From the IMG/VR virus record IMGVR_UViG_3300049432_000050, positions 1 through 63,668 of that record: DNA of 63,668 bases. The stretch is one strand, 5' to 3'. The translations under genes and the position numbers were made by a program. This document shows, one piece after another, positions 1 to 63,668 of the stretch. How positions within the stretch are numbered: the stretch's first letter is position 1; each line of letters opens with the position of its first letter. The notes under the pieces are model-generated. The model had not been told where the DNA came from. It made no database searches and saw nothing but the letters and a program-made list of their open reading frames with translations. The DNA comes from a virus.

Positions 1-126
1 GGCATACAGGCGGGACGGGATGGCGTGCGTTATTGAGCAGCCTTCGCGTGGACAGACGACGATGGTGAGGTCGGTCTCGGCGGCGTACACGAAGCCTTGC
101 TGGACGCGACGGAGTTCTGTGACGTG
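1..126. repeat. Left copy of 126-bp terminal duplication
   Basis: Bases 1-126 are identical to 63531-63656. The match ends where the right copy runs into adapter sequence. It is the overlap expected when a circular or circularly permuted genome is assembled as a linear contig, so the true unit length is about 63,530 bp. Confidence 0.95.
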
Positions 127-132
127 GGTCAT
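1..132 (-). CDS. C2H2 zinc-finger protein, N-terminal part (gene crosses the contig ends)
   Basis: The ATG at 130-132 (complement) opens a 153-residue gene that runs off position 1 and continues at 63530 down to 63201. The first 44 residues hold a CPREGC pair that forms a zinc site with a later CPNGH. The adjacent leftward gene begins 3 bp away at 136, in line with a chained operon. See 63201-63656 for the rest of the protein. Confidence 0.85.
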   Translation of the reverse strand, partial: MTHVTELRRVQQGFVYAAETDLTIVVCPREGCSITHAIPSRLYA

Positions 133-135
133 GGC

Positions 136-318
136 TCAGTTTCCTAGTGATTGGGCGCGTGGGTACAGGTCACGGATCGTGCTCAGCATCAACTCGGCGC
201 CGACGTCTTCGCTGATCGTGAAGTCGTAATCGTGGCCCTGCGGGACGTGGGTGCGGCCGGGCTCGGTGAGGCCGAACCGGGCGGTCGCCTGCGGCCAGTT
301 ATAGGACGTCGCAGTCAT
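136..318 (-). CDS. Hypothetical protein, 60 aa
   Basis: A small soluble protein in the leftward chain. Its ATG overlaps the stop of the upstream gene by 4 bp (ATGA at 315-318). The middle is rich in Asp, His and Glu (a HDYDF stretch) and the C-terminal half looks helical. I recognise no family. Coupling to its neighbours is the main support for it being a gene. Confidence 0.65.
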   Translation of the reverse strand: MTATSYNWPQATARFGLTEPGRTHVPQGHDYDFTISEDVGAELMLSTIRDLYPRAQSLGN

Positions 319-515
319 GTCTGCACCTGCACCACGGGGAGCGGCGTACGGAGGTCGACGTAGGCACCGTCGACACTCTCCTCCCTCGGACGCACATCGA
401 GAACGACGTGCGTGTGGGACCAGTCGACCGCGATCCCGTCACCGCGCTTGAGATCGCGTGGCGCCGTCGGCGTGCTCGCCTCGAAGTTGTCGATCTGCGG
501 GATGTGGAAGCTCAT
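315..515 (-). CDS. Hypothetical protein, 66 aa
   Basis: Small protein of mixed polarity with predicted beta-strands (AVDWSHTHVVLDV). It is translationally coupled to both neighbours by 4-bp overlaps. No family is recognised. The length and position fit the string of short host-takeover type genes on this strand. Confidence 0.65.
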   Translation of the reverse strand: MSFHIPQIDNFEASTPTAPRDLKRGDGIAVDWSHTHVVLDVRPREESVDGAYVDLRTPLPVVQVQT

Positions 516-712
516 GGCTTCGGGGTCTCCTTGTTGAGGATGGGGGTCACGAGGCCGTCCGTGAAGCCGACGGCGTCTGCGATGGCGCGGTGCGTGAGCC
601 CGGCCGCAACGGCTTCACGGACGGCCTGGTCGCGGCCGGGACGTAGGGCTTTTTCGGTGTCTCGGGCCCGACGCCACGGGGCGGTGCGCGCCCTGAGTTC
701 GTCGGTGGTCAT
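512..712 (-). CDS. Small helix-turn-helix protein
   Basis: 66 residues. The C-terminal half (AGLTHRAIADAVGFTDGLV) has the layout of a resolvase- or Xre-type helix-turn-helix, with basic helices before it. The ATG at 712 is chosen over upstream in-frame starts because it gives the ATGA overlap with the previous gene. It could be a DNA-binding regulator of the leftward operon, but no ligand or partner domain is present. Confidence 0.6.
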   Translation of the reverse strand: MTTDELRARTAPWRRARDTEKALRPGRDQAVREAVAAGLTHRAIADAVGFTDGLVTPILNKETPKP

Positions 713-897
713 GCCAACTGCTCCAGTCGATAATGCGTCGCGGCGGTCTTGACGATGTCGTGCCGGTCGCCATGCTGCTCGCGGCTGGCGCGGCATGCGG
801 CGCGGAACGCGTCGGGGTTGAGTGCGGGGCGCAGCGCGGCGTAGATCGCGCAGGCGCTGGCCTTCTCGGTGGCGGTAAGGTTCTGTGCGTTGCTCAT
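709..897 (-). CDS. Hypothetical protein, 62 aa, first gene of the leftward chain
   Basis: An alpha-helical protein with a repeated Ala/Arg pattern and no recognised family. Its ATG lies 6 nt after a CATACT box with a TTGACT 17 bp further upstream. Its mRNA is therefore probably leaderless or nearly so, and no Shine-Dalgarno sequence is present. Confidence 0.65.
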   Translation of the reverse strand: MSNAQNLTATEKASACAIYAALRPALNPDAFRAACRASREQHGDRHDIVKTAATHYRLEQLA

Positions 898-903
898 AAG
901 CTA

Positions 904-932
904 AGTATGCCTAGCGGCTGAGCGGAAGTCAA
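904..932 (-). promoter_or_regulatory. Leftward sigma70-type promoter
   Basis: On the minus strand TTGACT (927-932) and CATACT (904-909) are separated by 17 bp. The -10 box ends 6 nt before the ATG at 897. The -35 region sits in a 14-mer, GCCTTGACTTCCGC, that recurs exactly at the rightward promoter near 6420, which argues that both are real and share a regulator or polymerase form. Confidence 0.65.
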
Positions 933-970
933 GGCCAAACCCCCACAAACTTCACGGGGCGGCGTACGGG

Positions 971-1117
971 CTACCGACTCGGTGGTCGCGGCAGCGGCTT
1001 CGTGATGGCGGCGCGCGTGCCGCGCTGTCCGCAACCCGGGCAACACGGGCCGGGCGTGAACAGAACCGTTCGGCAGTCCGGGGTGAGGCACCGCCAGACC
1101 CTTGGGAGCGGTGCCAT
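971..1117 (-). CDS. Small zinc-ribbon-like protein, 48 aa
   Basis: The sequence has two cysteine pairs (CLTPDC and CCPGCG) followed by a basic tail. This suggests one structural zinc site. It follows the collagen-like gene after a 22-bp gap that contains a 10-bp palindrome. The start at 1117 has no clear ribosome-binding site, so the exact N-terminus is uncertain. Confidence 0.5.
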   Translation of the reverse strand: MAPLPRVWRCLTPDCRTVLFTPGPCCPGCGQRGTRAAITKPLPRPPSR

Positions 1118-1124
1118 GCCGTGA

Positions 1125-1134
1125 ACGCTAGCGT
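1125..1134. promoter_or_regulatory. 10-bp perfect palindrome
   Basis: ACGCTAGCGT lies between the stop of the collagen-like gene and the small zinc-ribbon gene. It may be an operator or a chance palindrome; no second copy was noticed. Confidence 0.25.
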
Positions 1135-1139
1135 GCGGG

Positions 1140-1874
1140 TTACGGCGGTGGCGGCGGCGCGGCGGGTGGCTGGCAGACGTAGCCGAGCGACTCGTCGCAC
1201 GGCGCGGGTGGCGCCGGGGGTCCCTGCGGCCCCTGCTCGCCCGTCGCACCCTGCGGCCCTGGCGGTCCCGTGGATGCCGGGCACAAGCCGGCGGCGCACG
1301 CCGCGTTGACCTGATCCTGTGTCGGCGGCGGCGCGTCCCGGCCGTTGCACGAGCCGCCACAGAGTTCGGTGAGCGCGGCCATGAGCTCAGCGCGCGTGAC
1401 GGGCGGGGCATCCTTCCCCGGCTCGCCGTTCGCGCCGACGCACAACATCCGTCGGCACCAGACAGCGAAACCCTCAGCGACCCCCTCGGCCGTGAGTGCT
1501 GGAGCGTCCCTGCCCGCTCGTCCTGTGCTGCCTGTTCTGCCCGGCTTGCCCGTCCTGCCGCGCAGCCCGTTCAAGCCTCGCATGCCCACTCTGCCACCGG
1601 GCCCCGTAGTGCCACCGGGCCCCTGCGCCCCAACGACACGCTCGACGCATGCCTGCGGTCGCTTCGCGACGGTCAGGCAGCGGCGGGTCGCGTCATCCTT
1701 GTGCTCGTTCGTTGCGATCCGGGCACGGTTCGTCACGATGATCTCCCGGTTGGCCTTCCCCGTGGTAGCGGCCGTGTCCGCCTTGTCGGAGATAGCCAGG
1801 ATCGCGCCGCCAACGACCAGCACGGCCACCACGAACCCCGCGAAGATTCGTGCCGCAAGCCCTTGAGCTGTCAT
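1140..1874 (-). CDS. Membrane-anchored collagen-like protein
   Basis: 244 residues. An N-terminal hydrophobic segment (about 7-29) is followed by a charged stalk, a cysteine pair (about 64-75), a Gly-X-Y tract (about 82-123), a cysteine-containing globular stretch, a second shorter Gly-X-Y tract (about 206-225) and a proline run at the C-terminus. Collagen-like tracts trimerise in phage and bacterial proteins. The membrane anchor makes a tail fibre unlikely. It overlaps the upstream coiled-coil gene by 4 bp. The divergent gene 2862-3527 has the same architecture, so the two may work together at the cell envelope; that is inference. Confidence 0.8.
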   Translation of the reverse strand: MTAQGLAARIFAGFVVAVLVVGGAILAISDKADTAATTGKANREIIVTNRARIATNEHKDDATRRCLTVAKRPQACVERVVGAQGPGGTTGPGGRVGMRGLNGLRGRTGKPGRTGSTGRAGRDAPALTAEGVAEGFAVWCRRMLCVGANGEPGKDAPPVTRAELMAALTELCGGSCNGRDAPPPTQDQVNAACAAGLCPASTGPPGPQGATGEQGPQGPPAPPAPCDESLGYVCQPPAAPPPPP

Positions 1875-2629
1875 CGCGCCTCATCGGCGTCCTCGGGCGA
1901 CTGACTGGCCGCGTCGGCCGCCGTACCGGGAGGCTCGTGCGACTCGACGTCATCCGCGCGCTGCTGCTGCGCCGCTAGATCCTCAGCGACAATCGCATCC
2001 GCCGCCTCAATACGCGCACCCGACGCCTCCGTCCTAGCCCGCGACTTCTCGGCGAGCAGACCCGCCGCTTCCTGCCTGGCCCCCGACTCCTCCGTGCGCG
2101 CAGCGGACGCCACAAGATCAAGGATCTTCTCAAGGGCGTCGCGCGCCAGATCGCGGTCCCCGCGCGCGAGCCTACGATCCTCCTTAGCGAGCTCCCGCAC
2201 CGTCCCCATCTCGATCTGAAGCGCCGTGATGCTCTCCCGGTTGGCCCGAGCGAACTCGACGGCCGCGAGCCTGTTCTCCTCCGCTGCGATCCTGCTCGCC
2301 TGCGCGTGCTCCTCGAGCCTGTTCGTCGTGTCCTTCAGCGTTGACCCCGAGTCCGTCCGGAACTGCCCCGCGATCTCATTGAGAACCTCCAGCACCGGAG
2401 CGAGCTGCGCGAGCAGCTTCATGTACTGGATGTTCGGAACGACCTCCTCGTTGAAGACCGTGATCCCTTTCGCGGCCGGCAGGATCACCTTCCACAGCAG
2501 GAACGCGAGCGCAGCGAGCAGCCCGGCGGCGCCGAGGATGTAGCCGATGCCTTGGCTGAGAACTGACGCCTCCAGACCGCGAAGGGTACTCGCTGCCCCC
2601 GGGCCGCGTACTAGTCTGTGTAGCCGCAC
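1871..2629 (-). CDS. Single-pass membrane protein with long coiled coil
   Basis: After an N-terminal linker comes one transmembrane helix (centre near residue 38, LLAALAFLLWKVI). An Ala/Glu/Arg-rich region of about 170 residues with heptad character follows, then an acidic tail. The longest open frame reaches 2791, but I prefer the GTG at 2629. It follows a minus-strand GATAGT box by 7 nt and avoids overlap with the divergent gene. No family is recognised; a scaffold for the collagen-like partner encoded next is possible. Confidence 0.6.
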   Translation of the reverse strand: MRLHRLVRGPGAASTLRGLEASVLSQGIGYILGAAGLLAALAFLLWKVILPAAKGITVFNEEVVPNIQYMKLLAQLAPVLEVLNEIAGQFRTDSGSTLKDTTNRLEEHAQASRIAAEENRLAAVEFARANRESITALQIEMGTVRELAKEDRRLARGDRDLARDALEKILDLVASAARTEESGARQEAAGLLAEKSRARTEASGARIEAADAIVAEDLAAQQQRADDVESHEPPGTAADAASQSPEDADEAR

Positions 2630-2642
2630 GCCACCTACTATC
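2612..2642. promoter_or_regulatory. Divergent promoter region
   Basis: This is where the two transcription directions of the genome diverge. On the plus strand TACTAT (2636-2641) and TAGTCT (2612-2617) are candidate -10 boxes. On the minus strand GATAGT (2637-2642) precedes the GTG at 2629. No clear -35 boxes are visible. The overlap of opposite -10 boxes would make the two directions mutually exclusive. Confidence 0.45.
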
Positions 2643-2667
2643 CGGCGCGTCACGGAGAGGACAAGGC

Positions 2668-2865
2668 ATGGCTCAGCAGGCCCGCAAGCCCGACGACCTC
2701 GGTGGCTGGGGACCCAAAGCCTGGGACCAGCTGCGCGCCGACGTCGACTGGGTGATCGGCGTGATGCGAGCCCGCATGGAAAAGGGGCCACCGTGGTTCC
2801 TGATCCTCAGTGGGTGCATCGTCCCGATCGTGATCGCGGTCATCGCGACATCCCCCTGGAAATGA
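2668..2865 (+). CDS. Small single-pass membrane protein
   Basis: 65 residues with a soluble, tryptophan-containing N-terminal half and one C-terminal transmembrane helix (about 43-62). GGAGAGG lies 7 nt before the ATG. The stop overlaps the next ATG (ATGA). The position ahead of the collagen-like, holin and amidase genes suggests an envelope or lysis role, but there is no family match. Confidence 0.7.
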   Translation: MAQQARKPDDLGGWGPKAWDQLRADVDWVIGVMRARMEKGPPWFLILSGCIVPIVIAVIATSPWK

Positions 2866-3527
2866 GACCCGTCGCTGGGATCCGTCGACACCTTCGGCGC
2901 CGTGTCGAACCGACCGTCGGGCACTACGCCCTGCTGGGCCTGCTGATCGGGCTCGTCGGCGCGTCCACGATCGTCATCGGGGCGCTCGCGCTCAACGAAT
3001 TCCAGCACCAGCGCGAAGCCCGCGTCGCTGACCAGCTCGCGTTCACCGCCACGAAAAGCGACGTCGCGAAACTCAAGCGCGACCTGCAGGCATACGCGCG
3101 GGCGCAAGCCCCGACGGACCGGGAGATCGCGGACGCCGTCGTCTACCGATTGAAGGTGTGCCTCCGAACCCCGGTGTGCCACGGACAGGTCGTCAGGCTC
3201 ATCAACCGCGTCGTCCGCGTCACGAACAACCGCATCGTCCCCGCGCCCGCGAACGGAACCCCGGCCGCGCCGGGACCGGCGCCGGCGCGCACGATCGTCG
3301 TGCAAGGCCAGCCCGGAAAGCCCGGTCGCGACGGGGCGCCCGGGACACCAGGACGCGCGGGCAAACCCGGCGGCGCCGGGACCGTGGACAGCAACCTCGT
3401 CGACGGCCTCGACAACCGCATCGCCGACCTCGAGAGCGCGCTGCAGGGCGTCGTGGGTCGCGTCGCGGTCCTCGACCGGCTCGTCGGTGCGCTGTGTCGC
3501 CTGCTGACCCCCGGCAAGTGCGCGTGA
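2862..3527 (+). CDS. Membrane-anchored collagen-like protein
   Basis: 221 residues. There is an N-terminal transmembrane helix (about 22-45), a coiled coil, a cysteine pair (CLRTPVC), a Gly-X-Y tract (about 146-169), a second coiled coil and a Cys-containing C-terminus (CRLL...GKC). The order matches the divergent protein at 1140-1874, including a Cys pair followed by a VV just before the collagen tract. The start overlaps the previous stop. Likely a trimeric envelope protein rather than a virion fibre. Confidence 0.75.
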   Translation: MRPVAGIRRHLRRRVEPTVGHYALLGLLIGLVGASTIVIGALALNEFQHQREARVADQLAFTATKSDVAKLKRDLQAYARAQAPTDREIADAVVYRLKVCLRTPVCHGQVVRLINRVVRVTNNRIVPAPANGTPAAPGPAPARTIVVQGQPGKPGRDGAPGTPGRAGKPGGAGTVDSNLVDGLDNRIADLESALQGVVGRVAVLDRLVGALCRLLTPGKCA

Positions 3528-3589
3528 AACCGGTGCCGCTGCCGCGCGTACGATGAACGCGACCGTACCCACAGACCGGGGGAGACCCA

Positions 3590-3760
3590 TTGCCAGCCAA
3601 ACCAGTCGCGAAGATCCAAGCCGTCGGCGCGGGCGGCGCCGCAGGAATCATCCTCGTCGCCGTCGCCGGCGCAGTCGGCCTTGACCTCGCCCCGGAGGTC
3701 GCGGCGGCCGTCGTGACGCTCCTCACGTTCGGCGCGGGCTACCTCAAGCGCGGCGCGTGA
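3590..3760 (+). CDS. Candidate holin
   Basis: 56 residues beginning at TTG, with a strong GGGGGAGA Shine-Dalgarno sequence 4 nt upstream of it. Two hydrophobic segments flank a conserved-looking APEVAAAVVTLLTF stretch and a basic tail (YLKRG). This resembles the small actinophage holin-type proteins that sit beside endolysins. The amidase gene lies 170 bp downstream. Holins form the inner-membrane lesion that releases or activates endolysin. Function is inferred from size, topology and neighbourhood. Confidence 0.55.
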   Translation: MPAKPVAKIQAVGAGGAAGIILVAVAGAVGLDLAPEVAAAVVTLLTFGAGYLKRGA

Positions 3761-3936
3761 TGCTCAGCATCCTGAAGCGAATCCTCGGGCCGCACGACGA
3801 CACCGCCGCCCCGGAGCTCGACGACCCCGACCACATCGACGGGGAACCAGAACTCACAGACGAAGACCTCGCCGGCCGCCTGGAGGACGTCGAGCCGCTG
3901 ACGTCGCATGTCAACCTGAAAGACGAGGATGCGTGA
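3760..3936 (+). CDS. Small acidic protein of the lysis region
   Basis: 58 residues. A basic amphipathic N-terminus (MLSILKRILG) precedes a strongly acidic Asp/Glu-rich body. It is coupled to the holin candidate by TGATG and to the amidase by a 4-bp overlap. Similar short acidic proteins occur between holin and lysin genes in actinophages, but I cannot name a family. Confidence 0.6.
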   Translation: MLSILKRILGPHDDTAAPELDDPDHIDGEPELTDEDLAGRLEDVEPLTSHVNLKDEDA

Positions 3937-4475
3937 GCCGCTACACCCCGCACGTCGTTCACCGCCGCCGCTCACCCAACCAATCAAGCCGCGGCGGCGC
4001 GAGACCCCGCATCATCGTCCTGCACTCCACCGAGGGCAGCAACATCCCTGGGTCGAGCGCGGACCTGATCGGCTGCACCAGCTTTCTGTGCCAGCCCGGC
4101 GTGCAAGCCTCGTCGCACGTCATCGTCGACGGCGACGGCCACAGCGCGCGTCTCGTGGCCGACGAGGCGAAGAGTTGGGCGCAGGCGCGGTACAACCCGT
4201 TCGCGCTGAGCATCGAACAGATCGGGCACGCCGCCTCCGAGCACTGGACGCGCAACGAGATCCGCGAGACCGCCAGATGGATCGCACGGTGGTCGAAGCG
4301 ATGGAACATCCCGATCCGGCAGGGCGCCGTCAACGGCGGGTTCGTCACGAAACCGGGGGTCGTCACGCACAAGCAGCTCGGCGTGCTCGGCGGCGGCCAC
4401 GTCGACCCAGGCCCCCGCTACCCGTTCGAAGCGACACTGCGGCTCGCCCGGTTCTACCGCAGCAAGCTCGGCTAG
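3933..4475 (+). CDS. Endolysin: N-acetylmuramoyl-L-alanine amidase
   Basis: 180 residues forming a single Amidase_2-type (PGRP fold) domain. LHSTEGS supplies the first zinc histidine (about residue 29). HVIVDGDG and the IEQIGH strand are typical of the fold. GGHVDPGPRYP near 150 supplies the C-terminal zinc ligand and substrate-groove residues. It should cleave the bond between muramic acid and the stem peptide. No separate cell-wall-binding domain or signal peptide is present, so release through a holin is expected. The start is GTG, overlapping the previous gene. Confidence 0.9.
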   Translation: MSRYTPHVVHRRRSPNQSSRGGARPRIIVLHSTEGSNIPGSSADLIGCTSFLCQPGVQASSHVIVDGDGHSARLVADEAKSWAQARYNPFALSIEQIGHAASEHWTRNEIRETARWIARWSKRWNIPIRQGAVNGGFVTKPGVVTHKQLGVLGGGHVDPGPRYPFEATLRLARFYRSKLG

Positions 4476-4643
4476 GTGCCCGTCACCCTGGAGCAGCGCG
4501 TCGCGGCGCTCGAGCGGTCCGTGCGCGAGATCGCTGAGACGGTCGCGGAGCTCGCCCGTGACCGCAAGGCGATCGTGCGGATGACAGCCGTCGTCGGCCG
4601 CCACCCCGATACCGCCGTGGTCGAGACGCAGCTCGACCCGTAG
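4476..4643 (+). CDS. Small coiled-coil protein after the endolysin
   Basis: 55 residues from GTG, with heptads through RVAALERSVREIAETVAEL and a short polar tail. There is no membrane segment. It starts one base after the amidase stop. It could be a lysis accessory or a fibre-associated peptide; nothing identifies it. Confidence 0.5.
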   Translation: MPVTLEQRVAALERSVREIAETVAELARDRKAIVRMTAVVGRHPDTAVVETQLDP

Positions 4644-4651
4644 CCTGAACG

Positions 4652-4686
4652 GCAACGACCCGCCGGAGGAGACGGCGGGCCGTTGC
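4652..4686 (+). terminator. Terminator hairpin after the lysis genes
   Basis: The arms 4652-4665 and 4673-4686 pair over 14 positions with one mismatch (4658/4680) around a 7-nt loop. There is no T tract, as is common in high-GC actinobacterial phages. It closes the lysis operon. Confidence 0.7.
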
Positions 4687-4710
4687 TAGCGCTGTTAGTC
4701 TTCCGAGATT

Positions 4711-4740
4711 GGCCCGGTGCGGTTCGAGCCGCCCGGGACC
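4711..4740. terminator. Second strong hairpin with a T-arm-like loop
   Basis: CCCGG/CCGGG and GCGG/CCGC pair around the loop TTCGAG, with one bulged T. It lies 25 bp after the first hairpin. It could be a tandem terminator. The loop imitates a tRNA T-arm but has six loop bases instead of seven, and no cloverleaf surrounds it. Confidence 0.5.
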
Positions 4741-4766
4741 TGACATCTACGAAAGGTGGAGGTTTC

Positions 4767-4847
4767 GTGACGTCGTTCCCTGAGAGTACCCGATGCGCAG
4801 GCGCTGCACGTTGCCGTTCCGTTAGACCACGGCACACCGGCTCGTGA
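4767..4847 (+). CDS. Possible leader peptide, 26 aa
   Basis: A short frame starts at GTG 4767, 4 nt after the best Shine-Dalgarno sequence in this gap (AGGTGGAGG). Its stop TGA (4845-4847) overlaps the GTG start (4844) of the next gene, which has no ribosome-binding site of its own. Translational coupling through this leader would explain how the next gene is translated. The peptide is rich in Arg and Cys and resembles no family. Confidence 0.4.
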   Translation: MTSFPESTRCAGAARCRSVRPRHTGS

Positions 4848-5479
4848 CCGGCGCACCGAACCTCCGTGTCATCACCGGCGAAGGTGAGATCGCAGAAGAC
4901 CTCACCGCCATTCCGAGCGACGAAGCCGTCCTCGTCGAGCGCCTGAAGAAAGCGGGCCGGGAGATCGCCGCGCTAAAGGGCCAGATCGCAAGGCTCGCCG
5001 CTGCGGACCCGAACGCTGAGACCGTCACCGCGCTGCTACAGCACTGGCAGAAGACGTGCGGTCACCCACGAGCGAAGATCCCGCTGGACGGCGTCAGAGC
5101 AGACGCCGCACGGAAGATGCTCAAAGCGAAGTACACCCCGGAGCAGCTGCGGTTCGTGATCGATGTCGCCGCAGAACAACCCTGGATGGGGGACTACGGG
5201 CAACGCTTCACCGAGCCCGGCGACGGCCGCAAACGCCGAGACGAGCTCACGCTGCTGTTCCGCGACGAGAAGCACGTCGAAGACCTCATCCGCCTCGGGA
5301 CGGGCGCGAACACCCTGCGGGAATATCGCCGGTTCGTGCACCGCCTCGTCCAAGAACACCCCAAGCTCGTGACCGCGCTCGCGTTGCTCGCCGCCCGCGA
5401 ACCAGTCCGCGGCGAAGTCCTCGCATCCGCCGCGATGTGGGCAAAAGGAGAGGTGACGCGCAATGCAGATCACCGATGA
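4844..5479 (+). CDS. Putative replication-module protein, DnaD-like C-terminal pattern
   Basis: 211 residues. A coiled coil (about 28-52) precedes a region in which spaced Tyr, Leu and Phe residues (YTPEQLRFVIDVAAEQPW, then DELTLLF) recall the C-terminal domain of DnaD-type replisome organisers. The HTH_36-type gene three positions downstream strengthens a role in replication initiation. The similarity is by eye and weak, so an unrelated helical protein is possible. Confidence 0.4.
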   Translation: MTGAPNLRVITGEGEIAEDLTAIPSDEAVLVERLKKAGREIAALKGQIARLAAADPNAETVTALLQHWQKTCGHPRAKIPLDGVRADAARKMLKAKYTPEQLRFVIDVAAEQPWMGDYGQRFTEPGDGRKRRDELTLLFRDEKHVEDLIRLGTGANTLREYRRFVHRLVQEHPKLVTALALLAAREPVRGEVLASAAMWAKGEVTRNADHR

Positions 5480-5660
5480 CGCGTGGCCACCCTGGAGGCC
5501 CGGGGCGCCGCAGGCACGCTGCCAGGGATCGTCATGCACCCCCGACGGATGCTCCGGAATGCTCGTCGTCGCGAGCACCCTCATCGATGGGTTGTGTGCC
5601 GCGTGCGCCCGGACCGTCGATACCGCGGACCGCGAGCTACGGCTAGGAGTCGACGAATGA
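5463..5660 (+). CDS. Small cysteine-rich protein
   Basis: 65 residues with CQGSSC, a further Cys and CAAC that could bind one zinc ion. It has a good AAGGAGAGG site and overlaps the preceding gene by 17 bp and the next by 4 bp. Likely a nucleic-acid or protein adaptor in the replication block; no family is named. Confidence 0.6.
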   Translation: MQITDDAWPPWRPGAPQARCQGSSCTPDGCSGMLVVASTLIDGLCAACARTVDTADRELRLGVDE

Positions 5661-5947
5661 GCGCGCACCCCGACTACGTGCCCGCCGCCGAATGGGCATC
5701 GTGGGAAGCGGAACGCGAGCAACGCAACCGCGACAACGACAAGGCTATCCGCGAGCTCCAACGCCGCGTGAACGCCGCGAGGATCCCGTGCCTGATCGAC
5801 CGCGTAGAGGACGCAGAGAACAGGACATACCTCGTAACCGAAGCGATGCTCGCCGCGCTCCAACTGCTCGCGGAAACCCGGGAACGACTCGCGGACACCG
5901 AGCAACTCCTATCGGACGTGATCCGCGAACGCCGCGAGCCGTCGTGA
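5657..5947 (+). CDS. Hypothetical coiled-coil protein, 96 aa
   Basis: A charged, almost entirely helical protein with heptads around residues 14-40 and 60-92. Both ends overlap neighbours by 4 bp, which places it firmly within the replication-like operon. There are no catalytic motifs. Confidence 0.65.
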   Translation: MSAHPDYVPAAEWASWEAEREQRNRDNDKAIRELQRRVNAARIPCLIDRVEDAENRTYLVTEAMLAALQLLAETRERLADTEQLLSDVIRERREPS

Positions 5948-6261
5948 GCATCCACGTCATGTCCTGGGTGCTACGGCACTCCGAGGAGAGCGTGTCCGGC
6001 CGCCGACTCGTCCTCCTCGTACTGGCCGACCACGCGCACGAGGACGGCACCTGCTCATGGCCGAGCATCGCGACGATCGCGAAGGAAACACGCATGAGCG
6101 AACGCGGCGCGCAATACGCCCTGCGGAAGCTCGAGCAGGCCGGCCGAATAGTCCGCGAGGGCTGGTCGACGCACAAGACGACGAGCTACCGCGTGATCAT
6201 GGAGGAGCCCCCTCCAACGCAACTACTCGCGGCCGAAATCGACCGTCGCGAGCCCTTCTAG
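5944..6261 (+). CDS. Winged-helix DNA-binding protein (HTH_36 type)
   Basis: 105 residues. The pattern LVLLVLADHAHEDGTCSWPS, then IATIAKETRMSERGAQYALRKLEQAGRIV, is the HTH_36 winged helix found at the N-terminus of many phage replication initiators. It should bind the replication origin or an operator. It is shorter than full initiators, which carry an extra C-terminal part. The upstream gene at 4844 may provide that function in trans; this is inference. The gene ends just before a large intergenic region. Confidence 0.75.
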   Translation: MSIHVMSWVLRHSEESVSGRRLVLLVLADHAHEDGTCSWPSIATIAKETRMSERGAQYALRKLEQAGRIVREGWSTHKTTSYRVIMEEPPPTQLLAAEIDRREPF

Positions 6262-6264
6262 GGG

Positions 6265-6283
6265 GGGTGCACTCTGTGCACCC
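6265..6283 (+). promoter_or_regulatory. Inverted repeat after the HTH gene
   Basis: GGGTGCAC and GTGCACCC form perfect 8-bp arms separated by TCT, beginning 4 nt after the HTH gene stop. It may be a terminator for the replication-like operon or an operator read by the HTH protein. A degenerate half-site (TTGCACCC) follows at 6297. Confidence 0.45.
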
Positions 6284-6416
6284 TTGTGCGCCATATTGCA
6301 CCCTAACCGTCCTAACAGCACGTATGGGCTTAGCGCCACTGGCGTTCCATCCATCGTTCGGGGATTGCAGTTTGAGCGCTGTGGTCGTGCGCGCGACGCA
6401 AACTTTTGGCCGGTTC

Positions 6417-6447
6417 GCCTTGACTTCCGCGCCCCGGTCACTAAAGT
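6417..6447 (+). promoter_or_regulatory. Rightward early promoter
   Basis: TTGACT (6420-6425) and TAAAGT (6442-6447) are 16 bp apart. The -10 box overlaps a small inverted repeat, CACTAAAGTG. The surrounding GCCTTGACTTCCGC is identical to the -35 region of the leftward promoter at 927-932. It would drive the gene string beginning at 6522. The rest of the 6262-6521 gap shows nothing else I can name. Confidence 0.65.
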
Positions 6448-6521
6448 GTGTTTTGCCTACTCCACGATGGATGCGGCGCAGCCGCCCAGCCGGGCGGGAG
6501 AACCACAGCGAAAGGCAGGGC

Positions 6522-6743
6522 ATGAACATCGAAATCGGCATGAGCCGAGTGGGCCTCCGTAGTTTCGCGAACGACATCCTCACGGCGTGCGACGAGCACT
6601 CGGAGGGCCAAGGCATCGAGGTTTGCCTGACCGCTCAGCCGAACGGGAGCGGTCCCGAGTTGACGATCACGCTCGACAACGACGACATGGAAGACCGCGA
6701 TGATCTGTCGGACGACGTCGCGTACTGGACGCTGAACGCGTGA
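6522..6743 (+). CDS. Hypothetical acidic protein, 73 aa
   Basis: First gene behind the early promoter. It has an Asp/Glu-rich C-terminus and short beta-strand patterns (IEVCLTAQ, LTITLD). An AAAGGCAGGG site precedes the ATG. No family is known to me; its position suggests an early host-interaction protein. Confidence 0.65.
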   Translation: MNIEIGMSRVGLRSFANDILTACDEHSEGQGIEVCLTAQPNGSGPELTITLDNDDMEDRDDLSDDVAYWTLNA

Positions 6744-6967
6744 TGCTGACCCCGATCGTCACGGAGCCGGGAGACCGCGCCCGCCGTGCGTATCGCCGGG
6801 AGATCCGGTCCGCGCTGAAGATCGGTGTGCACCCGACGGATGTCGCGGTTGTCGTCACGGCGTTCGCTGGTGAGCGCCCGGAGCCGGAGGAACTGCGGTG
6901 CGCGCTGGAGCAGTACGTCCCGGCGCTGATGCTGGTCGACGCGAGCGACGAGGAGCACCGGCGATGA
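6740..6967 (+). CDS. Hypothetical protein, 75 aa
   Basis: A helical, arginine- and glutamate-rich protein. It starts at GTG 6740 (4-bp overlap) or ATG 6743. It is coupled on both sides. No motif is recognised. Confidence 0.6.
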   Translation: MMLTPIVTEPGDRARRAYRREIRSALKIGVHPTDVAVVVTAFAGERPEPEELRCALEQYVPALMLVDASDEEHRR

Positions 6968-7176
6968 GCACCGGGACGTCGAAGCCGTGGAAGTTCCCGA
7001 TGCCGCCACGAACCGCGGACGAACAGGCGCGGTGGGATGTGGAGGATCAGCGTCGCCGTGACCGGCAGGCGAGCATGGTCACGGGCGTAACTGCGGCCGA
7101 CATGCCGGGACCGTGCGCACTCGCCGTGCTCGTCGCGGGTGCCGCTGTGTGCGGCTGGCTCGGCCGGGGCGCGTGA
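6964..7176 (+). CDS. Small membrane protein, 70 aa
   Basis: A polar, charged N-terminal two-thirds is followed by one C-terminal transmembrane helix (CALAVLVAGAAVCGWLG). It is coupled to the preceding and following genes. This tail-anchored topology recurs in several neighbours here. Confidence 0.6.
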   Translation: MSTGTSKPWKFPMPPRTADEQARWDVEDQRRRDRQASMVTGVTAADMPGPCALAVLVAGAAVCGWLGRGA

Positions 7177-7361
7177 TGTCCGTTCTTCTTCATCGACCCG
7201 TGCTGCTGATCGTCGCGCTTGTCCTGTCGACAGTCGGCACGGTGCCGTTCGTCGGCTGGACGTGGGCGATCGTCCTGAACGTGGCGATGCTGCCGCTGAC
7301 AGCCGCGCTGGGCGTCGTCGTGGGATTCGTCGCTGGGAAGGCCCGGCGCGGCAAGTCCTGA
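7176..7361 (+). CDS. Two-pass membrane protein, 61 aa
   Basis: Two hydrophobic helices (about 8-28 and 30-54) are joined by a short turn containing Gly-Trp-Thr-Trp. The C-terminus is basic. The start shares its A with the previous stop (TGATG). It is of holin-like size but lies far from the lysin; a membrane-exclusion role is equally possible. Confidence 0.55.
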   Translation: MSVLLHRPVLLIVALVLSTVGTVPFVGWTWAIVLNVAMLPLTAALGVVVGFVAGKARRGKS

Positions 7362-7368
7362 AAGCAGA

Positions 7369-7400
7369 CCGGCCCCCGCCTAAGGCAGGGCGGGGGCCGG
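7369..7400 (+). terminator. Strong GC terminator hairpin
   Basis: CCGGCCCCCGCC (7369-7380) pairs perfectly with GGCGGGGGCCGG (7389-7400) across an 8-nt loop. It separates the first four early genes from the next operon. There is no T tract. Confidence 0.75.
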
Positions 7401-7430
7401 GAGAACCATTCAACCGAGAACCGAGGGCTC

Positions 7431-7742
7431 GTGATCGAAGGCGCACGCATCATATCCGTATCACACCAACAGCAGCCGTTGACGGCGCTGCAGACCGCTG
7501 AACGACGGCTCGCGCGTGCCCTGGAGGCGCGTGGGATCGCTGAGGCGGTGGAGCAGTCCGCGGAGACGAACATCGTTCGCCACGGCGGCCCGGACAAGGC
7601 GTCGGCGTACCTGATCAGTCGTTGGATGCGGTCGCATGAGCGCGTGTTCATCTGCGACGTGGAGGTGCGGCGCTGGAACACGAGGCTGGAGGCGGCGATG
7701 GTGGCCGAGCACACGAACGGAGGACGGGCAAATGGACGTTGA
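7431..7742 (+). CDS. Hypothetical helical protein, 103 aa
   Basis: Begins at GTG shortly after the terminator, without a good ribosome-binding site. It is predominantly helical with a basic, His/Arg-rich middle. It overlaps the next gene by 11 bp. No family is recognised. Confidence 0.55.
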   Translation: MIEGARIISVSHQQQPLTALQTAERRLARALEARGIAEAVEQSAETNIVRHGGPDKASAYLISRWMRSHERVFICDVEVRRWNTRLEAAMVAEHTNGGRANGR

Positions 7743-8046
7743 CCGCATCATGCTGTTCGAGGGAGCCGAGGGCGACCCCGCGACGGGCGACGGGTGGCTG
7801 CCGAGCGTCTGGCTCGAGCGCGACGGGACCGACCTGTACCTCGGAGTCAATGAAGAGGTAGCGGGCGTCGCGGAAGGTGTACCTCGCGACGCGTTTGATG
7901 CGATCCGTGCGCGCCAGTTGACAGGCGCCGAGCGGCGCGTCCTGCTCGCCGCCGTGATGGGCGACCACATGAACCCGGACGACCTCAACACCGCCGTCGC
8001 AAAGCTCGAATCGGTGCTCGACGAGGACGGAGGACAGTCAGCATGA
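7732..8046 (+). CDS. Hypothetical protein, 104 aa
   Basis: An acidic protein with an N-terminal beta-rich half (IMLFEG, VWLERDGTDLYLGV) and a helical C-terminal half. An AACGGAGGACGG site lies upstream of the ATG. There are no catalytic motifs. Confidence 0.6.
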   Translation: MDVDRIMLFEGAEGDPATGDGWLPSVWLERDGTDLYLGVNEEVAGVAEGVPRDAFDAIRARQLTGAERRVLLAAVMGDHMNPDDLNTAVAKLESVLDEDGGQSA

Positions 8047-8267
8047 ACGTGTTCAGGTTGCAGCGGGAGGCAAGGGCCCGGTCGCATGAGGCGACGGTCG
8101 CCCACGACCGCGGAGACTGGACGGAGGCCGCGCAATTGCGCAACGAGGCCACGGACCTGTGGGGGGCCGCGACCGAGCGGTGGCGCGTCTGGGAAGGGCG
8201 ACTCGTGCTCGTCGTGGCCGTGTCCGCGATCGTGTGCATCGCGGCGGTCGGCGGGTGGGTGGCATGA
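8043..8267 (+). CDS. Tail-anchored membrane protein, 74 aa
   Basis: A charged helical N-terminal part with tetratricopeptide-like Ala/Glu/Arg spacing precedes one C-terminal transmembrane helix (LVLVVAVSAIVCIAAVGGWV). It is linked by 4-bp overlaps to both neighbours. Confidence 0.6.
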   Translation: MNVFRLQREARARSHEATVAHDRGDWTEAAQLRNEATDLWGAATERWRVWEGRLVLVVAVSAIVCIAAVGGWVA

Positions 8268-8398
8268 CCCTCGTTCTGCTCGTTCTGCTCGTCGTGTCTC
8301 TGCTCGGCATCCTCGTCCTGGACGCGCTGCTGCGTGGCTGGGGCGACACCCGGCAGACCCCGTACCCCGCACCCCGCGACTCAGGAGATCTGCCATGA
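8264..8398 (+). CDS. Small N-terminal membrane-anchor protein, 44 aa
   Basis: An N-terminal transmembrane helix of Leu and Val is followed by a short polar tail. It lies immediately upstream of, and overlaps, the response-regulator-like gene. It lacks any sensor domain, so it is not a recognisable signalling partner. Confidence 0.5.
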   Translation: MTLVLLVLLVVSLLGILVLDALLRGWGDTRQTPYPAPRDSGDLP

Positions 8399-9120
8399 CT
8401 GCCTTGAGCATCGAGCGGCCGGTCGCGCTGGTCGTCGAGCAGGACGACAAAGTCCGGGTCATGCTCGGTGACAACCTGACCGCGGACGGCTTGGAGGTCA
8501 TCACCGCGGGCGACGCTGGCGAGGGCTTGCGGCTCGCTGGCCGGCACGCGCCGGATGTCGCGGTCGTCGGCGTGAACGGCGGGTCGGGCCGGGACTTCGC
8601 GAAGGTCGTGCGTGCCGGCGAATCCGGCGTTGACCGCCGCTTGCCGATGGTGCTCCTCGGCGGCGATCAACGCGAGCTCGACACGCTCCGCGCGTTCCAG
8701 GCCGGGGCGGACGACTACATGGCGCGGGAGGGCTTCAGCTACCCGGTGCTGTACGCCCGTGTCCGGGCGTTGCTCAGGCGTGTCGAGCTGGATCAGCAGA
8801 CGCGGGAGCGGGTGCGGCGCGCGGGCGGCGTCACGATCGATGGTGCGACCAGGGTCGCGACGATCGAGGGTGGCCCGCCGATCAGCCTGACGAAGCACGA
8901 GTTCTCGCTGTTGTGGGCGCTCGCGGGGGATCCGTTGCGGATCTTCGCGAAGGAGGAGTTGCTGCGGATCATGGGCAACCGTGCGTCGGGGTCGTTGCGG
9001 ACCGTCGATTCGCACGCGTCCAGGTTGCGTAAGAAGTTGGGGAACCCGCCCGGCGTCGTCGTGGGGCGTTGGGGCGCGGGGTACTCGTTGCTGGCGGCCG
9101 AGAGCGCGGTGACGTTGTGA
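8395..9120 (+). CDS. OmpR-family response regulator with degenerate receiver
   Basis: 241 residues. Residues about 10-125 align with a receiver domain, but the positions needed for phosphorylation are lost. The acidic pair reads VEQDD, the acceptor Asp position is Gly in VAVVGVNGG, the Ser/Thr switch is Gly (VLLGGD), and the invariant Lys is missing in GADDYMAREGF. Residues about 145-235 form a winged-helix transcriptional domain (LTKHEFSLLWALAG, TVDSHASRLRKKL, WGAGYSLL). It is probably a phosphorylation-independent DNA-binding protein that mimics or competes with host regulators. A CAGGAGA site precedes the ATG. The wing sequence resembles Thermoleophilia regulators from memory, pointing to a host-derived gene. 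No kinase is encoded nearby. Confidence 0.85.
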   Translation: MTALSIERPVALVVEQDDKVRVMLGDNLTADGLEVITAGDAGEGLRLAGRHAPDVAVVGVNGGSGRDFAKVVRAGESGVDRRLPMVLLGGDQRELDTLRAFQAGADDYMAREGFSYPVLYARVRALLRRVELDQQTRERVRRAGGVTIDGATRVATIEGGPPISLTKHEFSLLWALAGDPLRIFAKEELLRIMGNRASGSLRTVDSHASRLRKKLGNPPGVVVGRWGAGYSLLAAESAVTL

Positions 9121-9308
9121 GCGCGCCGCTCGTCACTCCGCTGCAGATTTGGGCCATAGCAGCGTGCTTTCCCCTCAAGGCCGTCTACATCTCGCAGGTC
9201 GCCCCGTTCGACAAGTTACCTGTCCCGAAGGGCACGGTATGGGTCGGCGCTGAGAACGAGCCAGCTGGGGTCGTCCTTCTGCCCGATGGTTCGGAGGATC
9301 AGTCGTGA
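9117..9308 (+). CDS. Hypothetical protein, 63 aa
   Basis: Begins at GTG overlapping the regulator stop. It is mostly beta with an Ala/Ile-rich N-terminus. No family is known. It is coupled between the regulator and the RecT operon. Confidence 0.55.
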   Translation: MSAPLVTPLQIWAIAACFPLKAVYISQVAPFDKLPVPKGTVWVGAENEPAGVVLLPDGSEDQS

Positions 9309-9520
9309 GCGGTCTGCTTGCCGAGTTGGAGGACGCGTACGCGCTCGCCGTGAAGCTGCGCAACGCGCTCGGGAACATCGCCAGCGCCGCAGGGGAATCG
9401 CTGAACGTGGAGCACGCGGCCAGCGGCGGCGACGACAGGCTGAACGACATCGCCGACCTCGCGGATGACCTTACGAGCCAGATCAGTAATCAGTGCACAG
9501 CGCTGAGAGGGAGCATGTGA
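9305..9520 (+). CDS. Hypothetical helical protein, 71 aa
   Basis: Two amphipathic helices with heptad spacing (LLAELEDAYALAVKLRNAL, then DIADLADDLTSQI). It is coupled to RecT by TGATG, so it might be a recombination accessory. It has no annotated relatives that I recognise. Confidence 0.55.
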   Translation: MSGLLAELEDAYALAVKLRNALGNIASAAGESLNVEHAASGGDDRLNDIADLADDLTSQISNQCTALRGSM

Positions 9521-10620
9521 TGGCCGAGGAACCGGGCACCGAACTGCCCGCCGAGCACGAGCTTCAAGGCGAGCCGATGGCGCTCATCAAGCGCGTCCCG
9601 TTGCCTCCCGCGATCGGGCCGCACGTCCTGTCCGACGATGAGATCCGCCGGACGTGGCGGCTGTCGTCGGCGTTGGCGGCGTCGGGGATGTTCAAGGATG
9701 CGCGGCAGGCGGAGGTCGCGTTCGCGAAGGTGCTGATCGGCCAGGATCTCGGGATCAGCGCGACGCGTGCGCTGGCGGGCATCGACATCGTGAAGGGCAA
9801 CGTACAGTTGCGTGGCGTGCTGCTCCTCGCGTTCGTCCGCGAATCCAAGACGTACGACTACAAGATCATCGAGCTGGACGGCGAGACGGAGATCCCGGAC
9901 GTCAAGACGGACGCCGAGCGCGAGGCGAAGCAGCGCGCGACGCTGCGGTTCTTTCAGATCCAGCCGGACGGGTCGCGGGAAGCGCTGACGCCGGACATCA
10001 CGTTCACGATGGCGATGGCCCGCAAGCAGGGCAACGTGAAGACGGACAGTGCGTGGATGTCGGCGCGGCGGAACATGCTGTTGTGGCGGGCGGCGTCGGA
10101 TGGCGTGAAGTTCCATTGCCCCGACCTCCTCGGCGGGGTCCCTGTCTACGTCGAAGGCGAACTCGACAACGTCAGGGGCGAGATCGGGGCGGGCACTGGC
10201 ACCGGGGAGGCGCGCGGCGTGGACCTCGGCCCGGAGGTTGAGGCGGTCATCGCCCGCGCGACGGAGCTCGGGCATGCCGGCCTGTCGGATCGTGCGTCGA
10301 TCGAGACGCAGCTGGGGGATCAGCCGCCGTGGAAGTTTCAGGAGTGGGTGCGCGCCGCGAAGCTCGAGCTTGACGGGGTGCCGCGGGACGCTGAGGTCGT
10401 CGAACCGATAGACGCCGCGGATGTGGAGGCGCCGGCGGCGGACGACGCGGAGGTGATCGAGGCGTTGCGTGCCCGCGCCCTGGATCTCCTCGCTGACGCC
10501 GACGGGTTCGATCAGGAGGACGACCCCGACAAGGCCGCGATGGCGCGTGAGGAGGCGGAGCAGATCATGGCTCGCGTCGATCGTGCGGACACCGGTCAGA
10601 CGACGCTCGGGGGGCTGTGA
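9520..10620 (+). CDS. recT: RecT-family single-strand annealing protein
   Basis: 366 residues. The core (about 45-215) shows the RecT order: a helical start (EVAFAKVLIGQDLGIS), GNVQLRGVLLLAFV, a strand with YDYKI, and SAWMSARRNMLLWRAAS ahead of a CPDLLGGVPVY segment. The C-terminal 130 residues are acidic and probably disordered. The protein should anneal complementary strands during phage recombination and replication-fork repair. The following gene is a matching RecB/Cas4-type nuclease, the usual partner arrangement. The start shares its A with the upstream stop. Confidence 0.85.
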   Translation: MAEEPGTELPAEHELQGEPMALIKRVPLPPAIGPHVLSDDEIRRTWRLSSALAASGMFKDARQAEVAFAKVLIGQDLGISATRALAGIDIVKGNVQLRGVLLLAFVRESKTYDYKIIELDGETEIPDVKTDAEREAKQRATLRFFQIQPDGSREALTPDITFTMAMARKQGNVKTDSAWMSARRNMLLWRAASDGVKFHCPDLLGGVPVYVEGELDNVRGEIGAGTGTGEARGVDLGPEVEAVIARATELGHAGLSDRASIETQLGDQPPWKFQEWVRAAKLELDGVPRDAEVVEPIDAADVEAPAADDAEVIEALRARALDLLADADGFDQEDDPDKAAMAREEAEQIMARVDRADTGQTTLGGL

Positions 10621-11693
10621 TGACGGTTCGTGAGCGTCCGACGACGTACCGCCAATCGACGTTGCGCAGTTTCGAAACGTGCGCCAGGCGCGCGATTCAC
10701 GGTCTCGCGCTGGACGATGATCTGTCGGCGGGGAACGTTGGTGCTTCGGCGGCTCTCGGCGCAGCGTTCCACGCTGTGGCCGCTGAGATTCTGCGGACGT
10801 TGCGCCGCACGGGTGAGCAGCAGATGCCGACGCAGGAAGGAATTGAGATTCTTTATGAGGTCATGGCCCGCGGCGATTGGGTGCTCGGCGCCGACGAGCG
10901 TGATGACCTGCGCGCGTTCGTGTTGACGTTCTGCTCGTACTACAAGTGGCCGCGGCCCCCGATGGCGCTCGAGCGGCAGATCGCGACGGACATCGTGTGC
11001 CCTGACGGCGTGACGCGGACGCTGACGGGGACGCCGGATGCGCTCGTCGCGGATCCCCCGGACGGCGTTATTGCGATTGACTATAAGACGGGTCGTGGTG
11101 AGCGCAGGTCGCCGCGGAAGATGCCGGCGGGGGACGATCCGATCGTTGGCCGCGAGTATCTGTCTGTCGGCGGCACGTTCCAGCTGGACGTGTATGGCCT
11201 GCTCGTGCTGCGCGAGTATCCGGCGGCGCAGCGTGTGACGCTCAGGGAGGCGTGGTTGCGGTTCGGTGAGCGTTGCGAGGCGACGCTTGGCCGTGACGAG
11301 CTTGAGCATGTCGAGCGGGAGATCGCCGTGCAGATGATGCTCTTGGACCGCGCGATCGACGAGGGGCCCGATGGGAAGCTCGCGAAGCCGCGGCCGGGCC
11401 GTCAGTGCTTGCGGGCGTGCCCGGTGAAGCGGTCCTGCCCGATCCCCGCGGAGCAGCGCGGCGTTGGCGCTCTCGCGGACTCCGCGGACGCGGACGCTGA
11501 GGCGGCGCGGTTCGTTGTTGTCGATGCGCTGCGGCAGGAGCAGCGGGACGCGTTGAAAGCGGTGTACGAGGAGACGGGCCGGCCGCCCGAGGTTGGGGAT
11601 GGCCGCGGGTTGTTCTGGCGCGACAAGGCGGCGGGCGGCCGGGATTTCGGCGTTTGGCCGCTCTCGGATCACAACGGAGGGGAGCAGGCATGA
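10620..11693 (+). CDS. RecB/Cas4-type PD-(D/E)XK nuclease
   Basis: 357 residues. TLTGTPDAL (near 140) and AIDYKTG (near 153) supply the acidic and Lys residues of a PD-(D/E)XK core. FQLDVYGLLVL follows as the motif-IV-like helix. A cysteine cluster near the C-terminus (CLRACPVKRSC) could hold an iron-sulfur cluster with an upstream Cys, as in Cas4 and AddB. The probable job is 5' or 3' resection to feed RecT. It is coupled by TGATG to recT; a GTG 3 nt earlier is an alternative start. Confidence 0.8.
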   Translation: MTVRERPTTYRQSTLRSFETCARRAIHGLALDDDLSAGNVGASAALGAAFHAVAAEILRTLRRTGEQQMPTQEGIEILYEVMARGDWVLGADERDDLRAFVLTFCSYYKWPRPPMALERQIATDIVCPDGVTRTLTGTPDALVADPPDGVIAIDYKTGRGERRSPRKMPAGDDPIVGREYLSVGGTFQLDVYGLLVLREYPAAQRVTLREAWLRFGERCEATLGRDELEHVEREIAVQMMLLDRAIDEGPDGKLAKPRPGRQCLRACPVKRSCPIPAEQRGVGALADSADADAEAARFVVVDALRQEQRDALKAVYEETGRPPEVGDGRGLFWRDKAAGGRDFGVWPLSDHNGGEQA

Positions 11694-12055
11694 GCAGGTT
11701 GAGCGATTACGAGTTCGATCGGATGCTCGACGAGCACCAGGAGCGCGAGCGCGAGGACGCGGTGGGACGTGCCGTGATCGGAGACATCGAGGCGCGGCGT
11801 CCTGATGCCGAGCGGCGGGAGATCACGTTCGCGGAGTTGTGCTGCGGTGACTACATGACCAACGAGGACGGTCCGGCGGCGCGTTGGGTCAAGGTCGAGA
11901 AGATCGATGGCACTCCGGCGACAACCGCTGAGGCGACGGTGACGTTCGTCACGCCGCAGCCTCTCGGCGTGGCGCTGGAGGACCACTGGATTATCCGCCG
12001 GACGTGGGATACGCCCGTCACGATCGACGCGGCGGTCAGGAGCGAACAGGCATGA
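11690..12055 (+). CDS. Hypothetical protein, 121 aa
   Basis: The N-terminal third is charged and helical (DRMLDEHQEREREDAVG) and the rest is beta-rich with no motif. It overlaps the nuclease by 4 bp. Possibly a small OB- or Tudor-like fold, but that is only a guess from strand spacing. Confidence 0.6.
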   Translation: MSRLSDYEFDRMLDEHQEREREDAVGRAVIGDIEARRPDAERREITFAELCCGDYMTNEDGPAARWVKVEKIDGTPATTAEATVTFVTPQPLGVALEDHWIIRRTWDTPVTIDAAVRSEQA

Positions 12056-12237
12056 GGACTCGCACGCTGGAAGACGTCATGGCGCTACGCCGATCCATTC
12101 GGATGCGAGCGCAGATCGGCCGCTCGTTGCACACGATGGCGTCGGGAATGGGCGGACTCGCGCTCGCCTTCGACCGACTTGGGGACGTGTCGCGACGCTT
12201 TATCGCCGCGCTGGACGACCGAAAGAAGCGGACATGA
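12052..12237 (+). CDS. Small basic protein, 61 aa
   Basis: An arginine-rich helical peptide with a short Gly/Ala-rich hydrophobic centre and a KKR tail. It is coupled on both sides. It may bind nucleic acid; no family is recognised. Confidence 0.55.
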   Translation: MRTRTLEDVMALRRSIRMRAQIGRSLHTMASGMGGLALAFDRLGDVSRRFIAALDDRKKRT

Positions 12238-12683
12238 GCGCGATCACGTTCAAGCATGGGCCGGTGACGATCACGGTCGACGGGCTCCCCGAGTCGGTGT
12301 CGGAGGAGGCGGTCAAGCTCGAGCTCGCGTTGCACAGTCTCCCGTATGACGATCCGCACGCGGCGTTCGCTGCGAACTTCGCGGCGTTCGGAGGCACGAG
12401 CACCTTTCCGCAGGTTGACGCGCGGCGGGAGTTCTCGTGCAAGTCGGCGGTGCTCGGTGTCGACGAGTTTGGGGAGGGCACCGAACTGCGCAGCGAGGTC
12501 ACGCTGTACCCGCCAGCGAACGACATGCGGGCGCCGCGGCAGTCGGATGCGATTGCGGCAGCGCTGGAGGAGGAGCGGCGTGACACGCAGGGTGGTCTTC
12601 CTGTCGCACCGGAGTGCGCCGGGGCGTGCGTGTGCGATCCGGCGTGCGACGCGTTCGCGCCATGCGAACGGCTGGGCTCGTGA
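12234..12683 (+). CDS. Hypothetical protein with C-terminal cysteine cluster, 149 aa
   Basis: A beta-strand-rich N-terminal domain (FKHGPVTITVDGL) is followed by a helical part and a C-terminal CAGACVCDPACDAFAPC run that could bind zinc. It is coupled to the next winged-helix gene by GTGA. Confidence 0.6.
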   Translation: MSAITFKHGPVTITVDGLPESVSEEAVKLELALHSLPYDDPHAAFAANFAAFGGTSTFPQVDARREFSCKSAVLGVDEFGEGTELRSEVTLYPPANDMRAPRQSDAIAAALEEERRDTQGGLPVAPECAGACVCDPACDAFAPCERLGS

Positions 12684-13033
12684 GCCCGAAGCGCAAGCGT
12701 GTATCGCTGACGCAGCGGTACACCAGCACGAACCGGGCATTCTGGAGCGTCGGCCGCGAACTCGGGATGCGCCCCGCCGCCATCCGCGTGCTCGTCGCCG
12801 TCGCTGACCGTGGAGGCCGCGCGACCACGACGGAGCTCAACGCAGACGTCGACCTTCAGCAGTCCGACGTCGCCCGGATGCTGCGCGAGCTGTACGCGGC
12901 GGGGCTCGCTACCGGCGTCGCGGTCGACGGTGGCCGGCGGCGTGGTGGCGTGACGACGCGGGTGTCGTTGACGGGTGAGGGCCGCGAGCTCGTGGACCGT
13001 GTCACAGCGCTGGTGAACGGGGCGGGCAAATGA
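12680..13033 (+). CDS. MarR-like winged-helix protein
   Basis: 117 residues from GTG. The order helix, ATTTELNADVDLQQSDVARMLRELYAAGL, then a Gly/Arg-rich wing and VSLTGEGRELVDRV, matches the MarR fold including the terminal dimerisation helix. The wing GGRRRGG is unusually basic. Likely a transcriptional regulator of phage or host genes. The next gene also carries a helix-turn-helix. Confidence 0.7.
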   Translation: MSPKRKRVSLTQRYTSTNRAFWSVGRELGMRPAAIRVLVAVADRGGRATTTELNADVDLQQSDVARMLRELYAAGLATGVAVDGGRRRGGVTTRVSLTGEGRELVDRVTALVNGAGK

Positions 13034-13431
13034 GCGCGGCGGCGCGGCACACGACCGGCACGATGCTGCTCGCTCGCACGATGTACGGCACCGGTGATGC
13101 TTGGACGCCGACGGAGATCGTTAGGTATCTCGCGGAGCAGGGCGTTGTCGTGGATCGGGTCACGGTCCTGCGGTGGGTGGATCCTGGGTTCGCGGAGCGA
13201 CGACGCCGGGAGCAGCGTGATGCCGCGAAGCGCAGGCGCGCGAGGGTCGCTGCGGTGCCGGTGTTGGACAGGATGCGCGAGCTGCGGTCGGCGGGCCTGT
13301 CGTTCTCGGGGATCGCGATCGTCGTGCTACTGGACTGGGGTATCGACTTGAGCGCGGATCAGGTGCGGTACTACATGCGCACGGGCCGTGAGCCCCGCAT
13401 CCCGAAACGCAAGGCGGCGGCGAATGCCTGA
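13030..13431 (+). CDS. Helix-turn-helix protein, 133 aa
   Basis: Two HTH-like segments are visible: TPTEIVRYLAEQGVVVDRVTVLRW, read in two parts near residues 26-49, and LSFSGIAIVVLLDWGIDLSADQVRYYM near the C-terminus. A basic linker (RRREQRDAAKRRRARV) lies between them. The layout recalls transposase- or resolvase-type DNA-binding regions without a catalytic domain. Confidence 0.6.
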   Translation: MSAAARHTTGTMLLARTMYGTGDAWTPTEIVRYLAEQGVVVDRVTVLRWVDPGFAERRRREQRDAAKRRRARVAAVPVLDRMRELRSAGLSFSGIAIVVLLDWGIDLSADQVRYYMRTGREPRIPKRKAAANA

Positions 13432-13798
13432 GTGCTTCTTTCGCGGCTGGCCGGGCGCTGGTCCGTGCGACGGTGCGCTGATCCGCGCACACCTGATCCC
13501 GCGGCAGAAGATCAAGCAGGCCGTTCGGGGCAATCACTACTTCCCCGAGTCGCACAAGGTCAGCGCGGTCGAGCAGCAGCAACGCGCGATCAGGGATTGG
13601 CTGGACGATCCGCGGTCGTGGGTGCCGTGCTGCGGTGGGCCGATGGGCTTGTCGGGACATCACGGGATGCTCGATGTGTCGCGGAAGCTGCGGATCTCCC
13701 GTGACGTTCTTCCCGCGGCAGTCGAGGAGTTCGCCGCAGAGCTGGGCTTGATGTGGTGGCTGGACAGGACGTATCCGAAGATCAATCGAGAGGGGTAG
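13424..13798 (+). CDS. HNH-like zinc protein, 124 aa
   Basis: CFFRGW...GPCDG and PCCGGPMGLSGHHGMLD supply Cys/His ligands. IRAHLIPRQ resembles the first His strand of an HNH-type beta-beta-alpha fold. Similar proteins are common in actinophages between early genes. Nuclease activity is uncertain because the final catalytic His/Asn is not clear. Confidence 0.5.
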   Translation: MPECFFRGWPGAGPCDGALIRAHLIPRQKIKQAVRGNHYFPESHKVSAVEQQQRAIRDWLDDPRSWVPCCGGPMGLSGHHGMLDVSRKLRISRDVLPAAVEEFAAELGLMWWLDRTYPKINREG

Positions 13799-13800
13799 CG

Positions 13801-14232
13801 ATGAGCATCACGCAGACGCAGGGGAACCAGGATGGGGCCGTGCCCGACGCGCCCGAGGATCCGCCGGAGGCCGCGACGACGCGGAAGACGACGTTCCGGG
13901 TGTACGCGGATTTCAAGGTTCGCGACAAGATCGAGCGGTGGGCTGCCGCCAGCGATGTCGCGGGGGCTCAGCAGTTGCTTCGCTCGTTCCCGGTGGACGC
14001 GGTCGATGATGACCTGATGTACCTCGGGACGTACGACGCGACGCATCGCGACAACGCCGCGGAGCAGATGATGGCCGACAAGGAGCCGTCGGACAGGGTG
14101 CGGCTCGTGCAGCTCACGTACGCGGCGCACATCGACATGTGGTTCCCGGTGTTGAGTGTGGCGTCGGGGTACGTGAAGGATGTCCCCGCGGTCTGGGAGA
14201 TCAATCCCGTCAGCCGCATCGGCGGGCGATAG
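13801..14232 (+). CDS. Hypothetical protein, 143 aa
   Basis: A disordered polar N-terminus (about 30 residues) precedes a compact alpha/beta domain with a TTFRVYADFKVRDKIERWA start. An AGAGGGGTAGCG site lies upstream. No family is recognised. Confidence 0.6.
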   Translation: MSITQTQGNQDGAVPDAPEDPPEAATTRKTTFRVYADFKVRDKIERWAAASDVAGAQQLLRSFPVDAVDDDLMYLGTYDATHRDNAAEQMMADKEPSDRVRLVQLTYAAHIDMWFPVLSVASGYVKDVPAVWEINPVSRIGGR

Positions 14233-14236
14233 AGCC

Positions 14237-14551
14237 ATGCCCGCTACGGAAGAGAAGATCGATCCGCGGTCGCTTGTGCGGGTCCTGATGCGCGGCGACC
14301 GCGCGACGGGCCGTCACGGGAAGGATGGGCCGCTTGCGACGCTGACCGTCGCGCGGTTGCATGACCTGTCGGACCGGGAGGCGTTGGAGCTCGTGCCGTA
14401 CGCGTATGGCTTCGCGGTCGCGTTGAATAACGAGCCGCTGGATTTCACGGATGCCTTGTGCGAGGAGCATGCGGAGATTGTGTTGGCGGGGTGGCAGGAT
14501 GGGGCGCGGGAGGACCCGGACCGGACCATGCCCGCGGCGGTGAACCCATGA
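14237..14551 (+). CDS. Hypothetical protein, 104 aa
   Basis: A mostly helical protein with a basic N-terminal third and an acidic, Trp-containing C-terminal part. It is separated by only 4 bp from the preceding gene. No motifs. Confidence 0.55.
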   Translation: MPATEEKIDPRSLVRVLMRGDRATGRHGKDGPLATLTVARLHDLSDREALELVPYAYGFAVALNNEPLDFTDALCEEHAEIVLAGWQDGAREDPDRTMPAAVNP

Positions 14552-14751
14552 GCGGTCTCGTGAACAGCGAAGGCTTCAAGTTCGGCGCTGCCTACCGGGC
14601 ACTGAAGCACGCCGCCGAGTCGCGCGGTCTGATCGTTTCGCCACCGTACGCCGACGCGAAGGCGCGCGAGGCGTTCACTAACGGCTACGAGTCGGCGCTG
14701 AGCGACGTCGCCCTCGGCCGCCTGCCCGTGCCATCGCCGGAGACCCCATGA
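14548..14751 (+). CDS. Hypothetical protein, 67 aa
   Basis: A short protein with aromatic residues in a FKFGAAYRALKHAAES helix and a YADAKAREAFTNGYESAL helix. Both ends overlap neighbours by 4 bp. No family. Confidence 0.55.
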   Translation: MSGLVNSEGFKFGAAYRALKHAAESRGLIVSPPYADAKAREAFTNGYESALSDVALGRLPVPSPETP

Positions 14752-14981
14752 GCGCCGAGGCGAAGTGGAGCGACCTGTCCAAGCGCGAGAAGCTGGACCT
14801 GATGTGCGCGATGGTTAGCCCGGCCGTGAAGGCCCGCGTCAAGCATTTCTTTCGCGGGCGGGCGATGACCGATCCACAGTACGTGATGAACGTCGTCCTG
14901 CGGGAGTCGTGGCGCGAGCAGCACGGCGACACGGCGGAGTGGGATCGTGTCGCGGCAGCGGCCGGGACCGTGATTCGATGA
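14748..14981 (+). CDS. Hypothetical helical protein, 77 aa
   Basis: A charged helical protein (WSDLSKREKLDLMCAMV) with a basic middle (KARVKHFFRGR). It is coupled to the secreted metalloprotease-like gene by ATGA. No family is recognised. Confidence 0.55.
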   Translation: MSAEAKWSDLSKREKLDLMCAMVSPAVKARVKHFFRGRAMTDPQYVMNVVLRESWREQHGDTAEWDRVAAAAGTVIR

Positions 14982-15460
14982 CCGGCTCGGCCTGCCTGCT
15001 CGCCCTGCTGGCCGCGCTGATGGTGCCCGCGATGGCTGGCGCGTTCCCCGTCACGCAGGATCTTACGGTCGCACGAGCCGTGCTGCCCGCGGGGCACCCG
15101 TGCAAGACGACGGTCGCGATCCAGCCGCGCCCGGATCTGCCGGGGCTCGCCGCGGCACCGATTGGTGTCTTGACCGCGCAAGGCTGGATGCAGCGCCTTG
15201 CGGACGGCCGCCTCGAGCCCTTGGACTGCGTCGTCCGCGTGAACCCCGCCGAGTGGGCTCGCCTGACGGCGTGTGGCCGGCGTCGCGCGCTCAAGCATGA
15301 GGTGATGCACATGGGCGGCCACGAGCACAGCGAGGGCGGGATCATGGCCGCGACGCCGCAGGCTCGTGCCCGGGTCGCGGTGCCGGGTTGCCCGGTCGCG
15401 CGGCGGCATCGTGCGCGGCGGTTGCGTGGCCCGATGTTCGACAGTTGGGGGCAACGATGA
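14978..15460 (+). CDS. Secreted metzincin-like zinc protease
   Basis: 160 residues. An N-terminal signal peptide (about 1-22, ending AGA) is followed by a small domain with two cysteines. Near residue 109 is HEVMHMGGHEHSEGGIM, an exact HExxHxxGxxH zinc-binding signature followed by a Gly-Ile-Met that resembles the metzincin Met-turn. The His ligands and catalytic Glu are all present. The domain is shorter than bacterial matrixins (about 160 residues of catalytic domain), so it is minimal. It would act outside the cytoplasm, perhaps on host surface proteins. It lies between early small genes and rusA. Confidence 0.7.
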   Translation: MTGSACLLALLAALMVPAMAGAFPVTQDLTVARAVLPAGHPCKTTVAIQPRPDLPGLAAAPIGVLTAQGWMQRLADGRLEPLDCVVRVNPAEWARLTACGRRRALKHEVMHMGGHEHSEGGIMAATPQARARVAVPGCPVARRHRARRLRGPMFDSWGQR

Positions 15461-15843
15461 CCACCGCGGCGGACCTGGTCGTCTGCGACCTCACGCTGAC
15501 CGGCGAACCCGTCGTGAAGGGTCGCCCGCGCATGGGTCGCGGAAGGACGTACACCCCAGCGGCGACGGTCGCGGCGGAGGAAGCGATCCGCTGGCAGCTG
15601 CGCGCCGCCGGCGTGCGGCCGGTCGCGGACGATCCGCTGGAGGTGCTGCTGCGGTTCCGCTGCTCCGGCCACCGCCGCCGCGATATCGACAATCTCTGCA
15701 AGCTGGCTCTCGATGCCTGTAACGGGTTCGCATGGGTGGACGATTCGCAGGTCGTGCATCTCGACGTGTGGCTGGAGCGCCAGTCGACGAGGCCGGGGAC
15801 GGATCTGCGCATCACGCGCTACGTCGAGGGGACACTGCGATGA
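15457..15843 (+). CDS. rusA: RusA-family Holliday junction resolvase
   Basis: 128 residues. GEPVVKGRPRMGRGRTYTP near residue 16 is the RusA opening motif. DIDNLCKLALDA and WVDDSQV supply the catalytic aspartates and Lys. RusA proteins are dimers that resolve branched DNA, which phages need before packaging. It is coupled to the protease-like gene by ATGA. A second, more distant RusA-like gene lies at 52672. Confidence 0.85.
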   Translation: MTTAADLVVCDLTLTGEPVVKGRPRMGRGRTYTPAATVAAEEAIRWQLRAAGVRPVADDPLEVLLRFRCSGHRRRDIDNLCKLALDACNGFAWVDDSQVVHLDVWLERQSTRPGTDLRITRYVEGTLR

Positions 15844-16067
15844 CCGGCGAGGAGCTGTACGCGCAGTGGCGCACGTACATGGGCGGGGGCGACGAGGCGT
15901 GGTCGACGCTCCAGTCCGAAGTGCGGGCATCATGGGATCTCCTCGCCGCTTGGGTCACGAAGGAGCGCCAGGCGTGCGCGGCGGATGCGCTGCGAGCACT
16001 TGCCGATGCCATGCAGGACGCCTGGGAGCGAAGGGAGCAACGGCGATGTCACCCGTCCACGACATGA
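15840..16067 (+). CDS. Hypothetical helical protein, 75 aa
   Basis: A tryptophan-rich helical protein (YAQWRTYMGGGDEAW, SWDLLAAWVTKERQ) ending in a polar tail. It overlaps rusA by 4 bp and the next gene by 22 bp. No family. Confidence 0.55.
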   Translation: MTGEELYAQWRTYMGGGDEAWSTLQSEVRASWDLLAAWVTKERQACAADALRALADAMQDAWERREQRRCHPSTT

Positions 16068-16582
16068 CGAAGGCAGCGCGCAGCATCGTCGGCAAGCCCG
16101 CGACCGGAACGGCGGCGACGTGCGCCGAGTGCGGGTATGGGACGGTCAGCCTCGGCGGGGACGTGCCGCTGGTCGTCCATTCCGCGCGGTGCCCGCGGGT
16201 GCTCGCCGGTCAGCGCGACGGCTTGCCTTTGCCGCCCTTCGTTGCGTGTCGGCTGACGTCGTGTAAGCGGGTGCTCGATCCGGCGCGCGTGGCGAACGGC
16301 GCTACGGCGTGCAACGAGCGCCACAAGACCGCGGCGTGGAAGATCGAACGCCGGTACGGCCGCCATGACGCGCAGGGCCGGGGCGGGCGTGCGAACGGCT
16401 CACAGCGACCCGCTAAGCCAAGCGGGCTACAAGTGGCATACGGCCGCGCGTACGAGGAGCTGCATGCTCGCCTGTGGCACTTCCCGGACGGCGAGGCCTT
16501 GATCAAGGAAGCGTTGCGGGCCGCGTTGTCTGAGCGGCAGCGCGCACAACTCGAAGCGAGAGAACGGAGCAACGATGCCTGA
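16046..16582 (+). CDS. Zinc-ribbon protein, 178 aa
   Basis: CAECGYGTVS and a later HSARCP form one probable zinc site, and CRLTSCKR...CNERH a second. The rest is basic and helical. This suggests a DNA- or RNA-binding protein. The start at ATG 16046 follows an AAGGGAGC site. Confidence 0.6.
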   Translation: MSPVHDMTKAARSIVGKPATGTAATCAECGYGTVSLGGDVPLVVHSARCPRVLAGQRDGLPLPPFVACRLTSCKRVLDPARVANGATACNERHKTAAWKIERRYGRHDAQGRGGRANGSQRPAKPSGLQVAYGRAYEELHARLWHFPDGEALIKEALRAALSERQRAQLEARERSNDA

Positions 16583-16718
16583 CCCGATGTGCTGGAGGCC
16601 GGCCGGGATCTTTCGGTCGCGCGGGGAGCCGTGGGAGTCACGGGACCGATCGACGCAGGAGGACGCTCAGAAGACGCAGGACGTGATGCTCTCTCGGCGT
16701 GGAGGCGACCATGCCTGA
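16575..16718 (+). CDS. Hypothetical protein, 47 aa
   Basis: A short polar, Arg/Asp-rich peptide that overlaps both neighbours by 8 bp. No motif. Support comes from the overlaps and the lack of another frame here. Confidence 0.45.
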   Translation: MPDPMCWRPAGIFRSRGEPWESRDRSTQEDAQKTQDVMLSRRGGDHA

Positions 16719-16917
16719 CGTCTGCGCGTGCGGCCATCCCGCCGAAGCACACGGGCTAGTAGCCGGCTTCACGTGCTCACCCGACGTCACGATCGACGGG
16801 GCTACATCGGTGCCCGATGTGTGGGTGTGCGAGGGCGCTCGGCTGGTCGCCGTGACCGAGGATGCGTCCCCGTGGGATTGCGTGTGTGGCTGCGTGCTGC
16901 TCGAGGACCCGCGATGA
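16711..16917 (+). CDS. Small zinc-binding protein, 68 aa
   Basis: CACGHPAEAH at the start and CVCGC near the end are the probable ligands. The ATG at 16711 is preferred because GGAGGCG lies 6 nt upstream. Confidence 0.55.
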   Translation: MPDVCACGHPAEAHGLVAGFTCSPDVTIDGATSVPDVWVCEGARLVAVTEDASPWDCVCGCVLLEDPR

Positions 16918-17129
16918 CCGCGCCGCTTGAGGCCGAGCCGCAGACGGTGCGCGTCCAGGTCGACGTGTCCGGACTCCCCGCCGTCATGGCGTTGGCACGC
17001 GCGGCACGTGACGTGATCGACCACGCCGAGCCCGGGCAGGACGGCGCGACGTGGCCGCTCGTGCGTCCCGCTGACCTCCGAGCGCTCGAGGGCGCCGTCG
17101 CACCGATCTTCCCGGGGCCGAGCGCATGA
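16914..17129 (+). CDS. Hypothetical protein, 71 aa
   Basis: An N-terminal strand (VRVQVDVSGL) and a following Ala-rich helix. It is coupled on both sides by 4-bp overlaps. No family. Confidence 0.55.
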   Translation: MTAPLEAEPQTVRVQVDVSGLPAVMALARAARDVIDHAEPGQDGATWPLVRPADLRALEGAVAPIFPGPSA

Positions 17130-17374
17130 CGGATGTCCTCTGCAGCGACGGCAAGGGCGGCGGTTGCGGCAAGCCCGTCACGGGCCCGCGGGCGAGCGCG
17201 CACGGCCCGATCGACCCCGCGAAGTTCGTGCAGAACGGCGACTTCGATCTGCTCCTCAAGCAGGCCGGCTACAAGCCGAACGAGGCGTACGGCACGGGCG
17301 GGTCATGGTCGCCTCCGTTGCTGATGCACTTGGACTGCGCGCGAGCGGCAGGCATAGAGGTGCCGGATGTCTAG
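17126..17374 (+). CDS. Small cysteine-containing protein, 82 aa
   Basis: CSDGKGGGCGKPV and a later CARAAG may bind zinc. The middle is polar with several Tyr and Trp residues. It is coupled to the preceding gene by ATGA. Confidence 0.55.
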   Translation: MTDVLCSDGKGGGCGKPVTGPRASAHGPIDPAKFVQNGDFDLLLKQAGYKPNEAYGTGGSWSPPLLMHLDCARAAGIEVPDV

Positions 17375-17612
17375 CCGACCAGTTGGCGCGCCGGCGACGT
17401 GGGACACCGACCGGGAGCGATGTCCCGGCAAGACGTGCGAGGGACCATGCCCGCGCTCGGGCTGCTTGTGCGCGCCGTGCGCGTGCAGCGTGTGCACGAC
17501 CCGGACCGGCCGGGCGCTGCGGCAACGCACCCCGCTCCGGGCCCGCACTGACGTGGCGATCCTGGAGCGCCTGTTTGACCCGGAGCCCACACCGATCCGC
17601 GACCGCACCTGA
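17367..17612 (+). CDS. Cysteine-rich protein, 81 aa
   Basis: Eight cysteines fall in residues about 19-43 (CPGKTCEGPCPRSGCLCAPC pattern), enough for two zinc ions. The rest is basic. It is the last gene before a terminator hairpin. Confidence 0.55.
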   Translation: MSSRPVGAPATWDTDRERCPGKTCEGPCPRSGCLCAPCACSVCTTRTGRALRQRTPLRARTDVAILERLFDPEPTPIRDRT

Positions 17613-17762
17613 CCGCGGCGGCAACGATGATGCCCACACCACACACGAGGAACGAGGGGACCCGCATATGCCGCACACCGATCGCCGTGCCGGCGCGTAG
17701 CATCCCTGGTGCCGTATGCCACCGCCGTCGGGTCGCAAGCCCCCCGCCTCCGGCCCGACACA

Positions 17763-17797
17763 TGCGAGCGCCCGGCCCTGCCCGCCGGGCGCTCGCA
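17763..17797 (+). terminator. Terminator of the long early operon
   Basis: TGCGAGCGCCCGG (17763-17775) pairs perfectly with CCGGGCGCTCGCA (17785-17797) around a 9-nt loop. It ends the gene string that began at 7431. The remaining 150 bp before it hold only a 10-codon frame and nothing I can support as a gene. Confidence 0.75.
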
Positions 17798-17814
17798 ACA
17801 CTCCCAGCCACCGG

Positions 17815-17820
17815 TAGCCT
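17815..17820 (+). promoter_or_regulatory. -10-like box TAGCCT for a leaderless start
   Basis: TAGCCT ends exactly 6 nt before the ATG at 17827, and no Shine-Dalgarno sequence is present. The same spacing is seen at 897, 61167 and 61218. Confidence 0.4.
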
Positions 17821-17826
17821 GTGCGC

Positions 17827-18012
17827 ATGACCGTCGCCGGTGACCAAGACCTCGCACTAGCCGCGCTCGCCGGCCAGCATCCTGTTGCGTTCTTCGGGAC
17901 GCTGACGGAGCTCATCGAGCTTGCCGGGGCGGCTGCGATCGTGCATGACGACCTGCATGTCCACGGGACCGTGATCCCCGCCGCGACGGATCGCGGCGAC
18001 GACATCGGCTAG
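17827..18012 (+). CDS. Hypothetical protein, 61 aa
   Basis: A short helical protein with a His/Asp-rich strand (IVHDDLHVHG). It has no ribosome-binding site and is probably translated from a leaderless mRNA. A minus-strand frame (17857 to about 18120) with a hydrophobic N-terminus covers the same DNA, so the coding strand here is not certain. Confidence 0.45.
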   Translation: MTVAGDQDLALAALAGQHPVAFFGTLTELIELAGAAAIVHDDLHVHGTVIPAATDRGDDIG

Positions 18013-18159
18013 GTCCGGTAGGGTGCGCGCCACGCCAATTGCCAACGAAGGGGCAGCGGCGGTGATGATCGTGGAGGCCAGAGGCACGATCCAGCCGAAG
18101 ACGTGGAGTGCCGTGAGCACAAGCGTCTGGTGATCTGGACAGGGCGACCGGAGCCCAGT

Positions 18160-18169
18160 TGACCGGTCA
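18160..18169. promoter_or_regulatory. Perfect 10-bp palindrome in the 18013-18290 gap
   Basis: TGACCGGTCA lies in a 278-bp gap that otherwise holds a terminator hairpin, a 22-codon plus-strand frame near 18065 and the upstream end of a possible antisense gene. It may be an operator. Confidence 0.35.
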
Positions 18170-18211
18170 GCGCCAAGACGATCGGAGCCGTAGCCCCCGC
18201 CTGCCGGAAGT

Positions 18212-18242
18212 GCATGCGCCCCGCTCACGGCGGGGCGCATGC
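18212..18242. terminator. Perfect 13-bp hairpin
   Basis: GCATGCGCCCCGC and GCGGGGCGCATGC flank a 5-nt loop. It lies between 17827-18012 and the next rightward gene and can terminate in either direction. Confidence 0.7.
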
Positions 18243-18276
18243 TGTACCGGGGCACGCCTCGCGCCGCCGGGTCGCC

Positions 18277-18282
18277 TACCCT
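18277..18282 (+). promoter_or_regulatory. -10-like box TACCCT
   Basis: The box ends 8 nt before the ATG at 18291, giving another candidate leaderless start. No -35 box is evident. Confidence 0.35.
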
Positions 18283-18290
18283 TGCGGGGC

Positions 18291-18692
18291 ATGAGCACCG
18301 TCACGGACGCGCCACTGAACCGGGTGCAGTGGCCGAGACTCAGCACCTGCAGTAGGTGCGCTGCGGAGATCCTGATCGCGTTGGCCGCGGACCGCCGCAC
18401 CAGTCTGATCCTGGACGCGTGGCCGGTGATCGTTGGCGTCGACACATGCCCGACCTGTCAGGGCCGTGGCCGGCGCGGCACACCCGACGACCCGCGCACC
18501 AGGCATCACAAGCTGACCGATGACGCGCTGGCGACGTGCCCGAAGTGCGGCGGCAGTGGGAAGACGGGCGAGGCGTTGACGAGAGAGCACGTCGTGATGA
18601 GCCACGACGGGATCGCGCGCCGCTGGCAACAGCTGGGCGGCCCGTGGAGCTCCGCGTATCGCGTGCATACGTGCGCGGGAGCGGACGCATGA
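18291..18692 (+). CDS. DnaJ-type zinc-finger protein, 133 aa
   Basis: CPTCQGRGRRG and CPKCGGSGKTG are CxxCxGxG repeats typical of the DnaJ central domain. An earlier CSRC provides further ligands. There is no J domain, so it is not a co-chaperone by itself; such stand-alone fingers often bind unfolded protein or nucleic acid. It is coupled to the transglycosylase-like gene by ATGA. Confidence 0.65.
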   Translation: MSTVTDAPLNRVQWPRLSTCSRCAAEILIALAADRRTSLILDAWPVIVGVDTCPTCQGRGRRGTPDDPRTRHHKLTDDALATCPKCGGSGKTGEALTREHVVMSHDGIARRWQQLGGPWSSAYRVHTCAGADA

Positions 18693-19054
18693 GCGCGCTT
18701 GTGGTCGCAGCCGCTCTGTTCCTGCCGGGGCAGCCGGTGAAGGCGCCACGCCCGCCGTGCTGGCGCCGCGTGTGCCGCGAGCGCGTCGAGATGCGGACCT
18801 ACAAGCGCAGGCCGATGCCGTGGTGCACGTGGGGCCCGGAGTCGGGCGCGTGGCGTCCTGAGTGGTCGCTCGCGCGGTACAGGCAGCCGAACATCTCGGG
18901 TGGCACGGGCGGCGGGAAGTTCCAGATCCTCACGGGCACGTGGTGGGCGCATGGCGGCTGGGGCCTGCCGCAGTTCGCGCGCCCAGTCGTGCAGGAACGC
19001 GTCGCGCGACGCGTCAAGGGGTCGCAGGGCCTCGGCGCCTGGGTGAACTGCTGA
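18689..19054 (+). CDS. Secreted Rpf/transglycosylase-like protein
   Basis: 121 residues. An N-terminal signal or anchor (about 1-17) is followed by a Cys-containing linker and a lysozyme-like domain. The domain has PESGAWRPEW with the expected catalytic Glu, SGGTGGGKFQILTGTWW as the substrate-groove segment, QERVARRV and a final QGLGAWVNC. This order matches resuscitation-promoting-factor transglycosylases, although it lacks their accessory domains. It would cleave peptidoglycan glycan strands outside the membrane, perhaps for lysis or superinfection control. Confidence 0.7.
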   Translation: MSALVVAAALFLPGQPVKAPRPPCWRRVCRERVEMRTYKRRPMPWCTWGPESGAWRPEWSLARYRQPNISGGTGGGKFQILTGTWWAHGGWGLPQFARPVVQERVARRVKGSQGLGAWVNC

Positions 19055-19070
19055 TGATCGGGCCACAGGC

Positions 19071-19649
19071 GTGATCCGCCGCTTCCCGATTGATCACAAG
19101 CGCCCGTGGATCGCCGGGACCGTCGTGCGGCGCGCGATCCCACGCGTCCACGGCACCCCGCTCGTGCGTGTCCTGAGCGTCCGTGAGCAGCAGCTACGCA
19201 CCGTCAGCCACAAGGATGCGCTCAACGAGGACTTTCAGGGCAAGCGCGCCCGCGTGGCCTTCCAGCTCGACTGGGTACGCCGCCACGACAAGCACTGGTG
19301 CCGCCGTCATCCCTGCGCGTCGGACGCGCAGCTGATGGAACGGTGGCGCGCCCGGCACGCGACGCGCACCGTGCACGTCGTCACGCTCGAGCTCATCCGC
19401 ATCGACCGGGAGCGGTTTCTGGCGCATCAGCGGCCGTTGTCGGGTCACACGACGGGCGGAAACGGCCAGTATGCCGCGGTCGCATCGATCGACAGGTTGC
19501 CCGTCGCAGCGTTGTCGGACGATGACGTACGCGAGGCGCGGCTTGCCGGCGCGCGGGTTAGGCAGGAGCGCTCAGAACGCCAGCGGGCAGAGGTCGCGCT
19601 TGTGCGCGCGGACCGTGGCAGGTTGCAACGCCGCCGTCACGCTGGCTAG
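19071..19649 (+). CDS. ASCH/PUA-like protein, 192 aa
   Basis: The N-terminal half (VRVLSVREQQLRTVSHKDA, then FQLDWVRRHDKHW) follows the spacing of ASCH domains, which bind modified nucleotides or RNA. The C-terminal 50 residues are a highly basic helix. It starts at GTG 17 nt after the transglycosylase-like gene. The family assignment is by eye. Confidence 0.45.
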   Translation: MIRRFPIDHKRPWIAGTVVRRAIPRVHGTPLVRVLSVREQQLRTVSHKDALNEDFQGKRARVAFQLDWVRRHDKHWCRRHPCASDAQLMERWRARHATRTVHVVTLELIRIDRERFLAHQRPLSGHTTGGNGQYAAVASIDRLPVAALSDDDVREARLAGARVRQERSERQRAEVALVRADRGRLQRRRHAG

Positions 19650-19652
19650 TCT
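19623..19652 (+). promoter_or_regulatory. Candidate promoter TTGCAA-N18-TAGTCT
   Basis: TTGCAA (19623-19628) and TAGTCT (19647-19652) are 18 bp apart and straddle the end of the ASCH-like gene. The next gene starts at 19773. The intervening DNA shows a GGGAAAGGAAAG purine tract and nothing else. Confidence 0.5.
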
Positions 19653-19772
19653 GTGGCCCGTATCAGCGGCGAGCAGCGACGGTCAACAGGGAAAGGAAAG
19701 CCCTACCGGCTGCGCAAATCTCGTTAGCCGAGCCACGCCCGCGATGGGCCCACACGCAGGATCGGAGCGCTC

Positions 19773-20048
19773 ATGGCCGACATCATCCTGAAGGCGATCA
19801 AGCCGGCGCTCAGCGACCTGCTCGACAAACTCAAGGCGCAGGCCCCGGCCGCGATCGACGCGCTCATCGCATGGCTCATCACCGTTCTGCCGGGCAGCGT
19901 CGACAAGCTCACCGCCGCGTTCCGCACGCTGTACTCGGACATCACGACACGGCTCGTGGCATGGCTTCCGTCCACGAAGGCGCCGCTCGTGGCGACCATC
20001 GACAAGGCGGTCGGGTTCATCAAGACGAAGGTCCTCGCAAAGCTGTAA
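19773..20048 (+). CDS. Hypothetical amphipathic protein, 91 aa
   Basis: Alternating amphipathic and hydrophobic helices (LIAWLITVLPG, TRLVAWLP, AVGFIKTKVLAKL) make it look membrane-active or apolipoprotein-like. It has no strict transmembrane helix. It stands alone between a promoter and the HNH gene. Confidence 0.5.
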   Translation: MADIILKAIKPALSDLLDKLKAQAPAAIDALIAWLITVLPGSVDKLTAAFRTLYSDITTRLVAWLPSTKAPLVATIDKAVGFIKTKVLAKL

Positions 20049-20065
20049 GAGCACCAGGAAAGGCG

Positions 20066-20116
20066 TAGACTGTTGGGAGCAACTAGAGGGCCCGCATCGC
20101 TGAGACGACCGGGCCC
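20066..20116 (+). promoter_or_regulatory. TAGACT box and 5'-UTR hairpin of an HNH gene
   Basis: TAGACT (20066-20071) is followed by an inverted repeat GGGCCCG (20088-20094) / CGGGCCC (20110-20116). GGAGGATCGA then sits directly before the ATG at 20142. The same order (box, hairpin, GGAGGATCGA) precedes the HNH gene at 36448. Confidence 0.45.
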
Positions 20117-20141
20117 CGGCACACGATCACTGGAGGATCGA

Positions 20142-20939
20142 ATGCAGGACGAGCCTACCGTTCCACCTGGCTACTGCGAATGTGGATGTGGCGAGAAAGC
20201 ATCGCTGGCAGCGCGCACGCGTACTGCCACCGGTCACGTCAAGGGGCAGCCAATGCGATTCAAGATTGGCCACCAGCGCTACAACAGCAACCCGCTAGCA
20301 GAGGGGCAGCGCTTTGGGCGTCTGACCGTGCAGGCGGATCATGCGAGACCGCGCTCGGCGGACCGTATCGGTGTGCGCTGCGATTGCGGAACGGTGAAAG
20401 AGGTTGCTCTGCACAACCTGCTGCACAACACCCGGTCGTGCGGTTGCCTGCGCGACGAGCAGTCAGGCGAGCGGTCCAGACAGACCATCGTGCACGGCCA
20501 CTGCCGCAACGGCAAGGCGACGCCGACCTACGATGCATGGAAGGCCATGCTGGGCCGCTGCTCTCAGCCGAAGACGAACGGCTACCACAACTACGGGGGT
20601 CGCGGGATCGTCGTGTGCGAGCGCTGGCGGTCGTTCCCCCCCTTCCTCGAAGACATGGGCGAGAGACCCGCTGGGCATTCACTCGACCGCATCGACGTCA
20701 ACGGCAACTACGAACCGGGGAACTGCCGATGGGCAACACCGGCAGAGCAGCAAGCAAACACCCGCCGAGCGCGAGGGCTGCCAAGCAACCCCACGGTCCG
20801 CGAACTGCTGGACGATGCGGGTGTTCCTGCCGTCGTCCATGGCGCACAGGGCGTTGATCGCCGTGCTGTAGCGACGCGCGTGGCCTACCTGCTCCAGCTG
20901 CTGGCTACGCACGGCATCCCAGTGGATGGGTCAGCATGA
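20142..20939 (+). CDS. HNH homing-type endonuclease
   Basis: 265 residues. An N-terminal CECGCGEKA zinc site and a middle DNA-binding module ([26 protein letters not shown]) precede the nuclease. That has [33 protein letters not shown] and EQQANTRRA, the usual HNH order with Asp and Asn in the second strand. A basic tail follows. These genes spread by cutting allelic sites. It sits with its own promoter just upstream of the packaging genes. Confidence 0.8.
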
Positions 20940-21265
20940 GAGCGGCGAAGGTCTGCAGCCACGTTGGACCAGACGGCTCGTGCGCCGAGCTCCAGCCCTG
21001 CCCAACGCACGCACCTCAGCCGTGGCAGGGCAGCACACGCCGGCAGCAGCTCCCGCCGGGCTGGTCGCACCGCATCGTTCCCCGCATCCTCAAGCGCGAC
21101 CCGGTGTGCACCGATGGCGTGGCGTGTGGCGGCCGCTCGCTTTCCACGGAGGTGCACCACACGCGCGGCCCGCATGACCACAGCGACGAGGCGCTGGCCG
21201 GTGTCTGCCACGACTGCCACGCCTACAGGACGGGGCAGCAGGCAGCCGAAGGGAGACGCGCATGA
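20936..21265 (+). CDS. HNH endonuclease of the packaging region
   Basis: 109 residues. [19 protein letters not shown], then [16 protein letters not shown], gives the compact HNH zinc fold with its catalytic His pair. Similar genes next to terminase genes are required for cos cleavage in HK97-like phages, so a packaging role is as likely as homing. It is coupled to the preceding HNH gene by ATGA. Confidence 0.8.
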
Positions 21266-21489
21266 CTGCGAACACGAGGCGCATCGGACCGCTAGAGGGC
21301 GGCACGCGGCCGTACCGACACTGGATGCTGCACCTCCCGGGCGGGATACGCGTGATGAGTACCCCGCTGACACTGATGCTGTACCGAGCGAACGCCGACG
21401 GCCACCTACGAGCCCTACCGTTCACGCAACGGTGCATGGTGGAACGCAAGCGGCAGACGCAGCAGGCAGCAGGCAGACGACGCGCATGA
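21262..21489 (+). CDS. Hypothetical basic protein, 75 aa
   Basis: A short beta-rich protein with a basic C-terminus (RKRQTQQAAGRRR). It is coupled on both sides. No family. Confidence 0.5.
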   Translation: MTANTRRIGPLEGGTRPYRHWMLHLPGGIRVMSTPLTLMLYRANADGHLRALPFTQRCMVERKRQTQQAAGRRRA

Positions 21490-21611
21490 GTCCCTTCCGG
21501 TCAGCGAAGCAGCGACGAGCCATGTTCGCCAAGGCACCCAAGGTCGCGAAGCGCTGGGCCAGACGGTACGGCAGCAAGCCACGCCCAAAGAAGGGCAAGG
21601 GCAAGTCGTGA
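21486..21611 (+). CDS. Small highly basic protein, 41 aa
   Basis: MSPFRSAKQRRAMFAKAP and a C-terminal PRPKKGKGKS make it strongly cationic. Similar peptides beginning PFRSxAQRR are widespread in actinophages near structural genes. It probably binds nucleic acid or a virion component; function unknown. Confidence 0.65.
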   Translation: MSPFRSAKQRRAMFAKAPKVAKRWARRYGSKPRPKKGKGKS

Positions 21612-21874
21612 GGGACATGTACGTAGATGTCGTGGCACAGATCAGGGCGACCCTGCCGGAATTCGCTCAGCGCAACGGCGTTGACCTGACGCCGAAAGTG
21701 ATGGACAACCTTGCGCACTGGGTGGCGGGCGCCGTCCCCAGCGGCACGTTCCGGGCATACTGCGTAGGGATCGGCGGAGACGGAGAAGAGGACATCGCCT
21801 GCGCTTGCCCCGGAGTCTGCCGATGCTGGATGCAGCTAACGCCCGACGAGACGAGAGACCTCCCGGAACGATGA
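21608..21874 (+). CDS. Hypothetical protein, 88 aa
   Basis: A helical N-terminal half and a C-terminal CACPGVCRC cluster able to bind zinc. It begins at GTG overlapping the previous stop. No family. Confidence 0.55.
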   Translation: MRDMYVDVVAQIRATLPEFAQRNGVDLTPKVMDNLAHWVAGAVPSGTFRAYCVGIGGDGEEDIACACPGVCRCWMQLTPDETRDLPER

Positions 21875-22014
21875 GCCTCGCCATGTTCTTCTACCTGACC
21901 GTCGCTCTCGTGTTCGCACTCGCACTCGCATGCACAGGCATGCCACGCCGCGCAGCCAAGACAACCGTTGTGCTCTGGCTCTTGCTGCTTGCTGTGCTGG
22001 GACTCATCGGATGA
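21871..22014 (+). CDS. Two-pass membrane peptide, 47 aa
   Basis: Two hydrophobic helices (about 4-20 and 30-46) are joined by GMPRRAAK. The start overlaps the upstream stop. Its sister at 22037 has the same plan and the shared core MPRR. Confidence 0.5.
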   Translation: MSLAMFFYLTVALVFALALACTGMPRRAAKTTVVLWLLLLAVLGLIG

Positions 22015-22036
22015 CCGCGGCCATGACCCGTCGCGC

Positions 22037-22180
22037 ATGAGCACACCGCTCGCCATCGCAACAAGCGCGCTCGGCATCGTACTCGTCATGCTCGCAGTCG
22101 AGATGCCACGCCGACGAACCGCACACGCCGTGGGACTAGCCGGACTCCTCATCGCGTTCGCCCCCCTGCTCATCCGCTGA
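22037..22180 (+). CDS. Two-pass membrane peptide, 47 aa
   Basis: Two hydrophobic helices are joined by EMPRRRTAHA. It has the same length and loop as the preceding peptide, so the pair may have arisen by duplication. The 22 bp between them hold only a 9-codon frame. Confidence 0.5.
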   Translation: MSTPLAIATSALGIVLVMLAVEMPRRRTAHAVGLAGLLIAFAPLLIR

Positions 22181-22219
22181 CCCAGGGGGAGACCCGTCTG
22201 TCTCATCCAACGGGGACCG

Positions 22220-22315
22220 ATGAGCGCTGCGAGCCGATGTGTGTACGGGTTGCTGTTCGATGGCCGCATGGCCTTGAAGGGTGGTGAGCCGCATGGCTCG
22301 TGGTCCGTTGCCTGA
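22220..22315 (+). CDS. Possible 31-residue peptide
   Basis: A short frame overlaps the start of the small terminase gene by 23 bp. A CGGGGA tract lies upstream. It may be a leader for the packaging genes or chance. Confidence 0.3.
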   Translation: MSAASRCVYGLLFDGRMALKGGEPHGSWSVA

Positions 22316-22841
22316 TCCGCAGCGTCGGCGTCGGAATGCGCCGACGATCCCTACGACGTCGTTGCCTGCTTCGGGGCGTGCTGGTCCGGCGCCGGCGTGT
22401 CCGTATGAGCTCGGGGCCGCGGGTGGCGCGTGGTGGGTGTGGGCGTGGGGTTTGCCGCAGGCGTGCGCGTGGTCTGACGGGGATCTGTATGTCGTGGCGC
22501 GGCGGGCTCGCCTGGAGGATGATGTTGCGTTGCGTGCCCCGGTGGTGCATGACGATCTTGCGGTGCTGCTGGAGGGCGCGGATGAGGTCGCGATCGAGGC
22601 GGTTGAGGCTGCGATCTTGACGCTGCGGCGGTTGGCGACGGGGAAGCTCGCGGTCGAGAAGGAGATGCGCGAGCTCGACGGGAAGCTGGGGTTGTCGCCG
22701 GAGGCGCTGGCGAAGTTGCGGTGGTCGATCGTGGATGAGGGCGTCGATGATGCGCCCGCGGCGCCGGCGCGGCCGGGCGGAACGGTGCGCAACCTGCGAG
22801 CGGTCGATCCGAAGCTGGCTGACGAGCACCAAGCGTCGTAG
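22293..22841 (+). CDS. terS: Terminase small subunit
   Basis: 182 residues. The N-terminus (MARGPLPDPQRRRRNAPTIP) is the basic, proline-rich opening seen in actinophage small terminases. A helical oligomerisation region (about 80-160) follows. It is directly followed by the large terminase (1-bp overlap). It should recognise the packaging site and stimulate the motor. Confidence 0.75.
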   Translation: MARGPLPDPQRRRRNAPTIPTTSLPASGRAGPAPACPYELGAAGGAWWVWAWGLPQACAWSDGDLYVVARRARLEDDVALRAPVVHDDLAVLLEGADEVAIEAVEAAILTLRRLATGKLAVEKEMRELDGKLGLSPEALAKLRWSIVDEGVDDAPAAPARPGGTVRNLRAVDPKLADEHQAS

Positions 22842-24502
22842 TGGGCTGGCGGGGGCCGCGCTATCCGGGCGAGTTCCCGTCGCTGGGGCATCTGGTCATC
22901 GCGTGGATCGAGGCGCATTGCGTGATCCCTGACAGGGCGGTCGCGGGCGAACCGTTCGTGCTGTCCGATGAGCAGGCGTTGCATCTGCTGTGGCAGTTTC
23001 GGTTGTGGCCGGATGCCGGCGTGGATGTTGACAGGCCGGCGGCGCCGTTCGTGTACAACGGGTCGTTGATGGTCCGTTCGCAGAAGTGGGGGAAGGCGCC
23101 GTTCAGCGCCGCCCGGATCTGCGCGCAGGCCGAGGGCCCGGTCCTGTTCGCGGGGTGGGCGGACGGCGGGGAGCGAACCGGCTGGGGGGACGTGTACGAG
23201 GCGGGGGAGCCGATGGGGATGGCGTGGGCGACGCCGCACATTCAGGTCGCGGCGACCGCGGACGACCAGACGGAGAACATCTGGCGGGCGCTGAAACCGA
23301 TGATCGAGCTGTCCCCCCGGTTGCGGCGGATCATGTCGGACACAGGCCTTGACCGCATCAACCTTCGGGGCGGCGGGATCATCGAACGGGTCTCCAGCAA
23401 CGCGACAACACGGCTGGGCGCTCGGATCATCTACGTCGAGATCGATCAGCCGGAGTCGATGCTGCCGACGAACGGCGGGGAGAAGCTGACGGACACCCTG
23501 TTGCGGAACGTCGCGGGGATGGGCGGCCGGTGGGCGGCGACCGGGAACGCGCATGACCCGTCGGAGAACAGTGTTCAGCAGACATGGGTTGAGCGGCCGA
23601 TGGAGGACGTGTTCATCGATTACCCGGAGCCGCTGGCGGGGTCGTGGACGAATCGCCGGGAGCGCCGCCGCATCCTGAAGCATGCCTACGCGGGCGCCCC
23701 GTGGGTCGACGTGGACCGCATCGAGGCGGACTGCGACCGTTTGGCGGCGAAGGGCGATCCGGGGCAGGCGGAGCGCTGGTTCGGTAACCGGGTCGTCGCC
23801 GGCGTCTCCAAAGCATTCGACGCGGAGCGGTTCAAGACCCTCGAGCTGGCGGGCGGGATCGCGGCTGGCCGGCTGGTAACGCTCGGCGGTGATGGCGCGA
23901 AACGCTTCGACGCGACGGGGATCGTCGCGACCGATGTGGAGACGGGGCATCAGGTCGTCGTCGCGGTCTGGGAACGCCCGCTCGAGCTGCCGGAGCAGGC
24001 GCCGTGGGGCGTCCCGATCGGCGAGGTCAACGAGGCGATGGCGTTCGCGTTCGGGTACTGGCGGGTGTGGCGGGCGTACTGGGACCCGCCGTTCTACGTC
24101 GATGACATCGCCAGGTGGGCAGGCATGTACGGCGATGACAAGGTTGTGGAGTGGTGGACGAATCGCACGAAGGCGATGGCGTTCGCGCTGCGGGAGTACC
24201 ACGAGAGCCTGGGGACCGATGACACGAGCGCGGTGTTGTCGCACGGCCCGCTGGATGACTCCCCGGAGTCCGTGGCTGCGCATGGCGCGCTGGTGCGTCA
24301 CGTCGGCAACGCGGTGCGCCGCACGACGAAGATGCGCGATGAGCATGGGTGGCTATGGACGATTAGCAAGGATGCGCAGAAGAGCGTGCGCAAGATCGAC
24401 CTGGCGATGGCGTCCTGTTTGAGCTGGACGGCGCGGCAGGACGCGGTTCGCTCCGGGGCGTTGGCACCGGAGCCTGAGTACGCCCGTGCGGCGTGGCAAT
24501 AG
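22841..24502 (+). CDS. terL: Terminase large subunit
   Basis: 553 residues. RSQKWGKAPF near residue 79 is the Walker A variant of this terminase group, with Ala where most have Ser or Thr. IIYVEIDQPES near 198 is Walker B. GDGAKRFDATGIV near 350 and YVDDIARW further on carry acidic residues of the RNase H-like nuclease. It powers DNA packaging and cuts the concatemer. It starts at GTG overlapping terS. The nuclease and ATPase are both intact by eye. Confidence 0.9.
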   Translation: MGWRGPRYPGEFPSLGHLVIAWIEAHCVIPDRAVAGEPFVLSDEQALHLLWQFRLWPDAGVDVDRPAAPFVYNGSLMVRSQKWGKAPFSAARICAQAEGPVLFAGWADGGERTGWGDVYEAGEPMGMAWATPHIQVAATADDQTENIWRALKPMIELSPRLRRIMSDTGLDRINLRGGGIIERVSSNATTRLGARIIYVEIDQPESMLPTNGGEKLTDTLLRNVAGMGGRWAATGNAHDPSENSVQQTWVERPMEDVFIDYPEPLAGSWTNRRERRRILKHAYAGAPWVDVDRIEADCDRLAAKGDPGQAERWFGNRVVAGVSKAFDAERFKTLELAGGIAAGRLVTLGGDGAKRFDATGIVATDVETGHQVVVAVWERPLELPEQAPWGVPIGEVNEAMAFAFGYWRVWRAYWDPPFYVDDIARWAGMYGDDKVVEWWTNRTKAMAFALREYHESLGTDDTSAVLSHGPLDDSPESVAAHGALVRHVGNAVRRTTKMRDEHGWLWTISKDAQKSVRKIDLAMASCLSWTARQDAVRSGALAPEPEYARAAWQ

Positions 24503-24518
24503 AGAGGCGGTGAACGCT

Positions 24519-26039
24519 GTGCCCCCAACGATGAGCGAGCTCGGTAGGCAGGCCGACCGTCTGATGTCCAAGCTCGACGATCGCAAGGCGGAGCATGATC
24601 GGGTGTTGCCGTACGCGCAGCGCTGCCCCGACCGTGTCCCGGTGCCTGACGCTGTTGTCGCGGCGAAGCTCGTGAAGGCGTACACGCATCTGATGGCGAT
24701 GTGCGAGATGCCGTGGGGGGAGCTCGTGATCGCGTCGAAGCTCGACCGGTTGGAGGTCAACGGCATCACGAGCCCCGATAGCGACGGGCAGGGGTCCGGG
24801 AAGGTGACGTCCGATGCGGTGTGGGAGCAGGTGTGGCAGGAGAACGGGATGGGCCTCGAGTCCAAGCTTGCGCACCGTGCCGCGTTGTTGGATGGGCGGG
24901 CGCACGCGATCGTGTGGCCCCGGTCGCGGTGGGAGGACGACGGGGAGGGCGGCGTTCTCGGCGCCGACGGGCCGCTCGTGCGGATTGACGACTGCACGAC
25001 GACGATCGTTGAGCACGCGGAGGGCTCGCGGTCGCTGCGGGTCGCTGCGCTCAGGCGCTGGCTGGATGAGGACGCCGGGCCGGCGGCTGAGGCGTGCACG
25101 TTGTATCGCCCGGACGGCATCTACAAGTTTCGGACGGTCCCGCTGGCTGAGCGCGACGACGCGACGTCGTTCAGTGCGAACAACCGGCGGTGGGGGATGC
25201 GCGAGGTCGATGGGGAGTCGTGGCCGCTGCCGAACCCGCTGGGGGTGGTGCCGGTCGTGGAGATCGCCGTGAACCGCCGATTGGCTGCGGGACGGTTCAC
25301 GGAGTGCCGCGGCGAGTTTCAGGACGCGACCGGCCTGATGGATCGCGTCAACCTCCTCACGTTCCTGGGGCTCGTCGTCGCGGTCACCATGAGCTTTCCG
25401 CTCAGGGTCGTCATCGGCGACAAGATCCTGCTCGACGACGACGGGACCCCGGTGCCGCCGTTCGAGGCGTACGTCGGCGGTGCGGTGCAGTTCGAGGATC
25501 CCGCGACGAAGCTCGCGGGGTATGAGGCGGCGGACCGCGGGCAACTCTCGATCTACGACGAGCTTGCGCAGCTGGCGTCCGCGACGTCAACACCACGGCA
25601 TTACTTCCCGATCTCGGGTGCGATCTCGAACATTGCGGCGGAGACGATCCGGGCGTTCGAGTCGCCGATGCACGCCGCCGTCGAAGGCAGCCATAAGCCG
25701 TCACTGTCGGAGGGCCACGAGGAAACGATGCGCTTGGGTGGCCTGATGCTTCCCGATCCCGTCCGGTTGTCTCGTCGCGCGGCGTTGTTGTGGGCGGAGC
25801 ATGAGTCCAGGTCGTTGTCGGAGAAGGCGGACGCGTTCACGAAGCTCATCGGTGCCGGGGGCGCGGGTGGGTTGCCGTGGCAGGCCGCGGCGGAGATCGC
25901 GCTCGGCCTCGGCACGGACCAGTTGCGCCGCTATGAGGCTGAGCAGGCGGGGTCGGCGCTCGCGCAGATCATCGCGGCCGCGCAATCCGGGCTGGACAAG
26001 GCGCCCGTACCGGCCGGGGCGGTCAATGGCGGCGGTTGA
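24519..26039 (+). CDS. Portal protein
   Basis: 506 residues. The arrangement of an N-terminal helical wing, a beta-rich stem with NRRLAAGRFTECRGEFQD and a C-terminal helical crown resembles the SPP1 gp6/HK97-like portal superfamily. It sits between terL and the MuF-like gene, the standard position. It forms the dodecameric channel for DNA. The GTG at 24519 is chosen because GAGAGGCGG is about 8 nt upstream; GTG 24510 or ATG 24531 are alternatives. Confidence 0.85.
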   Translation: MPPTMSELGRQADRLMSKLDDRKAEHDRVLPYAQRCPDRVPVPDAVVAAKLVKAYTHLMAMCEMPWGELVIASKLDRLEVNGITSPDSDGQGSGKVTSDAVWEQVWQENGMGLESKLAHRAALLDGRAHAIVWPRSRWEDDGEGGVLGADGPLVRIDDCTTTIVEHAEGSRSLRVAALRRWLDEDAGPAAEACTLYRPDGIYKFRTVPLAERDDATSFSANNRRWGMREVDGESWPLPNPLGVVPVVEIAVNRRLAAGRFTECRGEFQDATGLMDRVNLLTFLGLVVAVTMSFPLRVVIGDKILLDDDGTPVPPFEAYVGGAVQFEDPATKLAGYEAADRGQLSIYDELAQLASATSTPRHYFPISGAISNIAAETIRAFESPMHAAVEGSHKPSLSEGHEETMRLGGLMLPDPVRLSRRAALLWAEHESRSLSEKADAFTKLIGAGGAGGLPWQAAAEIALGLGTDQLRRYEAEQAGSALAQIIAAAQSGLDKAPVPAGAVNGGG

Positions 26040-26766
26040 CGCTCAAATCACAGCTCAAGCGCGTTTGCGGGACGCCGCGCGTCGCGGGGTCGTGCAGGCG
26101 TGGAACTCGCTTGGCTCCTACGACGAGCAGGACGTGTCGCGGTGGCTGGCTCTCGTCGTGCCGTTCCTGCTGGCGGTGCAGCGCGTGTCGGTGACCGTCA
26201 CGGACGCGTACGTCGCGCGTGCGCTCGGGCGCCCGCCGCTCGGGATCGATCCGTTGCCGGTGATCGACGCGGTCCGCGGCGACACCCGGATCCCGGACGT
26301 GTACCGCCGCCCGTTCGTGACGGTCTGGTCGGAGCTGAAGATCGGCAAGGAGTACGAGGAAGCGGTCGCGATCGGCCTCGACCGGGCGGAAGCGACGATC
26401 GCGACGGACGTCCAGCTCGCGCATCGCGGCGCGATGCAAGCAATCCAGGACGCCGATCCCACGATCTTCGGGTACGCCCGCAAGGCCGACCCCGGCGCCT
26501 GCCCATACTGCGTGCTCCTCGACGGTGCCTATGTCCTGCGGGCCGACGCGCTCGCGATGCACCCGCGGTGCGGCTGCAGCCTGGAGCCGTTGACGGGCCC
26601 GCATCCGCGCGCCGCGCACTTGCCGGACGGCCGCAGCATCACGGAGCTTCGCGCGCAGGACGAGCCGCTGGCGGGCGTGACGGTGTTCGATCACGGCGAG
26701 TACGGGCCGACGCTCGGCGACCCCGAGCACGACCACCTCACCGAAGCGGAAGCGTTGGCGAGGTAA
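26026..26766 (+). CDS. MuF-like minor head protein
   Basis: 246 residues. The C-terminal motif ADPGACPYCVLLDG, then HPRCGCSLEP, is the Cys-rich signature of Mu gpF-type head morphogenesis proteins. The N-terminal part is helical. It overlaps the portal gene by 14 bp. It is probably a few-copy internal protein near the portal; some relatives carry a C-terminal toxin, but none is visible here. Confidence 0.8.
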   Translation: MAAVDAQITAQARLRDAARRGVVQAWNSLGSYDEQDVSRWLALVVPFLLAVQRVSVTVTDAYVARALGRPPLGIDPLPVIDAVRGDTRIPDVYRRPFVTVWSELKIGKEYEEAVAIGLDRAEATIATDVQLAHRGAMQAIQDADPTIFGYARKADPGACPYCVLLDGAYVLRADALAMHPRCGCSLEPLTGPHPRAAHLPDGRSITELRAQDEPLAGVTVFDHGEYGPTLGDPEHDHLTEAEALAR

Positions 26767-26800
26767 CGAGCGGCGCCGCAGGGCGCCAGAAGGAGGCCGC

Positions 26801-27058
26801 ATGGCCTGGCATACCGAGGATGAAGACGGCGAACCGATGAATGCCCTTGCGAACGATCGGCCGGAGCAGAACCCGGTCGACGAGCACGGGGAGATGTTGT
26901 CGGGCAGGTTGGCGAACGCGGAGAAGCGCATCGCGCAAGCCCAGATGCATATGGAAGAGGCGCGGCTACAGCTCGCGCAGTGGAAGCCGGTAGCAGAGTC
27001 GTGCCGGGCGGGGCTTGAGACGCTGAAGTCGAATCAGCTGAAGGCGGTGGCGACATGA
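26801..27058 (+). CDS. Hypothetical coiled-coil protein, 85 aa
   Basis: An AAGGAGG site precedes the ATG. A polar N-terminus is followed by a long heptad helix (RLANAEKRIAQAQMHMEEA). It is coupled to the scaffold gene, so it may assist head assembly. Confidence 0.6.
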   Translation: MAWHTEDEDGEPMNALANDRPEQNPVDEHGEMLSGRLANAEKRIAQAQMHMEEARLQLAQWKPVAESCRAGLETLKSNQLKAVAT

Positions 27059-27885
27059 GCCGCCTGCTGGCCGACGCATTAGAGCTCGCCGCGCTGCTGC
27101 GGCCCGCATGGGCTGACGTGAGCGCTGGGATCCCGTCGTGGCACCTTCGCAACGAGGGCGACGACGACGACGACTCGGCCGATGACAGCGCCGACGATGA
27201 CGACTCGGCGGATGTCACGGACGACGACGACAAGGACGACGACACTGCGGCGGACGACAAGCCTGCGGATGACGCCGAGCTCGAGGAGTGGAAAGCCTAC
27301 GCCCGCAAGTGGGAAAAGCGCGCGAAGGACAAACCGACCGGCGCGGGCCGCGCTGAGCGTGAGGCGGCCCGCCTGAAGCGGGAGCGTGACGAGCTCGCCG
27401 CGAAGCTCAAGGAACGCGAGGACGCCGACAAGTCCGATCAGGAGAAAGCGATCGACACGGCGAAGCGACAGGCCCGTGAGGAAGCGCTGAGCGAAGCGGA
27501 CAAGGACCGTCGCGCAGATCGCCTGGAGATGGCGGTGTCGAAGGTCGCGGCGATCCGCGGTGTCAAGCTCGGCGCCGGAGACGACGCGAAGACCGTGAAA
27601 TTCACGGACCCCGATGACGTCCTCATGTGGCTGGAGAAGCAGATCGACCGCGGCGACATCGACGCGGACACGATCTACAAGGACGGCCGCGTCGACATGG
27701 ACGCCCTAGCCGAAGAACTCATGGCTCTCGCGGAAGCGAAGCCCGGGTGGCTCGCCGGCGCCGGGAAGCAGAACGGCATCCCGGCGGGAAGCTCGGACGC
27801 AGGCAAGGGTGCCGCGCCGTCCGGTAACAGCGTCGAGTCGGAACTGAAGGCAGTGCAGCGTCGCCGCCACTCGACGGTGACGTAA
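27055..27885 (+). CDS. Scaffolding protein
   Basis: 276 residues. An Asp/Ser-rich low-complexity tract (about 37-75) precedes a coiled coil (about 95-165) and a C-terminal helical hook. This is the usual composition and position of a capsid scaffold, just before the coat gene. The Asp tract is more extreme than in most scaffolds. There is no protease signature nearby, so removal of the scaffold may not require a phage protease, as in P22. Confidence 0.75.
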   Translation: MSRLLADALELAALLRPAWADVSAGIPSWHLRNEGDDDDDSADDSADDDDSADVTDDDDKDDDTAADDKPADDAELEEWKAYARKWEKRAKDKPTGAGRAEREAARLKRERDELAAKLKEREDADKSDQEKAIDTAKRQAREEALSEADKDRRADRLEMAVSKVAAIRGVKLGAGDDAKTVKFTDPDDVLMWLEKQIDRGDIDADTIYKDGRVDMDALAEELMALAEAKPGWLAGAGKQNGIPAGSSDAGKGAAPSGNSVESELKAVQRRRHSTVT

Positions 27886-27909
27886 CCCACCGAAAGCAGG
27901 AGAACGCTC

Positions 27910-28122
27910 ATGGCCGCAGACGATGATTGGACGAAGGACGATGACGGTCGCCCCCGCGACGTGCTCGAGCAGCACCGCGTGCGGATGGAAGAGGACCCGG
28001 CGTACCGTGAGGCGGCGCTGACTCCCCCGGGGAATCATCCGCCGGGCGGACACGTCGATGACATTCAGCGGACCGCTGACGGTGAGCCGGCCGCCGGGGA
28101 CGAGAAGGCCGCCACGAAGTAG
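27910..28122 (+). CDS. Hypothetical acidic protein, 70 aa
   Basis: A polar, probably disordered protein rich in Asp, Glu and Pro. AAAGCAGGAG precedes the ATG. It lies between the scaffold and coat genes; it could be a decoration or scaffold cofactor. Confidence 0.55.
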   Translation: MAADDDWTKDDDGRPRDVLEQHRVRMEEDPAYREAALTPPGNHPPGGHVDDIQRTADGEPAAGDEKAATK

Positions 28123-28281
28123 CAGGACGGGCGAGCGCCGCATGGTGCCGCTCCCCCTCGGGCTCGTGTTCGCACCGGGCCCAGCGAACCGAACCGAACA
28201 AGACGGCCGCACGGCCGAGAAAGCCACCGCAGGGCGGCTCCACACCCCGCAGCACCCCTCATTTCCGAATAGGAGTCGCAC

Positions 28282-29229
28282 ATGCCGACCTTTCTGACCA
28301 TGCCGCAGGTTGCCACCAGGGCACTTGCGACGCTCCTGAACGATTCCGTGCTGATCGGGCTCGTCAGCCGCGACTACGACAGTGCGTTCGCTGGGAAGCA
28401 GGGCGCGACCGTCAACGTCCGCGTCCCGATGGTGTTCGCCGCCAACAGCTTCAACCGGTCGACGGGCATTCAGCTGCAGAACCCCGCTGAGGACACGTTC
28501 CCCGTCGTCTTGGACAAGATCGCGGACGTGTCGTTCGCGGTCACGTCGGAGGACCTGACGCTCACGATCGACGACTTCACCGACCGACTCCTGAACCCTG
28601 CGATGCAGGCGATCATCGAGATGGTCGAGGGCGACATCACGGAGAAGCTCGTTGACGCCGCGAACCAGACCGCGAACCCGGGCGCGACGAATGACTATCC
28701 GGCGAAGCAGTCCGGTGGCGGTGTCGTCACGACCCCGGACGGGACGCACCCGTCGAAGGTGCTGATCCCCGCCAAGACGAAGCTGAACCGCAACAAGATC
28801 CCGACCGTCAACCGGTTCGCGATCTTCTCCCCCGAAGCATCCGGTGTCGTGATCGGCGACTCGATCATGCATGAGGCCGACAAGCGCGGGAACACCGACG
28901 GGCTCGTCGAAGCCGCGATCGGCCGGAAGTTCGGGTTCGACTCGTACGAGTCCAACTACCTTGGGTATGGGTCCGGGGACCGCGGGCAGGCGGACGGCGT
29001 CGCGTTCCACAGGGACGCGATCACGCTCGCGACCAGGACCCTCGAACTGCCGCTCGGGAAGATCGGATCGCAGGCGGCTGTCAAGAGCTACAAGGGCCTC
29101 GGATTGCGAATCGTCTATGGATACGACATGACCTACAAACAAGACATTTGCTCCATCGATTTTCTTTACGGCACTCGTGCGGTCCGTCCGCAGGCCGCCG
29201 TTGAGCTCGATCTCGCGCAGGGCTCCTAA
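28282..29229 (+). CDS. Major capsid protein (P22 coat type)
   Basis: 315 residues. The N-terminus (LTMPQVATRALATLLND) with FAGKQGATVNVRVP and VTSEDLTLTIDDF matches the P22 gp5-like coat family common in actinophages. The HK97-type fold is expected. An AGGAG site and the position after the scaffold support it. The 159-bp gap before it contains only a short frame starting at 28141, which I do not count as a gene. Confidence 0.85.
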   Translation: MPTFLTMPQVATRALATLLNDSVLIGLVSRDYDSAFAGKQGATVNVRVPMVFAANSFNRSTGIQLQNPAEDTFPVVLDKIADVSFAVTSEDLTLTIDDFTDRLLNPAMQAIIEMVEGDITEKLVDAANQTANPGATNDYPAKQSGGGVVTTPDGTHPSKVLIPAKTKLNRNKIPTVNRFAIFSPEASGVVIGDSIMHEADKRGNTDGLVEAAIGRKFGFDSYESNYLGYGSGDRGQADGVAFHRDAITLATRTLELPLGKIGSQAAVKSYKGLGLRIVYGYDMTYKQDICSIDFLYGTRAVRPQAAVELDLAQGS

Positions 29230-29285
29230 CCCAACCTGAGCGGCCCGGCGCATGAGCCGGGCCGTCGCGACGTAAGGAGGCCCTG

Positions 29286-30128
29286 ATGCCGAAGTACGAG
29301 GTGCGGCTGCGGTCGCAGACGGACGATCAGTCGAGACTCACGACGCTGTCCGCGGCCAGCGAGGAGGAAGCGAGGGCGCGCTGCGTGCTCGCTGAGCGCG
29401 AGGTCGTGGACTACACCCTGGACGGCGACGAGTACCTGACGGACGACGAGCGGGAAGCGATCGTCGACACTGTCCGTGTTGACGATGACGGGAAGATGGT
29501 GGGTGCGGACAAGCGGTTCCGCGGGAAGCTGCACCAGCACCTCCAACAGCAGCTGTACGTCGTCGAGGCGGTGCGGGAGGTTCCGTTGGACACGGGTCGG
29601 CTCGTCGCGGAGCTCGTGGCGCTCAAGCAGGTCCCGGAGACGTGGGACCGCATGCTGGAGGACATGCACGCCGCCGGGATCGATCTCGCTGCGGTGACCG
29701 CCTTGATCTACGGGGTGCCGACGAAGAATCAGTACGACGGGACGGCGGTCACGGACTGGGATACCGACACGATCAAGGCGGCGTTGCTGACCGCGTACAC
29801 GGTCAATCAGGACACGCACGATTTCTTCGATGACGTGTCCGGGACGGAGATCACGGGGACGGGGTACACCGCCGGGGGCGCGACGCTCGGGTCGAAGACG
29901 GCGACGTATGACACCGCGACCGACCAGACCCGGATGGACGCGGCCGACACGACATGGACGACGAGCACGCTCAGCGCAACGGATTGCGTGGTCTACAAGA
30001 GCACGGGGACCGCGAGCACGTCGCCGTTGATCGTCGCCGTTGACTTCGGTGGGACTGTCGCGACGACCGCCGGGACGTTTCAGGTCACCTGGGATTCGCT
30101 CGGGTTGCACGTCCTGGATCTGACGTAG
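29286..30128 (+). CDS. Head decoration/structural protein
   Basis: 280 residues. A helical charged N-terminal domain (about 1-130) is joined to a Thr/Ser/Asp-rich beta domain (about 145-280) with repeated TxT patterns and a FGGTV strand. The C-terminal domain occurs in several phages as a separate or fused head-associated module. A GTAAGGAGG site precedes the ATG. It is the gene right after the coat. Confidence 0.6.
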   Translation: MPKYEVRLRSQTDDQSRLTTLSAASEEEARARCVLAEREVVDYTLDGDEYLTDDEREAIVDTVRVDDDGKMVGADKRFRGKLHQHLQQQLYVVEAVREVPLDTGRLVAELVALKQVPETWDRMLEDMHAAGIDLAAVTALIYGVPTKNQYDGTAVTDWDTDTIKAALLTAYTVNQDTHDFFDDVSGTEITGTGYTAGGATLGSKTATYDTATDQTRMDAADTTWTTSTLSATDCVVYKSTGTASTSPLIVAVDFGGTVATTAGTFQVTWDSLGLHVLDLT

Positions 30129-30131
30129 AGG

Positions 30132-30479
30132 GTGGTTCGGCACACCCTTCAGGTGCAGGCGTTCGCGACTCCGGCCCGGTTGAACAACCTGCAGGCGGAT
30201 GTCAATACTGCCGTGGCGGGCCGTGTTGACGTGACGAACCTCACGGTGCGTCAGCAGACGACCCGCGGCGTGTCGTACCTGTTGGTTGAGGCGGACTTCA
30301 CGGGCCGCGGGAGCGGGGAGGCGATCATGGACACGCTCGTCGCGCGGATGCAGACCCGGCAGACCGTCGCCCCGTCCTACGTGTGGCTGAAGTCGACGGA
30401 TGACGTGGCGCGAACGCAGACGGAGCGTCATGCGGTCGCGCCCGGCTGGACGATCACCGACGTCGTCACGCAGGTGTAG
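30132..30479 (+). CDS. Hypothetical structural-region protein, 115 aa
   Basis: An alpha/beta protein with a regular strand-helix-strand pattern (VTNLTVRQQTTRGVSYLLVE). It starts at GTG 3 nt after the previous gene. It might be a minor virion or assembly protein; no family. Confidence 0.55.
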   Translation: MVRHTLQVQAFATPARLNNLQADVNTAVAGRVDVTNLTVRQQTTRGVSYLLVEADFTGRGSGEAIMDTLVARMQTRQTVAPSYVWLKSTDDVARTQTERHAVAPGWTITDVVTQV

Positions 30480-30481
30480 GC

Positions 30482-32434
30482 ATGGCGGTCCGCAACTTCA
30501 CCGCGAACAACAGCGAGTTGCGCGTCCCCGTCATCGCGGGCTCCAACGTGGGGGCGGATTTCACGCTCGCGGTCCTCGTGAAGCCGAACACGCACGCGGA
30601 CTGGCAGGCGATGATGGCCGGGCAGACGTCGGCCGGGGCGTATCAGTGGGAGTTCGGCGTCGACCCGGCGGACCGCGTCGTGTTCTACACCGTCAACGGC
30701 AACGCGCTCAGGACGGCTGCGGCGACGGTCTCGACGACGACGATCTGGTACATCGTCGCGGTCACCCGCAGCGCGACCGCGTCTCGGTTCCACGTCTTCC
30801 CGTTCGGGGGCCCGTGGTCGCACGCGGATGCCTCCAGCGCGTTCGGGACCGCATCGTCGACGAGCGGCGGGTACATCTCGTTCGGTGAGGCGCAGGACGT
30901 CGACGACCTGAACATGCGCATGGCGACCGCGGCCGTCTGGAACGCGGCGCTGTCCGACGCGCAGATCGAGGCGCTCGCGACGGGGACCGCGACCGCGAAC
31001 TGGGTCAACCATGCCGTCGCCCCGATCGGCGTGTGGGACTTCAATCAGGCCGTGAACACCGACAACGTCCCGGACCTGAAGGCCGCGCACGCCACGATCA
31101 CGGGGACGATCACCGGCACGACGGACCTCAACGGGATCGCCGGGACGACGATCGTGACCGGCGACGACCCGCCATCGTGGACGTTCGGGGCGGGCGGGAC
31201 GAACGCGACGGTGACAGCGGTCGCAGCGATCGGGTCCGCCGCAGCGGTCACGCACGCGGTATCGGCTGGCAGCGTGGTCACGAGCCCGCCGGGTCTGGGT
31301 GTCGGTTCGGCGCCGGTGAGCACCATTGCGGCCGGGTCGGTGGTCGCGGCGCCTGCAGCACTGGGAGCCGGGACCTCGCCAGCGCCGGCAGCAGTGGCGG
31401 GCAGCGTGACGGTGGCCCCCGCTGCGCTCGGTGCGGGCTCGGCGCCCCCGCCGGTACCGGCGGGCGCATATGAGGCGCTGGTGCCCGCGGCACTCGGCGC
31501 AGCGGTCGCCACGACACCCGTCGTCGGTGCGGGCAGCCTCGTCGTCTCGCCTGCGGCGCTCGGCGGCGGGTCAAGCCCCGTCCCGGCCGTCACGGCTGGC
31601 AGCGCGGTCACGGTGCCACCCGCGATTGGCGTTGGTTCCGCTCCGGCGCCCGCCGTCGCTGGCGCCTACGAAGTGCTGGCGACGGCGGCGTTCGGGATCG
31701 GCAGCGCGCCCGCGCCCGCGGTTACGGCGGGCAGCGCCATCGCAGCGCCCGCCGCCACGGGAACGGGAACAGCGCCGCCGCCCGCCGCGATGGCCGGGAC
31801 GGACGTGCAGCCACCCGCTGCGGTCGGCGCAGTAGCAGCCCTGACGCACACCGCGACCGCCGCCAGTGTCGTGAGCGCCCCCCCAGGCGTCGGGGCCGGG
31901 GCCGCGCCGCCGCCGGCCGTGTCGGGGTCCGGCAGCGCGGTCGTCAGCGCCCTGCCCGGCATCGCGACAGGCACCGCCCCCGCCCCCACCATCGACGCCG
32001 CAAGCGTCGTCACGCCACCAGCCGGGCTCGGCGCGGGGAACGTCCCGCCGCCAGCCGTCGCGGCGATGCTGACCGTGGCCGCCCCCGCAGCGCTCGGCGC
32101 CGCCGTGACGACGACCCCGGCCCTGGCCGCGTCATCGACGGTGCACGCCCCGCCCGCGCTCGGAGCCGGTGTCGCGACGACCCCCGGCGTCACAGCGAGC
32201 TTCGCAGTGCTGGCGCCCGCGGCGCTCGGATCGGCGGTCCTCGGGACGCACACGCTGCGCGCCGACTCCACGATCCTGCCCCCAGCCGCAATCGGGACCG
32301 GCATCAGCCCGCCGCCCGGTGTGTCGGGTGTGACGCCGAGCGTCATCGTCACGGGGCACCGCGGGACACTCGACGCGCTCGAAGCCCTGCCGTCCGGTGT
32401 CGCTGTGGCGGGCATGGAACTCGTCGGAACCTAG
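30482..32434 (+). CDS. LamG-domain protein with 17 mucin-like repeats
   Basis: 650 residues. Residues about 1-175 form a concanavalin/LamG-like beta sandwich (FTLAVLVKPNT, WQWEFGV-type strands, WNAALSDAQIEALA). From about 243 to 616 there are some 17 tandem units of about 22 residues. Each carries a PAALGAG-type core and a TAPPPA-type turn, made almost only of Ala, Gly, Pro, Ser, Thr and Val. A 34-residue non-repeat tail ends the protein. LamG domains bind sugars or proteins. The repeats are likely an extended, possibly glycosylated stalk. It probably protrudes from the virion. The next gene but one opens a glycosyltransferase cassette. Confidence 0.75.
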   Translation: MAVRNFTANNSELRVPVIAGSNVGADFTLAVLVKPNTHADWQAMMAGQTSAGAYQWEFGVDPADRVVFYTVNGNALRTAAATVSTTTIWYIVAVTRSATASRFHVFPFGGPWSHADASSAFGTASSTSGGYISFGEAQDVDDLNMRMATAAVWNAALSDAQIEALATGTATANWVNHAVAPIGVWDFNQAVNTDNVPDLKAAHATITGTITGTTDLNGIAGTTIVTGDDPPSWTFGAGGTNATVTAVAAIGSAAAVTHAVSAGSVVTSPPGLGVGSAPVSTIAAGSVVAAPAALGAGTSPAPAAVAGSVTVAPAALGAGSAPPPVPAGAYEALVPAALGAAVATTPVVGAGSLVVSPAALGGGSSPVPAVTAGSAVTVPPAIGVGSAPAPAVAGAYEVLATAAFGIGSAPAPAVTAGSAIAAPAATGTGTAPPPAAMAGTDVQPPAAVGAVAALTHTATAASVVSAPPGVGAGAAPPPAVSGSGSAVVSALPGIATGTAPAPTIDAASVVTPPAGLGAGNVPPPAVAAMLTVAAPAALGAAVTTTPALAASSTVHAPPALGAGVATTPGVTASFAVLAPAALGSAVLGTHTLRADSTILPPAAIGTGISPPPGVSGVTPSVIVTGHRGTLDALEALPSGVAVAGMELVGT

Positions 32435-32442
32435 GAGGCGCA

Positions 32443-32886
32443 TTGGCGAACTTCGCGACACTCACCGACCTGGCAATCCGGCTCAGCCGCACAACCTCGG
32501 GGGAACTCACGGCCGCGCAGACCGCGCAAGGCAACCTGCTGCTCGAGCTCGCGTCCGGCCTGATCCGGGAGGCCGCGGGCAAGGCCGCGACCTGGGACCC
32601 GGTGCCGGTCCCGACGATTCTGCGCGCGGTGTGTCTGGAGGCGTGCCGCCGCGTGATGACAAACCCGGCCGGGGTCCGGTCGGAGGGCGAAACGCTCGGC
32701 GCGCATCAGCACTCCGTCAGCTACCCCGACGGCGCCGGCGACCTATACCTGACGGACCGTGAAGCGAAGCTCGTCAGGGCCGCCGCCGGGTTGGCGGGCA
32801 GCGCGACAACGATGCCGCTCACGACCGTGGACCTGCTGATCGAGCTCCGGGACACCGGAGAGATCGCGGCGTTCCCAGCCGAATGA
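32443..32886 (+). CDS. Head-tail connector (adaptor-type) protein
   Basis: 147 residues starting at TTG with a textbook TAGGAGG site. The opening (FATLTDLAIRLSRTTSGELT) and helical body with LEACRRVMTNPAG match gp6/gp15-like head-completion proteins that bind under the portal. Normally the next genes are the head-closure and tail-terminator proteins. Here they are displaced to 38601 by the glycosyltransferase cassette. Confidence 0.75.
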   Translation: MANFATLTDLAIRLSRTTSGELTAAQTAQGNLLLELASGLIREAAGKAATWDPVPVPTILRAVCLEACRRVMTNPAGVRSEGETLGAHQHSVSYPDGAGDLYLTDREAKLVRAAAGLAGSATTMPLTTVDLLIELRDTGEIAAFPAE

Positions 32887-33524
32887 GCCTCGTGATCCTC
32901 GTTCCCGTTCTCGCGCGCCCGCAGAACGTGGCGCCGCTGCTCACCTCGATCGGTCTGTCCACGCCGCAACCGCACCGGATCCTCTTCCTCGCGGACCCGG
33001 GCGACACCGCTGAGCACGCCGCGATCACGCACGCGGGCGGCTGGATGCTGTCCCCGGGAGGCGGGTACGCAGCGAAGGTCAACGCCGGGGTCCGCGCGAC
33101 CGACGAGCCGCTGATCCTGCTCGCCGCCGATGACGTTCGGCCCCATCCGGGATGGCTGCCGCGAGCACTCGCGCTGATCAATCGCGGCGCGCACGTCGTT
33201 GGTCTCAACGACCTCATCCCGCGCCCCTTGCGGCCGACGCACGCGACGCACTTCCTGATCACCCGCGAATACGCCGCGAAGCCATGCGCGGACGGGTCGC
33301 GGGGTCCACTCTGGGAGGGCTACGCGCACTGGCGCACCGACGATGAGCTGATCGCGACCGCCACAAAACGCGGGGTGTACGCCTACTGCCCGCAAGCGAT
33401 CGTCGAACACGTCGGCCATCCGATGACACCTGGCGGCGTCGATGACGACACATACAGGAAGGGACGCGCGCAGGCACGTCTCGACGGGAAGCGGTTCGCG
33501 CGGAGAGCGCACTTGTGGGCGTGA
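32883..33524 (+). CDS. GT-A (GT2-like) glycosyltransferase 1
   Basis: 213 residues. The nucleotide-sugar-binding start (VILVPVLARP), VNAGVRATDEPLILLAADD with an Asp-Asp metal site, and a C-terminal WRTDDELIATA segment indicate a GT-A fold. It would transfer a sugar from a nucleotide donor. It overlaps the connector gene by 4 bp and the next transferase by 10 bp. The acceptor is not visible from the sequence. Confidence 0.75.
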   Translation: MSLVILVPVLARPQNVAPLLTSIGLSTPQPHRILFLADPGDTAEHAAITHAGGWMLSPGGGYAAKVNAGVRATDEPLILLAADDVRPHPGWLPRALALINRGAHVVGLNDLIPRPLRPTHATHFLITREYAAKPCADGSRGPLWEGYAHWRTDDELIATATKRGVYAYCPQAIVEHVGHPMTPGGVDDDTYRKGRAQARLDGKRFARRAHLWA

Positions 33525-34141
33525 GCTGGGTCACGGTGACTACGGGCACGTTCGGCGACGAGTCGTGGCAGCGGCTCGCGCGGGAGCGCGCCGGCGCGTC
33601 GGTGCCGGCCGGGGTGCCGTGGATTCACGTGCATGGCGACACGATCGCAGCGGCGCGAAACGCAGCGCTCGCAAGAGTTGAGAGTGCGTTCGTGATCGGA
33701 CTCGATGCCGACGACCAGCTTCCGGGCATCGAGTACATCGAGGCGATGGCCCGCGGCACAGCTGACGTCCGCGTGCCGCTCGTGACCTACGTCCGAGACG
33801 GGCGGGCGCAACGGCCGTGGCAGCCCCGCGTCGCCGGGCACACGCACGACTGCGTTGCGGACTGCCTGGAAGCGGGGAACTGGGTGCCGATCGGGGCATG
33901 CGCCCGAACGAGCCTGCTGCGGACCGTCGGCTTCCATGACTTCGGCTGGTCGGAGGATTGGGCGACGTGGGCTTTCGCCGCTCGGGCGGGCGCATCGTTC
34001 GAACTGATCCGCGACGCGGTATACGTCGCGCACGTCGACACGGCTGGCCGCAATCGTGGACAGAGCCGAGAGGCACGGGACGCGGCGCACTGGGAGATCC
34101 ACCGGACGGTATGGCCCGAACGCTACGCAGAGGCAACGTGA
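33515..34141 (+). CDS. GT-A glycosyltransferase 2
   Basis: 208 residues. AARNAALARVESAFVIGLDADDQLPG carries a clear DADD metal-binding motif, and GWSEDWATWAFAARAG is the conserved acceptor-loop region of GT2 enzymes. The N-terminal strand is short. It starts at GTG within the end of the previous gene. Confidence 0.75.
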   Translation: MGVSWVTVTTGTFGDESWQRLARERAGASVPAGVPWIHVHGDTIAAARNAALARVESAFVIGLDADDQLPGIEYIEAMARGTADVRVPLVTYVRDGRAQRPWQPRVAGHTHDCVADCLEAGNWVPIGACARTSLLRTVGFHDFGWSEDWATWAFAARAGASFELIRDAVYVAHVDTAGRNRGQSREARDAAHWEIHRTVWPERYAEAT

Positions 34142-34824
34142 TCGCGCTGCTCGTGATGACGGACGGCCGCCGCGAGTACCTGCAGCAAACCCTCGCCCGG
34201 TTCGACGAGATGGCGGCCGGCACGATCACGCGCCGGGTGATCCACGACGACTCCGGCGACGCCGACTACGCGCACTGGCTACGCCGAGCGCTGCCGGGAT
34301 ACGAGATCGTCGTAACGGGTGGCCGAACGGGGTTCGCGGCGGCAATGGCATCCGCGTGGCGCACGGTCGCGGATGGCCCCGAACCGTTCGTGATGCACCT
34401 CGAAGACGACTTCCTGTTCACGCGCCCCGTCAACCTCGACGACCTCACCGGCCTACTCGCCGACCGGCCGTATCTCGCGCAGGTCGCGTTTCGCCGGCAG
34501 GCATGGGGCGCGGAGATCGAGCACGGCGGGTTTATGGCGATGATGCCGGGCGCGTACAGCGAGCACACCGACGGACGGCGGTTCTGGGTGGAAACGATCC
34601 GCAACTACTCCACGAACCCGAGCGTGCATCGCCGCGAGCTCTGCCACACAGGGTGGCCACAGTCGCAGCACAGCGAGGGCCTGTACGGCTTCCAGCTGCG
34701 CGAGACCGGGTTGCCGTGGGGTGTCGCCCCGGACGATGTGCGGTTCGGGTTCTGGGGGTCAATGGCGGACGGCGGCGAATGGATCTGGCACATCGGGGAC
34801 TATCGGCGGGGACACACGTACTAG
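34138..34824 (+). CDS. GT-A glycosyltransferase 3
   Basis: 228 residues. Start strands (MIALLVMTDGR), GFAAAMASAWRTVADGPEPF and HLEDDFLF (EDD metal site) fit a GT-A fold. A C-terminal Trp/Gly-rich segment (FGFWGSMADGGEWIWH) may contact the acceptor. Both ends overlap neighbours by 1-4 bp. Confidence 0.75.
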   Translation: MIALLVMTDGRREYLQQTLARFDEMAAGTITRRVIHDDSGDADYAHWLRRALPGYEIVVTGGRTGFAAAMASAWRTVADGPEPFVMHLEDDFLFTRPVNLDDLTGLLADRPYLAQVAFRRQAWGAEIEHGGFMAMMPGAYSEHTDGRRFWVETIRNYSTNPSVHRRELCHTGWPQSQHSEGLYGFQLRETGLPWGVAPDDVRFGFWGSMADGGEWIWHIGDYRRGHTY

Positions 34825-35459
34825 TGCGCGTCTGTGTCCCCTACCGCCCGGACTGCGGGCATCGCGACAGACTGTGGGCAGCATGCGAAACGCGATGGCG
34901 GACGCTGCTTCCCGACGTTGAGATCGTCACCGGGCAGGACGCCGGGGAGCCAATGAACCGGGCGCGATGGCGCAACCGGGCGGCGGCCGGCACGTGGGAC
35001 GTCGCGGTGTTCGCGGACGCCGACATCATGGTCAGCATGCCCGAGCAGGTCACGCTTGCCGTCGCGACCGCCGGGCGAACGGGGCACCTCACCTACGCGC
35101 ATGACTGGCGCGCACAGCTGTCACAGCAGGGAACGACGGAGGTGCTGCAGGGCGGCGACCCGTGCCGCGCGGACATTGAGGCGTGGGATCCGCACACGTT
35201 CTCCGGGTGCTACGCCGTTCCGCGCCGCTTGTGGGACATCGTCGGCGGGTTCGACGAGCGGTTCGCCGGGTGGGGATGGGAGGATCTGGCGTTCATGCGG
35301 GCATGCGGCGCTCTCGGCGGCGGCCTGCAACGCGCACCGGGCGTCATCTACCACTGCTGGCACCCACAGGAACACGACGACGGCAACGAGGAGTTGTGGC
35401 GCGCGTATGAGCGGGCGGGCTGGGCTCCCCACAAGATGAGGCAGGTGATCGCACGGTGA
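34824..35459 (+). CDS. GT-A glycosyltransferase 4 (GT7/GT27-like)
   Basis: 211 residues. VCVPYRPDCGHRDRLW opens the donor-binding fold. VAVFADADIMV holds the DxD motif. VGGFDERFAGWGWEDLAF is the well-known galactosyltransferase-type acceptor motif. It starts at GTG sharing a base with the previous stop. Confidence 0.85.
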   Translation: MRVCVPYRPDCGHRDRLWAACETRWRTLLPDVEIVTGQDAGEPMNRARWRNRAAAGTWDVAVFADADIMVSMPEQVTLAVATAGRTGHLTYAHDWRAQLSQQGTTEVLQGGDPCRADIEAWDPHTFSGCYAVPRRLWDIVGGFDERFAGWGWEDLAFMRACGALGGGLQRAPGVIYHCWHPQEHDDGNEELWRAYERAGWAPHKMRQVIAR

Positions 35460-35995
35460 CCGCAACGAACGTCGGGAAATGGGACCGCTGGTTCGCGCTG
35501 CTCGGCCCCGACTGGGAACCCTTCGGGCAAACCGAAACGTACGAGCTCGCCGCCACGTGGCTGAAGCCGTGCGCCCTGGTCGCTGACTGGGGATGCGGAA
35601 AAGGCTGGATGCGGCACCACATCAAGCGCGACCGCTACTACGGAGTGGATGGGTCGCGGTCCCCGTTCGCGGATGAGATCGCGGACCTCGCGGACTACCA
35701 CCGGGAGTCGCCGGGGATCGTGCTGCGGCACGTCCTCGAGCATGATTACCGGTGGGAACGAATTCTCGCGAACGCGTGCGCAGCGTTCCAGCAGCGGATG
35801 GCGCTGGTGTTGTTCACGCCGCTCGGGGACACGACACGCGAGATCGCGTATGCCGCTGATCCGGGGGTGCCGGACATCTCGTTCGCGTTCTCAGACATCA
35901 AGCGGCACCTGGAGCCGTTCGCGTGGCGCCACGACACGCTGAGCACCGCATCACAGTACGGGACGGAAACGATCTTCTACGTGGAGCGCCCGTGA
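35456..35995 (+). CDS. SAM-dependent methyltransferase
   Basis: 179 residues. VADWGCGKGWM near residue 44 is motif I of class I methyltransferases, and YYGVDGSRSP is the acidic ribose-binding strand. The location inside a glycosyltransferase cassette suggests methylation of a sugar hydroxyl, but the substrate is not shown by the sequence. Confidence 0.75.
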   Translation: MTATNVGKWDRWFALLGPDWEPFGQTETYELAATWLKPCALVADWGCGKGWMRHHIKRDRYYGVDGSRSPFADEIADLADYHRESPGIVLRHVLEHDYRWERILANACAAFQQRMALVLFTPLGDTTREIAYAADPGVPDISFAFSDIKRHLEPFAWRHDTLSTASQYGTETIFYVERP

Positions 35996-36036
35996 TGGCG
36001 CTACCAGAAATGCAACGAACGGGAATGAGGTACTGA
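35995..36036 (+). CDS. Possible 13-residue micro-ORF
   Basis: The frame shares single bases with the upstream stop and the downstream ATG (TGATG at both ends). It may serve only to carry ribosomes across a 40-nt gap to the gene at 36036. Confidence 0.3.
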   Translation: MALPEMQRTGMRY

Positions 36037-36305
36037 TGAATCTTCGGCATGTGGTGGCAGTTGGTCTCGTGCGGGCCGCAGCGCGTGTACTCGCGGGGCA
36101 CGACGATCATGTCGTGATCCTGAACACGAACCGCATGCGGAACCTCCCCGGCAAACCAGACGCGGGGCTGATCAAGCCGTTCCTGCTCAGCGGCGGCAAG
36201 ACGGCGTTGTCTTTCTCGCCTGACGACGCACCGGAGTCTCTTGGCACGCCCGTGCCAGAACGTATCGCGCGTTTGGCCGGATACGACGTCGATCGCATCT
36301 CATGA
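36036..36305 (+). CDS. Hypothetical protein, 89 aa
   Basis: A small alpha/beta protein (HVVAVGLVRAAARVLAG, DDHVVILNTNRM). It lies in the glycosylation cassette but resembles no transferase. It is coupled to an 18-residue frame downstream. Confidence 0.5.
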   Translation: MNLRHVVAVGLVRAAARVLAGHDDHVVILNTNRMRNLPGKPDAGLIKPFLLSGGKTALSFSPDDAPESLGTPVPERIARLAGYDVDRIS

Positions 36306-36358
36306 CTACGGCTAAGCGGGAACGCGCGGACACGGCGTTCTGGGCGGTGCGGCTGTGA
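36302..36358 (+). CDS. Possible 18-residue peptide
   Basis: An ATGA overlap links it to the 89-residue gene. It may be the truncated start of a gene displaced when the HNH gene entered, since it ends just before the HNH promoter. Confidence 0.25.
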   Translation: MTTAKRERADTAFWAVRL

Positions 36359-36378
36359 CGCTCTGCCGATGTATCTGT

Positions 36379-36420
36379 GACAATAGGAGGACCCGCCAGC
36401 GCTTGCGACGCTGCGGGTCC
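36379..36420 (+). promoter_or_regulatory. Promoter box and 5'-UTR hairpin of the inserted HNH gene
   Basis: GACAAT (36379-36384), with GTGACG 18 bp upstream, is followed by a hairpin with arms 36389-36401 and 36409-36420 and one bulged C. GGAGGATCGAC then precedes the ATG at 36448. Such a hairpin can block read-through translation of the endonuclease from the late operon. Confidence 0.5.
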
Positions 36421-36447
36421 CGGCCAATCCTGAGACGGAGGATCGAC

Positions 36448-37158
36448 ATGAACGATGATACGCCAGCGGAGGTCATGGACCGCTTCTGGCAACGCGTCGA
36501 TAAGCGCCCCGACTGCTGGCTTTGGACGGGTGGCCGTCGGAAGGGCAGACCGATCTTCTACGTCAGCAGTGAACGAGGCTACATCTACGGACGTCGCTTT
36601 GCGTGGGAGATCAACGGCGGCGAGCTGGACTCAAAGACGCTAGTCAAGGCAGCCTGCGGAGTGACGCTATGCGTCAACCCCGAACACGCCGTTCTGGTCC
36701 CGCGATGCCAAGTGGGCACGCAAGATATCGCTGCTGAGAAGCGGTGCGGAGGCTGCAAGGAGATGCTTCCCGCGCATGCCTTTAGTCGAAACCGCCGGAC
36801 ATCTACAGGTCTGTCGTCATGGTGTCGATCTTGCGTGCAGGAGAAGGCGCGTAACTACCGACTGAGCGATCCCGATGGGTGGCGCGAGAACAAGCTCTTC
36901 GTACGCTACGGGATCACCGCTGAGCAATACGATGCCCTGTTGGCGGCACATCGAGGGGTCTGCGCGGTGTGCGAGCGACCCAACAATCAGAACGACCGTC
37001 GCACAGGCCAGCACCGCCGACTGCACATCGACCATGACCATGCGACCGGCAAGGTTCGCGGACTGCTGTGCGCGAAATGCAATTCAGCTCTCGGACACGC
37101 CGACGACAGCCCGGAGCGACTACGCGCGATGGCCCTATATCTGGAGCGCTCCACATGA
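36448..37158 (+). CDS. HNH/endonuclease VII-type homing endonuclease
   Basis: 236 residues. The N-terminal part (DCWLWTGGRRKGRPIFYV, CVNPEHAVLV) is an HNH_3-like DNA-binding fold. The middle has a CGGCKEML zinc pair. The C-terminal part (YGITAEQYDALLAAHRGVCAVC, LHIDHDHATGKVRGLLC, CNSALGHADD) is a complete recombination-endonuclease-VII domain with the catalytic DHDH. It interrupts the glycosyltransferase cassette with its own promoter and hairpin, so it is probably a mobile insertion. Confidence 0.85.
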   Translation: MNDDTPAEVMDRFWQRVDKRPDCWLWTGGRRKGRPIFYVSSERGYIYGRRFAWEINGGELDSKTLVKAACGVTLCVNPEHAVLVPRCQVGTQDIAAEKRCGGCKEMLPAHAFSRNRRTSTGLSSWCRSCVQEKARNYRLSDPDGWRENKLFVRYGITAEQYDALLAAHRGVCAVCERPNNQNDRRTGQHRRLHIDHDHATGKVRGLLCAKCNSALGHADDSPERLRAMALYLERST

Positions 37159-37949
37159 CAACGGTCGCTGTCAGCCTCGTGAAAGACGAGCTGGACATCC
37201 TGCCGTTCACGCTCGCGCACATGCTGGAGCAATGCGACGCGATCATCGTCGCGGACAACATGAGCCGCGACGGGACACGCGAACTGCTGCACGGGTGGAT
37301 GGACGGTCGCCTGACCGTCATCGATGACCTCGAGCCCGCGTATCTCCAGTCGGAGAAGATGAGCGCGCTCGCGGAGCGGGCCCGCGGGATGGGCGCGACC
37401 TGGGTCCTGCCGTGGGACAGCGACGAGGCGTGGTTTGCGCGCAGTGGCCGCCGGATCGCTGACGTGCTGGCCGGGCTGCCGCGAGACGTGCTGATCGTGG
37501 AGGCCGACCTGTGGGATCACGTCCCGACGAGCCTTGACCCCGACGACGCGAACCCGCTGACCCGGATCGGGTGGCGCCGCTCCTACCCGGGCCCGCTGCC
37601 GAAGGTCGCGGTCCGCGCAGTGGACGGTGTCGTGATTGAGCAGGGCAACCACGGCGCGTGGTTCCCGCACACGGACCTGCCGGCGAAGGTGTCGAACCTC
37701 CTCACGCTCCGCCACTATGCCCTGCGGTCACCGGAGCAGATGATCCGCAAGGCACGCAACGGCGGCGCGGCGTACGCGGCAACCACCCTGCCGGAGCACG
37801 TCGGTGCGCACTGGCGGCGATGGTCGATGCTCAGCGACGAGCAGTTGCGCGAGGTGTTCGAGCGCTACTACTTCGCGGCGGACCCGGAGGCCGGTCCGAT
37901 GCCGCTGACGTTCGACCCGGCGCCGGTGCGATGCCCATTGCCGTCCTAG
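37155..37949 (+). CDS. GT2-family glycosyltransferase 5
   Basis: 264 residues. VAVSLVKDELDILPFTLAHML, with AIIVADNMSRDGT, is the classic GT2 start. VLPWDSDEAWF supplies the DxD site. The C-terminal half has GNHGAWFPHTDL and a helical RRWSMLSDEQLREVFERYYF. It overlaps the HNH gene by 4 bp, so its original ribosome-binding context was lost or replaced by the insertion. Confidence 0.85.
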   Translation: MTTVAVSLVKDELDILPFTLAHMLEQCDAIIVADNMSRDGTRELLHGWMDGRLTVIDDLEPAYLQSEKMSALAERARGMGATWVLPWDSDEAWFARSGRRIADVLAGLPRDVLIVEADLWDHVPTSLDPDDANPLTRIGWRRSYPGPLPKVAVRAVDGVVIEQGNHGAWFPHTDLPAKVSNLLTLRHYALRSPEQMIRKARNGGAAYAATTLPEHVGAHWRRWSMLSDEQLREVFERYYFAADPEAGPMPLTFDPAPVRCPLPS

Positions 37950-38662
37950 TGCCTTGGAGGACCTCGTCGTGTCCGCATCGCAAGCGGGCGTTCGCGTGGG
38001 TGCTCGCAAGGCTCGCCGTGCACGGCTGGCCGATCATCGTCGGGAGGCACGACGACGGGCCGTGGTGCAAGGCGATGGCGGTCGCGGACGCGCTCGATCA
38101 GACAGCCGCGGATGTCCTCGTTCTGCATGACGCGGACGTGATCGCGGATGGGCTCGCTGAGGCCGTGCGAACGGTGCAGGCGGGTGCCGCGTGGGCGATG
38201 GCGCACCGCAGCGTCCACCGACTCACGGAGGCCGCCACCGGCCGCCTGATCGCCGGGGAGGACCCGGCGGGACTGGCGGTCGCGGAGCGCGCGTACCGCG
38301 GCGTCGAAGGCGGCGGCATCACCATCGTGCGGCGCGACGTGTACGAGGACTGCCCGCTGGACCCGCGGTTCCTCGGATGGTCCGGCGAGGACGAAGCGTT
38401 CGGCTGGGCACTCAGGACGCTGAACGGCCCGCCGTGGCGGCCGCTGGGGCACGCGCCGCTGTGGCACTGCTGGCATCCGTCACAGTCGCGGGCAACGAGG
38501 GCGCGCGGTTCGCTCGTGAGTTGGGACCTCAGAAAGAGATACGCGCGAGCACAGCACGACCCGACCGCCATGAGGGCACTGATCGAGGAGGCGAAGACCT
38601 GTGAGCTTGACGGACCTGCTGAACCGGCCGGTGACGATCGTCAGGCGGTCCGAGGTCGATGA
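37931..38662 (+). CDS. GT-A glycosyltransferase 6
   Basis: 243 residues. MPIAVLVPWRTSSCPHRKRA, VLVLHDADVIAD (DAD metal site) and VEGGGITIVRRDVYEDC, then GWSGEDEAFGWAL, match the GT7-like acceptor arrangement seen in transferase 4. It overlaps transferase 5 by 19 bp and the connector gene by 62 bp, the largest overlap in the structural region. This suggests the right-hand junction of the cassette. Confidence 0.8.
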   Translation: MPIAVLVPWRTSSCPHRKRAFAWVLARLAVHGWPIIVGRHDDGPWCKAMAVADALDQTAADVLVLHDADVIADGLAEAVRTVQAGAAWAMAHRSVHRLTEAATGRLIAGEDPAGLAVAERAYRGVEGGGITIVRRDVYEDCPLDPRFLGWSGEDEAFGWALRTLNGPPWRPLGHAPLWHCWHPSQSRATRARGSLVSWDLRKRYARAQHDPTAMRALIEEAKTCELDGPAEPAGDDRQAVRGR

Positions 38663-38945
38663 CGACGCGTTCGACCCCGCCCCCGGCGAAACGCTGGTCG
38701 TCACGATCGGGGAACTTCAGCAGACGCAGCGCACCGAGCCCGTCGCAGAAGGCGAGCTGTCCGTCACGACGTGGCTGCTCGTGCTCCCGGCGGGCACGGT
38801 CATCGACACGGGGGATGGCGTGATCGCGGACGGCTCCGTGTACGAGGTCATCGGTGACAGCTGGCGAGCCCGTAACCCGCGCACGAGACTGGAAAGCCAT
38901 GTGGAATGCACGATCAAGCGAACCGGTGGGGAGGGCGGATCGTGA
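38601..38945 (+). CDS. Head-closure/head-tail joining protein
   Basis: 114 residues from GTG. A small beta-barrel pattern (VTIVRRSEVDDDAF, TWLLVLPAGTVIDTGDGVI) with VYEVIGDSWRARNP matches the gp16/FII-like stopper family. It should close the filled head below the adaptor. Its start lies inside the end of transferase 6. Confidence 0.7.
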   Translation: MSLTDLLNRPVTIVRRSEVDDDAFDPAPGETLVVTIGELQQTQRTEPVAEGELSVTTWLLVLPAGTVIDTGDGVIADGSVYEVIGDSWRARNPRTRLESHVECTIKRTGGEGGS

Positions 38946-39385
38946 GCACCGTCATCGTGCTTCCCGACGTCGAGGCGCTCGTCGGCGGGTGGCTGACCGC
39001 GAGTCCCCTGATCACCGGCATGGACGCCCGTGTGGCCGCTCGCACCCCGGACTCGATGACGCGACCGTGGGTGCGTGTGACGCTGCTCACCGCCGAAGAT
39101 GACCCGGCCTCCCAGGTCGAGTATCTCGTCGACTACGGGCTGCAGCTCGACTGCTACGCGGGGTCGACGTCGATGGCGGCGTACACGGGCCGCGCGGAAG
39201 CCGGGCTCCTCGCGCGCCGCGTCCGCGCCGTCCTGAAGGCCCAGCAGGGCGTGTCAGCGGACGGTGTCGTCGTGACACGCGTCAGGTTCCCCGGATTCGC
39301 GCGGCTGCCCGACACGGCGTATGAGCCGGCCAGGGAGCGGTACGTCATCACCGTGGAGGTCCTCGCGCATGCGCTACCGGCCTGA
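38942..39385 (+). CDS. Tail terminator/completion protein
   Basis: 147 residues. The alpha/beta arrangement and the order between head closure and tail tube fit a tail-terminator (gpU/gp17-like) protein. Repeated strands such as VEYLVDYGLQLDCYAG and the C-terminal RYVITVEVLAHAL are consistent. The family is inferred mainly from gene order. Confidence 0.55.
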   Translation: MSTVIVLPDVEALVGGWLTASPLITGMDARVAARTPDSMTRPWVRVTLLTAEDDPASQVEYLVDYGLQLDCYAGSTSMAAYTGRAEAGLLARRVRAVLKAQQGVSADGVVVTRVRFPGFARLPDTAYEPARERYVITVEVLAHALPA

Positions 39386-39668
39386 GCCCGGGTACCGCAA
39401 GGCGCTGCGGGCGCAGCCGGAGTTCAAGGCGGCGATGGTCTTCACGACGCGGTACGTCGCCGGGGTCATCAGGTTCATGGCGCTGCCATACCGGCACACC
39501 GGCTACTACATTCAGCGCATCGAGGAGCGCGGAACCACGATCCGCTTCCGGGATTGGGGTTGGCATTTTTCCGAGTATGGGACCGTGCGGAATCCGCCGC
39601 AGCGCAACGCGTACCGTGGCGTCAAGGCGTCCGGGCTCGGCTGGCGCGACGGGCGCGAACAGCTCTAG
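39369..39668 (+). CDS. HK97 gp10-like tail-assembly protein
   Basis: 99 residues with a basic helical start and a C-terminal YYIQRIEERGTTIRFRDWGWHFSEYG segment resembling gp10-like proteins. It overlaps the terminator gene by 17 bp. In most phages this gene precedes the terminator; the order here is slightly different. Confidence 0.45.
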   Translation: MRYRPEPGYRKALRAQPEFKAAMVFTTRYVAGVIRFMALPYRHTGYYIQRIEERGTTIRFRDWGWHFSEYGTVRNPPQRNAYRGVKASGLGWRDGREQL

Positions 39669-39739
39669 AACTTCTCGCCCGCAGTTCGCGCGGGCTCGAT
39701 CGCAAGACCCCTGCAAGTCCCCGATGAAAGGACGCTCTC

Positions 39740-40312
39740 ATGGCGTGGCAGGATCCGACCGAAATTACAGTCGCCAGTGCGGGAGAAATTTTCATAGCTC
39801 CCGTCGGCACCGCGCTCCCCACCACCCCGACGGCGGCGCTGAACGCGGCGTTCGTCGGCCTCGGTTACGTCACCGAGGACGGCGTGACGTTCACGATCAC
39901 CCCGGAGATCCAGGAAATCCCGGCGTGGCAGTCCCGGCAGCCCGTCCGCCGCGACCTGATCTCCCAGGCCGTCGGGGCGTCGTTCTCGCTGCTGCAGTGG
40001 AACGAAACGAACGTGCCGTTCGCGTTCGGTGGCGGGACGGTCACGAATCCGTCCGGGTCGATCTACCGCTACGAACTGCCGACGTCCGGCGCGCTCGACG
40101 AGAGAGCAGTGATCGTCGACGGGCTCGACGGCACCCGGCACGTGCGGTTCATCCTGCCGCGCTGCTCGGTGACGGATGCCGTCGAGACGCAGCTCGTCAG
40201 GACATCGGCGGCGGTCCTGCCGATCACGCTCGCGGGCTCCCAGCCGTCCGACGGGTCCTCGGCGTTCGTGTTCCTCACCGACGACTCCGCCGCGTTCGTG
40301 GCCGGTTCCTGA
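39740..40312 (+). CDS. Major tail tube protein
   Basis: 190 residues of beta-rich sequence (EIFIAPVGTALPT, TFTITPEIQEIPAWQSRQPV) with a C-terminal SSAFVFLTDDSAAFV strand. The position right before the frameshifted chaperones and the tape measure is diagnostic. A GAAAGGACG site precedes the ATG. It should polymerise into the tail tube. Confidence 0.8.
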   Translation: MAWQDPTEITVASAGEIFIAPVGTALPTTPTAALNAAFVGLGYVTEDGVTFTITPEIQEIPAWQSRQPVRRDLISQAVGASFSLLQWNETNVPFAFGGGTVTNPSGSIYRYELPTSGALDERAVIVDGLDGTRHVRFILPRCSVTDAVETQLVRTSAAVLPITLAGSQPSDGSSAFVFLTDDSAAFVAGS

Positions 40313-40671
40313 TGGCTGCCACGACGAAGGCGAAGCCTCCGGCGGCAGCGAAGAATGGGGGGCCGCCCGCTCAGCGCGTCATCGATCTCGCCGCGGCACG
40401 GGTCGCGCGGCTGGAAGCGCAGGGCGAGCTCGTCACGCTCAAGTGGTCGGATGACATCACGTTCACGCTCCCCGTGGAGATGCCCGCCGACTTCGCGATC
40501 CTCGGACAGGAACGCGACGTTCACGGCGCCGTCGCCGCGCTCATCGGGGACCGCACCGACGAGTTCTTCGCGTTGCGGCCATCAATGGATGACCTGATGG
40601 AACTCCTGCAGGCCGCCGGGAAGGTGTACGGCATGGAGCCGGGGGAATCACCAGCCTCGGATGGGTCCTAG
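40312..40671 (+). CDS. Tail assembly chaperone, short form (gpG-like)
   Basis: 119 residues. A Lys/Pro-rich N-terminus precedes a small beta-helical domain (VTLKWSDDITFTLP) and an acidic end. Near its C-terminus the codons read PGES over a GGGGGAA slippery heptamer. Ribosomes that slip -1 make the long form ending at 41042. Both forms normally coat the tape measure during tail assembly. Confidence 0.85.
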   Translation: MAATTKAKPPAAAKNGGPPAQRVIDLAAARVARLEAQGELVTLKWSDDITFTLPVEMPADFAILGQERDVHGAVAALIGDRTDEFFALRPSMDDLMELLQAAGKVYGMEPGESPASDGS

Positions 40672-41042
40672 CCTCGCGCTGGGGCTTGCTCGAGGCGGAC
40701 TTTCAGCACTACTACTCGATGGACCTTCGGGTGCAGGTCGGCGTGTCCGGCTGCCGTAGGCTGTGGGCTCTTGTCCGCGGCCTGCCTGTCGATGCTGCGG
40801 TGTGGCGCGACGGGAAGCACTGGACGCAAGCGGACGAGTTGCAGGCGATCGGAATAGAGCGTGGGGATATCTGGGGTCATCGCCTTGCGGTGGCCTCTCG
40901 TGCGTTCAAGGGCCGCATCCCGGAGATGCCCAGGATTGAGCACCCGGACAGGCGCGGCTCCGAGGATGTGCCGGCGAGGCCGAGGATGTCGTCGCGGTCT
41001 GAGATCCATGCGTTCGCACGAGCGGTAGGGGGCGGCGGCTGA
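40312..41042 (+). CDS. Tail assembly chaperone, long form by -1 frameshift (gpGT-like)
   Basis: After slipping at 40641-40647 the reading continues as ITSLGWVLASRWGLLEADF and on to a 131-residue extension rich in Arg. The total is 243 residues. LEADFQHYYSMDL is the usual opening of the T domain. The extension has no start codon of its own with a ribosome-binding site, which supports frameshifting. Confidence 0.8.
40641..40647 (+). other. -1 ribosomal slippery heptamer
   Basis: G GGG GAA in the zero frame allows tRNAs on GGG and GAA to re-pair with GGG and GGA in the -1 frame. GGGGGAA is a recurrent slippery sequence in actinophage tail chaperone genes. The zero frame stops 22 nt later at 40669-40671. 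Confidence 0.85.
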
Positions 41043-44000
41043 TGGCGACGAAGGTGGGCACCGGCTACGTCTCGATCGAGCCAGAATTCGACCAGTTCGA
41101 CGCGCAGGTCCGCGCCCGCCTGTCGGCGCTCGACAACGAGTTCAAGCGGGTCGGCCGGTCCGCCGGGGACGGGTTCTCGCAAGGGTTCTCCGCGGGCCGT
41201 TCGTCGCGTGAGCTTGACACGGTCCGCGGGAAGCTCAGCGACGTTGACCGGGAGGCGAAGAAGACATCCAAGAGCCTCGGCGGCATCGGGTCCGGCGGCG
41301 GCGGTGGCGGGATCAGGAACACGAGCCGTGACCTCGATGCGTTCGGTGGCGCCGCGGCGGGGGCGACGGCAACGATCGGCGGGTTCCGTGTCGCGCTCGC
41401 CGCGCTCGTGCCCGTCACGATCGGGTTCGGTGGCGCAGCGGTCGCGGCCGGCGCGAGCCTGATCCCGCTCGCCGGGCTCGCCGCCGCCGCAGGCAACGCG
41501 CTGGCCGCCGCGGCGCAGGGAATGGGGGTCTTCAAGCTCGCGACAATGGGTGTCGCGGACGCGCTGAAGGAACAGGTCGATAAGCAGGGCAAGGCGGCGT
41601 CCGCGGCGATCAGCACCGCGGGGCAGCAGCGCGCCGCCGCACGATCGATCCAGTCCGCGCAGGACGGGCTACGCGACGCCGTCCGTGCCGCGTCCGACGC
41701 GGTACTGGAACAGGCGAAGGCCGCGGACGCGATCACGCCGGCGTTCACCACGGCGCGTGTCCGCGTGAACGATCTGCGTCAAGCGGTCGTCGATGCTGGT
41801 CTGTCGTTGCGTGGCGCGAAGCTCGCCGCGGAGGATGCGCGGCAGGCTCTCGCGGACCTCGTCAACGGCCCGGATCCGCGGAAGCTCGCGGACGCGCACC
41901 GTGCGATCACCGACGCGGTTCGTGGTGAGGACTCGGCGGTGCAGGCGCTGACGGACGCGCACAAGGCGCTGCAGGATCTCCTCAAGCCCGCCGACGCGCT
42001 CTCGGTTGCGGACGCGACGGATGCGGTCGCGGACGCGGTCCGCAACGAGGAACGCGCCCGCCTCGCGCTGAACAAGCAGATCACCGAGACCAGGTTCATC
42101 CTGCAGGGTGGCCCAGGGGTCACCGACGACGCGCAGGCACAGGCCCGCCTCGATCTCGCGGACGCGGAGAACGCGGTAGGGGACGCGACGCGGCAGACGG
42201 AGCACGCGAAGGAGGGCCTCAAGAAGCTGGAGGGTCCCGACCAATCGGCGGTTGAGGCGGCCCGCCGGAAGGTCAGCGACGCTGAGGAAGGGGTTCGCCG
42301 CGCGGCGGAAACGACGCTGAGCGCACGGAAGGATCTCGTCGACCTTGAGAAGCCCGCGACGTCATTGGAGCTCGCGAAGGCACGCTTGGATGTTGCGCAG
42401 GCGGAGAACGCGGTGGGGGACGCTGAGCGTGACCGGTTGCGATCGTCGCGGGATCTCGCGGAAGCGGAGAAGCTTGGGCTCAGCCGGGCGCCCGAGGTCG
42501 TCGCCGCCCGTGACGCGCTGGCGAAAGCAAACCGGGACGTCGAGGACTCCGAACGGGCGGTCGCACGCGCTGAGCAGGCATTGGGGGATGCGCAGCTGTC
42601 CGCGAAGGAGGCGATGGCGTCCGCCGGACTGGCCGCAGCGAACCTGAACGAGAAGTTCGACAAGCTCCCGCCGGCCGCGCAGGCATTCGTGCGGGTGCTG
42701 AAGGACATGAAGCCGCGCCTCGACGAGCTGCGGCAGACCGCTGCCGCCGGGTTCTTCCCCGGCGCCACCGAGGGGCTACAGGCAGCCGCGCACAACTTCG
42801 ACAGCGTCAACAAGGTCGTCGGGCAGACCGCGACCGTCCTCGGCGAAGCGGCCCGCAAGAGCGGCGAGCTCGTCGGGAGCCCGGCGTTCGGGAAGGATCT
42901 AGAGACGATCGGTGGCCGCAACGCGAAGGTGCTCGACACCCTCGGCGAAGCACTCCGCCACGTCGTATCCGCGTTGCGGTACGTCGCGCTGGCAGCGGGC
43001 CCGTTGACGCAGCACCTCGCGGACCTCATCAACGGCTGGTCGAAAACTGCGGCATCCTCAGCGAAGGCGGGCGAGGAGTCCGGCCGGCTCGCGGGGTTCT
43101 TCCAGAAGACGGAGGACATCACCCGCCGGCTGCTGTCCGTGCTCGGGCACCTCGGCTCCGGGCTGCTCGGTGTCGGCAAGGCCGGGAAGGACACCGGCGA
43201 CGACATCTGGAAGAGCATTGACAAGGCCGCGAAGCGGTTCGATGAGTGGGCGAACAGCGCGAAGGGCCAGAAGGCGCTGAAGGACTTCTTCCGCGAAGCG
43301 AAGGAGCTCGCGGCGGCACTCATCCCGATCATCGGGGGTGTCGCGAAGGGCGTCGGGTTCCTCGTGTTCAAGGCGCTGCCGTTGTCGGAGATCCTGAAGC
43401 TCCTCGGCCCGTACGCCGACGAGGCGACGGTCGCGTTCGTCGCGTTCAAGGTCGCGACGTTCGCTGCGGCGGCCGCATCGAACGTCGCGGGGTTCGCGAC
43501 GAAGGCGTGGGCGGCCGGGCAATGGCTGCTCAACGCGGCCCTGGCGGCGAACCCGATCGTGCTCATCGTCGCCGGTCTCGCCGCGCTCGCCGCAGGACTG
43601 ATCTACGCGTACACGCACTCCGAGACGTTCCGCAAGATCGTCGACGGTGCGCTGCATGCCGTCGGTGACGCGTTCACGTGGATGTGGAACGCCGCGAAGG
43701 ACGTCTTCAACTGGCTGAAGGAGAACTGGCCGCTCGTGCTAGCGATCCTCACGGGGCCGATTGGGCTCGCGGTCCTAGAGATCGTGAAGCACTGGGATGA
43801 CATCAAGCGCATCTTCACGGACGGCGTGAAGGCAGTCATCGACGGCATCACCGCCGCCGCGCAGTGGTTCATCGACGCTGGAAAGAACATGGTGCGCTGG
43901 ATCGTGGATGGCATCAAGGCTCTCGCGTCCGCGCTCGCGGATGCCGCGGGCTGGGTCAAGAACCGCTTCGTTGACGGCATCCAAGCGGTCGCCGAAGCCT

Positions 44001-45733
44001 TCAAGTCCGTCGGGACCTGGGTGCTCAACCGGTTCGTGGACGGCGTGAAAGCGGTCGCCAGCGTCATTGCCGATGTCGCGGGCTGGCTAAAGAACCGGTT
44101 CGTGGAGGGCGTCAAGAACTCGATCGACGCGTTCCTGTCCGTCGGCGGGTGGGTGCTGCACCGGTTCGTCGACGGCGTGATGGCGGCAGTGGACGTGGTC
44201 CTATCGGTCGGCGGGTGGCTGAAGAACCGGTTCCTTGATGGCGTCAACGCCGCGAAGGATGGCTTCCTGAGCGTCGGGAAGAGCATCCTCGGGTTCATCG
44301 TCGACGGCATGAAGAGTGGTGGCCGCCTGCTGCTCGGGTTCGTCAACGACATCATCGACATCGTCAACTCGCTGCTGGGCGCGATCGGTGTCGACAAGAT
44401 CGGGCACATCTCCGCGAAGAGCGTGGGGCTCGCCGCCGAGGGGCACGCACGCGGCGGGGTACTCGGGCTCGCTCGCGGCGGCGCGTTCGCACGGACAGGC
44501 GGCATCGTCGACAAGCCGATGGTCATGCTCGGCGAGGAAGCTCCGACGCACAGGGAATGGGTCATCCCGGAGAACCCGGCATACCGCGACCGGGCGCGCG
44601 ACCTCCTCATGCAGGCATGGGGGACGATTGGGTTCGCGGGCGGCGGCGTCTACAGCAAGAGCGACTTGGCCGCGCTGTGGAAGCGCGCGAACGGCGGGCT
44701 CGGCGACGCGAACCTCATGGCCGCTATCGCGCTCGCGGAATCCGGGGGCGACCCGCGGGCACACAACCCGTCTGGCGCATCAGGTCTATGGCAGATCCTC
44801 GGCAAGCCGTTCCCCGGCGACGCGTTCGACCCGGCGACGAATGCGCGGATGGCCGGCGCGAAGCTGAGCTCGCAAGGGCTCGGGGCCTGGGTGGCGTACA
44901 CGAACGGCGCGTACCGCAAGTTCATGGGCGGCGGCGACAGCGGCGGCGGGCTGCTCGGCAAGATCACCGGCGCCATCGGTGACCTCCTGTCCAAGGGCGC
45001 CGGGCTCATCCTCGACAAGCTCCCCGGGGCCGGTGGCCTCCCGCGCTGGCTGCGCGGCATCGGCGAATCGCTACTGGAAAAGGTCGGCGGATGGGTGAAA
45101 GACAAGGTGTCCGATTTCATCGGTCTCGGCGACGGCGACGGCGCACCGAAGGGCGGTGTGACGGACGCGATTCAGGGCGCGATGGCGCTCGCCCGCAGCA
45201 TGGGCCTCCAGATCACGAGCACGACCGGTGGGCAGCACGCAGCGAACTCCTGGCACTACAAGGGGCGCGCCGCGGACGTCGCCGGAACGCCCGCGCAGAT
45301 GGCCGCGTTCTACAAGGCGGCGCTCGGCCGGTACGACGGGAAGCTGCTCGAACTGTTCTATGACCCGGTCGGCGCGATCAAGAACGGCCAATCCATCCCG
45401 GCGATCGGCGGGCACTCCGATCACGTGCACATCGCGCTTGCGAAGGGCGGCCTCCTCGGCCCGGACGCCCCACCGTTCGGGGGGTCATTCGCGCTCGGCG
45501 GCATCGTCCCGGGCCCCACCGGGGCCCCCCGCCTCATCGAAGCTCACGGAGGAGAGACCGTCATGCCAGAAGGCGAACTGCGAGTACTCATCGGCGAGCT
45601 CCGAGCGTTGAACGCGTCCCCCACCCTTGACGTGATCCGCGCCCTCGTCGGGATCGTCAACACCCAGCAGGGCCGCAGCGCGCGGCACAGGTCGATGACG
45701 GCTGGGCTCGGAGGGTTCCCGGCAACACCGTGA
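41042..45733 (+). CDS. Tape measure protein with two peptidoglycan-hydrolase domains
   Basis: 1563 residues. The N-terminal 700 residues are Ala-rich coiled coil. Hydrophobic segments lie near 110-160 and 830-860. Five tandem 23-residue units (cores such as GWVKNRFVDG and GWLKNRFVEG) span about 968-1082. Residues about 1203-1305 form a soluble-lytic-transglycosylase domain (AIALAESGGDP, SGASGLWQI). Residues about 1373-1473 resemble an M15-type peptidase (HAANSWHYKGRAADV, HSDHVHIAL). At roughly 0.15 nm per residue it predicts a tail of about 230 nm. The hydrolase domains should open the thick wall during DNA entry. Confidence 0.9.
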   Translation: MATKVGTGYVSIEPEFDQFDAQVRARLSALDNEFKRVGRSAGDGFSQGFSAGRSSRELDTVRGKLSDVDREAKKTSKSLGGIGSGGGGGGIRNTSRDLDAFGGAAAGATATIGGFRVALAALVPVTIGFGGAAVAAGASLIPLAGLAAAAGNALAAAAQGMGVFKLATMGVADALKEQVDKQGKAASAAISTAGQQRAAARSIQSAQDGLRDAVRAASDAVLEQAKAADAITPAFTTARVRVNDLRQAVVDAGLSLRGAKLAAEDARQALADLVNGPDPRKLADAHRAITDAVRGEDSAVQALTDAHKALQDLLKPADALSVADATDAVADAVRNEERARLALNKQITETRFILQGGPGVTDDAQAQARLDLADAENAVGDATRQTEHAKEGLKKLEGPDQSAVEAARRKVSDAEEGVRRAAETTLSARKDLVDLEKPATSLELAKARLDVAQAENAVGDAERDRLRSSRDLAEAEKLGLSRAPEVVAARDALAKANRDVEDSERAVARAEQALGDAQLSAKEAMASAGLAAANLNEKFDKLPPAAQAFVRVLKDMKPRLDELRQTAAAGFFPGATEGLQAAAHNFDSVNKVVGQTATVLGEAARKSGELVGSPAFGKDLETIGGRNAKVLDTLGEALRHVVSALRYVALAAGPLTQHLADLINGWSKTAASSAKAGEESGRLAGFFQKTEDITRRLLSVLGHLGSGLLGVGKAGKDTGDDIWKSIDKAAKRFDEWANSAKGQKALKDFFREAKELAAALIPIIGGVAKGVGFLVFKALPLSEILKLLGPYADEATVAFVAFKVATFAAAAASNVAGFATKAWAAGQWLLNAALAANPIVLIVAGLAALAAGLIYAYTHSETFRKIVDGALHAVGDAFTWMWNAAKDVFNWLKENWPLVLAILTGPIGLAVLEIVKHWDDIKRIFTDGVKAVIDGITAAAQWFIDAGKNMVRWIVDGIKALASALADAAGWVKNRFVDGIQAVAEAFKSVGTWVLNRFVDGVKAVASVIADVAGWLKNRFVEGVKNSIDAFLSVGGWVLHRFVDGVMAAVDVVLSVGGWLKNRFLDGVNAAKDGFLSVGKSILGFIVDGMKSGGRLLLGFVNDIIDIVNSLLGAIGVDKIGHISAKSVGLAAEGHARGGVLGLARGGAFARTGGIVDKPMVMLGEEAPTHREWVIPENPAYRDRARDLLMQAWGTIGFAGGGVYSKSDLAALWKRANGGLGDANLMAAIALAESGGDPRAHNPSGASGLWQILGKPFPGDAFDPATNARMAGAKLSSQGLGAWVAYTNGAYRKFMGGGDSGGGLLGKITGAIGDLLSKGAGLILDKLPGAGGLPRWLRGIGESLLEKVGGWVKDKVSDFIGLGDGDGAPKGGVTDAIQGAMALARSMGLQITSTTGGQHAANSWHYKGRAADVAGTPAQMAAFYKAALGRYDGKLLELFYDPVGAIKNGQSIPAIGGHSDHVHIALAKGGLLGPDAPPFGGSFALGGIVPGPTGAPRLIEAHGGETVMPEGELRVLIGELRALNASPTLDVIRALVGIVNTQQGRSARHRSMTAGLGGFPATP

Positions 45734-48321
45734 CCCTCGAAGCGTTCACGCTCGACGGCCTGTCGCTGTCCAACGGCTCCCCGTTCGAGCTCGCGGACAC
45801 CCCCGAATTCATCCCGGCCCCGATGCGCGCGGACTGGGTTGGCGGCCCTGACGTCGACGGGGCGATCCTGCTCGAGGACCCGCACGCCGACAATTGCGTG
45901 TTCACGCTCCCCCTCAGGATCTCTCAGCAGGCGACCGCGGACCCCTTGGTCGCCGGATACCTCGGGCAACTCCTCGACAAACTCGGCGCCGCGGCACGCG
46001 AAGGCTCTGCGGGGATCGATCTCGTGTGGACCCCGAAGGACTGGGCGCGGTCGTTCACGGCGGTCGTGCTGCTCGGAGAGATCGCCGGGCTACCCCTCGA
46101 CTCCCGCGGCGCACAGGTGGGATGGCTCGTCAGGTCCCCGGTGATCACCGTCCGGCTGACAGGCAAGCCGTTCCTCTATGGGGCGTGGCTGGACTCGTTC
46201 AGCGACACGTTCGCGACGGACACGATCGCGAACTACACGCTCGACCTCGGGTCCGGGACGATCAGCGTTAGCGGCGGACAGCTCGTGCCGTCCAGCACCG
46301 CCGAGAAGAACCTCGCGCACACCGCCTCCACATACGACCTCGAGAACGCCCGCGCAACGATCAAGGTCACGACCGGGGCCTCCGTCGCATCAGGTCTCGC
46401 CGGCCCGATCCTCAAGCGCCTGGACGCGAACAACTATCTCGCGGGGCAACTCGTGTTCGCGGGCGCGTCGAGCCTCGTGCGGATCGTCAAGCGCGACGGT
46501 GGGACGGTCACGACGCTCGCGTCAAGCTCGACGTTCACGACGACCACCGCGACGTCGTACTGGGTGCGGGTGCGGCAGGACGGCAACACGCTGGTCGCGG
46601 AAGCGTTCGCGAGCGCACCGGGAGCGACGACTACGCGGATCACCGGCAGCGGGATCCTGTGGCCGCTCGCGGGCGCCGACATCACGAAGTTCGGACTCGG
46701 CGTCAAGGGCCGCGCCGGGATCCGTTTCCAGCCCGCGGGGACGGACTGGCGCGCGGATGACTTCACGGTCGAGCCGAATGTCTCAACGAACGTTGGGAAC
46801 ACGACGAGTCCGGTCATCGACTTCGTCCTGTCCGACGTGCCGGGGGACACGGCCGCGGAGGGCAAGCTGACGGTCATCGACAGCGCCGGGCAGCCCCGCC
46901 GCCACTTCGAGCTGGCGATCGACCCGGAGTATGTGTCGACGGCCGCGAGCTTTATCGCGAAGGCGAGCCTTGTTACCTCGGGGTTCGCGGGGATCCCCGC
47001 GACGTTGACGATCGCGCCGACCGCGGCGTTCGGGACCGGAACCCTCACGCACGTCGGGGGGTGGCGCGTCAAGCTCCTCGGCGCGCAGGTCTCCGGCCCC
47101 GGAGTGCAGGCCCGGCTCGCGTACCGCACCGGGGACGGGCAGTACAGCTTCACGCCATGGGTCACTCCGCCGTTCGAGGACGCCGAATGCGAGATCGACT
47201 TCGGCGTCATCCAGATCGGCGCCGTCGCGCTCGGGACACAGGCGTGGGACGGCCGCGTCGAAGCGAGGTCCACGACACCCGGGGACACCCTGTCGATGCC
47301 GAACGCGGCAGCGGGAATGCTGCTGCTTCCCGTCGACGGCGGGCACATCAAGGCGCGCCGCAAGTACGTGCATCAGGCCGGGGCGTACGTCGCCCGCGAC
47401 GAGTTCACCGCCATCACCGCCGGGACCGCCCTGAACGCCCGCGCGGCGACGCTCGGTGGGACATGGGCAACATCCGGTGCGACCACGGACTTCGCGGCGT
47501 CCGACTCCCCGGCGGGGTCTGAGACGATGATGCGCGCCACGACCTCGGACACCACGAACGGCCGCACCGCGCTCCTCGGCTCAACCGTCTACGCCGCGAT
47601 CGAGATCGGCGTCGACGCGCAGTTCACAGGCTTCGACGACGACGCCCTGCTCTATGCGCAGCTCATCGCCCGGTATGTCGACTCCAGCAACTACCTGCTC
47701 TGCTCGTGGAACTTCCGTGACGATGGGTCGAGGCCGGCGCTCACGATCTACAAGGTCATCGCCGGGGCCTCAACGATCATCACCTATGAGCAGGAGATGT
47801 GGTCTCCGATCCCGGCCGTGGACACGTGGTACACGATCCGGCTCGTCGTGTTCGCGTCCGGCGTCGGGAACGCCGCCGTGCTGAACACCGCGACCGGAGC
47901 GACGCAGCTCTCCGCCGTGTTCTCCGACTCGGTGCTCGCGACGGGCGGCACCCTCGACGATGGGAAGATCGGATTCCGGGACATCAGCAGCGGCACACCA
48001 TCCCCCGTCGTCACCCGCTACTACGACAACTTCTACGCCGCGACCCCGGCCGCCGAAACGCTCGTCATCGAGTCCGGGCGCACACTCGTCCTCACGCACG
48101 ACACCGCCCTGAAAGAAGCCAGCAGCGGCGGCACCTATGGACTGCTCGCCCCGCGCGGCGCCCGCGTGTTCGTGCCGCACGCCGGCCGCGACGACAGGCA
48201 AGCCAGGTTCGTCGCGAAAGCCCGCCGTGTCGACGTCGATACGACCACCGACGCGAACCTCACGGACGCCCTCACCACGCAGCTGTCCTACCGGCCGCGG
48301 TACAGGATTCCGCGCGCATGA
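45730..48321 (+). CDS. Distal tail/minor tail protein
   Basis: 863 residues. The N-terminal 150 residues have the Dit-like beta layout expected after the tape measure. The rest is a chain of Thr/Ser/Ala-rich beta domains, two of them concanavalin-like (TSYWVRVRQDGNTLVAEAF, YAQLIARYVDSSNYLLCSWN). It may form the tail-tip hub with carbohydrate-binding side domains. It starts at GTG overlapping the tape measure. Confidence 0.7.
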   Translation: MTLEAFTLDGLSLSNGSPFELADTPEFIPAPMRADWVGGPDVDGAILLEDPHADNCVFTLPLRISQQATADPLVAGYLGQLLDKLGAAAREGSAGIDLVWTPKDWARSFTAVVLLGEIAGLPLDSRGAQVGWLVRSPVITVRLTGKPFLYGAWLDSFSDTFATDTIANYTLDLGSGTISVSGGQLVPSSTAEKNLAHTASTYDLENARATIKVTTGASVASGLAGPILKRLDANNYLAGQLVFAGASSLVRIVKRDGGTVTTLASSSTFTTTTATSYWVRVRQDGNTLVAEAFASAPGATTTRITGSGILWPLAGADITKFGLGVKGRAGIRFQPAGTDWRADDFTVEPNVSTNVGNTTSPVIDFVLSDVPGDTAAEGKLTVIDSAGQPRRHFELAIDPEYVSTAASFIAKASLVTSGFAGIPATLTIAPTAAFGTGTLTHVGGWRVKLLGAQVSGPGVQARLAYRTGDGQYSFTPWVTPPFEDAECEIDFGVIQIGAVALGTQAWDGRVEARSTTPGDTLSMPNAAAGMLLLPVDGGHIKARRKYVHQAGAYVARDEFTAITAGTALNARAATLGGTWATSGATTDFAASDSPAGSETMMRATTSDTTNGRTALLGSTVYAAIEIGVDAQFTGFDDDALLYAQLIARYVDSSNYLLCSWNFRDDGSRPALTIYKVIAGASTIITYEQEMWSPIPAVDTWYTIRLVVFASGVGNAAVLNTATGATQLSAVFSDSVLATGGTLDDGKIGFRDISSGTPSPVVTRYYDNFYAATPAAETLVIESGRTLVLTHDTALKEASSGGTYGLLAPRGARVFVPHAGRDDRQARFVAKARRVDVDTTTDANLTDALTTQLSYRPRYRIPRA

Positions 48322-49961
48322 AACCCCCGCTCGGGCTGCACACCGAGATCGAGACGGCCGCCGGAGACACGTACCGCTGGGACGGCAATGCCCGCAACCC
48401 CGCAGACCGGCCGCAAGCCGTCACGTGCGGGTCGAAGCTCGGGGAGGGCTACAGCCAGAGCACCGTCACACTGGCCCGCAAGGGAGCTCTCTCCTACCCC
48501 GACATCGACGAGTTCGCAACGATCCGGCACATCGGCCTTGACGGCCAGATCGCGTACGAGGGCAGGATCGCGGCGACCCCCCGCTCGGGACGCAAGATCG
48601 AAGTGCAGGCCGTCGGATGGATGAGTCACGCCCGCGACACCCCGATCCCCGCGCTCCTCATCGTCGACCGGGACATGAACAACTGGGCGGGCGCAAGTCG
48701 CACCCGCAACATTGCGCTCACGGCATCGAACATCACGAGCGCGGAACCGCCACGCCCGATGTCCGACAGCGCGAACGCGGCAGGGCTGCTATTGGCGCAC
48801 GCGAGCGAATGGGCATCCCCAATCAGGCCCGACACCGAAGCGTGGTACGACGCCGGACCGTTCGTAGACGGCAACAAGATCGCCCGCCTCTACTACGACA
48901 TGGCCGCCGCAGGCAACACCTCCACAGCCAACGCGAACTGGGACCTACAGATCCGCACGACGAACACCGACGACGCGTCCGTGATCGTCGCGAGCTCCGG
49001 GGACATATGGGCGAGCGTCCCGATCGCGCAGGCCATGAGCGACATCATCGGATCCCGCTACGCGTTCGTCAGCTTCGTCTACACCGTGTCCCCCGGTGGC
49101 GCCCCGGCCTACGACTACAGCGTGCATGCCCGCAAGCTCGCCGTGTGGGGCAACCACGGCCTCAACCTCTACGGCACCACCGAGCCGTACGGCGCTCGCG
49201 CGTCGGACATCATCCGGTACGTCGCCGGGCTCTACGCCCCCCTGCTCGACACGAGCGGCATCGCGGACTCACCGAGCATCATCGATCAGTTCCGCTTCAA
49301 GGAGCAGACCTACGCCTACGACGTGTTCACGAAAGCCAACGCGTACGACCGGTACAACATCGCGGTCTGGGACGACCGGATCCTCACATACACGGCGATG
49401 CCCGCCGCCACCGACGACCCGACATGGGTCGTTCGCGCATCCGACGGCAACGGCTACGAACCCAACTGGACAGGCCCCAGCACGGCCGCGACCGCGAACG
49501 GCGTGATGGTCCGCTTTCAGAACGTCCTCACCGGCCAGGAGGACGTCGTATCCCCCGACACCGACGCCACACTCGCGGACACCCGCGACACGATCGCCGC
49601 GAACCGCGCCGGCATCCCACGCTGGGAAGCGATCCAGCTCCCCGACCCCAACACCCCGACCGGGGCAGCGGAGATCGGCCGGGCGATCCTCGCCGAGTTC
49701 AACCGGCCGCGGCACCCCGGAGACATCACCGTCCGCGGTCACATCCGAGACCTCGCCGGGAACTGGCACCAGGGGTGGCGCGTCAAAGCCGGCGACACCG
49801 TACTGCTCGAGGACGACCCCGACGCGACGCCGCTCACGATCTGGGATGCGCCGTGGACGCAGGACACAAAGACGCTGACGATGCACGTCGACGGTGCGGC
49901 GGCGACAAGCGACGGGATCCTCGGAGACCTACTGACGCTCAGAGACAGGCGGGTTGCGTGA
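48318..49961 (+). CDS. Minor tail (tail hub/Tal-like) protein
   Basis: 547 residues. An early strand pattern (SQSTVTLARKGALSYPD, GQIAYEGRIAATPRSG) resembles hub proteins related to gp27/Tal, which follow Dit. The middle (about 120-260) is a beta domain with Tyr/Trp-rich loops. The C-terminal 100 residues are beta with VRGHIRDLAGNWHQGWRV. It may contact the receptor. Confidence 0.65.
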   Translation: MKPPLGLHTEIETAAGDTYRWDGNARNPADRPQAVTCGSKLGEGYSQSTVTLARKGALSYPDIDEFATIRHIGLDGQIAYEGRIAATPRSGRKIEVQAVGWMSHARDTPIPALLIVDRDMNNWAGASRTRNIALTASNITSAEPPRPMSDSANAAGLLLAHASEWASPIRPDTEAWYDAGPFVDGNKIARLYYDMAAAGNTSTANANWDLQIRTTNTDDASVIVASSGDIWASVPIAQAMSDIIGSRYAFVSFVYTVSPGGAPAYDYSVHARKLAVWGNHGLNLYGTTEPYGARASDIIRYVAGLYAPLLDTSGIADSPSIIDQFRFKEQTYAYDVFTKANAYDRYNIAVWDDRILTYTAMPAATDDPTWVVRASDGNGYEPNWTGPSTAATANGVMVRFQNVLTGQEDVVSPDTDATLADTRDTIAANRAGIPRWEAIQLPDPNTPTGAAEIGRAILAEFNRPRHPGDITVRGHIRDLAGNWHQGWRVKAGDTVLLEDDPDATPLTIWDAPWTQDTKTLTMHVDGAAATSDGILGDLLTLRDRRVA

Positions 49962-50167
49962 GCACGGACGCGAACCTCGCCGCCGCGCAAACAGCGCTGA
50001 ACGACCGCGCGAAATGGATCGGTGAGACGTTCCCGGACCGCATCGACAAGGCGCAACAGGCAGCACTCACGATGATGCGCGCCGACCTTGATGCGCTCAC
50101 GGCGAAGGTGGCCGCTCTCGATGCCCGCGTGCTGCTGCTGGAGAAAGTCAAGCCGCCGACGAAGTAG
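49958..50167 (+). CDS. Small coiled-coil protein of the tail region
   Basis: 69 residues from GTG with two heptad helices (AQTALNDRAKWIG, DLDALTAKVAALDARVLLLE). It is the last gene before a terminator. It could be a tail-fibre accessory or chaperone. Confidence 0.55.
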   Translation: MSTDANLAAAQTALNDRAKWIGETFPDRIDKAQQAALTMMRADLDALTAKVAALDARVLLLEKVKPPTK

Positions 50168-50194
50168 CATCCCCGGTCGCCTCCCCTTCGCGAT

Positions 50195-50224
50195 CGAACG
50201 CCGCTCCTCACGGGGCGGCGTTCG
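50195..50224 (+). terminator. Terminator of the late structural operon
   Basis: CGAACGCCGC (50195-50204) and GCGGCGTTCG (50215-50224) pair perfectly around a 10-nt loop, followed by TCGTTCTCC. It closes the tail genes. Confidence 0.75.
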
Positions 50225-50244
50225 TCGTTCTCCCGTCAGGTAGG

Positions 50245-50250
50245 TAGCCT
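50245..50250 (+). promoter_or_regulatory. -10-like box TAGCCT
   Basis: It lies 34 nt before the ATG at 50285 and just after the terminator. The preceding DNA has no clear -35 box. The same hexamer occurs at 17815 and 4641. Confidence 0.3.
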
Positions 50251-50284
50251 CCGCCGCGACACCCGAAATGTGGAGGTAGAGATC

Positions 50285-50488
50285 ATGGCCGCACCCGCCG
50301 AAGCGAAGTCCCTCCTCAAGCGCGAGCCCGTCGCGCTCGCGACCGGAGCGATGACGATCCTGTCGACCGTCGTGTACGTCCTCCCGAGCATGGGCCTCCC
50401 GATCCCAGACAAGGTTCAGAAGGGCATCACGCTACTCGCGATGGTCGCCGGGGGACTCGGGATCCGGTCGCTCGTGAAGCCCGCGTGA
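50285..50488 (+). CDS. Small membrane protein, holin-like
   Basis: 67 residues with a GGAGGTAGAGATC leader before the ATG. Two hydrophobic stretches (VALATGAMTILSTVVYVLP and ITLLAMVAGGLGI) surround a PSMGLPIPDKVQKG turn. The pattern resembles the candidate holin at 3590. It begins a cluster of four tiny membrane peptides. Confidence 0.6.
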   Translation: MAAPAEAKSLLKREPVALATGAMTILSTVVYVLPSMGLPIPDKVQKGITLLAMVAGGLGIRSLVKPA

Positions 50489-50489
50489 C

Positions 50490-50591
50490 ATGCCGACGAT
50501 CACGTTCGATTTCGTGCACATCACGCTCAGCCTCGGGGAACTCCCCGCGCTGATCGCGAAGGCGTTCTGCGCAATCGTCCCGTTCTGCTGA
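50490..50591 (+). CDS. Tiny hydrophobic peptide, 33 aa
   Basis: MPTITFDFVHITLSLGEL starts an amphipathic, mostly hydrophobic peptide with two Cys near the end. The gene lies 1 bp after the previous stop. Too short for family recognition. Confidence 0.45.
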   Translation: MPTITFDFVHITLSLGELPALIAKAFCAIVPFC

Positions 50592-50602
50592 GGACCCGGG
50601 CC

Positions 50603-50770
50603 GTGGCCATCGCCTTGTGCTCGATCGCTGGTGCGATCCTCGGCGGCGGGATCGCCGGCAACATCGCGACCCGTCAACCCGACGGGTGGGCGCTCATCAT
50701 CCCGCTCGGACTCATGGGCATGGTCGGCGGCGCGATCCTCGGCGCTGGCATTGGCGCCGTGGCCTGGTGA
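50603..50770 (+). CDS. Two-pass glycine-zipper membrane protein, 55 aa
   Basis: Two helices rich in GxxxG (IAGAILGGGIAGNIA and MVGGAILGAGIGAVA) suggest oligomerisation in the membrane, as in pinholins and some exclusion proteins. It starts at GTG and overlaps the next gene by 4 bp. Confidence 0.55.
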   Translation: MAIALCSIAGAILGGGIAGNIATRQPDGWALIIPLGLMGMVGGAILGAGIGAVAW

Positions 50771-50856
50771 GCGGCGCGCCCGGCCCGTTGCTGCTGACGT
50801 TCGCCATCGGCGCGATCATCGTCGTGCTCGCCGCAGCGATCACCACCCTGCTGTGA
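50767..50856 (+). CDS. Single-pass membrane peptide, 29 aa
   Basis: Nearly the whole peptide is one transmembrane helix (LLLTFAIGAIIVVLAAAI). GTGA overlaps at both ends give it context support. Confidence 0.45.
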   Translation: MSGAPGPLLLTFAIGAIIVVLAAAITTLL

Positions 50857-50960
50857 CGCCCGTGGCCTGCACGCCGCATCGGGGGTGTTTGCGGCACCGC
50901 CCCCGCGGGTTGGCCGCCCGGACCGCTGGAGAGGCGTTCGCACGCCTCACACGACCATGA
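50853..50960 (+). CDS. Small basic peptide, 35 aa
   Basis: Cys- and Arg-rich, linked to its neighbours by GTGA and ATGA overlaps. It may be only a coupling frame. Confidence 0.35.
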   Translation: MTPVACTPHRGCLRHRPRGLAARTAGEAFARLTRP

Positions 50961-51478
50961 TCGACGTGAACACGGCGCTCCTCCAACGCCTCGCGCCCGT
51001 GCTGCGCGCCGACGACGGCGACAAGTACCTCGACGGGCCCGTCACCGTCCACGCCTGCATAGCGGGGACGTTCGCGCAATTCTGGATCGCGTACCCAGGG
51101 GACCCCGACCACACGGGCATCGACTGGGAGATGGTCATGTTCAGCGTCGGGACCGGGGGCGAACCACTGCAGGCGGCGTACGCGCGGCATCGCACCGTCA
51201 CCGTCCGCCCCTGGACGCAGGTCCGGAAGGTCGATGGGCACCCCGTTGTGCTCGTCAGCCGGCACAAGCACGCGAGCTACTTCGATGGCATGTGGCATCG
51301 TCACGGCCGGCACCTGGAGCGCACGAACGCCCGGCGCGAGCTCGCGTACACACTCGTGCTGGACGTGCCCGCGGCGGTCGCGAAGCGTCCGGCTCACATG
51401 GACCCGGACGCATGGGTCCTTCGGCGCCTGCAGAAACGATCTGTGTTTCGCCGCGCGTCCGCGCGACTCGTGGGCTAA
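50957..51478 (+). CDS. Vps62/DUF946-like protein, 173 aa
   Basis: GIDWEMVMFSV, a middle YARH and HPVVLVSRHKHASYF follow the order of Vps62/DUF946 proteins, in which HxGDWE and a final SHASYF are conserved. The function of that family is poorly known. The protein has no signal peptide. The match is by eye from several short motifs. Confidence 0.5.
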   Translation: MIDVNTALLQRLAPVLRADDGDKYLDGPVTVHACIAGTFAQFWIAYPGDPDHTGIDWEMVMFSVGTGGEPLQAAYARHRTVTVRPWTQVRKVDGHPVVLVSRHKHASYFDGMWHRHGRHLERTNARRELAYTLVLDVPAAVAKRPAHMDPDAWVLRRLQKRSVFRRASARLVG

Positions 51479-51494
51479 CCACCGCGGGATATGG

Positions 51495-51526
51495 GACAAT
51501 CAGCGGGCAGGGACACCCCGGTGTCC
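51495..51526 (+). promoter_or_regulatory. GACAAT box with leader hairpin
   Basis: GACAAT (51495-51500) is followed by GGACAC-CCCG-GTGTCC (51511-51526) and then CAGGAG before the ATG at 51552. The box matches that of the HNH gene at 36448. Confidence 0.4.
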
Positions 51527-51551
51527 GAGAACCACACAGGCAGGAGCACCG

Positions 51552-51782
51552 ATGGACACAGCCGAAACACCCCCGCCCGAGCGCGCCCGCGTGACGATCA
51601 TCTACAAGAGCGGCGCGACCATCGACATGACATGCGACAACGTCATCGTGCGCAAACGAGCCAGCGAGATTGTGGAGATCGAATGGGTCGCCGCTCGCCC
51701 CCGCCCGCTACACATCGGCCTGGATGACATCGCAGCAGTCTGGGAGCACGTAGACGACGGCCCCGCGCCCGATGTTCAGTAG
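51552..51782 (+). CDS. Hypothetical protein, 76 aa
   Basis: A beta-rich small protein (RVTIIYKSGATIDMTCDNVIV) with an acidic tail, resembling short SH3-like folds. It overlaps the HNH gene by 11 bp. No family name. Confidence 0.6.
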   Translation: MDTAETPPPERARVTIIYKSGATIDMTCDNVIVRKRASEIVEIEWVAARPRPLHIGLDDIAAVWEHVDDGPAPDVQ

Positions 51783-52209
51783 GCGCCCTACGCACAGCGC
51801 GCAGTACCGCGCGCACATCGCAAGCCCCGAATGGGACCGCATCCGTGCTGGCGCCCTACAACGCTCGGGCTACAGCTGCGACCTCTGCGGACGCAACCGA
51901 GACGCACTCCGCCGCATCGGCAGACATCTGCAGGTCCATCACAAGCATTACAGGAACCTCGGCCGCGAACGCCCCGAAGACCTCGCCGTGCTGTGCGCCG
52001 GCGGCCGTGGCGGCTGCCACGCGCTCGCTGACGCACAGCGCCGCGCCGCGAACGGCACCACACGCGCACCCGCCCGCAAGCACCGATCGCGCCGAGGCCG
52101 CCGGCGCCGCGTGAGCGCACCCGTACGCGCGCTACTGACCCCCGTCGGGATCTTCCTCACCGCCGCTGGCGGCCTGAAGCTCTGCGCGATCATTCTCCCG
52201 CGCGTATGA
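51772..52209 (+). CDS. HNH endonuclease with C-terminal hydrophobic helix
   Basis: 145 residues. YSCDLCGRNRDALRRIGRHLQVHHKHYRNLGRERPEDLAVLC, read in parts, gives the CxxC, LQVHHKHYRN and LAVLC elements of an HNH nuclease; RGGCH completes the zinc site. After a basic linker, the last 30 residues are hydrophobic (LLTPVGIFLTAAGGLKLCAI), an unusual tail for an HNH protein and perhaps a membrane anchor. Confidence 0.7.
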   Translation: MFSRRPTHSAQYRAHIASPEWDRIRAGALQRSGYSCDLCGRNRDALRRIGRHLQVHHKHYRNLGRERPEDLAVLCAGGRGGCHALADAQRRAANGTTRAPARKHRSRRGRRRRVSAPVRALLTPVGIFLTAAGGLKLCAIILPRV

Positions 52210-52403
52210 ACGCTGACGGATGGATCATCGACGTGTGCCGCACCTGCGGACGCATCGCGACATGGCCGTTCTGCGTGCACCGGTCCCTCACGAGAGACGA
52301 CGGGAAGCCGTGGTGCGTACAAGTCATCGTCCGGCCAGCCACCGCCGAAGGGCGCGAGCTCGCGGCGCTGAACGCCGCCCAACGCACGGAACGGAGAGCG
52401 TGA
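52206..52403 (+). CDS. Small zinc-binding protein, 65 aa
   Basis: CRTCGRIATWPFCVH gives a four-ligand zinc knuckle, followed by a short alpha/beta part. It is coupled to both neighbours. Confidence 0.55.
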   Translation: MNADGWIIDVCRTCGRIATWPFCVHRSLTRDDGKPWCVQVIVRPATAEGRELAALNAAQRTERRA

Positions 52404-52654
52404 GCGACCCGTTCTCCACGCACTGCGCGTACTGCGGCTCACCCGACGTGCTCGACGACGCATGGTTCTGCGACAAGCCCGCGTGCTGGGACGCGTATGA
52501 CGCGGAATGCCGCGAAGAGATCGCCTACCAAGACCGCACACCCCTGACCCGCAACAAAGCGACCGGCGACCTCATGTCAACGAAGGCAGCGGTCTGGGGC
52601 ACCCCGGTCCTGCGGATGGACCGCGCGGCGGCGCTCCTCATTCCGCCGTTGTAA
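52400..52654 (+). CDS. Small zinc-finger protein, 84 aa
   Basis: CAYCGSPDVLDDAWFCDKPAC is a compact Cys4 zinc site. The rest is helical and polar. It starts at GTG overlapping the previous stop. Confidence 0.55.
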   Translation: MSDPFSTHCAYCGSPDVLDDAWFCDKPACWDAYDAECREEIAYQDRTPLTRNKATGDLMSTKAAVWGTPVLRMDRAAALLIPPL

Positions 52655-52671
52655 AGGCGAAACTTCCGGGT

Positions 52672-53259
52672 GTGCTCGCGCCACCCGAAACCCCCACGAT
52701 CCCCGAGTGGGCGCCCCGCGACCTATGGCACCGCATCGGCATGGAACTCGGCGTCTTCGCCCCCCCGGCGGGCACCGAACGAGTCGAACGGACCTTCAGC
52801 CTGTCGATGCGCGGCGTGTCAGCGAACCGGCTGAAAGGCCGCCGCTTCGACGCCGCGAAGACCGACCTGCAGGGCCGCCTCATGCGCGAAATGCACAAGC
52901 TTCAATACCTGCTCCCCCGGCCGATCCCGAGCGTCGGGGAGGATGGGCAGGAACCCGTCTATGTCCACGCACGGCTGCGGTGCGCGACGCCGGCCGGCCG
53001 CGATGACGACAACTTTGGGCGGCATGTCATCAAGTCGCTCGGTGATGCGTTCGTCGGCCCGAAGTGGAAGGGTCAGCCGAGGAAGGGTGAGAAGCGGATT
53101 CCCGCGCACGGCAAGCTGATCTACAACGGCGCGCTGTACGAAGGCGGCTGGCTGCGGGACGACACGGGGCGGCATTGGATCTGGACGTTCGACATCGACC
53201 GCAAGCTCGGGCCGCCGTGCCTGACCGTGACGATTGTGTGGGATCAGCCCGAGCTCTAG
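52672..53259 (+). CDS. Second RusA-like endodeoxyribonuclease
   Basis: 195 residues from GTG 52672. SLSMRGVSANRLKGRRF resembles the nucleotide-contacting start. RDDDNFGRHVIKSLGDAFV and GGWLRDDTGRHW have the RusA spacing of paired aspartates and Lys (DxDN...K...D...DD). It is longer than classical RusA. It ends the rightward genes. The start is uncertain because the reading frame is open further upstream without a good start codon. Confidence 0.5.
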   Translation: MLAPPETPTIPEWAPRDLWHRIGMELGVFAPPAGTERVERTFSLSMRGVSANRLKGRRFDAAKTDLQGRLMREMHKLQYLLPRPIPSVGEDGQEPVYVHARLRCATPAGRDDDNFGRHVIKSLGDAFVGPKWKGQPRKGEKRIPAHGKLIYNGALYEGGWLRDDTGRHWIWTFDIDRKLGPPCLTVTIVWDQPEL

Positions 53260-53351
53260 TGCCGCGACTCGACGTTGTGCGTCATGTGCGCCACCCGGAC
53301 CGCACGCGCGGGGGCGTTTTCGTTCCCAGACGTTCCCCGCAGCCTACCGGT

Positions 53352-54839
53352 TCACGCCGGGATCGGTTCGGAATCCGGCGCATCGTCCGCGACGGCGAAC
53401 GACTCGTTGACCTCCGCTATGAGCTCATCGGGCACCCAGTAGGCGCGAAACCGGCGCGGCGTCATCGCGGTAGACGCGTCTGCCGGCGAAACCCACGGCA
53501 GCCATGAAAGCCACCGCGGCACCGTGTGCGCCTCGAACTCGTCCGCGGCCTCGTCCACCTTGACGTAGCCCACCCCCGGCAGCGACGGCGGGATCTCATC
53601 CGCTCGCGCGCCCGACATGTACGCGGTGCGGCCGAGAATCTTGCGGACCGTGTCCACGTTGTCGATGCGCAGAGCGATCTTTACGGGGATCTCGTCGCGG
53701 TCCCGCACGATCTCCTTCGTGGCGTTCTGGACGGCGCCGACGACGCTGCATCCCGGTGCGCGCCCGACGTTGATGAGTTGCCGCACCGACTCGCCGACCT
53801 TCTTATCCGCGGCGAGGACACCCTGCTCGTCGAAGAAGATGACCGTGAGAGGCCGCTCCGGCGTCGGTGTCAGCTTGCGCTCACCGCGTCCCTTCAGGTA
53901 CGGCAAGTTGTCCTTCATTCGCGTAACGCCCTTCGCGAGCAGCGCCTCGATGTCCTCGTCGGTATCCGCGAACTCAGCGAACAGATTGCGGCCCGGGAAC
54001 AACTCGACGCCGCCCTTCGCGTCCGCGACCCAAATCTCGACGGAGCCCTCCCGGATATACGGGATCAGGTGCAGGATGATGCTCCAGAACACCGAGCCCT
54101 TGCCCGCCCCCGTCTGCCCAACGACGAGGACGTGCGACCCGAGCACTGGGGCCGTAACCTTCCGCCCGCGCTCGTCGACGCCGATCGGGATGCGGCGCAG
54201 ATCCACCTCGCTCGTGGACGCCGGGATGCCGGGGAACGGGACGACGTCAGCGAGCGGGTCGTCCCCGCGGGGAAGCTCGAGCGTGACGTAGTCCGTCTGC
54301 GGGATGTCCGTCACGCGGCACTCCCGCGCGAGGAACGCTTTTGCGAGGTTCTGCGCGGTCTGCCCGTCATGCCCGACGAACTCGCGTGTCGTCTGTCCCG
54401 GCAGCACCTTCACGCGGACCGTGTCACCGGAGCGCGTGCAGGTCACCTTTGCGAGCTTCGGGACCTTGTCGAATCCGTTGTCAACGATCCCGGTGAGGTT
54501 CTGCCCAGCGAGCACGCGCTGCCACCGCCGCTCATACAGTCGCCACCTGCGGAACGCGCTGTACAGCCTGACGCCGATCAGGCCACGGTACGCCGCGAGG
54601 ACGCCCAGGCGGCCTGTTGTGCGCGCGAGGACGCGGCCCGTGATGTTCCATGCGATCAGGGCCAGGGCACCGTAGAACACGACGCCGACCGCGGCATGCA
54701 AGGTCGTCACGACCGCGAGCGCGACGAACGCGGCGAGCAGGCCGGCGCGGACCGGAAACCGGTATGCCGCGACAGCGACGATCGCGACCGTCTGACACAC
54801 AATCACGATGAGGTTCCAGATCAGGACCGCCCAATCCAT
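53352..54839 (-). CDS. FtsK/SpoIIIE (TraB-like) DNA translocase
   Basis: 495 residues. Three N-terminal transmembrane helices (within about 5-70) precede a cytoplasmic linker and the motor. The motor has GQTGAGKGS (Walker A near 240), VADAKGGVEL, LTVIFFDEQ (Walker B near 332) and VVGAVQNATKE. The architecture resembles the transfer proteins of Streptomyces conjugative plasmids and cell-division FtsK, but there is no gamma DNA-recognition domain. It could move DNA across the membrane or act in segregation. It is convergent with the RusA-like gene and 4 nt from the methyltransferase gene. Confidence 0.8.
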   Translation of the reverse strand: MDWAVLIWNLIVIVCQTVAIVAVAAYRFPVRAGLLAAFVALAVVTTLHAAVGVVFYGALALIAWNITGRVLARTTGRLGVLAAYRGLIGVRLYSAFRRWRLYERRWQRVLAGQNLTGIVDNGFDKVPKLAKVTCTRSGDTVRVKVLPGQTTREFVGHDGQTAQNLAKAFLARECRVTDIPQTDYVTLELPRGDDPLADVVPFPGIPASTSEVDLRRIPIGVDERGRKVTAPVLGSHVLVVGQTGAGKGSVFWSIILHLIPYIREGSVEIWVADAKGGVELFPGRNLFAEFADTDEDIEALLAKGVTRMKDNLPYLKGRGERKLTPTPERPLTVIFFDEQGVLAADKKVGESVRQLINVGRAPGCSVVGAVQNATKEIVRDRDEIPVKIALRIDNVDTVRKILGRTAYMSGARADEIPPSLPGVGYVKVDEAADEFEAHTVPRWLSWLPWVSPADASTAMTPRRFRAYWVPDELIAEVNESFAVADDAPDSEPIPA

Positions 54840-56173
54840 CAGGCACCCACGTCGAAGAGGGAGCCCTGACCTGTCGCGGCGACCGCGGCGCGTGCCTGCT
54901 CGGCCTCCAGGCGCTTGACGAGCGTCATGCCGTCCGGGTGCTCAGACCACCACGCAATACGAGCCTCAGCGATCGCGACGTACTCCGGCTCGCGTTCGAT
55001 GCCGACGAAGTCAAAGCCCTCCAGCTCCGTCGCGCAGCCCGTTGTGCCGCTGCCGGCGAACGGGTCGAGCACCGTCCCGCTGGGCGGGGTGACGAGCCGC
55101 ACGAGCCAGCGCATCAGGCTCAAACTCTTAACAGTCGGATGGGTATTGCGCCGTGGCCGTGGGACGTTGGAACGGCCGGGCCGCGGCATCCTTTCGTGCA
55201 ATGTTCCGCTGGGGCGATGGTCGAATGGGTCGCTCTCGCGCTCCTCGAACCCCTCGAGTCCCGCGTTGCGCTCGGCGCTGGAACTCTTCGCGCAGTAGAA
55301 CGCGCGTCGTTCCGTGTCCTCATGCCGGTGGTCGAAGGTGGGGAAGAACCGCGACGCGCCACCCGAATCGCCCGTGCTGATGACCTTACCTATGGGTGGC
55401 GCAGGGATACCGTTGTAGCCCCCTAGACCGTAATCGCGTCGGGCGGTACCGGGATGAGTCGTCAGCGTTCCCGTCTGCTCATCCAATAAACGGACCGGGC
55501 AGTCCTCGACGCACCTGTACGCGGCGACCTCTTCGGTACCGTCAGCATCCGCGTAGCCCGCGCTCATATCGCCGTTGCGCCCAACCCCGGCCTTGAAGTC
55601 CAGCGATACGCCGGGGCTCTCGCTGCCGAACTGCGGGTTAGGCACAGCGGGGCTCGCGGACTTCACGCGTCGTGTCCCTACCGGCTCGCAACGGGGCGAG
55701 TGACTGAGGATCGTGTTCGCGGGCCAACGACCCAGGTTGGCGTTGTGGCCACCCTCGTCTCCGGCCTCACCGGCGTTCCATCCCCATCCATCAGCACGTC
55801 GTCCGCCGCTCACTGACGCCGGCACATCCTTTGACGAGCCCACCCGGCACCCGTCCACGTTCAGTGCCCCGGTCCCGCGCGCGAGGACGTTCGCGCTCAC
55901 GGTCCCGCTCAAGGGTTTGCGGGCGACGACGATCGGCTCATGCGCGGGCTTGAGAGCGGTCCCCCACCCGGCCCAGCGCTCAGCGTCGGGGGTGGCGGGC
56001 GCGGTGACGGGAACCATGCCATTTATGGTTTCCGACCGCGACGTAAAGCCATCCGTGGCACCCGTCGTTCCCTGCCCCGCGTAGGTTGCGCCGCGCGTGC
56101 CATCCGGGAACTGGGGTCGCATTCCGACGACCTCCCGCTCCACTCCCGCCGCCTTGTCGATCGCCTTGCTCAC
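54839..56173 (-). CDS. DNA methyltransferase, C-terminal part (motif I half)
   Basis: 444 residues. KAIDKAAGVEREVVG begins the part of the protein that usually follows GSGFP directly. ALKPAHEPIVVARKPL and, near the end, TVLDPFAGSGTTGCA (motif I) with GFDFVGIEREPEY place it in the beta class (order IV then I) of adenine or N4-cytosine methyltransferases. It lies in the same frame as the N-terminal half at 56192-56620, separated only by a TGA and six codons. No Shine-Dalgarno sequence precedes the GTG at 56173. See finding on the in-frame stop. Confidence 0.75.
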   Translation of the reverse strand: MSKAIDKAAGVEREVVGMRPQFPDGTRGATYAGQGTTGATDGFTSRSETINGMVPVTAPATPDAERWAGWGTALKPAHEPIVVARKPLSGTVSANVLARGTGALNVDGCRVGSSKDVPASVSGGRRADGWGWNAGEAGDEGGHNANLGRWPANTILSHSPRCEPVGTRRVKSASPAVPNPQFGSESPGVSLDFKAGVGRNGDMSAGYADADGTEEVAAYRCVEDCPVRLLDEQTGTLTTHPGTARRDYGLGGYNGIPAPPIGKVISTGDSGGASRFFPTFDHRHEDTERRAFYCAKSSSAERNAGLEGFEERESDPFDHRPSGTLHERMPRPGRSNVPRPRRNTHPTVKSLSLMRWLVRLVTPPSGTVLDPFAGSGTTGCATELEGFDFVGIEREPEYVAIAEARIAWWSEHPDGMTLVKRLEAEQARAAVAATGQGSLFDVGA

Positions 56174-56191
56174 GTCCAGCGACTTAGGCGC

Positions 56192-56620
56192 TCAGGGGAA
56201 GCCGCTCCCGTACAACCAGTCCAGTTCTGGTCCGAGCGACTCCCCATTGGCATCACCTCCCCCGTTCAGGTGGAGGATGCGGTCACGGATCTCGAAACCG
56301 GCGAGGCGGATCGCGATGCACAGCAGGTCATACGTCCTAGTGCCCCCGAAGGCAACGAGGTGCGCCCCGGGTTTCAGGACGCGGTAGACCTCTCGCCAGT
56401 ACGCGGGTCCGGGCACAAAGCTATCCCAGGAACTCCCCATGAATCCATTGCCGCGATGGACGTAGTCGTCTCCGGCGAGCCAGTGCGTCAAGACCTCCGC
56501 GATGTCCGGCTCACGGCTCAGGCCGTAGGGCGGATCAGTCACGCACGCGTCAACACTCGCTTCGGGCATCGCGGCCATCGCCTCGACGCAGTTGCCGTGG
56601 ATGATGCGCGAGCCCATCAC
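56192..56620 (-). CDS. DNA methyltransferase, N-terminal part (motif IV half)
   Basis: 142 residues. VDACVTDPPYGLS is motif IV. MGSSWDSF, REVYRVLKPGAHLVAFGG and DRILHLNGG are the following conserved elements. It ends at WLYGSGFP and TGA. Typical relatives run on as FPKS without a stop. The half-protein lacks the SAM-binding motif and cannot act alone. It overlaps the coiled-coil gene upstream by 4 bp. Confidence 0.8.
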   Translation of the reverse strand: MMGSRIIHGNCVEAMAAMPEASVDACVTDPPYGLSREPDIAEVLTHWLAGDDYVHRGNGFMGSSWDSFVPGPAYWREVYRVLKPGAHLVAFGGTRTYDLLCIAIRLAGFEIRDRILHLNGGGDANGESLGPELDWLYGSGFP

Positions 56621-57021
56621 TCGGCCTCCCTCGCGAGCCGGCGAAGCTCCTTCTCGGCGCGGTCCGCCTTGCGTGCCTGCTCATCGCACTCCCCGGCAAA
56701 CCTGTCCGCCTCCTTCGCGGCGAACCGGGCAGCCGACGCCACGCACCGCCGCAACGCCTGCGCGCACCGGCCGTGCGCCGCGACAACCAACGCGAGCGCG
56801 TGATCCGCGTCCAACACCAGATCAGCGTCCGCGGCATCATCGTCGAACTCGCGCACAGCCAGGTACGCCCTGTCCATGCTCGTCCGGGCACGCTTCAGCG
56901 CCGCGTGCGCCCGCTGCCGAGCCCCAGCGCACCGTCGCTTCAGCGCTACCGCCTGAGCCTGCGCACGCCCCTCGTCACGCTGCAGGAACGCGGCCTGCGC
57001 CTGCTGGCGCGCGTCAGGCAT
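56617..57021 (-). CDS. Coiled-coil protein, 134 aa
   Basis: An Ala/Arg/Glu-rich, almost wholly helical protein with heptads throughout and scattered Cys. The ATG at 57021 is chosen because its A is shared with the stop of the upstream methyltransferase-tail frame (TGATG). No family. Confidence 0.6.
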   Translation of the reverse strand: MPDARQQAQAAFLQRDEGRAQAQAVALKRRCAGARQRAHAALKRARTSMDRAYLAVREFDDDAADADLVLDADHALALVVAAHGRCAQALRRCVASAARFAAKEADRFAGECDEQARKADRAEKELRRLAREAE

Positions 57022-57149
57022 CAGGACCACTCCCCGGACCGCATGAGCTCCCGGACGGCTCGCCCGACGAGCCAAGCAGCGTAGACGTGAACGCCGTCGC
57101 CGAGTGCGGACAGCCGGGATCGGTCCACCCGCGCCCGCACTCGCCGCAC
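57021..57149 (-). pseudogene. Orphan C-terminal tail of a cytosine methyltransferase
   Basis: A 42-codon frame reads VDRSRLSALGDGVHVYAAW and ends GEWS. It is closely similar to the C-terminus of the full methyltransferase at 57688 (VDRSRLSALGDGVCVHVAY, ending GRWE), at roughly 75% DNA identity over the alignable part. It lacks all catalytic motifs. It lies just beyond the HNH gene. It looks like the tail of a resident gene left behind when a methyltransferase-HNH cassette recombined in. Confidence 0.7.
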
Positions 57150-57159
57150 ACGGGCGGGG

Positions 57160-57654
57160 CTACTCGTCGCGGACGATCACGAACTCTGCGCCGATCTTGC
57201 GCTTCGTCAGGAGAGGGTCGCCGTACTTCTTGAAGCGCTGGTGATGCTTCCCACAGAGGGCGAGCCTGCGTGCCGGCTTCCCGCAAACTGAGCACATGGT
57301 GCGCGGCCGCGCTTTCTTGCCGTGGCGCCAGTGCCAGCGCAGATGGCAGGAGCCGCAGAGGGTTGCGATGTTCTCCTCGACGTTGTTCGACGGGTCCTCG
57401 TCGCGGTGATGCGTGTGCAGGCCCTCGATCGCGCCGCACTCCTCGCAAGCTCGTCCGCGTAGCTTCTTCGCTCGGGCGCGGTTCCCAGCGAGACTGACAA
57501 TGTCCTGTCGCATGCCGTCGGCCATGCACCGCTCGTCGCAGTAGATGCGTGCCAGAAAGCGGGTGCGGTCCTCCAGCCGACCGTTGAAGCGCTTGCGGAT
57601 AAGCTGCTCCCCGCATGCGGCGCAGTGCTTGACCGGATCGGGCTTCGCCTTCAT
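57160..57654 (-). CDS. HNH endonuclease between methyltransferase pieces
   Basis: 164 residues. An N-terminal CAACG zinc site and YCDERC precede CEECGAIEGLHTHHRDEDPS, NIATLCGSCHLRWHWRH and a third zinc finger (CSVCG, CGKHH). The HNH core is intact. It lies between the full cytosine methyltransferase and a duplicate of its tail, the position expected for a homing endonuclease that entered the gene. Confidence 0.85.
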   Translation of the reverse strand: MKAKPDPVKHCAACGEQLIRKRFNGRLEDRTRFLARIYCDERCMADGMRQDIVSLAGNRARAKKLRGRACEECGAIEGLHTHHRDEDPSNNVEENIATLCGSCHLRWHWRHGKKARPRTMCSVCGKPARRLALCGKHHQRFKKYGDPLLTKRKIGAEFVIVRDE

Positions 57655-57687
57655 CGGTTCCCATCATACAACGTGTGTTAGTCGGCA

Positions 57688-58866
57688 TCATTCCCACCGT
57701 CCTGCCTGCATGTGCTCTCGGATGGCAAGCCCAACTGTGTACGCCACATGGACGCAAACTCCGTCACCGAGAGCGCTGAGTCTGGATCGGTCCACCCGGG
57801 CGGCACTCCGAGCATCCACTCCACGAACTCGGGAGCTAAGCGGAGCCGGGGCGGATCCGTGGACGCGTCCCCATCGGTGGATGGCGGGGGCGTAGGCGCC
57901 CCAGTCGACAGCGACGCCATGGCTCCGCTCAGCTTTAGGTCGCCCTTGCCATATCGCTGCTGATTCTTCTCCCCATCCGACCGACTCGGAGTCGGCAGGA
58001 GGTTGAGCTTCGTCGCGGTGATCTCCAGGGACTTGCGCTCGAACTCGCTCGGTGCTCCCGTGTCCTTCACCATGTGCCGCGTCGGCGTCGGGAGCATCGC
58101 AAGGGACTTCATCAGCGAGGTGCCGGTGCTGTTCTTGCCGGGGATGTTCGGGCTGCCATCCGCCCGCCCGTCGCGTGCCACTGGCGTTGGCAGCAGCGGT
58201 GTCGACCCGGTCACCATGTTGCGTTCCGCTGCCGGCCGATGCTCGTACACCTCTACGAACCCCGACAGCGAACAACCGGTCCCGGAGATGGGGGGCCCCG
58301 ACCGCGGCGGCGGGGACGCATTCCCAGCGGACATCGAACCCGAGCGTGGCCATGTCCCTGAGAACGACTCCCCACAGGGATCCAGCAGGCTCGCCTGGGG
58401 CAGCAGCCATCCCCCTGATGTCGCCGACGTTCTCAATGAGCACGTAGCGAGGTTCAAGCTCGCCAATGAGTCGCTGCATCTCGCCCCACAGAAAGGTTTC
58501 GGCGTGCTCGAACCCGTTGCGCTTCCCGGCGCTGGAGATGCCACGGCAGGGGAACCCGCCGGCGACGAGGTCGACCGGTGTAGCGATGTCAGCGCGAACT
58601 CCAACTCGTTCCCCGTCGGCCCCGGCTTGCGGGCTTGGCCCTCCTTCGCGAAGCCGTGTGGCGTGGGCAGCAGCTTGACCTCGCAGGGTGCGGATGTCAT
58701 CGAACACCGGCACCCCGGGGAACCTGGTCCCGAGTAGCTCGCGTCGCCATGGGTCGGATTCGCACATCCAAGCGTGCCGGAAGCCGGCGAGGTGCAGCCC
58801 GAGGTCGAGCAATCCCACGCCAGAAAAGAGGGACCCGACCGTGGGACATCCTTCCGGCCCATTCAC
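57688..58866 (-). CDS. dcm: C5-cytosine DNA methyltransferase, reading frame shifted in the middle
   Basis: 392 residues from GTG 58866, which follows GGGAGGGG. Motif I (VGSLFSGVGLLDLGLH), motif IV with the catalytic Cys (GGFPCRGIS), motif VI (YVLIENVGDI) and motif VIII (RDRLF) lie in this frame, as does the C-terminal RLSALGDGV. Between about 58262 and 57785 the familiar target-recognition sequence (LLPTPVARDG, LLPTPSRSDG, EFVEWMLGVPPGW) is instead in the +1 frame. Both frames are open, so a full product with a scrambled middle is possible, or two compensating frameshifts. It methylates cytosine in DNA if functional. Confidence 0.75.
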   Translation of the reverse strand: MNGPEGCPTVGSLFSGVGLLDLGLHLAGFRHAWMCESDPWRRELLGTRFPGVPVFDDIRTLRGQAAAHATRLREGGPSPQAGADGERVGVRADIATPVDLVAGGFPCRGISSAGKRNGFEHAETFLWGEMQRLIGELEPRYVLIENVGDIRGMAAAPGEPAGSLWGVVLRDMATLGFDVRWECVPAAAVGAPHLRDRLFAVGVRRGVRASAGSGTQHGDRVDTAAANASGTRRAGGWQPEHPRQEQHRHLADEVPCDAPDADAAHGEGHGSTERVRAQVPGDHRDEAQPPADSESVGWGEESAAIWQGRPKAERSHGVAVDWGAYAPAIHRWGRVHGSAPAPLSSRVRGVDARSAARVDRSRLSALGDGVCVHVAYTVGLAIREHMQAGRWE

Positions 58867-59210
58867 GACCCCTCCCGTTGCGCAACCAGCCGGAACCGCT
58901 GCCACGAACACCAACGATGCGCAAGGCGCGTCACCCGGTCCCCCGCCGACGAATGATCGTAAGCCGGGACGAACCCAACAGCGTCATCACGCTCGAGCAC
59001 CCGCGGCCACCCATTCGCCCGCGCATACGCCACGTCCGCCGCGGGCACCCGGACCGCGATAACGCCCTTCGATGCGTGGCAGTGGCGGTCCTCGTTCGTG
59101 CGGTCATTCGCCGCGCCGACCACCCACGCCCACACACACACCGCGGCCACAACCGCACCGAGGAACGCGACACGGATAGCCAACGCACCGAACAACGAAC
59201 GCGGCTGCAT
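58863..59210 (-). CDS. Membrane-anchored protein, 115 aa
   Basis: One N-terminal transmembrane helix (VAFLGAVVAAVCVWAWVVGAA) is followed by a soluble domain with two Cys and several His residues. It is coupled to dcm. No family. Confidence 0.6.
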   Translation of the reverse strand: MQPRSLFGALAIRVAFLGAVVAAVCVWAWVVGAANDRTNEDRHCHASKGVIAVRVPAADVAYARANGWPRVLERDDAVGFVPAYDHSSAGDRVTRLAHRWCSWQRFRLVAQREGS

Positions 59211-59551
59211 CAGCCACCTACCCGCGCGTTGGCGCGCACACGAAGCGCGATGTCCGCCAGCTCATATGCCAACGGCCAATCGGGGCACGTATCAGCCGCG
59301 ATGCTGCATTGCGTCAACGGCGACTCATGTATCCAGTCACGAAACGCGCTCGCCAACGCATCACGAATCAGCCCCTCCGCTGCGTTCGGATCAACGACCT
59401 CGAACCGCCAGGACAACGGTGCCGTGGTGTCTACGACAAAGTCCGTGCTCTCGCCGCTGCCGGTCCACACCCCGCCGTGCTCGGCGGTCGGGTCCAGGCG
59501 ATCCGCAAGTGCCCTGAGGGCACGCGCGATGATCTGCGCCACGACCCTCAT
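59210..59551 (-). CDS. Hypothetical protein, 113 aa
   Basis: An alpha/beta protein (MRVVAQIIARALRALADRL start, STDFVVDTT, CSIAADTCPD). The ATG at 59551 is chosen for its 4-bp overlap with the upstream gene. No family. Confidence 0.6.
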   Translation of the reverse strand: MRVVAQIIARALRALADRLDPTAEHGGVWTGSGESTDFVVDTTAPLSWRFEVVDPNAAEGLIRDALASAFRDWIHESPLTQCSIAADTCPDWPLAYELADIALRVRANARVGG

Positions 59552-59919
59552 CGGCTCGGGTGCACGAGATCCGGGGGCGGACGATGCGACTGCGTGATAT
59601 CCGGCGACAACGCACTCAGATCCAGCACGCCGCCCGCGACCAGGATGCCGAGCACCACGAGCAGCATCACGATCCCGAACGCGTACGCCGCAAGACGATC
59701 CCACCGCAACCCCCGCTCCGGCGGCGGCTCAGACTCCACAAGACGATCCGGAGCCAACACGATGATCTCCGGACGATCACCCCGCCGCTCCAAACGCTGC
59801 AGACCATCCGGGCCGTACACGTAGTGCTCAGCGGGAACCGGGCGAGCCTCAGGCACCGGACGCTCAACCACCTCACCGTGCAGCCGCTCGACCTCACGGG
59901 AACGACGACGCGCGGTCAT
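59548..59919 (-). CDS. Single-pass membrane protein, 123 aa
   Basis: A basic N-terminal region with a YVYGPDGLQRLERRG segment is followed by one transmembrane helix (YAFGIVMLLVVLGILVAGGVL) and a short Pro-rich tail. The ATG at 59919 gives the overlap with the preceding small gene. Confidence 0.6.
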   Translation of the reverse strand: MTARRRSREVERLHGEVVERPVPEARPVPAEHYVYGPDGLQRLERRGDRPEIIVLAPDRLVESEPPPERGLRWDRLAAYAFGIVMLLVVLGILVAGGVLDLSALSPDITQSHRPPPDLVHPSR

Positions 59920-60044
59920 CGCGGACACCACTCGTGACGAGCCCCGACGACTTCCTTCTTCGGGCTCTGCAACGCGACGAGCAGCACGAAGCCAGGAGCC
60001 CTGCCCACGTTCGTGATCTGCCGGACCGACGCAGCGCCGCTCAT
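59916..60044 (-). CDS. Small protein, 42 aa
   Basis: ASVRQITNVGRAPGFVLLVA, then a Lys-rich turn. It is linked by 4-bp overlaps at both ends. The sequence around GRAPG resembles VRQLINVGRAPGCSVVGAVQ inside the FtsK-like translocase at 53352, so it may be a fragment copied from such a gene. Confidence 0.5.
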   Translation of the reverse strand: MSGAASVRQITNVGRAPGFVLLVALQSPKKEVVGARHEWCPR

Positions 60045-60268
60045 CGCAGATCCCCCGCTCCAGAGAGCCCGAACACACGACGAACAAGGGCCCGGGGTCC
60101 GCGGTCGCCCCGCGAGCTAGCCGGGCGAAGCGGAAAGGCTAGCGATGCGGGGCGTGCCGCGCGACCGACCGTTGTTTTGGTGGGTGCGGGGGCCGTTGCG
60201 CTTTCGTTTCGTAGGCGGCGTGGTTTGTGGTCTGGTGCGAGGTCGGGGTGTTCGCCTTCGGTGGTCAT
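60041..60268 (-). CDS. Basic low-complexity protein, 75 aa
   Basis: Rich in Arg, Pro and Ala with an acidic first 12 residues; probably disordered. It is coupled to its neighbours. No family. Confidence 0.5.
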   Translation of the reverse strand: MTTEGEHPDLAPDHKPRRLRNESATAPAPTKTTVGRAARPASLAFPLRPASSRGDRGPRALVRRVFGLSGAGDLR

Positions 60269-60504
60269 GGTGTCGCTCCGTTGTGTCGCTGTGCGCGAGC
60301 GAGGTCATCGAGCAGTGTGGCGCCCGCGGTCGTCGCGAGGATCTGGAGGGACGATCCGTCGGTGAAGGTGATGACGATGCTGTGGCGGCCTTGTGTGACA
60401 GCCGCGCGGCGGATGGTCTTCCCGGCGATGTCGCTCGCGATGGTTGGGTGCGGTTCGCCGTGGGAGATGAGGAGCACGATGGGGGTTTCGTTGGGGTTGG
60501 TCAT
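60265..60504 (-). CDS. Hypothetical protein, 79 aa
   Basis: A beta-rich N-terminal two-thirds (IVLLISHG, SIVITFTDGSSLQIL) and a C-terminal helix. It may be a small dimeric fold. It is coupled at both ends. Confidence 0.6.
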   Translation of the reverse strand: MTNPNETPIVLLISHGEPHPTIASDIAGKTIRRAAVTQGRHSIVITFTDGSSLQILATTAGATLLDDLARAQRHNGATP

Positions 60505-60680
60505 GCGGCGGCTCCTCGTCGGGTTGCGTCGCGTAGGGCGTTGAGGTCGCGGACGATGCGTTCGCGGCGTGCGCGCTGGTCGGCGCTCATCGGCATCTTC
60601 GTCGCGACGTGGTAGTGGCCGTGGTGGTAGGTGAGCCAGGGGTAGCGGGCTTGGAGCTCGGCGGGGGTGCGGAGGGTCAT
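60501..60680 (-). CDS. Hypothetical protein, 59 aa
   Basis: YPWLTYHHGHYHVATK is followed by a basic helix (ADQRARRERIVRDLNALR). His and Tyr are over-represented. The ATG at 60680 gives a 4-bp overlap. Confidence 0.55.
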   Translation of the reverse strand: MTLRTPAELQARYPWLTYHHGHYHVATKMPMSADQRARRERIVRDLNALRDATRRGAAA

Positions 60681-60889
60681 GGCGCGGTCTCTCGTTCGGC
60701 TTGCTTGCGGCAGTGCGCGGCGAGGAACGCGACGCCGTCGGGGTTGTCGACGAGTTCTGTGATCTCGTCGCTGATGAGCGCTTCGCCGATGCCGGTCGCG
60801 AGGATCGCGGCCCGGTCGTATGTCTGGAGCGCTTCGAGGCGGTCGGCGATGTTGGTGAAGACCCGGGCTGCGGTGAGCGGTTCGTTCAT
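60677..60889 (-). CDS. Hypothetical helical protein, 70 aa
   Basis: An all-helical, acidic protein with no motif. It follows the ribbon-helix-helix gene with a 4-bp overlap, the place where a partner protein of such a regulator could be encoded. It does not resemble known toxins. Confidence 0.55.
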   Translation of the reverse strand: MNEPLTAARVFTNIADRLEALQTYDRAAILATGIGEALISDEITELVDNPDGVAFLAAHCRKQAERETAP

Positions 60890-61167
60890 GGTGTTCTCCG
60901 TGGCGCGATCTTCGGGAGCGGGGTGCCCTCTTGCATCTCGCGCACCTTCGCGTCGTATGTGGCCCTCTTGACGTCATGCATCACGTCGCCGGCTGGCAGG
61001 GCGCGGCTCGCGCGGTCTGTGCCGCGGGGGTCGGCGTTGGTCGTGAGCGCGTTCTCCAGCGCTCGGCGTACCCAGCGTTCGCGTGGGATGTCTCCGCGCG
61101 CCTGGTCGATGCGTTCCCGCAGCTCGGGCGGGAGTCGCACGGTGGTCGTCTTCGTTTCGCTCAGCAT
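60886..61167 (-). CDS. Ribbon-helix-helix regulator
   Basis: 93 residues. TKTTTVRLPPELRERIDQARG, read as the ribbon strand and first helix, and WVRRALENAL as the second helix, give a MetJ/Arc/CopG-type fold. The C-terminal part is a basic helix. It heads the leftward string down to 53352. The ATG at 61167 lies 6 nt from a minus-strand TACGAT box, so a leaderless mRNA is likely. It probably binds the dyad in its own promoter. Confidence 0.75.
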   Translation of the reverse strand: MLSETKTTTVRLPPELRERIDQARGDIPRERWVRRALENALTTNADPRGTDRASRALPAGDVMHDVKRATYDAKVREMQEGTPLPKIAPRRTP

Positions 61168-61170
61168 GAG

Positions 61171-61211
61171 TGCATCGTACAGCACGTGCCGACGGATGCA
61201 TGCGATAGAAT
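61171..61211. promoter_or_regulatory. Divergent promoter with 30-bp dyad operator
   Basis: TGCATC (61171-61176) and GATGCA (61195-61200) are placed symmetrically about a central CACGTG (61183-61188). A minus-strand -10 box TACGAT (61174-61179) overlaps the left arm. A plus-strand -10 box TAGAAT (61206-61211) lies just beyond the right arm. This suits autoregulation by the ribbon-helix-helix protein. Confidence 0.55.
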
Positions 61212-61217
61212 GCGGGG

Positions 61218-61703
61218 GTGCAAGCAGACCAGTCGAAGACGATCGCTGAGCGCCGCAAGTGGTACGCCGACGTCTACCTCAAGTCGTCGCACTGGCGCCG
61301 GACTCGGCTCGCGGCGATTGAGCGTGCTGGCCGTCGCTGCAAGCGGTGCCGCGACACGCCGCCCGTCCTGCACGTGCATCACCGGTCGTACGCGCGGCTG
61401 TGGTGCGAGCTGCCCGGCGATCTGGAGGTGCTGTGCGAGGACTGCCACCGGCGGGCGCATGGTGTGAGCGCGCAGGGCAAGAGCCCGAAGGCTCGGCGGG
61501 GCGGTGGCGCAAAGCGTCGGGCGGAGCGGTTGCGGCGGGATGGAACGAGCGTCCTGCTCGCCATCGATGAGCGGCCCCGGTCGACGGCGGACGTCGCAAC
61601 GCTCGCGGGGATCACGCCGGAGCGCGCCATCCGTGCCCTGCACGTTCTGCTCGCGCAGGGGAAGGTCCGGCATCTGGAGGCTCGTGGCGTCTGGTGGGAG
61701 TGA
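61218..61703 (+). CDS. HNH endonuclease fused to a winged helix
   Basis: 161 residues from GTG, 6 nt after TAGAAT and without a ribosome-binding site. CKRCRDTPPVLHVHHRSYA and LEVLCEDCHRRAH form the HNH domain. A basic linker leads to a small winged helix (STADVATLAGITPERAIRAL, then LHVLLAQGKVRHL). It is the only rightward gene among the leftward ones here. The DNA-binding tail may give site choice or regulation. Confidence 0.8.
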   Translation: MQADQSKTIAERRKWYADVYLKSSHWRRTRLAAIERAGRRCKRCRDTPPVLHVHHRSYARLWCELPGDLEVLCEDCHRRAHGVSAQGKSPKARRGGGAKRRAERLRRDGTSVLLAIDERPRSTADVATLAGITPERAIRALHVLLAQGKVRHLEARGVWWE

Positions 61704-61710
61704 CCCGGCC

Positions 61711-62082
61711 TCATCGGATTTTCTTTCCTTTGGGCATGCCGCCGCGTCCGCTGATGCGTTTGCCGCCGCTGAGTGGTGATCCGCCGCGACCGACGATGCT
61801 GCGGGATGCGGGCTTGCGGCTGCTGCTGGCGCGGCCGAGGATGGGTTGCGAGCTCCGGACCTTGCTCTTGCGCGGCGCGGACGTCGCCGCTGGCCGGCTT
61901 GGCTTCGCGGGTCGTGGCGCCCGGGTCGGCTTCGTGGGCTTGCGGGTCTCGCGCGGCGACGGCCGCGGGCTCGAGGTGAGCGCACGGTGCCCTTCCCTGT
62001 GCCTTGTCCCGCTGCCTGGGTTGCGGACGGGGTCGGGGTCCTGCCCGGGGTCGCGGCCGAGGACGATGCGGCGGAGACTCAT
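61711..62082 (-). CDS. Basic, proline-rich disordered protein, 123 aa
   Basis: Rich in Arg, Lys, Pro, Ser and Gly, ending in MPKGKKIR. It has no fold signature and probably binds DNA or RNA. It is coupled to the preceding gene by ATGA and faces the HNH gene tail to tail. Confidence 0.55.
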   Translation of the reverse strand: MSLRRIVLGRDPGQDPDPVRNPGSGTRHREGHRALTSSPRPSPRETRKPTKPTRAPRPAKPSRPAATSAPRKSKVRSSQPILGRASSSRKPASRSIVGRGGSPLSGGKRISGRGGMPKGKKIR

Positions 62083-62435
62083 GTGTTCGCCGCGCGGAGC
62101 TGGTCGAGCATGGCGCGCTTCTCATCCTCGATCTTGCGCAGGTCGATCTTGAAGTAGTCGGCGAGGATCTGCGTGATGGGCAGGCCAACCGGCGCGAGCG
62201 ATTCGCCCCACGACTCATAGTCGGGGTTGCGCATGGCCAGCCCATCGATGTAGTCGCTCATGGTCGGAGCTTCTGCTTTGCGCCGCCGGGGGTGCCAGAC
62301 GTAGGGTGGCTGCCCGTTGTCGCCCGCCTCGCGGTACCGAGCGAGGATGTAGCCGCCAGTCTCGATGAACTCGCCAATGAGCTGCGATTCGTCCTGGATG
62401 GCGCTCAGCTTGTCGTGTTCGGGATAGTCGCTCAT
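62079..62435 (-). CDS. Hypothetical protein, 118 aa
   Basis: An acidic helical protein with a Trp/Tyr-rich middle (YVWHPRRRK) and a C-terminal heptad helix. The phrase MSDY occurs twice (residues 1 and 59), hinting at an internal start. No family. Confidence 0.6.
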   Translation of the reverse strand: MSDYPEHDKLSAIQDESQLIGEFIETGGYILARYREAGDNGQPPYVWHPRRRKAEAPTMSDYIDGLAMRNPDYESWGESLAPVGLPITQILADYFKIDLRKIEDEKRAMLDQLRAANT

Positions 62436-62447
62436 GGCGTGGTTCTC

Positions 62448-62666
62448 CTACGGGCTGGTGGGGGTCGTGACGGGCAGGACGTGCGCGGGCTCGGCGCCTC
62501 CCGCGAGTCCTACGGATCGCATGATGCGCTCGGCGAGCCTGACGGCGTCGCTCGAATGGAGAACGACCGCGTATTCGTTGCGTCCGTTCGGGGCTGTGGC
62601 GACCCACACGAACCCGTGCTCCTCCCATGAATTGACGTACCCGCCGCCCATCGCTGGGATGCTCAT
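62448..62666 (-). CDS. Hypothetical protein, 72 aa
   Basis: A small alpha/beta protein (YVNSWEEHGFVWVATAP, YAVVLHSSDAVRLAERIM). It overlaps the SWIM-finger gene by 4 bp. No family. Confidence 0.6.
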   Translation of the reverse strand: MSIPAMGGGYVNSWEEHGFVWVATAPNGRNEYAVVLHSSDAVRLAERIMRSVGLAGGAEPAHVLPVTTPTSP

Positions 62667-62947
62667 GCTGGGAGCCCGAGGTTGTGCGCGGGTTCGGTGC
62701 CGTGGCGGCGCGCGATCCTGACGGCCTGCTTGTGCCAGCACGGCCCGTTCGCGGGGCAATCGCAGCTCATGTGGTCGGCGCCGTCGATGCGTTCCACGGT
62801 GACCTTGTAGAAGCTGCCGGGGGTGTCGCCCTGCACGCCGTAGGTACGGACGTGCGGGAGGAACCGGACGCGACCTTCCGCGTGACGGTTGGCGGCCTTG
62901 CGGGCGAGACGTGGACTCAGCGGGCGGTGCTCGGGGACGACGCTCAT
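62663..62947 (-). CDS. SWIM zinc-finger protein, 94 aa
   Basis: MSCDCPANGPCWHKQAVRI is the CxCx(n)CxH signature of SWIM fingers. It follows a strand (FYKVTVERI) that is usual before the finger. SWIM modules bind DNA or proteins and are often linked to recombination. Here the finger is the main part of a small stand-alone protein. Confidence 0.75.
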   Translation of the reverse strand: MSVVPEHRPLSPRLARKAANRHAEGRVRFLPHVRTYGVQGDTPGSFYKVTVERIDGADHMSCDCPANGPCWHKQAVRIARRHGTEPAHNLGLPA

Positions 62948-63123
62948 CGTGAGTCTCCGTGGTCGTAGAGGTCTCCGGCTAGCGCTGCAGCTGCGGCGTC
63001 GGACTCCGTTTCGTATTCGCCGGCCATCCACTGAATGAAGTAGGTCCAGGCATCGAAGAGGCCGTAGCGGTATGACTTGATGGTGTAGCCGTTGATCGTC
63101 TCGTGGGTACGAATCGTGATCAT
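62944..63123 (-). CDS. Hypothetical protein, 59 aa
   Basis: A Tyr/Trp-rich small protein (YTIKSYRYGLFDAWTYFIQW) with an acidic helix. It is coupled at both ends. No family. Confidence 0.55.
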   Translation of the reverse strand: MITIRTHETINGYTIKSYRYGLFDAWTYFIQWMAGEYETESDAAAAALAGDLYDHGDSR

Positions 63124-63197
63124 GGTTGCCTCCAAGTGGCGTGACACGTTGCGCGGGCCATGTGCGGCGTGACGCGCTGCTTGTCCGGGACGGTCAT
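63120..63197 (-). CDS. Possible 25-residue peptide
   Basis: The frame lies between the C2H2 gene stop and the next gene and ends in an ATGA overlap. GGAGGCAACC in its last codons is the ribosome-binding site of the next gene. It may be only a coupling frame. Confidence 0.4.
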   Translation of the reverse strand: MTVPDKQRVTPHMARATCHATWRQP

Positions 63198-63200
63198 CGC

Positions 63201-63656
63201 TCAGCCTTCGGTCGGGTGTGCATGGTCGGGATGCTTCGTGGCCATGTGCCGCTGGAGGTTCGTGAACGACCGGTTGCAGCACGGGCAGACGCCGTTACCG
63301 ACGCGCTTGCGTTCCTTGTCGCGCTGGTTGCGAGCACGGGTCGCGGCGGCACGCTGCGCGCGTTCAGACGCCCGGATCTGATCGCGCTCGGCGGCAATCC
63401 GGCCGGACCGTTGGCGTTCGCGCTCAAGCTGCTCACGCAGGGCATCCTCGTCGCTCGGACCGAGGAACGTCGCTGAATGCCCGTTCGGGCAATACCAGCT
63501 GATCTTCGCATGGCCGGCGCGTTTGGCGTCGGCATACAGGCGGGACGGGATGGCGTGCGTTATTGAGCAGCCTTCGCGTGGACAGACGACGATGGTGAGG
63601 TCGGTCTCGGCGGCGTACACGAAGCCTTGCTGGACGCGACGGAGTTCTGTGACGTG
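63201..63656 (-). CDS. C2H2 zinc-finger protein (5' end completed at position 132)
   Basis: In the circular genome this is a 153-residue protein beginning MTHVTELRRVQQ at position 132. This copy lacks the first two codons because adapter sequence replaces them. Residues about 26-60 hold CPREGC and CPNGH (zinc site 1), then a long charged coiled coil (about 70-125). The end has CPCCNRSFTNLQRHMATKH, a canonical C2H2 finger (Cx2C, Phe, Leu, Hx4H). Such fingers occur sporadically in actinophage proteins and probably bind DNA. Confidence 0.85.
   Translation of the reverse strand, partial: HVTELRRVQQGFVYAAETDLTIVVCPREGCSITHAIPSRLYADAKRAGHAKISWYCPNGHSATFLGPSDEDALREQLERERQRSGRIAAERDQIRASERAQRAAATRARNQRDKERKRVGNGVCPCCNRSFTNLQRHMATKHPDHAHPTEG
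63531..63656. repeat. Right copy of 126-bp terminal duplication
   Basis: Identical to bases 1-126. One copy should be removed when the genome is closed. Confidence 0.95.
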
Positions 63657-63668
63657 AGATCGGAAGAG
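63657..63668 (+). other. Residual Illumina adapter sequence
   Basis: AGATCGGAAGAG is the first 12 bases of the TruSeq read-through adapter. It replaces the genomic GGTCATGG that follows GACGTG at the left end. It is a sequencing artefact, not phage DNA. Confidence 0.95.

What the first reader, a model, noticed from the sequence alone, without database searches (positions are those of the whole stretch)
32883..38662. Six-glycosyltransferase plus methyltransferase cassette inside the head-tail connector genes
The adaptor gene (32443) and the head-closure gene (38601) are normally adjacent but are split by 5.7 kb. That stretch carries six GT-A enzymes, each with a DxD-type motif, and a class I methyltransferase. 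Six transferases are enough for a multi-sugar glycan, perhaps methylated. The late-operon position points to modification of virion proteins rather than DNA or host wall.
Basis: partly seen in the sequence, partly recalled or inferred. Interest (0 to 1): 0.85.

Follow-up and report, generated by a model that had tools for sequence, protein, structure and literature searches.

The report
Phage sugar-coating cassette in connector genes
A soil-type phage, probably of actinobacteria, carries six sugar-transferring enzymes and a methyltransferase locked between two virion-assembly genes; the same cassette sits at that spot in about 20 related uncultured phages, most likely to build a sugar coat on the virus particle.

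Summary
Adaptor Ad1 (32443-32886) and head-closure Hc1 (38601-38945) are split by 5.7 kb carrying six GT-A glycosyltransferases and a class I methyltransferase.

The cassette is not an oddity of one genome. In 62 relatives Ad1 and Hc1 are adjacent; in 12 records (window included) they are separated by GT1-GT2-(GT3)-[methyltransferase slot]-GT5-GT6 in fixed order; eight more show the same with one flank undetected. Genes overlap start to stop from Ad1 through Hc1, tying the cassette to virion genes; the GTs tested are under purifying selection. The methyltransferase slot is filled by unrelated enzymes or empty. In phages with other capsid families the cassette again mostly sits among head or tail genes.

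GT4/GT6 are homologous to GTs of Che8 and Corndog-type mycobacteriophages, whose virions are reported glycosylated. GT5's nearest solved structures are peptide-directed transferases. Virion-protein glycosylation by an assembly line with a swappable methyl cap is best supported; sugars, order and acceptor are unproven. A LamG/22-residue-repeat protein (30482-32434) is one candidate acceptor.

The parts
32443..32886 (+). head-tail adaptor Ad1 (5' flank of the cassette)
   Evidence: phrog_137 E 1.7e-24; overlaps GT1 by 4 nt (ATGA)
32883..33524 (+). GT1, GT-A family 2 glycosyltransferase, 213 aa; motif AADD (D84 invariant)
   Evidence: PF00535 24.9 bits over cut-off; 22-member alignment
33515..34141 (+). 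GT2, GT-A glycosyltransferase, 208 aa (start could also be 33521); motif DADD 64-67
   Evidence: PF00535 2.5e-4, phrog_9549 1.9e-5; alignment; PglI among solved relatives
34138..34824 (+). GT3, GT-A glycosyltransferase, 228 aa; motif E89-D-D91
   Evidence: phrog_3047 2.2e-12; AF2 pLDDT 94.9; Foldseek to RmlT/TarP/GnT-I, best E 5e-8; alignment
34824..35459 (+). GT4, GT7-like (beta-1,4-galactosyltransferase family) enzyme, 211 aa; DAD 65-67 and GWED
   Evidence: PF02709 over cut-off, phrog_1721 7.1e-18; homologous to Firecracker gp35 and Che8 gp109
35456..35995 (+). class I SAM methyltransferase (MTa), 179 aa; occupies the variable methyltransferase slot
   Evidence: PF13489 2.2e-5, sub-threshold; conserved in L090 and L110 next to GT3
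36036..36305 (+). weakly coding ORF, part of the private insertion
   Evidence: low coding score; no homologue in any locus
36448..37158 (+). HNH / endonuclease VII-type endonuclease, own Shine-Dalgarno; mobile insertion between MT and GT5
   Evidence: PF02945 2.8e-24, phrog_2633 1.6e-38; GC 0.61; absent from the cassette in all relatives
37155..37949 (+). GT5, glycosyltransferase (PF13704), 264 aa; D88xDE91; proposed peptide-directed initiator
   Evidence: PF13704 2.4e-11; GmaR 6.7e-11 in PDB profile search; AF2 pLDDT 94.9, top folds ThuS/SunS
37931..38662 (+). GT6, GT7-like glycosyltransferase, 243 aa; DAD 67-69, E153 D154; overlaps Hc1
   Evidence: phrog_1721 8.4e-10; beta4GalT7 4.7e-6 in PDB profile search; alignment
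38601..38945 (+). head closure Hc1 (3' flank of the cassette)
   Evidence: phrog_501 2.5e-10; overlaps GT6
28282..29229 (+). major capsid protein, possible acceptor
   Evidence: phrog_283 2.3e-49
29286..30128 (+). 280-aa protein with a phrog_644 domain; a homologue lies next to a GT cassette in L108
   Evidence: phrog_644 7.5e-32; L108 17404-17856
30482..32434 (+). LamG domain plus 22-residue Ala/Val/Thr/Ser/Pro repeats; candidate glycan acceptor
   Evidence: PF13385 4.3e-8; 22/44-residue period and 18% Ser+Thr, similar protein in L108

Best explanation
The cassette is a phage-encoded protein-glycosylation line expressed with the late head-tail genes. Shown here: six GT-A enzymes plus a methyltransferase, co-linear and translationally overlapping with Ad1 and Hc1; a conserved core (GT1, GT2, usually GT3, GT5, GT6) in 20 related records; purifying selection on the GTs tested; a methyltransferase slot filled by non-orthologous enzymes. 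Inferred: soluble GTs use host nucleotide sugars in the cytoplasm; GT5 attaches the first sugar to Ser/Thr of a virion protein (capsid, tail tube, or the LamG-repeat protein); GT1, GT2, GT3 and the GT7-like GT4/GT6 extend it, the latter perhaps with galactose or a related sugar; the methyltransferase caps a sugar. The coat would sit on the particle surface; its selective value (shielding, stability, adhesion, escape from recognition) is not known.
For: Position and coupling: Ad1>GT1 start/stop overlap and GT6>Hc1 overlap in most relatives; no promoter-like site in 27.5-41.5 kb. Recurrence: 62 loci with adjacent Ad1/Hc1 and no GT; 12 records with 3.3-7.4 kb between them, all holding the cassette; 8 further partial cases. 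Unrelated virion backgrounds: between portal/head-morphogenesis and capsid genes (L104, L108), between capsid and tape measure (L090), beside tape measure (L107, L110), beside capsid, protease or terminase genes (L111, L112, L121, GX15bay). Homology of GT4/GT6 to Che8 gp109 and Firecracker gp35; Che8, Corndog and Myrna virions are reported glycosylated (PMC12363180), and Corndog carries O-methyltransferase + 2 GT + GlcNAc-transferase between portal and protease (PMC4351075). GT5 nearest solved structures are the peptide GTs ThuS/SunS, and by sequence GmaR. NG86 dN/dS 0.05-0.3 in the pairs where dS could be computed. Soluble GTs.
Against: No glycan, virion or isolate has been examined. GT-A fold and nucleotide-binding-half matches do not fix donor or acceptor; the GmaR match covers only the N-terminal half and the Foldseek TM-scores are about 0.5. 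GT3's best folds are wall-teichoic-acid transferases RmlT/TarP. No single acceptor candidate beyond the core virion proteins is shared by all carriers: L010, L092 and L097 have little or nothing between capsid and Ad1 genes. Most cassette loci were recruited by searching with the GTs, so prevalence is not estimated. One carrier (L096) has the cassette beside replication helicases.
Confidence: 0.78

Rival explanations
1. The cassette modifies a host surface polymer (teichoic acid, capsule or exopolysaccharide), for example to block superinfection or readsorption of progeny.
For: GT3's closest folds are the wall-teichoic-acid transferases RmlT and TarP; GT2's profile matches TagF and PglI; GT1 weakly matches ArnC.
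Against: No membrane-anchored GT, flippase or polyprenyl-phosphate transferase was recognised in the cassette; none of the GTs has a membrane segment. Fixed late position overlapping virion genes is odd for a surface-conversion module. GT5 resembles peptide GTs; GT4/GT6 relatives occur in phages with glycosylated virions.
Confidence: 0.11
2. The cassette glycosylates a hypermodified base in the phage DNA, as T4 glucosylates hydroxymethylcytosine.
For: Phages do glycosylate DNA (established knowledge); several GTs are present.
Against: No thymidylate-synthase/hydroxymethylase family protein in the record (the record may be incomplete); GT-A family 2/7 enzymes rather than known DNA glucosyltransferases; location in the connector operon; protein-directed relatives.
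Confidence: 0.03
3. The genes glycosylate a secreted or intracellular non-virion target (small peptide, host protein or metabolite) and sit in the late operon by chance of insertion.
For: ThuS/SunS, the closest folds to GT5, modify secreted bacteriocin peptides.
Against: Recurrence in virion gene clusters of several unrelated capsid families; no bacteriocin-like peptide gene was noted in the cassettes.
Confidence: 0.05
4. The stretch is a passenger island of mobile genes without function for the phage.
For: An HNH endonuclease insertion is present.
Against: HNH is private to this phage; the GT core is conserved in order, in frame and under purifying selection over large distances.
Confidence: 0.02

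Closest known systems
Cluster O mycobacteriophages (Corndog, Firecracker): O-methyltransferase + two GTs + GlcNAc-transferase between portal and protease (PMC4351075)
   Same: Methyltransferase plus several GTs inside the head gene cluster, translationally overlapping; Firecracker gp35 is homologous to GT4/GT6; capsid glycosylation requiring Corndog gp38 reported (PMC12363180).
   Different: Different insertion point (portal/protease, not adaptor/head closure); no GT1- or GT5-type enzyme detected; fewer GTs; methyltransferase not orthologous to MTa.
Che8 (cluster F1) GTs gp108-110, virion glycosylation (Freeman et al. 2023, read only through PMC12363180 and PMC11652166)
   Same: gp109 homologous to GT4/GT6; gp108 weakly to GT2, gp110 very weakly to GT3; capsid and tail proteins glycosylated.
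   Different: Genes lie at the right genome end, away from structural genes; three GTs and no methyltransferase listed beside them.
prophiGD91-2 prophage GT/methyltransferase cluster (L007)
   Same: Four GTs, two methyltransferases and an HNH gene just upstream of terminase; two GT4/GT6-type enzymes.
   Different: Upstream of terminase; no GT1 or GT5; order not conserved.
Chlorovirus PBCV-1 capsid glycosylation (A064R: two rhamnosyltransferase domains plus a methyltransferase domain; PMC7019647)
   Same: Virus-encoded cytoplasmic GTs and a methyltransferase build a methylated glycan on the capsid protein.
   Different: Eukaryotic large DNA virus; no homology tested; N-linked.

Membership tests
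Phage virion-protein glycosylation system (Che8/Corndog type) | Phage encodes GTs homologous to those of glycosylated-virion phages | tested here: met
   Window GT4 vs Firecracker gp35 and Che8 gp109: pairwise E 1e-9 and 5e-9; seed-only and cassette-only profiles of GT4/GT6 2.5e-8 or better. GT2 weak, GT3 very weak, GT1 and GT5 no match.
Phage virion-protein glycosylation system (Che8/Corndog type) | Sugars present on capsid or tail proteins | not testable with these tools
   No virion exists for this uncultured phage.
Phage virion-protein glycosylation system (Che8/Corndog type) | Loss of the GT removes the glycan | not testable with these tools
   Needs a cultured phage and gene deletion.
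Cluster O cassette (specific relative) | Located between portal and capsid protease genes | tested here: not met
   Located between Ad1 and Hc1; so not a member of that cassette, though it may work like it.
GT-A glycosyltransferase (each of six) | Recognised GT domain or GT-A fold | tested here: met
   GT1, GT4, GT5 over Pfam cut-off; GT2, GT6 by sub-threshold Pfam plus phrogs; GT3 by phrogs and predicted fold.
GT-A glycosyltransferase (each of six) | Conserved DxD-type metal/nucleotide-binding motif | tested here: met
   Acidic residues conserved in alignments of 5-27 sequences.
Class I SAM methyltransferase acting on sugars | SAM-binding Rossmann fold / motif I | tested here: inconclusive
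   Methyltransf_23 2.2e-5 but below cut-off; DWGxGKGW conserved. Substrate untested; an FkbM-type enzyme occupies the slot in L011.
T4-like DNA glucosylation | Hydroxymethylated-base biosynthesis gene in the phage | tested here: not met
   No PF00303 match in the record; the record may be incomplete.
Serotype-conversion (Gtr-type) surface modification | Membrane flippase and membrane-bound GT | tested here: not met
   No membrane segment in any of the six GTs or the methyltransferase; no flippase-like gene recognised in the cassette.

The most novel reading that the evidence does not exclude
A modular, vertically kept 'glycan assembly line' for phage particles: a fixed core of five GTs, with GT5 as peptide-directed initiator, fused by overlapping codons to the head-tail connector operon, and an exchangeable methyltransferase slot that changes the outer cap between lineages, coating among other things a mucin-like LamG/22-residue-repeat head protein. 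This would be a multi-sugar, methyl-capped O-glycosylation pathway made by a bacteriophage, with lineage-specific variation of the particle surface.
Probability: 0.25. Interest if true: 0.82.

Novelty: new variant of a known kind. Interest (0 to 1): 0.6.

Why it matters
Virion glycosylation is established for only a few phages, each with few GTs. This finding gives a defined, recurrent cassette with conserved order in about 20 uncultured phages and in phages with other capsid families, a likely initiator (GT5) and a swappable methyl-cap position. It makes testable which enzyme starts the glycan, which virion protein receives it and why phages spend about 9% of a genome on it. Phage annotation should treat GT genes between connector genes as a virion-modification signature.

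Tried and rejected
MCP loop as acceptor marker: the GGGVVTTPDGTH loop is found only in the window clade (window, L008, L009, L010), not in the other cassette carriers, so it does not track the cassette. The repeat protein as obligatory acceptor: rejected, since several carriers have no repeat ORF between capsid and Ad1. Host prophages: a genome scan with a capsid alignment found 31 actinobacterial loci, none with the cassette, so host is inferred only at the phylum level. Corndog itself was not retrievable by the accessions tried; Firecracker was used instead. Orthology of the methyltransferases across carriers: rejected, 19-31% identity to the window's and different Pfam families. HNH as a cassette part: rejected, absent from the relatives' cassettes and compositionally distinct. 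Freeman et al. 2023 is not held in the library and is cited only through other papers. First profiles of GT4/GT6 had absorbed L007 during iteration, so homology to isolates was repeated with seed-only and cassette-only profiles. Wider literature searches found no description of a connector-junction GT cassette, in open-access papers only.
Full report
What is there. The window is an IMG/VR virus record of 63,668 bases. Between head-tail adaptor Ad1 (32443-32886; phrog_137) and head closure Hc1 (38601-38945; phrog_501) lie, on one strand, GT1, GT2, GT3, GT4, a methyltransferase (MTa), a weak ORF, an HNH/endonuclease VII gene, GT5 and GT6. GT1, GT4 and GT5 pass Pfam cut-offs; GT2 and GT6 are supported by sub-threshold Pfam and phrogs; GT3 has no Pfam hit but matches phrog_3047, and its AlphaFold2 model (pLDDT 94.9) matches GT-A enzymes RmlT, TarP and GnT-I. 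The acidic residues of the DxD-type motifs are kept across families of 5-27 sequences.

The HNH insertion. The 1.16 kb from 35996 to 37154 has GC 0.61-0.63 against 0.69 around it and poor codon usage. The weak ORF has no homologue in any locus, and the HNH has only distant matches outside the cassettes' MT-GT5 junction. In relatives the gene before GT5 runs directly into it. It is best read as a mobile endonuclease inserted between MTa and GT5.

The cassette is a recurrent unit. I built profile HMMs for the flanking and cassette genes and searched about 150 loci fetched with the capsid protein, GT5 and GT1 from IMG/VR, plus isolates. Of 78 loci with both Ad1 and Hc1, 62 have them adjacent (gap -191 to 772 nt) with no GT between; 16 loci, from 12 distinct records including the window, have 3.3-7.4 kb between them, and every one contains GT1, GT2, GT5 and GT6 in that order, most with GT3. 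Eight more records show the same cassette with one flank not detected or cut off (L012, L013, L095, L099, L100, L101, L105, L106); L013 is rearranged and some records may be near-copies. Because many loci were recruited with the GTs, this is not a prevalence estimate. In a capsid-protein tree the trait is strongly clustered, needing three changes against a shuffled mean of 15.8 (long branches make deep placement unsure).

Locked into the operon. In most carriers Ad1 and GT1 overlap (often ATGA) and GT6 overlaps Hc1; GT1>GT2, GT3>GT5, GT5>GT6 overlaps of 1-19 nt are common. No sigma-70-like promoter is seen from 27.5 to 41.5 kb (such scans do not cover all phage promoters). NG86 dN/dS between close pairs is about 0.05-0.3 for the GTs where dS could be computed (GT2 window/L011 was saturated), so the enzymes are kept.

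The methyltransferase slot varies. The window has MTa (also in L090 and L110); L010 and others MTb; L011 and L089 carry MTc (Methyltransf_24) and MTd (FkbM-type); L092, L093, L097 and L098 have none. The GT core is fixed while the methyl-adding enzyme is exchanged, as expected if it tailors the outer part of a glycan. This is inference.

Other phage backgrounds. GT cassettes of the same type lie between portal or head-morphogenesis genes and an unrelated major head protein (phrog_777) in L104 and L108, between capsid and tape-measure genes in L090, next to tape measure in L107 and L110, near protease, capsid or terminase genes in L121, L111 and L112, and just upstream of terminase in GX15bay. 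One (L096) sits beside replication helicases. Prophages of the capsid family in 31 actinobacterial loci lack the cassette; the host is therefore probably an actinomycete, not resolved further.

How it probably works. GT5's profile finds GmaR, the flagellin O-GlcNAc transferase, at 6.7e-11 and SunS at 0.0016 (the GmaR match is to the N-terminal half), and its predicted structure (pLDDT 94.9) is closest to the glycocin peptide transferases ThuS and SunS. That GmaR and SunS/ThuS act on proteins or peptides is established knowledge. I therefore place GT5 as the enzyme that acts on the polypeptide. GT4 and GT6 are one family related to beta-1,4-galactosyltransferases and would extend the chain; GT1, GT2 and GT3 add further sugars; MTa methylates. 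The GTs have no membrane segments, and neither nucleotide-sugar epimerase nor NTP-transferase families were found in the record, so host donors are the likely source. No thymidylate-synthase family gene is present.

Link to experimentally glycosylated virions. Window GT4 matches Firecracker gp35 (E 1e-9) and Che8 gp109 (E 5e-9) directly, and cassette-only profiles confirm this; GT2 matches Che8 gp108 weakly. Che8, Corndog and Myrna virions are reported to be glycosylated, with Che8 gp110 and Corndog gp38 essential for capsid glycosylation (PMC12363180, citing Freeman et al. 2023, which I could not read). Corndog's cluster carries an O-methyltransferase and three sugar transferases between portal and protease, and its authors proposed capsid modification from under-represented capsid peptides (PMC4351075). 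PBCV-1 shows the same logic in a eukaryotic virus: A064R joins two rhamnosyltransferases and a methyltransferase for the capsid glycan (PMC7019647).

Candidate acceptors. The capsid and tail proteins are shared by the carriers at this locus. A LamG protein with 22-residue Ala/Thr/Ser/Pro/Val repeats (30482-32434) lies just 5' of Ad1; a similar one, together with a homologue of the 29286-30128 protein, lies beside the cassette of the unrelated phage L108; the related contig L009 has a 779-residue repeat protein there. Several carriers lack it at this position, so it can be at most one acceptor.

Verdict. The cassette is a new variant of a known kind: larger, at a different junction and more regularly conserved than the described cases.

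Noticed in passing
window 36036-37158: Low-GC insertion with an HNH/endonuclease VII gene between the methyltransferase and GT5, private to this phage; likely a homing-type mobile element.
   Followed up: yes
window 30482-32434; L108 18745-20793; L009 10776-13115; L138 1-924: Proteins with Ser/Thr/Ala/Pro/Val-rich repeats (22-residue period in the window, L108 and L138; LamG-like head in the window and L108) in records that also carry GT genes; possible mucin-like head fibre.
   Followed up: partly
window 54839-56173 and 56192-56617 (- strand): N6/N4 DNA methylase (PF01555) appears split into two adjacent ORFs, each matching a different part of the profile.
   Followed up: no
window 8395-9120: Response-regulator-like protein with an OmpR-type C-terminal domain (PF00486 1.6e-13), unusual for a phage.
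   Followed up: no
L010 12719-13225: 169-aa protein with a HELLH metalloprotease-like motif inside the GT cassette; no Pfam match.
   Followed up: partly
L058 11209-11868, L059 13159-13818, L050 5786-6250: A single GT6-type gene downstream of the capsid gene; in L058 and L059 Ad1 and Hc1 are adjacent, so this may be a minimal version.
   Followed up: no
window 53352-54839 (- strand): Protein with a sub-threshold FtsK/SpoIIIE match; no integrase family match in the record.
   Followed up: no

What the first reader, a model, noticed from the sequence alone, without database searches (positions are those of the whole stretch)
56165..56205. In-frame stop splits a DNA methyltransferase exactly at a conserved site, with matching proline codons around it
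The two halves are in the same frame. The junction reads ...GSGFP, TGA, GCG, CCT, AAG..., i.e. FP-stop-A-P-KSLDV. Relatives, as I remember them, read FPKS without interruption. Removing the stop and two codons, by slippage from the CCC before the stop to the CCT six bases after it, restores FPKSLDV exactly. Matched take-off and landing codons flanking a stop are the hallmark of translational bypassing in T4 gene 60. Stop read-through, a two-subunit enzyme, or a decayed gene are alternatives.
Basis: partly seen in the sequence, partly recalled or inferred. Interest (0 to 1): 0.7.

Follow-up and report, generated by a model that had tools for sequence, protein, structure and literature searches.

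The report
Phage methyltransferase cut by nine-base insertion
A bacteriophage DNA-methylating enzyme gene carries a nine-base insertion with a stop codon at a site that its relatives keep intact; the most likely reading is a recently inactivated copy, and nothing beyond one 1-in-9 codon coincidence suggests that ribosomes jump over it.

Summary
On the minus strand (56206..56165) a beta-type N6/N4 DNA methyltransferase reads GSGF-P-TGA-A-P-KSLDV in one frame. In 161 of 161 alignable relatives P is followed directly by KS, so the window carries a unique 9-nt in-frame insertion (TGAGCGCCT). Everything else is intact: only 2 of 70 conserved columns downstream of the stop are violated, typical of uninterrupted relatives. 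About 20 genes shared with a syntenic sister phage show no other in-frame stop, TGA is this phage's commonest stop, and no tRNA gene is present. The proline match expected of bypassing arises by chance in 11% of 9-mers that begin with a stop. There is no sign of a T4 gene 60 apparatus, apart from a 12-bp hairpin ending at the stop (1.7% of genome windows fold as well). Best explanation: a recent nonsense insertion in an accessory orphan methylase. The gene is mobile between phages, and this segment is a known invasion target: within 7 codons lie an intein site, an out-of-frame HNH insertion, and an independent +4-nt split in an unrelated phage. Two-polypeptide expression, read-through and artefact remain possible; stop-hopping is not excluded (about 6%).

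The parts
56192..56620 (-). N-half of N6/N4 methyltransferase (motif IV DPPY), ends GSGFP-TGA
   Evidence: PF01555 positions 1-79; phrog_67
56186..56194 (-). 9-nt insertion TGAGCGCCT relative to all relatives (equivalently CCCTGAGCG, 56189-56197)
   Evidence: 161/161 relatives lack it; protein alignment A1
54839..56191 (-). C-half in the same frame (KSLDVSKAID..., motif I DPFAGSGTTG); first start codon after the stop is GTG at 56173
   Evidence: PF01555 positions 159-220; 2 of 70 conserved columns violated
56195..56245 (-). 12-bp RNA hairpin whose 3' arm ends at the CCC codon just before TGA
   Evidence: z -3.54, region chosen after the fact; 1.7% of 52-nt windows of the genome fold as well; z +0.55 for the 131-nt region
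56219..56272 (-). 18-codon stretch HLNGGGDANGESLGPELD that most relatives lack; supplies the 5' arm of the hairpin
   Evidence: alignment A1; other, unrelated inserts at this place in L128, L143 and L179
56120..56136 (-). possible internal start ATG (56122) behind an SD-like GGGAGG that is part of the conserved EREV codons
   Evidence: sequence; M at this position in 3 of about 61 relatives

Best explanation
The feature is an accessory (orphan) beta-type N6/N4 DNA methyltransferase gene of a tailed phage, interrupted recently by a 9-nt in-frame insertion with a TGA stop between the invariant P and KS of the GSGFPKS loop. Shown: the insertion, its uniqueness, the intact downstream half and the location in a short segment that homing elements target in this family. 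Inferred: ribosomes terminate at TGA and make a 142-residue fragment without motif I, so this copy gives little or no methylation. How the 9 nt arose (small templated insertion, or a scar left by repair of a homing-endonuclease cut) is open.
For: The insertion is absent from all 161 alignable relatives, including the closest (L002, in a syntenic sister phage). TGA is the commonest stop in this genome (19 of 30 confident genes), and there is no tRNA gene, so nothing suppresses TGA generally. About 20 genes shared with the sister show no in-frame stop, so the contig is not error-ridden. The gene is dispensable and mobile: the sister carries its copy elsewhere and has none between FtsK and the next gene. 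Broken copies occur elsewhere: L142 in the same segment, L192 and probably L247, Jebeks and KanikaMF1 C-terminal splits. No bypass or read-through signal was found.
Against: The C-half shows no decay at all (2 of 70 conserved columns changed, median of relatives 1), and dN/dS against L002 is below 1 on both sides of the stop. The insertion must therefore be recent, or the C-half must still be used. The insertion keeps the frame, and an exact Pro-to-Pro restoration is available.
Confidence: 0.6

Rival explanations
1. Two-polypeptide enzyme: the N-half ends at TGA, the C-half is made by re-initiation (GTG at 56173, 18 nt after the stop, or ATG at 56122 with an SD-like GGGAGG), and the halves assemble.
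For: The site lies in a low-confidence loop between two folded elements (AlphaFold2 pLDDT under 50 for residues 119-147). In unrelated phage L142 the same segment is split and a C-ORF starts with an ATG that overlaps the N-ORF end. Fragment complementation is known for a C5 methyltransferase (title and abstract of PMC3404938). The C-half is intact.
Against: GTG 56173 has no Shine-Dalgarno and is just the conserved Val codon. Either start would drop the invariant KS (and KSLD or more) from both chains. The SD before ATG 56122 is a by-product of the conserved EREV codons. No conserved split lineage was found.
Confidence: 0.12
2. Stop-hop or translational bypassing: peptidyl-tRNA-Pro leaves CCC, skips TGAGCG, re-pairs at CCT and resumes at AAG, giving an exact GSGFPKSLDV protein.
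For: Exact restoration. Stop directly after the take-off codon as in T4 gene 60. A hairpin just upstream. Synthetic stop-hops over matched codons exist (PMC5009743).
Against: A Pro match is expected in 11% of 9-mers starting with a stop. The hairpin is ordinary for this GC-rich genome (1.7% of windows; regional z +0.55). CCC and CCT are not identical codons. No take-off stem-loop (30 nt from the stop, z +0.30), no SD-like GAG at 6 nt, no conservation. PMC5009743 says no natural in-frame stop-hop is known.
Confidence: 0.06
3. TGA read-through: a fraction of ribosomes insert an amino acid at TGA and make a fusion with three extra residues (X-A-P).
For: Frame kept; the loop has low predicted confidence and might accept three residues; a C-terminal Pro before a stop slows termination (own knowledge).
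Against: No suppressor tRNA, TGA is the main stop here, and no relative tolerates any extra residue at P^KS.
Confidence: 0.08
4. Sequence or assembly artefact, or a minor allele chosen by the assembler.
Against: A 9-nt in-frame insertion is not a typical short-read error, and about 20 other conserved genes are uninterrupted.
Confidence: 0.12

Closest known systems
Actinophage orphan DNA methylase family (Dorothy_75/ShiLan_65/Lilac_101; Gosselin et al. 2023, PMC9957025; Arsenault et al. 2025, PMC11855218)
   Same: Same protein family (Lilac and ShiLan fetched here); patchily distributed, mobile, repeatedly invaded; the intein sits at WLYG^SGFPKS, 4 codons upstream of this insertion
   Different: Published invaders are an intein, a LAGLIDADG endonuclease and an out-of-frame HNH element, all large and in-frame-open; here there is only a 9-nt insertion with a stop
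T4 gene 60 translational bypassing (PMC11194080, PMC5009743)
   Same: Stop codon right after the putative take-off codon; synonymous codon at the landing site; hairpin upstream
   Different: 12-nt rather than 50-nt scale, non-identical codons, no take-off stem-loop, no KKYK-type peptide, no SD-like spacing, no conservation
Synthetic stop-hops in E. coli and the proposed Streptomyces phage Hau3 terminase bypass (PMC5009743)
   Same: Short hop over a stop between matched codons; Hau3 is an actinobacterial phage
   Different: Stop-hops are synthetic (the review knows no natural case); Hau3 involves a UUA codon
Split phage methyltransferase in L142 (IMGVR_UViG_3300035158_000293)
   Same: Same family, broken 2 codons away, stop codon gained
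   Different: +4 nt with a frame change; the C-ORF has its own overlapping ATG

Membership tests
Beta-type N6/N4 DNA methyltransferase (PF01555) | Motif IV (DPPY) before motif I (FxGxG), profile match above cut-off | tested here: met
   N-half 28.9 bits, C-half 64.5 bits, cut-off 26.7; DPPY in the N-half, DPFAGSGTTG in the C-half
Beta-type N6/N4 DNA methyltransferase (PF01555) | One continuous reading frame through GSGFPKS (as in all relatives of this subfamily) | tested here: not met
   TGA at 56194-56192; all 161 relatives continuous. It is filed as an interrupted copy of the family, not as a working member
[quoted passage not shown]
   CCC/CCT synonymous, not identical; chance 11%
Programmed bypassing (T4 gene 60 type) | Take-off stem-loop at and after the take-off codon | tested here: not met
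   30 nt from the stop: -5.4 kcal/mol, z +0.30
Programmed bypassing (T4 gene 60 type) | 5' stem-loop upstream of take-off | tested here: inconclusive
   12-bp hairpin, 1.7% of genome windows as stable
Programmed bypassing (T4 gene 60 type) | Conservation of stop and gap in relatives | tested here: not met
   None in viral contigs (one pattern hit is not a methyltransferase)
Programmed bypassing (T4 gene 60 type) | Fusion protein made | not testable with these tools
   needs expression
Intein or HNH insertion in methylase | Large inserted element with endonuclease or splicing domains | tested here: not met
   only 9 nt inserted

The most novel reading that the evidence does not exclude
A natural in-frame stop-hop: a 9-nt insertion made innocuous by peptidyl-tRNA-Pro hopping from CCC over UGA-GCG to CCU, assisted by the hairpin that re-forms behind the ribosome.
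Probability: 0.06. Interest if true: 0.85.

Novelty: new member of a known kind. Interest (0 to 1): 0.25.

Why it matters
If the copy is simply dead, it is one more example of fast turnover of orphan methylases in phages, and it adds a lesion to a segment already known as a target of homing elements. If full-length protein were made by hopping, it would be a natural in-frame stop-hop, of which none was known to the 2016 review, and a second phage example of an insertion tolerated at the level of translation. A single dual-reporter experiment separates the two.

Tried and rejected
(1) I first took the neighbouring C5-methyltransferase (57688-58914) for a second, frameshifted gene and hence evidence of general methylase decay. 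Relative L184 has the same two overlapping frames, so that was withdrawn. (2) Search for the same FP-TGA-x-P-KS arrangement in all viral contigs: none. A wider FP-stop pattern gave one hit, whose frames show no methyltransferase. (3) ShiLan-type HNH element as source of the 9 nt: ShiLan inserts near GTALKPS^EP, not at FPKS. (4) Copy of local sequence: the 8-mer CTGAGCGC recurs 212 nt downstream, but also nine more times in the genome; not convincing. (5) Genome-wide TGA reassignment: rejected, TGA is the main stop. (6) genome-contig scan for a close prophage copy: only one distant hit.

Full report
What is there. On the minus strand the gene starting at 56620 encodes motif IV (TDPPYGLS) and runs to GSGFP-TGA at 56192. 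The same frame continues A-P-KSLDVSKAIDKAAG... to a stop at 54839 and contains motif I (DPFAGSGTTG). Both halves match Pfam PF01555, N-half at profile positions 1-79 and C-half at 159-220, and PHROG 67. Sequence relatives with solved structures are CcrM, DpnA, RsrI and MboIIA. The window is a 63,668-base IMG/VR phage record with terminase, portal, capsid and tape-measure genes and no tRNA gene.

Is it unusual? I collected about 250 methylase loci from IMG/VR and cultured phages. In a protein alignment of 161 full-length relatives, every one has P directly followed by KS and no extra residue. A looser scan found 241 copies intact across the segment.

Is the rest decayed? No. Of 116 columns conserved in at least 90% of relatives, the window violates 4 of 46 before the stop and 2 of 70 after it; relatives have medians of 1 and 1. 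Pairwise dN/dS against the closest relative (L002) is about 0.23 before, 0.39 after and 0.15 for the 25 codons straight after the stop (values). The stop is thus recent, or the downstream half is still used.

Contig quality and code. A sister phage (G001, 50,063 bases; FtsK 71% identical) is syntenic with much of the window. The genes it shares credibly show no other in-frame stop; the flagged cases lie in ORFs that conflict with a better coding frame. TGA ends 19 of 30 confident genes. General recoding of TGA or a poor assembly is therefore unlikely.

Context. The sister phage carries its methylase at a different place and lacks the methylase, HNH and C5-methylase genes that the window has between FtsK (53352-54839) and the gene at 58863-59210; only the small gene 56617-57075 is shared in between. 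The family is known as a mobile orphan methylase repeatedly invaded by an intein, a LAGLIDADG endonuclease and an out-of-frame HNH element (PMC9957025, PMC11855218). In sequences fetched here the intein interrupts WLYG^SGFPKS in Lilac and KanikaMF1, an intein-like insertion sits at the same place in the metagenomic contig L187, and ShiLan has it too. Violet has an insertion starting right after GSGFPKS in a gene annotated as carrying an out-of-frame HNH domain. Phage L142, unrelated to the window, has a +4-nt break at GSG^FP with a stop and an overlapping ATG for the C-half. Four different insertions thus fall within seven codons. Breaks elsewhere in the gene also occur (L192, probably L247, the Jebeks group), and I looked hardest at this segment, so the clustering is suggestive only. 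It makes a repair scar after a homing-endonuclease cut conceivable, but the window's insertion lies about 12 nt from the intein point and nothing shows it directly.

Bypassing. T4 gene 60 uses identical GGA codons, a take-off stem-loop in the A site, a 5' stem-loop, a KKYK-containing nascent peptide and a weak SD 6 nt before landing (PMC11194080, PMC5009743). Here take-off CCC and landing CCT are synonymous. Among 9-mers of this genome that begin with a stop, 11.4% end in CCN, and 4.1% of all 9-mers with an in-frame stop allow an exact restoring hop. A 12-bp hairpin ends at the stop (z -3.54 for a region picked after seeing it), but 1.7% of all 52-nt windows in this 68% GC genome are as stable and the 131-nt neighbourhood has z +0.55. 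Its 5' arm lies in an 18-codon stretch most relatives lack, so its conservation cannot be tested. There is no structure at the take-off site (z +0.30). The review states that no natural in-frame stop-hop is known, so a claim needs direct evidence.

Two polypeptides. The AlphaFold2 model (mean pLDDT 61) puts the site in a low-confidence loop (residues 119-147) between a core strand and a helix, where a break is structurally conceivable. However, the first start after the stop (GTG 56173) has no Shine-Dalgarno, and both candidate starts would leave the invariant KS untranslated.

Conclusion. The interpretation as bypassing is possible but unsupported. The best-supported account is a recent in-frame nonsense insertion in an accessory phage methylase, at a segment of the gene that is a known target of homing elements.

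Noticed in passing
57678-58914 (-): Two long overlapping ORFs in different frames: a C5 cytosine methyltransferase (57688-58914) and an 'LLPTP...EFVEWMLGVPPGW' ORF (57678-58862) matching phrog_1008. The same pair of overlapping frames is conserved in L184 (44% identical), so this may be an overprinted gene or a recoding site.
   Followed up: partly
57038-57149 and 57160-57654 (-): A remnant of a second C5-methyltransferase C-terminus (VDRSRLSALGDGVHVYAAWLVGRAVREL) lies just downstream of an HNH gene whose best phage match (39%) lies inside a DNA-cytosine methyltransferase gene of a Staphylococcus phage: a likely homing event.
   Followed up: partly
L142:2375-4259: An unrelated phage has the same methylase split at GSG^FP by +4 nt, with the C-half ORF starting at an ATG that overlaps the end of the N-half ORF: a candidate two-subunit enzyme. 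Its nearest relative (L185, 72% identical in the N-half) is intact across the site.
   Followed up: partly
L187:2070 onward: Intein-like insertion at WLYG^C in a metagenomic virus contig, the same site as the actinophage inteins.
   Followed up: no
54839-56620 versus G001:C1:47317-48807: The sister phage carries its copy of the methylase at a different genome position (equivalent of window about 18.7 kb), so the gene moves between sites in one phage lineage.
   Followed up: partly
L003:1463-3047, L004, L266, L273: Fishburnevirus and Cheoctovirus copies (Jebeks, KanikaMF1, ShiLan, RitaG) are split before motif I, with the last part in a separate small ORF annotated as a methyltransferase; a shared split lineage.
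   Followed up: no
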